DNA of 25,422 nt from a virus. The notes under the pieces are model-generated. The model ran no database searches. It had not been told where the DNA came from and worked only from the letters and a program-made list of their open reading frames with translations. Made by a program: the position numbers and the translations under genes. Where the stretch lies: IMG/VR virus record IMGVR_UViG_3300010233_000231, positions 368-25,789 of that record. One strand, written 5' to 3'. Below are positions 1-25,422 of the stretch, piece after piece; position 1 is the stretch's first letter, and each line of letters begins with the position of its first letter.

Positions 1-1
1 G

Positions 2-259
2 GTTACATACCGTACCAACGAAGCTAACCGTGGTAAAGAAGAACAACGTCTACTGGATATTATCGCAAGGCATGAAGAAAGGGAAAAGTATATGGTGGAT
101 AGTCGTACTATTGTAACAGTAGATACACTTACACTGAAATCACTTCCTCCAGGTATCTTCAAAGAGTTAACAGAGTTACACAGGAAAGCAGTATCAATGG
201 CATCATTGACTGAGTTGTCTGTGGAAAAATGTCTAGAGACTCTTATTTTGGTGTGGTAA
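2..259 (+). CDS. Partial hypothetical protein, C-terminal 85 residues
   Basis: The frame is open from the left edge to a TAA at 257-259, so the start lies outside the window. The visible part is charged and mostly helical by composition, with an Arg/Glu-rich stretch early (EEQRLL, HEEREK) and a Leu/Glu-rich end. No family motif is recognised. The next gene starts 10 bases downstream on the same strand, so this is probably the upstream member of the same operon. It could be any small accessory protein of the replication block. Confidence 0.55.
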   Translation, partial: VTYRTNEANRGKEEQRLLDIIARHEEREKYMVDSRTIVTVDTLTLKSLPPGIFKELTELHRKAVSMASLTELSVEKCLETLILVW

Positions 260-268
260 ATTTGTACT

Positions 269-715
269 ATGGCAGAGAATAAAGATGCTTCCACCGAGAA
301 GCAAGAGATTACCAAAGTAGCAGACTTCGTTGTAGTCAGTGCATTAGACCTACAAACAGCGTTTGGTGTTGGTCCACTACTACAATCAGTGTGTATTCAC
401 TTTGAGCCTAAGATCCAAGCTCATCTAGCTATCATTGAAGACAAGCTTTCTAAACCACTGTCCAATGAATCACTAGGTGAAGCACTTAAGGCATTGGCAC
501 TGTTTCCAGATGACTTCCTTACAGAGGTTGTGGAGTACATTGACAAGCAGCCTTATTCGTTACCACTTAGGTCTATCGTAGCGTATGATTATATGTGTAT
601 GGTAGCCAGTGCTATGGAACAATCAGTTAAACGTAGTGCTTCTAATGCAGCAAAACGTATCATGAACAGCGGTATAGATACTTCACCTGCATCAGGTGGT
701 ATCATTATGCCATAA
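269..715 (+). CDS. Hypothetical protein, 148 aa
   Basis: The ATG at 269 is the first in-frame start after the upstream stop. The protein is soluble, with no signal peptide or membrane segment. Its middle (about residues 30-125) looks helical, and the last 25 residues are small and polar with a Gly/Ser-rich end (ASGGIIMP). No known domain is recognised. It sits in the leading cluster of small genes before polA, which suggests an accessory role but does not show one. Confidence 0.6.
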   Translation: MAENKDASTEKQEITKVADFVVVSALDLQTAFGVGPLLQSVCIHFEPKIQAHLAIIEDKLSKPLSNESLGEALKALALFPDDFLTEVVEYIDKQPYSLPLRSIVAYDYMCMVASAMEQSVKRSASNAAKRIMNSGIDTSPASGGIIMP

Positions 716-729
716 ACCCATCCTTCGGT

Positions 730-1017
730 ATGAGTCACGGAAAAGTAAAAAGGAAAGACGGTAGCAATTATGTACCGTATCCTAAGCCAAATCAACAGTT
801 TATCCCTTTATCAGGTGCTGGTGGTAAGTATGTACGCAGACAATATGCCCTCAGATTAGTGGGCCCAGTTTACACTCATAAACAAATGGAAACATTAGTC
901 AAGGAGCTTGTAAAGAAAGAGCGTACTGTACCTAACTTCCACTGCATTCAGACAGGGGAGAATGCTGGCAAGTACCGTGAAGTTATCGGTACTAAGTGCA
1001 TTGAGCATTATTCCTAA
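730..1017 (+). CDS. Small basic hypothetical protein, 95 aa
   Basis: The protein begins MSHGKVKRKDG and is Lys/Arg-rich, which fits nucleic-acid binding, but no family motif is recognised. It starts 14 bases after the previous stop and ends 10 bases before the next start, in tight operon spacing. It has no membrane segment. The function is unknown. Confidence 0.55.
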   Translation: MSHGKVKRKDGSNYVPYPKPNQQFIPLSGAGGKYVRRQYALRLVGPVYTHKQMETLVKELVKKERTVPNFHCIQTGENAGKYREVIGTKCIEHYS

Positions 1018-1027
1018 AAATCTTCCT

Positions 1028-1558
1028 ATGGAAATCTATGGAACAGAGGTAATTCCTTTACAGGGATTATCCTCTTGTTCTGTGGATGCAGTATTCCAAG
1101 AACTAGACGGCTACTCAACTTATATTTTTAAACAGCCAGACATTGTTTGGTGTCCCTATCGGCAGATTATTATGCCTTACAGAACACTGAAGCTTGTCAT
1201 GCAAATGCCAGAACCAATTGTACGCAAACACGTCCTCTACAATCCAAGGTACATTCGTTGTATCTATGCTCATGCACCTTTAATCAAGGACACTGAGTGT
1301 GAGGAAGAAGCCTACGAGAAGCAACTGCAAATGCAGCTCATGAAGGAGAGCAATCTTCCTATGATAGATGAGTTTGGTATGTATGTGTATATGCGTTTAG
1401 AGATTAGCGAGGAACCCTTCGATTTAGATTTGCGGATTACTGAACACACAGAACGAGAAAAATTCTACAATTATGATTCATGCTATAGTAAACCCTCACT
1501 TACCGGAGATAGGGTATCAGAGGATAACCTTCGGCCAAGCTTGGTCCATACTGTCTAA
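1028..1558 (+). CDS. Hypothetical protein upstream of polA, 176 aa
   Basis: The frame is open from 962, but the ATG at 1028 (MEIYGTEV) avoids overlap with the previous gene and gives normal spacing, so it is preferred. The protein is aromatic-rich and acidic towards the end, with stretches such as PDIVWCPYRQ and EMYVYMRL-like text around residue 120. No known domain is recognised. Its last 86 bases overlap the start of polA in another frame, so the two are probably translated together. The overlap is long for this phage, so either this stop or the polA start may be placed slightly wrong. Confidence 0.55.
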   Translation: MEIYGTEVIPLQGLSSCSVDAVFQELDGYSTYIFKQPDIVWCPYRQIIMPYRTLKLVMQMPEPIVRKHVLYNPRYIRCIYAHAPLIKDTECEEEAYEKQLQMQLMKESNLPMIDEFGMYVYMRLEISEEPFDLDLRITEHTEREKFYNYDSCYSKPSLTGDRVSEDNLRPSLVHTV

Positions 1559-3186
1559 ACAGCGTGAGTTAGAATTTGATATTGAAACACCTGTTACTGA
1601 ATCTGTAGCTGACCGTAGAGCTACTGTATATTCATTTGGTATACCATGTGGCGGTGACCAATTTGTGTTTGACTTGAAGTATATGACACCCTCACAAATA
1701 GCTATGTTGAATAGTATTATCGAGAGTACATCAGTCACAAAGTTGATTCACAACGCTGCATTTGAGTATGCTACGCTTTACGTCTCAGGAATTATCATGG
1801 AGAATGTGTATGATACTATGCTAGGAGAAATGATCCTAGATAGTGGTAACAACACTGTTGGTTATGGTTTGGATGATACCGTATACCGCAGATTCTTTGT
1901 GATTGTATCTAAGATGCTGCAGAAGTCTTTTGCAGAAGGAATCCTTTCTGTAGATCAAATAGAGTACGCTGCTACTGACGTTGCCTGGTTAGGCTACATA
2001 CGTAGGCAGCAAATGCTAGAACTACATAGATGGGACTTAGAATGGGTAGCTGCACTAGAAATGGAAGCAGTACTCGGTTATGCAGAGATAACTGCAGAAG
2101 GTATGCTACTTGATAGAGAAAAGTGGATAGAGAATGAGAAACTTGCTGAACCTGTTGTGGCTGATGTTTTACGCAATCTTAATGCATGGGTACAGGAAGA
2201 ACCATTCCGTAGCTGGTTTATCAAGAAAGACTACCTGCTCATAGAGGACAGGTGTGTTATCAATTGGAACTCTCATCCAACAGTTCGTGCACTGTTTGCA
2301 CATTACTTCCCATTTCTAAAGGGAGCAACTCAACCTATACTCAAACAGTACATCAAATCAACACTGGAGGAATTCCCAGAAGGTACACTAGGTACATACG
2401 TATTACTTGCTTACATAGAGAAGCGGTATGATGTTGTGCTAGAGTATTTCCTCAGGAAAGATTACAATTTCATGTATGCACAAGGCTATATGCTACCTGC
2501 AGGACACATTAGTATCAATTGGAACTCTGTTGACCAGGTATTACCTCTTGGACAAATATTGCACCCTAAACTAAAGAGTTTAGACGCTGATAATATTGCC
2601 AAGACGTCTCACCCGTTCTTCATTGATTTAACTGATTACAAGGATGCCCTGAAGCTTATCAGTACCTATGGACAAGCTTTCTTTAAGCATGTAGATAGTG
2701 ATGGTAAGGTGCATAGCAAGTTTACACAGATTGTGTCTACTGGCCGTGTATCTAGTAAAGAGCCAAATATGCAGAATATCCCTGCTAAAAAAGCAGTGGG
2801 TTTACGCTACCGTAATGCATTCATACCACATGATCCTAATTGGGATATGGTTGATAGTGATTATGCTTCACAAGAGCTGGTTGCTATTGCTGAATTGTCC
2901 AAGGACCCGGTGTGGTTAAAGGCACTACAAGAAGGTAGAGATTTGCATAGTGTGTGTGCTGAACTTGTATTCAAGGATAAGTGGAAGAATGCACAAGACA
3001 CTACATGCCACTACTACGAGAAACAGTGGCGTCATATTGTAGATAACACTTGGTTGTCTATGGATGAATACCAAGCACGTCATCAGCCCGCTGGTTACGT
3101 GTATGAGGTTCGTAAAGGTAAGTGTAAGTGCAAACGCCACGGTGTTCTCAGAGAGGGTATTAAGTCCATCAATTTCGGTCTTGCGT
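1473..3186 (+). CDS. polA: DNA polymerase family A, exon 1 (3'-5' exonuclease and polymerase N-terminal part)
   Basis: This is the first exon of a replicative family A DNA polymerase of 753 residues after splicing. The proofreading domain shows Exo I DIETP (D36, E38), Exo II HNAAFEY (N94, with E98 where Asp is usual) and Exo III YAATD (Y165, D169). Polymerase motif A is DYASQEL with the metal-binding Asp at 463. Motif B starts at R560 and runs KSINFGLA up to residue 571, where the exon stops one base into codon 572. Read without splicing, the frame ends at 3242 after a short foreign tail, and the product would lack motif C. The ATG at 1473 is needed to keep DIETP. The exon 3' end is set by pairing of 3181-3186 with 3849-3854, with U·G at the splice site. 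Confidence 0.93.
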
Positions 3187-3213
3187 TAATAGAAAATACT
3201 GTATATTTACAGC

Positions 3214-3789
3214 ATGAAATTAGAATTAGAAAAATTGCATGAATTAGGGTTAACTCCTAAACAAGCAGCACAAAAACTTGGTATAAAGTATTGTACTTTA
3301 CTTCCTAACTGGAAAAAAGCTAATCTACCATTACAAGGAAGTGGCGGACAAAACCGTATTATTAATCATAATCCTTTTGAAAAATGGGATGAATGGGCAC
3401 AGTATTGGTTTGGTTACATTCTTGGGGATGGTAATGTATCTAGTGAGAAGTATAGTATAGCTATTTATAGCCAAGATCTTGATCATTTACAGCACTATGC
3501 TGATTGGTTAAAGCTCAAGGTACATAGAGCAGGTAAAAAGGGTACTGTATTATTTGGTAATAAGGAAACACACAAATGGTTAATTTCTAAAGGCATTACA
3601 CCTAACAAATCTCTCACTGTGCAACTAACAATTTCATTTACATCACATATTTTACGTGGTTTATTTGACGCCGATGGTTGTGCTAGACGGTTAGGTAACC
3701 CCAATAAGATTACAAGTGGTTCCTTACCCTTACTAAAGCAAGTACAAGATTATTTAGAGTTACATCAAATTGATTCTGTTATTCTTTAA
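3214..3789 (+). CDS. LAGLIDADG homing endonuclease in the polA intron, probably C-terminally truncated
   Basis: This 191-residue protein lies wholly in the P1 loop of the polA intron. Residues 10-40 look like a helix-turn-helix (LTPKQAAQKLGIKYCTL). The two LAGLIDADG helices are at 65-73 (WFGYILGDG) and 145-156 (HILRGLFDADGC), each with its acidic metal ligand. Enzymes of this type cut an intronless allele so that the intron is copied in. The protein stops at HQIDSVIL, where relatives carry further beta strands and a conserved end of the type LYxxSxIYLxRKY. That end is present just downstream in another frame (3782-3838), so an internal deletion with frameshift is likely and the enzyme may be inactive. 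Confidence 0.85.
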   Translation: MKLELEKLHELGLTPKQAAQKLGIKYCTLLPNWKKANLPLQGSGGQNRIINHNPFEKWDEWAQYWFGYILGDGNVSSEKYSIAIYSQDLDHLQHYADWLKLKVHRAGKKGTVLFGNKETHKWLISKGITPNKSLTVQLTISFTSHILRGLFDADGCARRLGNPNKITSGSLPLLKQVQDYLELHQIDSVIL

Positions 3790-3838
3790 CTTGTTATATT
3801 CTAATTCTACAATTTATATGTCTCGTAAGTATATTAAA
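3782..3838 (+). pseudogene. Out-of-frame C-terminal remnant of the LAGLIDADG endonuclease
   Basis: Frame 2 of this stretch reads FFNLLYSNSTIYMSRKYIK. This closely fits the usual end of intron LAGLIDADG proteins, where a Phe-x-x-x-Leu-Tyr helix is followed by Ser-x-Ile-Tyr-Leu-x-Arg-Lys-Tyr. The active frame ends at 3789 in frame 1, so the remnant is not translated with it. The segment expected between the two parts is missing. The match to the family ending is from memory of the family and not from an alignment. Confidence 0.6.
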
Positions 3839-4076
3839 GTAAGCCATAGCGCAAATAAAATTGGGTGAATTGCTGGGAATCTGAAATGACAATCAGCAGC
3901 CAAGCTAAGTAGGGATACTTAGAAGGTTCAACGACTAATAGCATACTACCAGAACGGTAATGAAGCTAACACGAGCGCCCAACACTTATAGTGAAATAAG
4001 TGATGATATAGTCTGAACAACTACGAAATTTAAGTAGTTGACATGGTAGATAAAGAGCTACCATATAAACAAATTG

Positions 4077-4624
4077 ATGGCATGAGTGAATTTAAGTTGG
4101 CAGCAACTATGAGAACCTCTGTACCGGAAGCAAAGGCTTTGATTGACCAATACTTTAGAGAGTTCCCTAGCATCAAGAGTGTGCTTAATTACTTTGAATG
4201 GTTTGGTATTACCTACGGTTACATCATGACACCTGCACCTTTCTTTAGAAAGAGGTGGTTTCCTGATTGGAACAAGTATGGTTTATCCTACTATGCAGAG
4301 GAGCATTTAATGGGTGTGCGTAGAGACAACAAGCTTGCAGAAATTGGTAGACAATCTAAGAATGCACCTATACAGGGCGGTTCTGCGGACTCAGCCAAGC
4401 TTTCTCTTGTGATGATACGCATGTACATTAATGACAACAAATTACGTGATAGGGTCAAGATAATTATGCAAGTGCATGACCAAAATACTACCTCGGCACG
4501 TCGCGATTATGCACCACAATGGTCCAATGAACTTAGTAGCATCATGGTTGAAGCTGGTAAGTGGTTGGTGCCATCTGGTTTATTAGGCTGTGAGACAACA
4601 GTGTCTCCAGTATGGACAAAGTAA
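4077..4624 (+). CDS. polA: DNA polymerase family A, exon 2 (fingers and palm, motif C)
   Basis: Joining T3186 to A4077 gives TAT GGC ATG AGT, restoring the motif B sequence NFGLAYGMSEF. Exons of 1714 and 548 bases sum to a multiple of three. The exon then shows NAPIQGGSADSAK (the usual NAPIQGxAAD region) and motif C QVHDQ with D706. The residue after that Asp is Gln where most family members have Glu. A frame with an ATG at 4043 is open upstream, but that ATG lies in an intron hairpin and is not a start. The gene ends with TAA at 4622-4624, 25 bases before the next gene. Confidence 0.92.
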
Positions 4625-4649
4625 TTGATAACCCTACCAAGAAGAACCA

Positions 4650-5081
4650 ATGGCAGAAAGAGAAGAGAAACAGATTACACAGATGACAGGGTTCAGCCTA
4701 GTAAGTACTATGGTTATTGCACGTATAGCTGAGCTGTACATGCGGCAATTGCGCTTACGACCAGAATTAGAGTTGTCAGAGAAGGCAGCTTTGACCTCTA
4801 TGATCACTAAAATAGGTAATTGGTTACGAGACAAGGTAACCTTCATGTCAGTTAGCTTTCCTGATATGAGTAAAGGCTTGGAAGCTAAGCTTAACATCGA
4901 CCATGAAGTAATACTTGATTCTTCTAACGTGATTGATTTCATAGTTAGGAATAGCAGGTATGAACCATACACGGATTTTATTCTTGATAAACAGCATCGT
5001 CTACGGCAACTTGAGCAGTATGAGAAATTACGTGCACAAGGGCTGTCTGTAGAAGAAGCAGAAAAACAACTATTCGCATGA
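4650..5081 (+). CDS. Hypothetical protein between polA and the SF1 helicase, 143 aa
   Basis: The protein is soluble and mainly helical by composition. A Leu/Arg/Glu-rich region at about residues 20-60 (ELYMRQLRLRPELE) precedes a charged C-terminal helix (KQHRLRQLEQYEKL, then VEEAEKQLFA) that could form a coiled coil. No family motif is recognised. The last four bases (ATGA) overlap the start of the helicase gene, so translation of the two is probably coupled. Its position between polymerase and helicase suggests a replisome accessory role, but that is inference. Confidence 0.6.
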   Translation: MAEREEKQITQMTGFSLVSTMVIARIAELYMRQLRLRPELELSEKAALTSMITKIGNWLRDKVTFMSVSFPDMSKGLEAKLNIDHEVILDSSNVIDFIVRNSRYEPYTDFILDKQHRLRQLEQYEKLRAQGLSVEEAEKQLFA

Positions 5082-6643
5082 ACAACGAATCAACAATTAG
5101 AAAGTCAACACTCCTGTTCCCAGACCAGTTAGCTATACACGATGAAGTGGTAGATTACTACAAGGAGATGACAACAGAGCCTATAGAATTGCAAGAATCA
5201 ACAGATGAGCAAGATATATGGGCCAAGCAGTATGAAGAACAAGTACTAGGTACCGAGGTGGAAACTAAGAAGGTACCAGTAGCTAAAACATGGTTTAAGA
5301 AATTACTCATTGGTTATGCAGGTACAGGTAAAACTACTACCGTAGCAGCCATTGTGGAAACTCTTAAACTTGATTATGGTGCTAACATTGTTTTGTCTGC
5401 ACCTACACACAAAGCAGTCCGTGTGGCCAAGAAGAAATCTGGTATTAGTGGCGTCGAGTTCTCTACCCTTCAACGTGTATTGGGAGTTAAGGCTAAGCCT
5501 AATTACAACACTGGGGAGATGGAGTTTGAACCTGACTATAACGCACCCACTAGCCTTGGCAAAAAGACTATGCTCATCATTGATGAAGTATCTATGGTAA
5601 ACCAGAATTTGTATGATTATCTGATGACTTCCCAAACAGAGTTTCCAATACTATTTGTTGGTGATTCTGTACAGATTCCACCGGTATCTGATGGTAAGAA
5701 AAAGACACTCTCTGATTCTGCTGTATTCATCCCTTCTATTCGTGAGAGAGATAACATTCAGGTGTTAGAGCTTACACAAGTAAGAAGGCAAGCTGCAGGC
5801 AATCCTATCATTGCTCTAGCTACTGATATACGTAACACGTATAAGTCAGTAATACCTAAGAGTGTGTACATTAATGCTGCAGTGCGTAAGGAAGATGGTA
5901 CAGGTATTAGCACCAGTGCCGGACCAGGGGCAGGTAATTATGACAAGGAACTTATAAAGTCTTGGTTTACTAGCCCAGAGTACAAAGAGAATGCAGATTT
6001 CTGTCGTGTAATTGCCTATCGTAATGCTACTGTTACATCATTCAATAAAGAGATTCGCAAGATCCTCTTTGGTGAAGAGAAAGCAGCAGAACCGTACAGT
6101 ATAGGTGAGCGTCTTGTGTTTGAGGAACCGTACGGTAAACCAGATGCATGGGGACGTAGACAGATACTGTTTCAGAATTCTGATGAGGTAGAGGTAGTAG
6201 CTGTAAAGCCTATTACACTAGCTCTAAGGAAACCAATACTCGGCGTAAAAGCGGTTACTACACAAACAGTGAATTTACCTGGTCTTTTACTGACACTTCG
6301 TTATGAAAATGATGAGGGAGAAATGGAAGAGGAGGAAGCAAAAGTACCACTTGTAAAAGAGGATATGGATGCACTACTCAAAGAGGTAGAGGCAATAGCA
6401 AAAACCTGCTATGATAAAGCATTACGTAAGGATATGTGGAAAGCATATTTTGCTCTAAATGAATCTGTAGGTTTTGTGAATTATGCCTATGCTATTACTG
6501 CTCACAAGAGCCAAGGGAGCACTTACAACAATGCCTTTGTAGTACAATGGGATATTGATGTGAACTTCCGTAATGAGGAGAAAAACCGTATTATGTATGT
6601 TGCTGTTACTCGTGCTGCAGAACACTTGCACATCAGCTGCTAA
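5078..6643 (+). CDS. SF1 DNA helicase, RecD/Dda type
   Basis: The protein has 521 residues and the full SF1 motif set. Motif I/Walker A is GYAGTGKT (79-86), with SAPTHKAV (107-114) as motif Ia. Motif II is DEVSM (169-173), and motif III is GDSVQIPPV (195-203). Near the C-terminus, ITAHKSQGSTY is motif V and YVAVTRAAEHLHI is motif VI. DEVSM with GD.xQ.PPV and the TAHKSQGST motif mark the RecD2/Dda branch, 5'-3' helicases that open origins and push proteins off DNA in phages such as T4. The first 70 residues are acidic and not part of the helicase fold. It is ATGA-coupled to the upstream gene, and the HAD gene starts 10 bases after its stop. Confidence 0.93.
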   Translation: MNNESTIRKSTLLFPDQLAIHDEVVDYYKEMTTEPIELQESTDEQDIWAKQYEEQVLGTEVETKKVPVAKTWFKKLLIGYAGTGKTTTVAAIVETLKLDYGANIVLSAPTHKAVRVAKKKSGISGVEFSTLQRVLGVKAKPNYNTGEMEFEPDYNAPTSLGKKTMLIIDEVSMVNQNLYDYLMTSQTEFPILFVGDSVQIPPVSDGKKKTLSDSAVFIPSIRERDNIQVLELTQVRRQAAGNPIIALATDIRNTYKSVIPKSVYINAAVRKEDGTGISTSAGPGAGNYDKELIKSWFTSPEYKENADFCRVIAYRNATVTSFNKEIRKILFGEEKAAEPYSIGERLVFEEPYGKPDAWGRRQILFQNSDEVEVVAVKPITLALRKPILGVKAVTTQTVNLPGLLLTLRYENDEGEMEEEEAKVPLVKEDMDALLKEVEAIAKTCYDKALRKDMWKAYFALNESVGFVNYAYAITAHKSQGSTYNNAFVVQWDIDVNFRNEEKNRIMYVAVTRAAEHLHISC

Positions 6644-6653
6644 ATCGTTAACT

Positions 6654-7055
6654 ATGTTTATAGGAGTTGATTTTGATGGTACGTGTGTAAAGCACATGTT
6701 CCCGGCAATTGGCGACGACATTGGAGCTATTCCGGTTCTTAAGGAATTAGTAGCTGCTGGTCATAAGCTTATTCTTAATACCATGCGTAGTGATGACTAC
6801 CATAAGAATAGATTTGTACTTACAGAGGCAATTCAATGGTTTAAATCCAATGATATTCCTCTTTTTAGTGCAAATGGAAATCCTACCCAGTCTAATTGGA
6901 CTTCTTCACCTAAGGTATATGCCCATTTGTATATAGATGACGCAGCTTTGGGTATACCATTAATTTACCCTAAAGACCCAGAAGAACGGCCATGGGTAGA
7001 TTGGAAGAAAGCACGAAAGCTGTTAATTAAACATGGAATAATCCCTAAAACTTAA
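6654..7055 (+). CDS. HAD-superfamily hydrolase
   Basis: The frame is open from 6573, but the ATG at 6654 gives the natural start MFIGVDFDGT. The text before it overlaps helicase motif VI and is only a shadow. HAD motif I is DFDGT with nucleophile D6 and D8. Motif II is LNTMRS around residues 41-46, and motif IV is YIDDAALG with D95 and D96. The 133-residue length leaves no room for a large cap domain, so a small phosphate ester is the likely substrate. This resembles small HAD phosphatases seen in Bacteroidota and their phages. Placed between two helicase genes, it may act on nucleotides or nucleic-acid ends, but the substrate cannot be read from the sequence. Confidence 0.85.
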   Translation: MFIGVDFDGTCVKHMFPAIGDDIGAIPVLKELVAAGHKLILNTMRSDDYHKNRFVLTEAIQWFKSNDIPLFSANGNPTQSNWTSSPKVYAHLYIDDAALGIPLIYPKDPEERPWVDWKKARKLLIKHGIIPKT

Positions 7056-7058
7056 ACT

Positions 7059-7292
7059 ATGGCTGATAATTTAAAACTACCGCCTCTATACGACCGTATA
7101 CGAGATGGTTTGGTAGAGCTGTCTCCTGATGATTTGATGGAACAGATTGCTACCATGGTTGGCAACGCCTTCTATGCCGGTATGCATACTAAGACTGATG
7201 ACGCCGCTTGGTGGAATGAGTTCAGAAATCATATCACCAAAGAGGATCTACGCACAAGCTTGTTTGTCAAGGAAAGGGGGTTGAAACGATGA
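7059..7292 (+). CDS. Small hypothetical protein, 77 aa
   Basis: The protein is soluble, begins MADNLKLPPLYDRI, and has a Trp-Trp pair (DDAAWWNEF) in the middle. No family is recognised. It starts 3 bases after the HAD stop and ends in an ATGA overlap with the SF2 helicase, so it is probably translated as part of this chain. A purine-rich run GGAAAGGGGG (7271-7280) near its end lies 8 bases before the helicase start and is one of the few Shine-Dalgarno-like sites in the window. Confidence 0.6.
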   Translation: MADNLKLPPLYDRIRDGLVELSPDDLMEQIATMVGNAFYAGMHTKTDDAAWWNEFRNHITKEDLRTSLFVKERGLKR

Positions 7293-8536
7293 AAACTGCT
7301 ATTGAGATTAAATCAGAGCGGCAGTCTGAGGCACTAAATGCCTGGACAGCCACAGCAGCCACTGATGGTTGTGCTAGAGGTACTATTGCAGGTGTAACCG
7401 GTTATGGTAAAACTAAAGTTGCTATTGATGCTATCATGTGGTTTCACAAACAAGGAATGCTAGAGGAATGGTTGCAGCAATACAACCAACCTCCAGTGAT
7501 TCTTGTAGTACCAACAGAACAGCTTCGAGATGTAACTTGGCCCAATGAGATAGAGAAGTTCTTTGGCAAAGAAGGGATGATTCTATTCAAGAAGTATGTG
7601 AAGGCGGTGTGTTATGCATCGCTCAATACAGTTGCAGGTAATGGCTTATTACTTATTATGGATGAGGTGCACAATGCTACTGAAAGCAATACTAAGGAGT
7701 TCAGCCGTACTTTCTTTTGTAATCACATTATGGGTCTCAGTGCTACACCACCTGATCCTAAACGTGACCAAGGAAAAGCTGACATCATTACTAAGTACGC
7801 ACCAGTAGTGTATGTATACACGTACGCTGATGCATTAGCTGATGGTATTATCAGCAATTTCCGTGTAACTGTTGTAACTGTGCCTATGGATATGAAGACA
7901 CAGTACATACAGGGCGGTAGCGCAAAGACTGGTTACTTTCTTACTACTGAACCGTCTGCATATAACTATGCGAACAATCAGTTCAAGAAAGCATACGCCA
8001 TGCCCCCTGGTGCAGCTAAAGGAGGATTCATCAAAATGGTTACCAACAAACGTATGCATCTTATCTACTCTTTGCGTAGTAAAGCAGATGCTGCAATCAA
8101 ATTGCTATACAAGTTCCATGTACCTGACAAGAAGTTACGTACCATAGTATTTGACCAGTCAATTGAGCGTTTGGAATCCATTATCCCTCCTGAGTTTACC
8201 TTTCACAGTAAGAAGAAGTACAAGAAAGGTGAGGTTACATCTGTTGAGCGTTTCATGACGTTTGATTCGCGTATCCTTGGTGCAGTCAACGCACTAAACG
8301 AGGGAGTAAACCTACCACATGTGGATATAGAGATTCTAGTAGGTTGTAACAGTAATGCTAGACATACTGTACAGCGTATTGGTAGGTCTATTAGATATGA
8401 GGAAGGGCACTCAGCGAGGATCTTCATATTAGAGTCTTTGGGTACTCAGGATAGTAACTGGGTAACTGAAGCTTTAAGTGAAATTCCACCTGAATTAATT
8501 GAGCGAAAATCTCTTGCTCAAGTGTTGGCAGAGTAG
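7289..8536 (+). CDS. SF2 DNA helicase, SNF2/DEAD-like
   Basis: The protein has 415 residues. Motif I is GVTGYGKT (35-42), motif II DEVH (125-128) and motif III SATPP (151-155). In the second RecA fold, NEGVNLPHVD and QRIGRSIR (about residues 340-375) correspond to motifs V and VI, with the arginine fingers in the latter. This is the compact form of the SF2 helicase annotated as SNF2-like or DEAD-like in crAss-like and T4-like phages, where relatives such as UvsW act on branched DNA and replication forks. It has no extra domain, and the start is ATGA-coupled to the upstream gene. Confidence 0.9.
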   Translation: MKTAIEIKSERQSEALNAWTATAATDGCARGTIAGVTGYGKTKVAIDAIMWFHKQGMLEEWLQQYNQPPVILVVPTEQLRDVTWPNEIEKFFGKEGMILFKKYVKAVCYASLNTVAGNGLLLIMDEVHNATESNTKEFSRTFFCNHIMGLSATPPDPKRDQGKADIITKYAPVVYVYTYADALADGIISNFRVTVVTVPMDMKTQYIQGGSAKTGYFLTTEPSAYNYANNQFKKAYAMPPGAAKGGFIKMVTNKRMHLIYSLRSKADAAIKLLYKFHVPDKKLRTIVFDQSIERLESIIPPEFTFHSKKKYKKGEVTSVERFMTFDSRILGAVNALNEGVNLPHVDIEILVGCNSNARHTVQRIGRSIRYEEGHSARIFILESLGTQDSNWVTEALSEIPPELIERKSLAQVLAE

Positions 8537-8562
8537 CATTTTATTCGTAAATTACATACCCC

Positions 8563-9111
8563 ATGGAATTAAAGGATGCTCTCAAATTTATGGTTGAAGA
8601 AGGGTATTTAGCCCGTATTCGTGGTAAGTATTGTGTTACCAAAAAGTTCAATGAACAAGTTACCGGCATTGAGAATGGATTAATCCATATCAACGGTGTA
8701 CCGCTTGTATTAGATTTAGCTCACACTGCCAAGGATTTATCCAAGATAGAATGGCGTAGTCTATATATACGGTACATACTGGAAGCTAAAGTTCCTAGTA
8801 AGTGTGAAGGTTCCAATGGGCAAATGTATGACTGTAATAAGTTCAGTGAGGATGCACTCAAATCATTCATTACGTATGTACGCGATGAGAAAATTGATTT
8901 GCGCCTTCTTACTGCAGTTACACAGTTATACTATGCCAAGAAGAACACACACAAGCAGATGATTAGTACCTATGTTACACAAGGTACATGGCGTAATGAT
9001 TATATGTATATGCTAGACAATATGGCTGATGGTAACACTGAAGCAATTCAATCTCACATCAAAAAAGAGTTAAACGATGGAACAGCATACGTTAGCACTT
9101 CCTTTGGCTAA
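8563..9111 (+). CDS. Hypothetical protein before the DnaB-like helicase, 182 aa
   Basis: The protein starts MELKDALKFMVEEGYLARIRG, which looks like a small helical or winged-helix-like segment, and continues with basic and aromatic text (WRSLYIRYI, LYYAKKNTHKQM). No family motif is secure. It begins 26 bases after the SF2 helicase stop and its last 35 bases overlap the DnaB-like gene. Position alone would allow a helicase loader or partner role. That is inference only. Confidence 0.6.
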   Translation: MELKDALKFMVEEGYLARIRGKYCVTKKFNEQVTGIENGLIHINGVPLVLDLAHTAKDLSKIEWRSLYIRYILEAKVPSKCEGSNGQMYDCNKFSEDALKSFITYVRDEKIDLRLLTAVTQLYYAKKNTHKQMISTYVTQGTWRNDYMYMLDNMADGNTEAIQSHIKKELNDGTAYVSTSFG

Positions 9112-10261
9112 ACAATGGCATGAATACCCCTCACAGCACTTCATGCACTCTTATCTTAGGGGTCGTGCAGGACTAAATGTTGGTCTGGATAATAAACTCG
9201 ATGGCTTGAACAATTATCTGTATGGTGTCCATCCTGGCAGGTACTACTTGATTGGTGCAGATTCTGGTGTAGGTAAGACTACATTTGTAGATTTTGCATT
9301 CGTTCTCAGTACCATACAAGGAGCAGAAAGAGCAGGCAAAAAGCTCTATTTATTCTACTACTCATTTGAGATTTCCAAGCAAGCAAAAGTTGCTAAATGG
9401 ATTTCTCAAGCAGTATACCTCAAGTACGGTGTTAGGCTTCCAAGTGAGTATATCATGGGTCGTATCACGGGCAACCCGGTTACAGATGAACACGACGTCA
9501 TGATACAGGATGCTTATACACTTGTAGAATATGTAATGAGTCGTATCACTTTCATTGAGGACCCAATACACCCTACGTATATCTACCATTCATTGGTGGA
9601 TAATCACTACGGTACTATTGGAACTATCCTCAGGGAGGAGCAGACTGCTAAACAGAAGCAAGAGAATAGACAAGGTAGAATTATTAAGTACACACCAAAA
9701 GCAGGAGAGGAGAATTCACAGACAATCATTGTTGTTGATCACATAGCGCTCACAGCCCCTGAAAAGGGTATGAATACTAAGGACGTGATTGACAGATTGT
9801 CTTCTTACTTCGTGCAGTTAAGAAACATGTTTTCTGCTACAATTGTAGTAGTGCAACAGTTTAACTCTGACCTGCAAACATTCAATAGGCTTACACACTT
9901 ACGCAAACAGGGTGCAGGTATTATTCTACCACAGAAACTGGACTTCGGTGATAGTAAATACACGTACCGTGATGCTGATGTTGTGATAGGTCTAGTGAAG
10001 CCCTCTGCTTTCAGTCTTGAGGAATTCTTTGGTGTTGATATTACCTTGTTTAAAAGCTACTATGTGTGTGCTGTACTTATGAAGAATAGGTATGGTATGG
10101 ACAACAAGATGGTTAGCTATTTCATGGACCCTATTACAGGATTGTTTGAGTACATCAAAGATGCTCGTAGTGCAGATAATCCGTTTCTTGAGAAAACCTA
10201 TTTACCTAAAATACAAGAACTAGATGCATGTCAGAACTTATTCTTCCCAAAAAGCCCGTAG
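9077..10261 (+). CDS. DnaB-like replicative helicase (RecA-fold ATPase)
   Basis: The protein has 394 residues. Walker A is GADSGVGKT (60-68). Motif H1a appears as YYSFEIS (about 94-100), matching the SLEMS-type motif of DnaB. Walker B is IIVVDHIAL around residue 220. H3 appears as VVVQQFN, which takes the place of the usual SQLNR text. The N-terminal DnaB domain is missing, so only the motor domain with a short lead is present. Family members unwind duplex DNA 5'-3' at the fork and partner with a DnaG-type primase, which is encoded here at 13553. It overlaps both neighbours, by 35 bases upstream and 34 downstream. Confidence 0.88.
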   Translation: MEQHTLALPLAKQWHEYPSQHFMHSYLRGRAGLNVGLDNKLDGLNNYLYGVHPGRYYLIGADSGVGKTTFVDFAFVLSTIQGAERAGKKLYLFYYSFEISKQAKVAKWISQAVYLKYGVRLPSEYIMGRITGNPVTDEHDVMIQDAYTLVEYVMSRITFIEDPIHPTYIYHSLVDNHYGTIGTILREEQTAKQKQENRQGRIIKYTPKAGEENSQTIIVVDHIALTAPEKGMNTKDVIDRLSSYFVQLRNMFSATIVVVQQFNSDLQTFNRLTHLRKQGAGIILPQKLDFGDSKYTYRDADVVIGLVKPSAFSLEEFFGVDITLFKSYYVCAVLMKNRYGMDNKMVSYFMDPITGLFEYIKDARSADNPFLEKTYLPKIQELDACQNLFFPKSP

Positions 10262-10842
10262 ATGCAAAGTACCTTTCCCCAAGAAAGCTGCTTATCTACG
10301 GTATTCCAAAAGTGGGTAAAACCACTGCAGTGGCAGAGTTGCCTGGTAACTTAATCATTGACCTTGAAAGTGGTGCAGAGATGATTCGTTCACTTAATGT
10401 GCAAGCAAAGAGTGTAGCAGACATTGAAGCCATTGTTAAGGCTATTGAGAAAGAGGGTACTGCTCTATATGCTGCCGGTAAGCGTGGTACAGAAATGTAT
10501 CCTTATCGTTACATTACCATTGACACTGGGGATGCGCTTGAAGAGATGTGTGATGCATCAGCTACTGTTAAGTACAAAAACAGTAAGTTGGCATCTGCAG
10601 AACAGAAAGCTAATCTAACCTCTATTACTGAACTTCCTCACGGCTTGGGGTATTACTACCTCAGGGAGGAGATGAAGCGTGTTATTAACTTGCTTACTAT
10701 TTACTGCGAACGGTTGATTTTGATTACCCATGTAAAGGACAGAATCATATCGGAGAAGGCAGGAGCTACAGCTACAGTTAAAGACATTTCATTGGGCGGT
10801 CGTTTGTCATCTATTATTTGTGCTAATATGGATGCCATTGGT
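10228..10842 (+). CDS. Sak4-like RecA-fold ATPase, exon 1
   Basis: The full spliced protein has 251 residues. Walker A is GIPKVGKT near residues 25-32. LIIDLESGAEM follows, and Walker B is YITIDTGDALEEM near residue 95. LILITHVKD and the DISLGGRLSS segment come near the end of the exon. This pattern (GxPKxGKT, IDLExG, TIDTxD) is that of Sak4-type phage annealing/recombination ATPases, which work with single-strand binding protein on ssDNA. The exon stops after ANMDAIG, and without splicing the next codon is a stop at 10843. The 5' splice site is set by P1, where TGGT (10839-10842) pairs with GCCA (10853-10856), with U·G at 10842. Confidence 0.86.
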
Positions 10843-11668
10843 TAATTTAGTAGCCACTTTAGAGAGCAATCTCTATCGAACACTTCTTTAATTGCTGGGA
10901 ACTCCTTATAGGACAATCAGCAGCTAAGCTTAAACTATTATTATGAAGAATCCCCAACTTGAAATTGGTACTGTGTACGGTCAATGGACTGTGCTCTCTT
11001 TTGTTAAGGCGATGAGTCAAACAGATAGACATACAGGTTACATGTGTCAGTGTACATGTGGTATCATTCGTAAGGTGCAAGGAAGCTTACTCAAAACAGG
11101 ACGCAGTAAATCTTGTGGGTGTACTACACAACAACGATTAGTTGCTAGTGGTACCAAACCTATTTATCAATCCATTATCTACAGTATTTATCGAAATTAT
11201 GATACACAAGCCTGTGAAAGAAATTACACCTTCTCCCTATCACTAGAAGAATTTAGTAAGTTAATAGCACAGAATTGTCATTACTGCAATGATACTCCCT
11301 CTAATACATTCAAGTCCGGTGCCAGAAGGTATCATGGGCTAGAATCATTTAGGTATAACGGTATAGATAGGCTTGATAATACCAAAGGGTATACATTAGA
11401 GAATTGTGTGTCATGTTGTAAGAAATGCAACTTTGCAAAAGGTAAATTTTCATATACTGAGTGGCTTCTCTGGGTACAGAAAGTATACCATAATCTTAAT
11501 AGTTTAGGAAAGTTCAACGACTAGCTCGAAAGAGCGTAGAGTACAAGTTAATGGTACTCGAAATGGGAAGCATCCTCTTATGGGATGAAGATATAGTCTG
11601 ATCTGTATAGTAATATGCAGCTGCTTGTGAAAGCGGGTTTGATTTTACGCATCAAATTGAACACATTG
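10843..11668 (+). ncRNA. Group I self-splicing intron in the Sak4-like gene
   Basis: This 826-base intron has the same core words as the polA intron: P AATTGCTGGGAA (near 10890-10901), Q AATCAGCAGCTAAGC (near 10914), R GTTCAACGACTA (ending at 11523) and S GATATAGTCTGATC (near 11589-11602). P7 pairs GACTA 11519-11523 with TAGTC 11594-11598. P1 is the short hairpin 10839-10856, with U10842·G10853 at the splice site. P2 is a perfect 6-base-pair stem with a GCAA loop (10860-10875). After S come a stem with a GUAA loop (11603-11620), a stem with a GUGA loop (11621-11636) and TTTGAT/ATCAAA. The last intron base is G. The nuclease gene lies between Q and R, in the P6 loop. Confidence 0.9.
10943..11524 (+). 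CDS. HNH homing endonuclease in the Sak4 intron
   Basis: The protein has 193 residues. The N-terminal half has the Tyr-Gly-x-Trp-Thr-Val segment (12-17) followed by a Cys cluster (C35, C37, C39, C58, C60), common in phage intron nucleases. The HNH core has CHYC (C112, C115), then GIDRLDNTKGY (140-150) and the second Cys pair region CVSCCKKCN (155-163), with Lys following. It probably nicks or cuts the intronless Sak4 allele so that the intron spreads. It sits between the Q and R elements of the intron, and its stop codon (TAG 11522-11524) falls in the R/P7 sequence, so gene and ribozyme share bases. It appears intact. Confidence 0.9.
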   Translation: MKNPQLEIGTVYGQWTVLSFVKAMSQTDRHTGYMCQCTCGIIRKVQGSLLKTGRSKSCGCTTQQRLVASGTKPIYQSIIYSIYRNYDTQACERNYTFSLSLEEFSKLIAQNCHYCNDTPSNTFKSGARRYHGLESFRYNGIDRLDNTKGYTLENCVSCCKKCNFAKGKFSYTEWLLWVQKVYHNLNSLGKFND

Positions 11669-11809
11669 TACGTCTACCGTAAACCTGGTTCTCAGAAGCT
11701 TTGGATCTCGTTTGAATCTTATGATGCAAACACTACCATGGGTGCGCGGTGTCCTCACTTGGTGGCCAAGAATATGGAACTAGATTGGTCTCAGATTTAC
11801 ATAGATTAA
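11669..11809 (+). CDS. Sak4-like RecA-fold ATPase, exon 2
   Basis: Joining codon GGT (10840-10842) to TAC at 11669 gives MDAIG-YVYRKPGSQ, which continues the expected beta-hairpin after the ATPase core. Exons of 615 and 141 bases keep the frame. The exon ends ARCPHLVAKNMEL...IYID, a typical end for the family. An ATG at 11615 opens the same frame further upstream, but it sits inside a hairpin (11603-11620) that belongs to the intron, so a separate small gene starting there is not real. A gap of 43 bases separates the exon from the next gene. Confidence 0.8.
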   Translation, partial: YVYRKPGSQKLWISFESYDANTTMGARCPHLVAKNMELDWSQIYID

Positions 11810-11852
11810 TCTGCTACCTCTTAATTCTTCAATCTATAACAAACAATTTATT

Positions 11853-12674
11853 ATGAGCAACAATTTCGCAAGTTTCCTGTCTACAGCAGTAGCAGTTGAG
11901 CAAGTAGTTACACCTAAGAAAGCAGGTGGTGGCCCCCGTAAAGAATGGAATCCCCCAACTGCAGATATTCGTATCTGGAAAGATGGTTCTGTGTTCCCTA
12001 GTGCAGCATTAGTAGCCAAGTATATGCTTGACTTCACTAAGCGTGTGTTGGATGAAGCTACTGGTAAGTGGAAAGATGTACCAGGCGGTAATGGTTTTGA
12101 TATTTTCTCTACTGAGAACTATCCTGCTATTCAGAATGCTAAGTTTGTAGCTATTGCTGCTGCCCCACGTTCTGCTGGTCGTATTGATTTGTTTGGCTCT
12201 TGCTCTTACTATACCTCTAAGGATTTGACTGAAGGTACTATCCCTGAAGGAAGTGCAGTAGGTGATCCTATTGTGTCTGTAATGGACCAAGGTAGCAACA
12301 CCTTTGGTAAAGGAATGTTGGTGATGCTTAACAGCTTATATGGTGTTACTTTAAATGAAGAAGGTTTCATTGACCTTGAGATTAAAGGACAACCAGATGT
12401 AAATGGTGTAGAGCAACCTTTCCGTAATCCTAACAACTCTCCTATCTACTTGATTCCAAAACAAGTATCTAAGGGAGACAAAGCAGGTGAGTTGACTTAC
12501 GTTCGTCGTGAGAATGCAGAAATCTTTGCTTTGATTCCTGTTGCAGGTTCCGCCACTGGTGCATTACCGGTAAAAGAGTCTACTGATGCTAAAGCTGGTG
12601 ATGTTGCCCCTAGTGACGCTACACCTACCGAAGAGAACGCTTCTACTGCCGTTCCTGCTGATGTATTGAACTAG
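11853..12674 (+). CDS. Hypothetical protein after Sak4, possible ssDNA-binding protein, 273 aa
   Basis: The protein has an Ala/Val-rich start, a basic Gly-Gly-Gly-Pro-Arg-Lys segment (25-30), a beta-rich middle (about 40-230) and a low-complexity acidic Ala/Thr/Pro tail (about 235-273). A beta-rich body followed by a flexible acidic tail, next to an annealing ATPase and a primase, is the layout expected for a phage single-strand binding protein. No OB-fold motif can be proven by eye, and the tail lacks the classic DDDIPF end, so the call rests mainly on context. The start context is AT-rich (CAATTTATTATG) with no Shine-Dalgarno sequence. Confidence 0.5.
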   Translation: MSNNFASFLSTAVAVEQVVTPKKAGGGPRKEWNPPTADIRIWKDGSVFPSAALVAKYMLDFTKRVLDEATGKWKDVPGGNGFDIFSTENYPAIQNAKFVAIAAAPRSAGRIDLFGSCSYYTSKDLTEGTIPEGSAVGDPIVSVMDQGSNTFGKGMLVMLNSLYGVTLNEEGFIDLEIKGQPDVNGVEQPFRNPNNSPIYLIPKQVSKGDKAGELTYVRRENAEIFALIPVAGSATGALPVKESTDAKAGDVAPSDATPTEENASTAVPADVLN

Positions 12675-12693
12675 GCCCATACAACCCTTTGAA

Positions 12694-12751
12694 AGCTAAC
12701 CCATTAGCTATACACATGATGGTATTCTCCGTGAGTAGTTTACCATCATGT
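12694..12751 (+). promoter_or_regulatory. Two tandem hairpins in the 115-base spacer
   Basis: The spacer 12675-12789 holds two perfect inverted repeats. The first is AGCTAA-CCCA-TTAGCT (12694-12709). The second has 11-base arms, ACATGATGGTA at 12714-12724 and TACCATCATGT at 12741-12751, around a 16-base loop. A T-rich stretch (TTTCCTTACTTTTAC) follows, so the second hairpin could weakly terminate transcription. It could also control translation of the next gene. This is the longest non-coding spacer outside the introns. Confidence 0.55.
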
Positions 12752-12789
12752 TTCCTTACTTTTACAAACTCACACCAATCGGAATTTTT

Positions 12790-13542
12790 ATGATTAAAGT
12801 AGGTATTAACGAGAACGTAGTTCTCAAGGAATCATCCATCTCCGAAAAAGGTCACTTGCTACTTAACTGGAAAGAGTTAGGAGCAGCTGCGAACGTAGAC
12901 ACCTCTAACCCATTTGAAGTTGCAGCATCAGGCGATACTATTGACGCCTCTACTGATGCCAAGCTAATGGTTATGTCTCTGCTTGTACCAAAAGAAACTG
13001 ACCAGAAAGGGGCTGAACTTACACGTCCACAACGTGCTAGTAGGGTTACCAATGACCTTCAAGAACTCATGAACAAGTTGAAGCACATTCTTGCTGCTTA
13101 TACTACCAATGATGTTATCAGTAAAGCCTTTGCAGATATTTATGCAGGTACTGGTTTCACTGTTGCGTTGTATAACGAAAAGGGTGCTGAGTGCTATCAT
13201 GATTTGTTATTGGACAAAACTCGTCTAGACGTGGTAAGTAAGAATGTGTTTGAAGCATTCTTATCTGTGATCACTCCCTTCCTGGACAAAGACGATTTGC
13301 CAATGAGGTTGAAGTTAGTACGCCAGAGTGCAGAAAAGCATTATGCTACTTTACCAGGCGCCAAGTTCTTGAGTTCTTATCCATTCTATGAGTCTATGAG
13401 CATACCGGTGGAAGCCACTAAGCTTAAGTTCTCTGATTATGAGATTAAGAACAAGTCGAATGATGGTACACCTGTAGCTCAAACACAGGCAGATGCCACA
13501 CCGGCAGCTCCAGTGTCTGCTCATCCTTTTGGTCAACGCTAA
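12790..13542 (+). CDS. Hypothetical protein before the primase, 250 aa
   Basis: An in-frame ATG exists at 12748, but it lies in the 3' arm of a strong hairpin and adds 14 residues that look untranslated. The ATG at 12790 (MIKVGINENVVLKE) follows an A/T-rich stretch and is preferred. The protein is soluble, with a beta-like start, a helical middle (about 85-180) and a low-complexity Ala/Pro/Thr/Gln tail (last 25 residues). No family motif is recognised. Its place between the possible SSB and the primase suggests a replication accessory protein. Confidence 0.6.
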   Translation: MIKVGINENVVLKESSISEKGHLLLNWKELGAAANVDTSNPFEVAASGDTIDASTDAKLMVMSLLVPKETDQKGAELTRPQRASRVTNDLQELMNKLKHILAAYTTNDVISKAFADIYAGTGFTVALYNEKGAECYHDLLLDKTRLDVVSKNVFEAFLSVITPFLDKDDLPMRLKLVRQSAEKHYATLPGAKFLSSYPFYESMSIPVEATKLKFSDYEIKNKSNDGTPVAQTQADATPAAPVSAHPFGQR

Positions 13543-13552
13543 ACCCTAAGTA

Positions 13553-14563
13553 ATGTTCTACGAAGATGTAATGCTAGATATGTGCAGTAACAAGCAATCG
13601 TTACTCACAAGAATAGATGAATACACTTTGTATTGTGATTACCTTGGTTACGAGCCTGATTTAGTTAGGTCTTATCCTTCACCCCTGAGAGAGGGCGACG
13701 AAACGCCTTCTTTCGGGGTTTATTATTCCCGTAAGCGTAAAGATGTTTCTTTCATGTGGAAAGACCATGCGTACGTAAATGGTAATGGTACTGCAGGCCG
13801 CAGCGGTGATATATTTGACCTAGTAGGGTTACTGTTTGGTTACACCAACATCATAGACATACTAGAGCACATCAAGGATGATTATGAGATGGGTAGTTTT
13901 CCCAACAAACGTGCATTGCAGATTGCTAAGAAACAAGCTCCTAGTCAAGTAGATTGGCATATAGCTGTTAGATCTCGTGCACTTACACCTGCTGACCAGA
14001 GGTTCTGGAAACAATTCAATATTTCACCAGAAGTATTATCTCGTTATAACACTACCCCTATCAGTGCTTATTGGATGGCTAAAGACCAGAGAGTCCCTTT
14101 TTATCCACGTACTGCTACTTATGCGTACCGTATATGGGATAGGTATCAATTATACTCACCTCTTGCAGAAAAGAAACGCAAGTTTAGGAACAATTGGTTA
14201 GAGTATTATGTACCAGGGTATGAGCAACTGCGCTATGTGAGTGACTTACTTGTTATCACTAAATCTTACAAAGATGTGATGATGTTTGATTCATTCAACT
14301 ATGAGGCAGTATCTCCGCGAGGTGAGGGTATTCCTCTACCTGCAGAGTTCATGGAGCATGCTAAGAATCGTTATAAGCGCATAGTGGTATGGCAAGATAA
14401 TGACGGTAAAACAGGAGCTGATAAGTACTACCCTGAATTAGAGAGGTTCGTTTGTCCAGGTTCTCCTGAGACTGGTGATCCGAAAGACCCAACTGATTAT
14501 TGTAAAGCATACGGTCCTGAGCGGACGTTGCAGTTAATCAACAATACAATATGGAGACATTAA
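13553..14563 (+). CDS. DnaG-like primase with TOPRIM domain
   Basis: The protein has 336 residues. The N-terminal part keeps the PSPLREGDETPSF segment (42-54) and GRSGDIFDLV (82-91), typical of the DnaG zinc-binding region. The four zinc ligands themselves are not seen. The TOPRIM domain has VITKSYKDV (234-242), the SPRGEG loop (254-259), DNDGKTGAD (282-290) and KDPTDYCKAYG (311-321). The first TOPRIM motif normally carries a catalytic Glu, and here the position reads Lys/Thr. The enzyme should make RNA primers at the fork for the polymerase, working with the DnaB-like helicase at 9077. It starts 10 bases after the previous stop and overlaps the next gene by 13 bases. Confidence 0.88.
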   Translation: MFYEDVMLDMCSNKQSLLTRIDEYTLYCDYLGYEPDLVRSYPSPLREGDETPSFGVYYSRKRKDVSFMWKDHAYVNGNGTAGRSGDIFDLVGLLFGYTNIIDILEHIKDDYEMGSFPNKRALQIAKKQAPSQVDWHIAVRSRALTPADQRFWKQFNISPEVLSRYNTTPISAYWMAKDQRVPFYPRTATYAYRIWDRYQLYSPLAEKKRKFRNNWLEYYVPGYEQLRYVSDLLVITKSYKDVMMFDSFNYEAVSPRGEGIPLPAEFMEHAKNRYKRIVVWQDNDGKTGADKYYPELERFVCPGSPETGDPKDPTDYCKAYGPERTLQLINNTIWRH

Positions 14564-14775
14564 CTCGTCTTCAACTCCTCCAACAACTAGAAGAAAAGTA
14601 CATGGGTAAATTGGTTAGGCATACTACGTATGTTGGTACTAATTTTTATGCACGTATAGAGAACATCAATTGTGAAACTGACGGTGGTGATGACTTTATT
14701 GTTATTGCACAAATAGGTTCCAAAAGAGTTGAACTATCTAGGGAGAAGTTTGAGGAAAATACAACTGTGCTATAA
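14551..14775 (+). CDS. Small hypothetical protein, 74 aa
   Basis: The protein is soluble, with a helical start (LTRLQLLQQLEEKY) followed by short beta-like text. No family is recognised. It overlaps the primase end by 13 bases and shares one base with the rIIA-like gene (TAATG), so it sits in a translationally coupled chain. The tight overlaps on both sides support that it is a real gene. Confidence 0.6.
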   Translation: METLTRLQLLQQLEEKYMGKLVRHTTYVGTNFYARIENINCETDGGDDFIVIAQIGSKRVELSREKFEENTTVL

Positions 14776-17540
14776 TGGCTATCTACGAAGAAGAACAATC
14801 AATGATGGGTAGTGAGGTTGTGGCCAAGGAAATCGAAGAAGGTGCAGAAGGCATGATGATTGACTTGGTGCAAAAGTATCAGTATGCGTATCCTATTAAG
14901 TCAGCGGTGAGAGAGCTGCTGTCTAATGCTGTGGATGCCGTAACCGAGAAACAGAACGCAATTAAAATCCTTACTGGCAAAGCAAAAGCCGAAGACTTTT
15001 ACATTGACCGTGACGGTGCACTGTACAAGGATAGTAAGTGGGACCCCACCTATTATCCACTCAACAAACTCTCATCTAATGACACTGTTACAATTACATA
15101 CAAAGTATCTGGTGATAAGCGGGATCAATGTATCATTGAAGATAACGGTGTTGGTTTATGGGGCAAAAGGTTACTAGGTTATTTCCGCCTAGGGTATTCA
15201 ACTAAAAGGGGAAGTGTATCTGCTCTTGGTAAGTATGGTATTGGTGCCAAATCTGCGTTAAGCACAGGTATCAATAGCTATATTGTAGAGAGTAGATATG
15301 ATGGCAAACTGCTGCGTTTTCATGTATTTGATTATGCATATCAAGCCATCATACCACCGGTAGATTTAGATACAGGTAAAGAGAACCCATTCTTCACTAT
15401 CACTGATCGTGATGGTAAGGAAACTAGGATTCACTATACCTACACAGACAGAGAGAATGGTTTGACAGTTACATTGGAATGTAAGCAGCACAACAAGATT
15501 CAATACCTTGATGCTGTTAAGCAACAGATGATGTACTTTCCAACTATTCAGCTTGTACTAGAAGAAGCTAATGGTAGGAGAGAAATCATACCTACTGCTG
15601 CTGAGATTCTGTATGAGGATGAGAACATTATCCTGTCTGATAATAACTACTACAATAAACCTCACATGTTGATTAACCATGTAAACTACGGCTATATCAA
15701 CTTTGATGAGATTGAATTGGAGCAGCGTTATGGTAACATTGGTATCAAGGTACAAGTAGAAGAGGTTACCATCAATCCCTCTAGAGAAAGTGTAATCTGG
15801 GATGATAAGACGAGAGCAGTTGTATTACAGCGTTACAAGGACGTAGTGAATGCAGCTACTAGACTCTTGAATCAATCATTACAGACTGACAACTTCTTGG
15901 ATTGGATTTATATAGTGAATAGTATTGATAAGGGTAGTGTGTCTCAACGTAATAATATTATTAGCCGCTTGAGTGAGATTGCTAACATCAAGGAACTGGA
16001 AATACACTATACACTTCCTGGAGGTGAGAACTTGAAGTACAGTGATGTAGCTAGTTGCTATGCTATGAGACTAATAGAAGTAGAACAGTACGAGCGTGCA
16101 GGTAACATTGTTAACCGTATCAAGAGAACACGTGTGTCTGCTGATATACTTACACCGGGTATTCCAGTGTATATCAAAACACAGCCTGGTGCAAGTAGCA
16201 ACAAGAAGGATAAGTACCTGTTTAAAAAGCATGGTAGTTCATTCATTATTCTTGAGCACTTTTCACATGCATACAATTACTCTTGGTTCACTGAACGTGA
16301 GTATAGTCGTGTACCTAATGAAAAGGAGATGCAGTTTGCATTTGAACTACTAGAGAATCACATGGATAGTTCTCAGTATGCAGAACAATTCTCTGTGTAT
16401 GAGCTAGTGGAGCCTGATGACGATTCTACTGATGATGACGAGGATCTAATCGAAGCTGCTAGTGAGGATAAAGAAGCTATCTCTGCTGAAGTGATACGTA
16501 CTAAGAAGGAGACCATTACCATGGGACGTCCTGTAAGTGATTGCAATCTTTATACTCATGCAAAACAACGTATACTTCCATTTTCTATGTACAATGAGGA
16601 GATACGCGCTTGTGATGTAGAGAAAGCACTTACCTCACCTGAGGTATTCTACTTCAATCAGAATGATGGTGATTACAAGAAAGCTATGTTAGCTATGTGT
16701 ATCACCCATCTTCTTAACGAGGGAGAAAAAGATTCACATGGTGGTAATACACCGCAAGGAGTTAGTACAAAGGTACCTGAATATAAACCAGCATTCTGTA
16801 CTGATAGGGTAATATACCCTAGTCATACACTTGGGTTTTCTCATGATAAGAATGGGTACCTCAATCACGGTAGAGTTTCTTACATCAAGGTAGCTAAGAA
16901 CAACGTCAAGTACTTCAGACAATACAAACACATCTCTTCGTTCTTTGCTGAGCGTAGAGGCAACACAGTGAAAATGAGTACCTCTCTTATTAAATGGAAT
17001 ACAGCCAGGTTACTGGAAAAGAGTATGCATAAGTGTCGTTTTCTGACTAACTTTAGTGGCTTTGATCCAGTGATGGCCAGCGAATACCGTGAGCTTGTAG
17101 GGTACATGAAAAAGTGGTACAGAAAGCTCACTGATATAGATAAACAGGGCTTCAAGTTTACTGATGAAGGTGATATAGATGCATTGGTTGACCACTGTAC
17201 TCGTATCTACTCTTTCCAACGTAAAGTTGCAGAACTAGCATCAGACCCTGCTAATGCACAAGTAATTGCTGATGAAGCTAAAGCTTTGTTTGGTGATGCT
17301 AACATCAATGCAGCACATGGTGCAGATTTATCTATCATCAATAGGATGGAAGCGCTAGTAGATTATTGTGAACCACTAATCATGCTCAATGCAATTCCAC
17401 AACTTACTGGTGATACAGTATCTACTGAATGGCCGTATTTAACAGGTATGGTGAATACAGTTAGATTGACAGATGACCTAGAACAGGAAATCAAGGATTT
17501 TATACAATTAAAAACAAAGCAGCATGTCAACAATGATTAG
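14775..17540 (+). CDS. rIIA: rIIA-like GHKL-ATPase protein
   Basis: The protein has 921 residues and an N-terminal GHKL (Hsp90/MutL-type) ATPase fold. The N box is RELLSNAVDAV (46-56, E47 and N51), the G1 box is EDNGVGL (122-128) and the G2 box is GKYGIGAKS (152-160). An acidic low-complexity stretch (PDDDSTDDDEDL) lies near residues 548-559. The C-terminal half has no recognised fold. rIIA and rIIB of T4 are membrane-associated proteins best known for overcoming exclusion by the lambda Rex system. Homologues occur as a pair in many large phages, including crAss-like ones. The next gene is the rIIB-like partner and overlaps by 17 bases, supporting the call. The protein is longer than T4 rIIA (725 residues). 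Confidence 0.85.
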   Translation: MAIYEEEQSMMGSEVVAKEIEEGAEGMMIDLVQKYQYAYPIKSAVRELLSNAVDAVTEKQNAIKILTGKAKAEDFYIDRDGALYKDSKWDPTYYPLNKLSSNDTVTITYKVSGDKRDQCIIEDNGVGLWGKRLLGYFRLGYSTKRGSVSALGKYGIGAKSALSTGINSYIVESRYDGKLLRFHVFDYAYQAIIPPVDLDTGKENPFFTITDRDGKETRIHYTYTDRENGLTVTLECKQHNKIQYLDAVKQQMMYFPTIQLVLEEANGRREIIPTAAEILYEDENIILSDNNYYNKPHMLINHVNYGYINFDEIELEQRYGNIGIKVQVEEVTINPSRESVIWDDKTRAVVLQRYKDVVNAATRLLNQSLQTDNFLDWIYIVNSIDKGSVSQRNNIISRLSEIANIKELEIHYTLPGGENLKYSDVASCYAMRLIEVEQYERAGNIVNRIKRTRVSADILTPGIPVYIKTQPGASSNKKDKYLFKKHGSSFIILEHFSHAYNYSWFTEREYSRVPNEKEMQFAFELLENHMDSSQYAEQFSVYELVEPDDDSTDDDEDLIEAASEDKEAISAEVIRTKKETITMGRPVSDCNLYTHAKQRILPFSMYNEEIRACDVEKALTSPEVFYFNQNDGDYKKAMLAMCITHLLNEGEKDSHGGNTPQGVSTKVPEYKPAFCTDRVIYPSHTLGFSHDKNGYLNHGRVSYIKVAKNNVKYFRQYKHISSFFAERRGNTVKMSTSLIKWNTARLLEKSMHKCRFLTNFSGFDPVMASEYRELVGYMKKWYRKLTDIDKQGFKFTDEGDIDALVDHCTRIYSFQRKVAELASDPANAQVIADEAKALFGDANINAAHGADLSIINRMEALVDYCEPLIMLNAIPQLTGDTVSTEWPYLTGMVNTVRLTDDLEQEIKDFIQLKTKQHVNND

Positions 17541-18708
17541 CGTGCACTCAATCGGTGATAGCATTACCGGTTCAGTTAATGGCAAACAATTCGGTGTGCG
17601 TTTCACCAAACCAAGGTGGGATGCAATGAAAGCGTTGGAGGCCAAAGCATTAGCTGCTACTACCCCGGATGAGTTGAAGGGGATAGTAGAACAGTTTATG
17701 CCAATGACCAATGAGACCTACGGTGAAATCGTGGAAACCTCTACACCATTTATCTATCACGATGTGGTAAGAAATGTGTATTTCCTCAAGTACAATGATA
17801 AGATTAGCTCTCGTGCTATTCCTCAGGGATTGGTAGACCGCATTCTTAAAAGTGTAGAAAAAGGAATCGACATTACACCAATGGTGAAATTGTGGGTACG
17901 CTGGCTGCGTAATCCAGTGCAGTCAAGTGCCAATAGAGATGCTCAGTTTGTGCAGTACATTAACACTATATACAAAGATCCTAAAGTTCTAACGCAAGCA
18001 TTGAAAGATGGTGTGAATGAACAAGTGGCGCAAGAACGTGCTACCTCATTCCAAGTTCCTATTACCATGGAGGGCCTTATGTGCACTTACAAAGTGTCCA
18101 GAGAGATTACTACCAAGTTTGGTAAGAATGAGAAGAATGAGGTGGTATCTATTGACCGTTATGACTTTGATGTGGATGAATTCACTGGTCTGAAAACCAT
18201 GAAGAAACCACAGTTCTCTGAAGAATTGGTATTCGAGCCAGCTATCATGGGACAGAGGCAGGATGCATTCCGTTGCCGTACTATTGATGGTAGCTTTGAC
18301 TACCTAGGGCACATCATTAAGGTTGGTTGTATTATCTCCCTTGAGAAATGGTCTCAAGTAGCTCAGAACCAAGGTACCGGTGTACCAGGATTACATTGTG
18401 GTAACTTGGATTATATCCGTAACTATCAAACTGCAGGTACAGCAACACATGATGTATTGCTAGACCCTATGCACATTGGTGGTTTCTCTGGTAATGGTGA
18501 TGGTGCTCTTGTAACCAAGGAGTACTTTGTATCCCGTTATTTTGAAGGTGTGAACAAATCATTGTATCATAGCTCTGACTATGCTGCGTGGACAGATGCA
18601 TTGTTTGCACAGTCTGTACAGGAAGTTGTTGCTAAGGAACAAAAGAACGCTGAAGAAGTGGCAAAATTGCACCAGGAACGTGCCGACCAGTTGAGTGGGT
18701 TAATGTAG
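17524..18708 (+). CDS. rIIB: rIIB-like protein
   Basis: The protein has 394 residues. The segments WVRWLRNPVQ (about 122-131), VPITMEGLMCTYKV (about 177-190) and GLHCGNLDYI (about 294-303) follow the order and style of the T4 rIIB conserved regions (NPS..., PIT-DG-FLAYK, CSxGLH). The C-terminus is a charged helix likely to form a coiled coil (EEVAKLHQERADQL). It overlaps the rIIA-like gene by 17 bases, as expected for this pair. The match is by eye, so the family call is good but not certain. It ends with TAG at 18706-18708. Confidence 0.75.
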   Translation: MSTMISVHSIGDSITGSVNGKQFGVRFTKPRWDAMKALEAKALAATTPDELKGIVEQFMPMTNETYGEIVETSTPFIYHDVVRNVYFLKYNDKISSRAIPQGLVDRILKSVEKGIDITPMVKLWVRWLRNPVQSSANRDAQFVQYINTIYKDPKVLTQALKDGVNEQVAQERATSFQVPITMEGLMCTYKVSREITTKFGKNEKNEVVSIDRYDFDVDEFTGLKTMKKPQFSEELVFEPAIMGQRQDAFRCRTIDGSFDYLGHIIKVGCIISLEKWSQVAQNQGTGVPGLHCGNLDYIRNYQTAGTATHDVLLDPMHIGGFSGNGDGALVTKEYFVSRYFEGVNKSLYHSSDYAAWTDALFAQSVQEVVAKEQKNAEEVAKLHQERADQLSGLM

Positions 18709-18721
18709 TAATTTTGTCCCT

Positions 18722-19192
18722 ATGGGAAATAGAAATAGAAACGCAGGTAACTCATGGGAGCTTACCTGCGTTAATTTACTCAAAGACAGGGGAATCTACC
18801 CTATGGCAGCAACTAGTAGGTTTGCTAATCGTAGACGTGATCACGTGGATAAGATTGACATCTGCCACATTGATGAACACGAACATGGTGTCATGACTGA
18901 TAGTATTCAGACTAAGAATACTGCTAAGCGTGAGCAATATGACACACTACTTGATTCAATGGCCAACATACCTGGTACGCGTAAAGTCATTTGGCATAAG
19001 CGTACTGCAAAAAAGGGTAAGTTGTTTGTAGAGCAAGGAAGGTATGCAATTATGCACCTTGACGACCACGTAGAGTTATTAGCACATTGGAAAGCAGCTC
19101 GTGTATTAGTTGGTATGCTTCCTCATTTACCTGAGGATAAAGCCACTGAGATTCGTGCACAGCTAACCAAGCTTGGGGTACCATTCCTATAA
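18722..19192 (+). CDS. PD-(D/E)XK nuclease, Holliday-junction-resolvase-like
   Basis: The protein has 156 residues. The N-terminal helix NSWELTCVNLL carries E13, followed by HVDKIDICHI (D43/D46) and IQTKN with Q63 and K65. The order Glu - Asp - Gln-x-Lys is that of the PD-(D/E)XK fold of Hjc-type resolvases. A beta segment with KLFVEQGRYAIMHLDD follows, and the C-terminal 45 residues are helical. It may resolve branched DNA from recombination-driven replication, in keeping with the neighbouring exonuclease, Sak4-like protein and helicases. TAATTTTG (18709-18716) upstream of the start resembles a Bacteroidota -7 element, but is too close to the ATG to rely on. Confidence 0.75.
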   Translation: MGNRNRNAGNSWELTCVNLLKDRGIYPMAATSRFANRRRDHVDKIDICHIDEHEHGVMTDSIQTKNTAKREQYDTLLDSMANIPGTRKVIWHKRTAKKGKLFVEQGRYAIMHLDDHVELLAHWKAARVLVGMLPHLPEDKATEIRAQLTKLGVPFL

Positions 19193-19202
19193 ATTCAAGA
19201 GT

Positions 19203-20003
19203 ATGAGTAAGAAAATAGCGTTCATTGACGCTGATCCATTTCTGTACATTATTGGCAGCAAACTGGAGAAGGAACAACCTAGCAATACCCTAGAATTTGT
19301 AGACGAAAAGATACAGAGTCTTGTGACATACATTGCCACCACCACAAATAGCACACACGTGCGTTTAGCCTGGTCAGGTGACAATATCTTTCGCAAAGAT
19401 GTATATCTAGCAGCTCCTTACAAGAATAGAGGAAACAAGCCTGATTTTGTTGAGGTTACACAAAAGGCAATTAACAGTATCAATGTCCCTTATGCACAGT
19501 ACTCAGTTCCTGGTTTAGAAGCAGATGATCTGTTGTCTATCTGGGCAGAGCAGTCACGTTCATTGGGTATTGAATACACCACTGCATCACCCGATAAGGA
19601 CTTAGACCAGATACCTGGAGAAAGGTTCAAGTATGACAAAGCTTTACTATACACACTTACACCAGAGCAAGCCTACGATTGCCTTAACATGCAATTGCTT
19701 ATGGGTGATTCAACTGATGGTATAATTGGTATCCCCGGAACAGGGATTGTAAAAGCTAGAAAGCTACTTGATGCCGCTGGTATGTTGGCACCTAATGCAG
19801 TGTTTGATGCTTATCTCAAGCACTTTGGTCCTTACTATGGCCCACTTGTCTATGAACAGACAAGACAGGCTGTAATGATGATGACCACTTATCACCCTTC
19901 CTATCCTGCATTTGCTGGGCAATTAAGTTACAGCAAATTCTCAGAGACAGAAGTAATAGAGTCTTCGATGCTAAATCCGTTTGAACATGCAGCAAACACT
20001 TAA
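19203..20003 (+). CDS. 5'-3' exonuclease / flap endonuclease (FEN type)
   Basis: The ATG at 19203 (MSKKIAFIDADP) is chosen over the open frame from 19173, because it starts directly on the first catalytic strand. The protein has 266 residues. Acidic metal ligands are visible as FIDADP (D9, D11), GLEADD (E106, D108, D109), SPDKDLDQ (D131, D133) and MGDSTDGIIGIPGTG (D169, D172, then the helix-hairpin-helix GIPGTG). It corresponds to T5 D15 / T7 gp6-type nucleases that remove RNA primers and trim flaps. The polymerase here has no 5'-nuclease domain, so this gene supplies that activity. Its end overlaps the next gene by 17 bases. Confidence 0.92.
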   Translation: MSKKIAFIDADPFLYIIGSKLEKEQPSNTLEFVDEKIQSLVTYIATTTNSTHVRLAWSGDNIFRKDVYLAAPYKNRGNKPDFVEVTQKAINSINVPYAQYSVPGLEADDLLSIWAEQSRSLGIEYTTASPDKDLDQIPGERFKYDKALLYTLTPEQAYDCLNMQLLMGDSTDGIIGIPGTGIVKARKLLDAAGMLAPNAVFDAYLKHFGPYYGPLVYEQTRQAVMMMTTYHPSYPAFAGQLSYSKFSETEVIESSMLNPFEHAANT

Positions 20004-20532
20004 CATCAAGGCATTGTATGAGTACCACCTAAGCACATGGTTCTTATTACCCGCCACTGGTTACAGTAAGTCAGATTTTGACCCATTTATCTTCCTGAAT
20101 GTCTTTGTTGCCAATGACTACAGTCATCTGTATGTCAGGACAGTATTGTCTACTAAATCTTTGGAGAATAACGGTTCCAAGTCTATGTTAACTGCAGAGA
20201 ATAACTGCGTACTAGCAATCCCTATTAATCCTATACACATACCTGATTTTCAACTCTACAAAGAGGGGAGATTCAGCGAGTTTAGTGAAAGGTTGAAAGG
20301 ATTGATTATACGTGGGTCTTCACTGTATCTTAAAATAGATTTTGATACCAATGAAACAGAGATGGACGTACGTATAGCAGCTTTAATGAGTGAGCACCGT
20401 CACATCATGGAAGAGGCTTTGGCTGAAGCTATATTTTCAGAGGAAGAAAGGGAATTCGGTTTGGAAATGCTTAAAGAGGGTGTAGAACTCCTCAAGAGAC
20501 CAGAAGAACATGAATTTATAGAGGCTCTATAA
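19987..20532 (+). CDS. Acidic hypothetical protein ending the replication operon, 181 aa
   Basis: The ATG at 19987 (MQQTLNIKALYEYHL) is preferred over the TTG six bases upstream. The first half is beta-like and aromatic. The last 50 residues are a strongly acidic helix (MEEALAEAIFSEEEREFGLEMLKEG). No family is recognised. It is the last gene before a hairpin terminator, overlapping the exonuclease gene by 17 bases, so it belongs to the same transcript. Confidence 0.65.
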   Translation: MQQTLNIKALYEYHLSTWFLLPATGYSKSDFDPFIFLNVFVANDYSHLYVRTVLSTKSLENNGSKSMLTAENNCVLAIPINPIHIPDFQLYKEGRFSEFSERLKGLIIRGSSLYLKIDFDTNETEMDVRIAALMSEHRHIMEEALAEAIFSEEEREFGLEMLKEGVELLKRPEEHEFIEAL

Positions 20533-20539
20533 AAGAAGA

Positions 20540-20577
20540 GGGTTACGTAGTTTAACAGCTACTGTAACCCCCTTTTT
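20540..20577. terminator. Bidirectional hairpin terminator between convergent blocks
   Basis: GGGTTAC-GTAG (20540-20550) pairs with CTAC-T-GTAACCC (20559-20570), leaving one bulged base and an 8-base loop, followed by CCTTTTT on the plus strand. On the minus strand the same stem is followed by CTCTTCTTTT. It lies in the 61-base gap between the convergent gene blocks, so it probably stops transcription from both sides. Confidence 0.82.
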
Positions 20578-20593
20578 CTATAGGCTGAAGAAC

Positions 20594-21100
20594 CTAGATA
20601 GCTACGTACTTGGTTCCTTCAATGAATTGTTTACCATTATACAGTGTCAAGAGATCCTCAGTGGATTTACCAAATGTCTTTTGGAAGTGTGGAGTATCGC
20701 TGAATTTCCAATCTCCACCCCATTCCCAGCCGTATCTTTTGAAGATGGCTACCACTTCTTGCCAGTCACTAATACCGTCCTTATCGAAGTCTAGGTGTTC
20801 ATCCCATGATGCTTCTTCCAGTGTACCATTACCATCTCTGTCAAGCAACATCACAATATCTACAGCTAAGCCATAGTTATGGTATGATTGACCTCCACGG
20901 GCTTTGGTAACTACTTTACCTGGTTTACTACGGCCTTGAGCAAAGATTTCATTCTGCTCGTTAAAGGTGCGTAGTACGTAGGCAAACCTACAGCCTACTT
21001 TACCACTTAATACTTCGCAAATCTCTGCATAGATTTGGCGTAATTGTGCGCGTAACTTGGGGTGACCTGTCTCGATTCTTTCGAGTGTGATTTTATCCAT
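20594..21100 (-). CDS. M15-family endolysin (L-alanyl-D-glutamate or D,D-peptidase) with two calcium-type loops
   Basis: The frame is open from 21181, but the ATG at 21100 (MDKITLERIETG) is the natural start. The protein has 168 residues. The zinc site is H74 and D81 in SYHNYGLAVDI and H138 in TPHFQ, as in VanY/CwlK/T5 Lys peptidases that cut peptidoglycan stem peptides. Between them lie two EF-hand-like loops, DRDGNGTLEE (87-96) and DFDKDGISDWQE (104-115), spaced like a calcium pair. T5 endolysin is known to need calcium at a similar loop, so calcium control is plausible here. It has no signal peptide, so it needs a holin, and a candidate lies upstream at 22155-22424. Confidence 0.9.
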   Translation of the reverse strand: MDKITLERIETGHPKLRAQLRQIYAEICEVLSGKVGCRFAYVLRTFNEQNEIFAQGRSKPGKVVTKARGGQSYHNYGLAVDIVMLLDRDGNGTLEEASWDEHLDFDKDGISDWQEVVAIFKRYGWEWGGDWKFSDTPHFQKTFGKSTEDLLTLYNGKQFIEGTKYVAI

Positions 21101-21116
21101 TGTGTTATATTTAATG

Positions 21117-21404
21117 TTAGAAATACTCTGCTTCCGGTTCTTTCCTTGGCCAGCGGTCAACAGGACATTTACTATCCTCATGAACCACTTTGCTGGCTAG
21201 TGGGCATCCACATTGACCACAGTAAAAAGTGTTATCAGCTTGATTGAGCATATTCATCATTAACTCACCTGCTGCATTCATCTGCAGTTTATGTGGGCAA
21301 CTATCACACACAGAAAGTCGCTTAGAAGCCATCTCTTTCTGTTCAGGTGTAATGTTCCCTGAAACAACTCTATACCAAGCTGTAGCGATGTCTGTGAGTT
21401 TCAT
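21117..21404 (-). CDS. Zinc-ribbon-like small protein, 95 aa
   Basis: Cysteines occur as CDSC (33-36), CGQCGC (62-67) and a further Cys near residue 80 (KCPVDRW), a pattern fitting a zinc ribbon or rubredoxin-like knuckle. The first 30 residues are helical (MKLTDIATAWYRVVSG). No membrane segment is present. It shares one base (TAATG) with the upstream spanin-like gene and lies 16 bases before the endolysin start. Short Cys-rich proteins of this type occur near tail and lysis genes of Bacteroidota phages, but their role is unknown to me. Confidence 0.65.
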   Translation of the reverse strand: MKLTDIATAWYRVVSGNITPEQKEMASKRLSVCDSCPHKLQMNAAGELMMNMLNQADNTFYCGQCGCPLASKVVHEDSKCPVDRWPRKEPEAEYF

Positions 21405-22192
21405 TAGAATCTGATTAGTGTGCGTGTGATACTTACTCCTACATACATACTACCCGGATTGGGGTAGAGCAGTACTCCGCCCTGTACACCAATAGCCCAT
21501 TTCTTGGGTCTAGTGATGGTAGGCACTTTGACGAATTGTGCACCTTTCTCCGAGATGAATGGGTTAGCATGTACAATGGTCACGTAGGAATTTTCCTTAC
21601 GGAATGGCCATGTACCTGTCTTCCTACTGTCAAAGAAGTACTTCACAGAGTCAATTACGATTAGTGATAGTGAGCCTTTCATCTTCATAGGATCAGAAGA
21701 TACAGTGGCTGTAGCCGCATACCAGTGATTGTTGAATCTACCGGTTAATGTGTGAGCTGAGCTATCTGGTAGGTATTTGGTGTCGCCTGGTAAGTATGCA
21801 GTGTCTTGTGGTAAGTAGATAGTATCACGCAGTCTAGTGGATAATACACCTTCAAGCTTGCCTATCTTAATCTTGTACTTGTCGTTGATGGCATCTATGT
21901 TGTGTAGCTCCTTTACTAAATCATCAGTGATACCAGAGAGCGCCTGTAGTTGTGTGGCTTTGGTGCTATCTCTAGCTATATACACTTTCAGTTTGCTGCT
22001 GTCATCAGCCATTTTAGCACGAACCTCTTGCAATTCCTTGAGAGTGGTTTCATGTGCTTTATTATTGCACGCATCTAGTAGTATACATACCAACGCTAAA
22101 GCCACTATAATCATGGCTAGTGTGGTTAAGAAGCCCATTATTGGGTATCTATTCTTATTCCACAGGTTTATCAGAGGATTGAGTAGGTTCAT
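21404..22192 (-). CDS. Membrane-anchored coiled-coil protein, spanin-like
   Basis: The start at 22192 (MNLLNPLINLW) is chosen from an open frame beginning at 22246. The protein has 262 residues, with a single membrane segment at about 19-38 and a charged coiled coil at about 46-118. Three 7-residue repeats of the form D-T-x-Y-L-P-x follow at 123-143. The C-terminus is beta-rich and ends TRTLIRF, with alternating hydrophobics like an outer-membrane strand. An inner-membrane anchor plus periplasmic coiled coil next to a holin and endolysin fits an Rz-type spanin. No separate o-spanin lipoprotein is seen in this cassette. A structural or tail-linked role is also possible. It overlaps the holin gene by 38 bases. 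Confidence 0.6.
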   Translation of the reverse strand: MNLLNPLINLWNKNRYPIMGFLTTLAMIIVALALVCILLDACNNKAHETTLKELQEVRAKMADDSSKLKVYIARDSTKATQLQALSGITDDLVKELHNIDAINDKYKIKIGKLEGVLSTRLRDTIYLPQDTAYLPGDTKYLPDSSAHTLTGRFNNHWYAATATVSSDPMKMKGSLSLIVIDSVKYFFDSRKTGTWPFRKENSYVTIVHANPFISEKGAQFVKVPTITRPKKWAIGVQGGVLLYPNPGSMYVGVSITRTLIRF

Positions 22193-22424
22193 TAGGCTTG
22201 CGTTTGGCAAACTTCTCAGCGCTAATGGTAACCCAACCACCACCAATGATTGCTACAGTAGCTTCAATACAGAGAATGATAATCTCTCTATTCTCTAGTG
22301 CAATCTTGCGGGTTAGAACGTACCATATAATCGCAATGAAGTTTATGGTTAGTGCAAATACAACGACTCTCCTAGAAGATTCAGGAGAGTCGCTGCGAAT
22401 TAGATTGAGTAGAAATGTTTTCAT
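22155..22424 (-). CDS. Holin candidate, two membrane segments, 89 aa
   Basis: The ATG at 22424 (MKTFLLNLIRS) is preferred over the longer open frame from 22502, which overlaps the upstream gene. Two hydrophobic segments, at about 20-37 and 48-67, are joined by a short charged loop (TRKIALENRE). The C-terminus is Lys-rich then polar. The size, two spans and position in front of an endolysin fit a holin that opens the inner membrane at lysis. Holins share little sequence, so the call rests on topology and context. A perfect hairpin lies in its early codons (22364-22392). Confidence 0.7.
   Translation of the reverse strand: MKTFLLNLIRSDSPESSRRVVVFALTINFIAIIWYVLTRKIALENREIIILCIEATVAIIGGGWVTISAEKFAKRKPNEPTQSSDKPVE
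22364..22392 (-). repeat. Perfect inverted repeat in the early holin codons
   Basis: CGACTCTCCT (22364-22373) is matched exactly by AGGAGAGTCG (22383-22392) around a 9-base loop. In the minus-strand mRNA this forms a 10-base-pair, GC-rich hairpin over codons about 11-20 of the holin candidate, where the protein reads SDSPESSRRV. It may slow translation or shield the mRNA, or it may be chance. Confidence 0.5.
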
Positions 22425-22425
22425 G

Positions 22426-22914
22426 TTATTGTGGTTGCAGAGAAGCAGCCTTGTCAGTGATAGTAAACAGTTCATAGAACCCGAATACTCCTGCTGATGC
22501 ACCTACTTGCGCAAAGATTGGTCTGAACTCCTTAGGGTTCTGACTGCGAAAAAGTTCCGCCTCAATACATTCTACAGTTAGGCTGGTTTCATGCTCCTTG
22601 ATGGGCTTGAGTTCAGCAACAAACTCAGTGTAAGATGGCAATTCCTCTTCCTTAAATCCTTCTACTGCACGCTCTTCATCGGTGTACTTAGGGTATTGGT
22701 GTACCATGTAGCTATCACCTTCTTGCTTCTCGCCATGCTTCTTGATTAACTCCGCACGTTTCTTCTCGTAAGTTTCCTGTACGGGTTTAATTACGCGTAG
22801 TACCAAGTCACATAGATACTGCAAATACAGGTCATTACAACCCGCTTGAAGGATGAATACTTCTGTTCCTAGCCTAGACCACTGCTCATCAGATTTCTTT
22901 AATGTAATTGTCAT
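22426..22914 (-). CDS. Hypothetical protein upstream of the holin, 162 aa
   Basis: The protein is soluble, helical and rich in Lys/Glu. A likely coiled-coil region lies at about 44-60 (ETYEKKRAELIKKHGEK), and the end is beta-like (GVFGFYELFTITDK). No family is recognised. It ends one base before the holin start, showing operon spacing. An AT-rich leader (TTATT before the ATG) is present, with no Shine-Dalgarno sequence. Confidence 0.65.
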   Translation of the reverse strand: MTITLKKSDEQWSRLGTEVFILQAGCNDLYLQYLCDLVLRVIKPVQETYEKKRAELIKKHGEKQEGDSYMVHQYPKYTDEERAVEGFKEEELPSYTEFVAELKPIKEHETSLTVECIEAELFRSQNPKEFRPIFAQVGASAGVFGFYELFTITDKAASLQPQ

Positions 22915-22943
22915 AATAAAAGGTATGTAGTGTGATTAGTGAA

Positions 22944-23270
22944 TTAGTTGACGCCAAGTGCTTTACCGATTTGCCCTTTCAATAAGTCCAGGCTATCGTT
23001 CTTGGAGATGAAACTACCGAATTGACGGCTTACTGATTGTGCCTTGTCAGTGAATGCTTTCTCACTTGCAAAGATTTCTACTTCCCAGTATACACTGATA
23101 GTAGGTTCAAAGGCAGGCTCAGGGGCTGGTTCTGCACCCGGCGCAACAACAGGTGCAGCAATGGCTGTAGATCTACTGTTGTAACTTAAATTAAGTTGCT
23201 TCAAGGAAGCGAACGCATCGTTGATGGTAAGCTGTTTGTCCTTGTCATAAAAGGTAGGAAGAATGTACAT
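22944..23270 (-). CDS. Hypothetical protein with Ala/Pro linker, 108 aa
   Basis: The protein begins MYILPTFYDKDKQL, has a Pro/Ala/Glu-rich linker at about 38-57 (APGAEPAPEPAFEPT), then a short beta-alpha segment to the end (LDLLKGQIGKALGVN). The linker suggests two small domains or an extended arm, as found in some virion or packaging-associated proteins. No family is recognised. The spacers on both sides are about 25-30 bases. Confidence 0.6.
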   Translation of the reverse strand: MYILPTFYDKDKQLTINDAFASLKQLNLSYNSRSTAIAAPVVAPGAEPAPEPAFEPTISVYWEVEIFASEKAFTDKAQSVSRQFGSFISKNDSLDLLKGQIGKALGVN

Positions 23271-23294
23271 AGCTATATGTTTTAGACCATAAAG

Positions 23295-23930
23295 CTAGTA
23301 ATATTTCTTGTGCCGTGCAAAAATCTCCACTAATTTGTCCACGGAACTGTTGATGATGAATGTATCCTCTTGTGTTGGTTCCTCCTTTGTGTTGGAGGCT
23401 ATTGAACAATAGAACACTTTAGAGTGATCTTTAGTGGTCATCAGGTGACAGATATAAGAGGATTTGATGCCTTGCATTTCGTAGATAGTCTTGAGCTTAG
23501 AGGGTTCCATTTCTGCCGTCTTCAGCAGTACGAATCCCTTCATAAGCATCTCAGAGTATATATCATAGTATGGTGCGTCTGCTCTCCAACGCTGAATCTC
23601 TTCACGGATCTCAGACATACCACATTCTTCAATAAGCTCTTCGTATTGACAGGTAACATAGAGATTCTTACCCACGGCCAGTATACCAGCACTATCCTCT
23701 CCCATGAACACCATCACTCTAGGATAGAAAGTAGCCTTGGTTATGTGACGCATGATGCGGAACACCTCAGCTATCTCCTTAGAGTTCTGAGCCATATCTA
23801 CTTTAGCTTCCTTTCTGCGCCTGCGGTAGTCAATGTACTTACTAACGAGTAAAGTAGTTAGACCACCACCTAGTAGTTCTGACCAAGAAAATGAGTTCTC
23901 CATGTGTATGATGTTAGGGGGCAGGTTCAT
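23295..23930 (-). CDS. Hypothetical protein with possible N-terminal membrane anchor, 211 aa
   Basis: The ATG at 23930 overlaps the upstream stop (ATGA), and a second in-frame ATG at 23903 (MENSFSWSELL) is equally possible and would give 202 residues. A short hydrophobic glycine-containing stretch (ELLGGGLTTLLVSKYI) is followed by a basic cluster (YRRRRKEAK), which fits an N-terminal anchor with the body in the cytoplasm. The body is mixed alpha/beta with no motif I recognise. It is encoded among membrane and lysis genes of the late operon. Confidence 0.6.
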   Translation of the reverse strand: MNLPPNIIHMENSFSWSELLGGGLTTLLVSKYIDYRRRRKEAKVDMAQNSKEIAEVFRIMRHITKATFYPRVMVFMGEDSAGILAVGKNLYVTCQYEELIEECGMSEIREEIQRWRADAPYYDIYSEMLMKGFVLLKTAEMEPSKLKTIYEMQGIKSSYICHLMTTKDHSKVFYCSIASNTKEEPTQEDTFIINSSVDKLVEIFARHKKYY

Positions 23931-24310
23931 GGCTTATACATTAGTTTCCACGTTGACTCGAACACTATAAACCATAGCAAAACTAAGGTACAGCCGTCTA
24001 AAATTACTCCATATATAACAATATTTGATAAATGGTCTGTACCAAAAAGTGGCTTATAGAGATAGAGTAGTGTGGTAGTTATAATAGCAGCAAACTTTAC
24101 CAGCTTAGCTATATGCCAAGGATCCATTCGCATCCAACCTAACCAAGGTTTCATCAGTGTTCCACTACGCATAGGATTCCACACATCAGGGTTCTTGTGC
24201 TTGAAGATACTTTTATGCAGACGAAAGCAGACGGTATCCATGAACGCATCTGCTATTGCTGCTATACACCAGGTGATTAGAAACATAGCATATAGTATTA
24301 GTATCCGCAA
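23927..24310 (-). CDS. Three-span membrane protein, 127 aa
   Basis: Hydrophobic segments lie at about residues 2-20, 68-88 and 96-118, joined by a Trp/Pro/His-rich loop (NPDVWNPMRSG, WLGWMRMDPWH). No family motif is recognised. It overlaps the lipoprotein gene by 13 bases and the next gene by 4, so the three genes are probably translated together. It could be a second holin-like protein or a partner of the lipoprotein. Neither role is shown by sequence alone. Confidence 0.65.
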   Translation of the reverse strand: MRILILYAMFLITWCIAAIADAFMDTVCFRLHKSIFKHKNPDVWNPMRSGTLMKPWLGWMRMDPWHIAKLVKFAAIITTTLLYLYKPLFGTDHLSNIVIYGVILDGCTLVLLWFIVFESTWKLMYKP

Positions 24311-24633
24311 TAAGCATTATCTGTGCCGTCTGATAAGTAGGAATAGGTTGTATCACTAGTAGATTGTGCTACATGGAAGTACCCACCAGCAACACCTTCA
24401 CGGGTCCAATCCTTGGTTAAAGGCACTGCAGACCTGATAACTGTGTTGTAAACGGTTACTCCTGCGCAATCCAGCCAATATTCGCCTGAATAATAGTAAA
24501 AGCCATTGATAGGCAATACCACTGTAGAAACGCCTGTTTTGGCGGTGTCAATAGGCTTAGTGCTTATACTGCTTGTTCTTTCACATCCTAATACAAGGAC
24601 TAGAATAAGTGCGTAAACGATTTGCTTTTTCAT
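24298..24633 (-). CDS. Lipoprotein carrying a copy of the tail fibre C-terminal domain
   Basis: The frame is open from 24744, but the ATG at 24633 starts a clear type II signal peptide: MKK, a hydrophobic core and lipobox VLGC with Cys17. The mature part has a short polar linker (18-43), then a domain (45-111) that matches residues 165-236 of the tail protein encoded just upstream. Shared text includes EYW-DC-GVT, IRS-VPLT (VRS-VPLT in the tail protein), WTR and the ending NA-CGY. C56 and C109 line up with tail C176 and C234. It should be exported and lipidated, while the tail copy is assembled in the virion. Receptor masking against superinfection, as with T5 Llp, is a reasonable idea. The gene starts 10 bases after the tail stop. 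Confidence 0.85.
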   Translation of the reverse strand: MKKQIVYALILVLVLGCERTSSISTKPIDTAKTGVSTVVLPINGFYYYSGEYWLDCAGVTVYNTVIRSAVPLTKDWTREGVAGGYFHVAQSTSDTTYSYLSDGTDNAYCGY

Positions 24634-24643
24634 AATTAGAGTT

Positions 24644-25354
24644 TTAATATCCACAAGATGCATTTTCTGTATCATCCGATATATAAGTGTAAGCCGTACT
24701 ACCTGATACCCCTGTAATACGAAGGTAGTTAGCTCCACTACCACCAGAGAATGGATCCCACCTTGTCCATTCTAAAGTTAAAGGTACAGTAGATCTAACT
24801 ATTTCCCCATAACTAGTTACACCACTACAATCAGCCCAATATTCAGCATCATAGTAGTAATAAGTAGGCGTACAAGTATCTAAGGCTAGTATGACGTTGT
24901 TTGATGTATTGGTCATTTGGAAAGGCCCAATACCAGCTTCGTAATACCAAAGCCCACCACCCCAAAGAGCAGTAGGTACATAAGGCACATATACACCACC
25001 TGTTAGTAAATACAGTGTAGAGCCCGTACCAAGGGTAGCAGAACTGCTATAAAGAGTGTTTGAACAAGTTCCCCAACTAGCACAAGCATTTGCTCTGGTA
25101 GCCCATCCTGAAGTGATCAGCTTACCACATTCATAGTAAACAGTATGAGCGTACATTGGTGTACAAGTATGGCAGTAGTTATACCAATCGCTATGCCTAG
25201 CATCACCAGTTGTTTTTGGTAATGAGGGGGAATAAGGATTAAGTGCTACATACGCACCGGTACGAGCCGTATAAAGGCTAAAGTTGGACACGGAAATGCC
25301 CAACTCTGTTCTGATCATACTTGATGATATGGTTCCACTAGACGGTAATGCCAT
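24644..25354 (-). CDS. Tail fibre / receptor-binding protein
   Basis: The protein has 236 residues. The N-terminus MALPSSGTISSSMIRTELG is a form I associate with the N-termini of tail fibre proteins, probably the attachment end. Then come two Cys-containing modules, each opening with Cys-Thr-Pro-x-Tyr, at about 64 and 161. The second (161-236) is the domain copied in the lipoprotein gene downstream. Cysteines are at 61, 64, 76, 91, 97, 161, 176 and 234. The body is rich in Ser, Thr, Gly and Tyr, as expected for a beta-structured tip. It starts within the end of the upstream coiled-coil gene (17-base overlap), in line with a tail module on the minus strand. Confidence 0.75.
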   Translation of the reverse strand: MALPSSGTISSSMIRTELGISVSNFSLYTARTGAYVALNPYSPSLPKTTGDARHSDWYNYCHTCTPMYAHTVYYECGKLITSGWATRANACASWGTCSNTLYSSSATLGTGSTLYLLTGGVYVPYVPTALWGGGLWYYEAGIGPFQMTNTSNNVILALDTCTPTYYYYDAEYWADCSGVTSYGEIVRSTVPLTLEWTRWDPFSGGSGANYLRITGVSGSTAYTYISDDTENASCGY

Positions 25355-25422
25355 TTTCTGCTAGTTTTAAACGTAAGTTCTTAACTGTACCTTCCAACTC
25401 AGCTATACGGATTTCATGGTTC
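25338..25422 (-). CDS. Partial protein with coiled-coil end
   Basis: Only the last 27 codons are in the window, ending with TAG at 25338-25340. The reading is amphipathic and helical (IAELEGTVKNLRLKLAENG), with Leu/Ile at heptad-like spacing. C-terminal coiled coils of this kind occur at the end of tail fibre proteins as trimerisation segments or self-cleaving chaperones. It overlaps the tail gene start by 17 bases, supporting a shared late operon. Confidence 0.5.
   Translation of the reverse strand, partial: NHEIRIAELEGTVKNLRLKLAENGITV

Follow-up and report, generated by a model that had tools for sequence, protein, structure and literature searches.

The DNA analysed here, referred to as the window, is a stretch of 25,422 nucleotides that corresponds to positions 368 to 25,789 of the IMG/VR record IMGVR_UViG_3300010233_000231, a virus record of 26,455 bases. 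Towards its end the minus strand carries, in order, a fibre-type gene, a lipoprotein gene, the gene of a 127-aa membrane protein, several small genes and the gene of an M15-peptidase endolysin (Table 1). Three parts make up the lipoprotein: a lipobox-bearing signal peptide, a spacer of 27 residues and a single domain of the fibre-tip type. Its precursor begins with MKKQIVYALILVL followed by VLG-C, and the KK of the n-region, the hydrophobic core, the VLGC lipobox and Cys17 make up a signal of the SPII type, as judged from sequence and lipobox pattern, which is what the first-pass annotation had claimed. The interval 24298-24860, which that annotation had given for the lipoprotein, does contain it, but spans two genes and also takes in most of the C-terminal domain of the fibre.

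Table 1. Features of the fibre and lipoprotein region, in window coordinates
Feature	Position	Strand	Basis or remark
Lipoprotein gene, 111 aa	24298..24633	-	intact ORF; ATG at 24633, stop ends at 24298
Signal peptide (type II) with lipobox cysteine, MKKQIVYALILVLVLG-C, residues 1-17	24583..24633	-	sequence, lipobox pattern match
Lipoprotein spacer, residues 18-44, ERTSSISTKPIDTAKTGVSTVVLPING, 9/27 Ser/Thr	24502..24582	-	sequence
Fibre-tip-type domain of lipoprotein, residues 45-111, cysteines 56 and 109	24301..24501	-	E 3e-21; 28 invariant columns in 3 sequences
Gap of 10 nt, fibre stop to lipoprotein ATG	24634..24643	-	no promoter-like site
Tail-fibre-type protein, 236 aa, N-terminus MALPSSGTIS	24644..25354	-	N-terminal motif at 77 viral loci
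Conserved N-terminal (attachment-type) domain of fibre, residues 1-62	25169..25354	-	50-61% identity in relatives
Fibre residues 63-161, middle module	24872..25168	-	23-41% identity in relatives
C-terminal (tip) domain of fibre, residues 165-236, also in lipoprotein	24647..24862	-	alignments
Next gene, 127 aa, at least 2 membrane segments	23927..24310	-	13-nt overlap on the lipoprotein end if it starts at the TTG
Endolysin (M15 peptidase), last of the same-strand gene run	20594..21181	-	64% identity to Riemerella phage lysins

The fibre and lipoprotein genes have the same GC content. Nothing promoter-like was found in the gap between them with a simple sigma-70 consensus, the only promoter model applied, and since this gap is merely 10 nt long the lipoprotein gene is likely co-transcribed with the fibre and the other tail genes. 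The pair sits on unbroken sequence, on the near side of a scaffold gap. This gap, a run of 10 N (L003:3791-3800), lies past the window end and is followed by a protein with a C-terminal Peptidase_S74 chaperone domain, whose link to the locus consequently rests on scaffolding.

One domain in two neighbouring proteins

Residues 45-111 of the lipoprotein align with residues 165-236 of the fibre with 34 of 72 positions identical (47%; pairwise blastp, 72 bits, E 3e-21), and the Smith-Waterman score of this pair is 199 while the maximum in 5000 shuffles was 73 (z about 25). This confirms the similarity noticed in the first pass, whose counts by eye (21/34 and 11/17 identical, both cysteines, terminal CGY) were exact. 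At the DNA level there is almost no alignment, only a 38-nt tail. Third codon positions are 38% identical, and 14 of 33 shared residues use the same codon as against 13.7 expected at saturation (Met and Trp left out). Although synonymous sites are saturated, the copies still agree at around 50% of their residues, in both cysteines and in the terminal CGY, and both therefore look as if kept by purifying selection; judging by the codons, they split long ago. A template/variable pair of a diversity-generating retroelement was rejected on the same divergence (about 50% protein identity, saturated codons).

A recent or broken duplication can be ruled out because synonymous sites are saturated and the ORF is intact. 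The earlier annotation had named a broken duplication confined to this genome as the finding that would speak against it; the pair was indeed seen in one genome only, but 28 of 68 columns are invariant in the three sequences that carry the domain. It is accordingly very improbable that the lipoprotein is a dead remnant, formed by tandem duplication of the fibre 3' end and joined by chance to a signal peptide. The tandem position and the single genome would fit such an origin, but the intact ORF, the saturated synonymous sites, the invariant columns, the textbook lipobox and the GC content matching that of the fibre largely refute it.

A scan of viral sequences with a pattern of the N-terminal fibre motif gave 77 loci. 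Queries with the lipoprotein, with the fibre and with alignments of two sequences returned L004 alone, a relative of the fibre through its N-terminal half. When relatives were aligned over their full length with the window fibre, residues 1-62 were 50-61% identical while C-termini were 10-26% identical, with the exception of L074 (50%). The C-termini of the other fibre relatives are unrelated modules, by eye some of them S74-like. A conserved N-terminus with a swapped C-terminus is the layout expected of a tail adhesin, which makes receptor binding by the window fibre plausible and its C-terminus apparently the exchangeable part. The domain had been called "receptor-binding", which is not borne out as stated, as the name rests only on this exchangeability. 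In L074 and L004 a sheath-like ORF, named by eye, lies within a few kb downstream of the fibre gene.

Among the 77 loci the one further carrier of the tip domain is the fibre of L074 (IMGVR_UViG_3300010885_020237), whose tip is identical to the lipoprotein domain at 36 of 67 positions (54%), both cysteines and the CGY end included. The window fibre tip, the L074 tip and the lipoprotein domain are collinear over the 68 columns compared. The lipoprotein domain and the L074 tip both lack an insertion present in the window fibre tip; the lipoprotein domain exclusively shares 8 sites with the L074 tip and 7 with its own fibre (bootstrap 0.55), so that by sequence the three domains are about equidistant. 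Because the lipoprotein is equally near to a foreign tip (36/67) and to its own fibre (34/72), copying from the latter is not established, and the proposal that it was built from the neighbouring fibre is not borne out. What stands of the idea of one domain both on the virion and lipid-anchored is that a tail-fibre-type protein has it as its tip and the lipoprotein has it too, and that it looks selected in both.

Neither a second copy of the tip domain nor a lipoprotein copy was found in the 93.7-kb L074 record, and when viral and genome contigs were scanned for the domain no carrier besides L074 came up. A lipobox scan of the fibre loci, and of the whole or near-whole records of 13 relatives, detected no other lipoprotein resembling a fibre tip, beside the fibre gene or elsewhere; hits in G001 and L090 were discarded, since the stretch lies within a repetitive tail-type protein. 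A family of repetitive tail-type proteins with a common repeat unit of about 45 residues is found in the L074 record (L090:13611-17524), and a 1759-aa frame of L091 has the unit too. Neither the lipoprotein nor the fibre matched Pfam, PHROGs, NCBIfam or PADLOC, tblastn against a phage collection gave no relatives of either, and a plasmid collection gave none of the lipoprotein. A PDB sequence search yielded only weak antibody matches, which we take as chance, and AlphaFold models were poor (mean pLDDT 51.5 for the fibre, 37.7 for the lipoprotein). The fibre/lipoprotein pairing is thus known from one genome.

Host, cellular location and known exclusion lipoproteins

The endolysin is 63-65% identical to lysins of Riemerella phages and 55% to those of Cellulophaga phages, a resemblance which suggests a host among the Bacteroidota. 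The evidence is only moderate, because lysins are exchanged among phages and a match of 63% was also obtained with a Shigella-labelled record; the record in question is Shigella phage Henu10 (OQ791282.1), whose lysin matches at the Riemerella level (63.3%) and whose host is possibly mislabelled. Surface lipoproteins of Bacteroidota carry two acidic residues following a polar or basic residue near the cysteine, at about +2 to +6 (PMC5080379). We compared the lipoprotein with the signals K-(D/E)2, SDDDD and SDDFE from that work, a rule that applies if the inferred host is correct. No such surface-export signal is present, positions +2 to +6 being ERTSS, and the rule consequently predicts that the lipoprotein probably faces the periplasm. 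A copy of the tip would block the tip's own epitope only at the surface, and the prediction therefore counts against direct occupancy. The claim of the first-pass annotation that the protein occupies the receptor from the host side is not supported as worded, since the same epitope must be reached and the export signal is lacking.

To our knowledge, the Cor-type lipoproteins have not been described as fibre-tip domains. According to PMC9586334, those of T1, N15 and phi80 are likewise small exclusion lipoproteins, exclusion lipoproteins alike occur directly 3' of tail-tip genes, and T5 Llp (lytic conversion lipoprotein) is a small phage lipoprotein whose gene adjoins that of the receptor-binding protein, an adjacency that is paralleled here insofar as the fibre is, as we infer, the receptor-binding protein of the window phage. 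The T5 llp gene differs in being divergent from oad with a promoter of its own, while here both genes are on the same strand with a 10-nt gap. Llp attaches to the receptor on its periplasmic side, at a site other than that of pb5 (PMC9586334). Llp shows no detectable similarity either to pb5 (z -0.2) or to the window lipoprotein (z 0.7). Ltp of phage TP-J34, another exclusion lipoprotein, is composed of a lipid anchor, a Ser-rich spacer and one functional part (PMC3952083), a layout that the window lipoprotein may share, to judge by its sequence, which reads as an anchor, a 27-aa spacer (9 Ser/Thr) and a domain. Ltp differs by its Gram-positive host and by a repeat domain directed against the tape measure protein, and no fibre-tip domain is described for it.

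Possible roles of the lipoprotein

By analogy with T5 Llp and Ltp, the lipoprotein may be a superinfection-exclusion or progeny-protection protein based on a fibre-tip module, a tentative reading whose chances we put at a little under even. The protein would be produced late together with tail proteins and exported via the SPII pathway. With a lipid on Cys17 it would stay in the outer membrane, and its anchored tip domain would there engage the receptor (or a receptor precursor or glycan) recognised by such fibre tips. Further adsorption to the infected cell would then cease and progeny would not be caught on debris. We favour such a role because T5 llp also adjoins a receptor-binding-protein gene; the domain identity well beyond chance, the purifying selection on both copies, the seat of the domain at the exchangeable end of a tail adhesin, the exclusion lipoproteins encoded next to tail-tip genes and the build of Ltp also speak for it. 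Since the gene is situated between tail and lysis genes, protection of progeny from debris fits better than early exclusion. Several observations speak against it: the predicted periplasmic orientation would allow no surface epitope to be reached without another route, the lipoprotein domain is no closer to its own fibre than to a foreign one, no second genome with the pair was found, and the gene, unlike T5 llp, lacks a recognisable promoter in front of it and is part of a tail-to-lysis run. It is a possible but rather doubtful extension that one tip domain is used twice, for adsorption by the virion and, lipid-anchored, for masking the receptor of this phage or of a competitor. A limited literature search, which is no proof of novelty, found no exclusion lipoprotein described as built from a fibre-tip domain. 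If the double use is real, this exclusion lipoprotein would mimic a virion adhesin, unlike Llp with no detectable likeness to the receptor-binding protein; sharing of a domain with a fibre could then predict exclusion lipoproteins and lead to receptors, and the lipoprotein would be a small ready probe for the receptor recognised by the fibre tip. It would also show a route by which a phage gains an exclusion gene, through reuse of an adhesin module.

The same domain could, however, be a general glycan- or envelope-binding module, with the lipoprotein serving lysis as an outer-membrane partner. The lipoprotein gene is the first of a run that leads through genes of membrane proteins to the endolysin, and the ORF at 21404-22246 is inner-spanin-like in its one membrane segment and long predicted periplasmic part. 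The C-termini of L020-type fibres look distantly related in a profile comparison with the tip domain, where the match is weak though collinear (E 0.011, with a probability of only 4%), and the module may be broad. We nevertheless regard a role in lysis as unlikely, given that the closest upstream gene is a fibre and no spanin, and outer lipoproteins of the spanin type are small and are not known to have fibre domains.

Two further explanations, each of which we consider improbable, retain the exclusion function but change its target. Domains at fibre ends often oligomerise, and the tip domain of the lipoprotein might pair with the fibre tips of incoming virions in a mixed oligomer, disabling the fibres and not the receptor. 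A precedent of a kind is Ltp, an exclusion lipoprotein aimed at a phage tail protein, namely the tape measure protein, as cited in PMC3952083. A periplasm-facing anchor would, however, miss intact fibres outside the cell, and the structural models were poor. The domain might also have been taken from the fibre of another phage lineage, so as to block the receptor of a competitor and not that of the phage itself. This would be in accordance with the slightly greater nearness of the lipoprotein to the L074 tip and with the insertion missing in both, but among only three sequences that difference is not significant.

Other genes of the window

The 280-aa protein encoded at 21404-22246 on the minus strand, away from the lipoprotein gene, is possibly spanin-like, with a single membrane segment and weak similarity to DUF6808. 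On the plus strand, a group I intron in the region 3214-4035 (Rfam RF00028, 69.9 bits at 3810-4035) breaks up the DNA polymerase A gene (1473-4624); it contains a LAGLIDADG ORF (3214-3789). In the region 10846-11620 (plus strand) a P-loop ATPase gene seems to be divided by a probable second group I intron, with an ORF at 10943-11524 that by eye is HNH-like; here RF00028 matches at 11383-11620 with 45.5 bits, under the gathering score. A 921-aa GHKL-ATPase protein (14775-17540, plus strand) bears a distant likeness to phage rIIA and has one close relative, with 59% identity, in L005.
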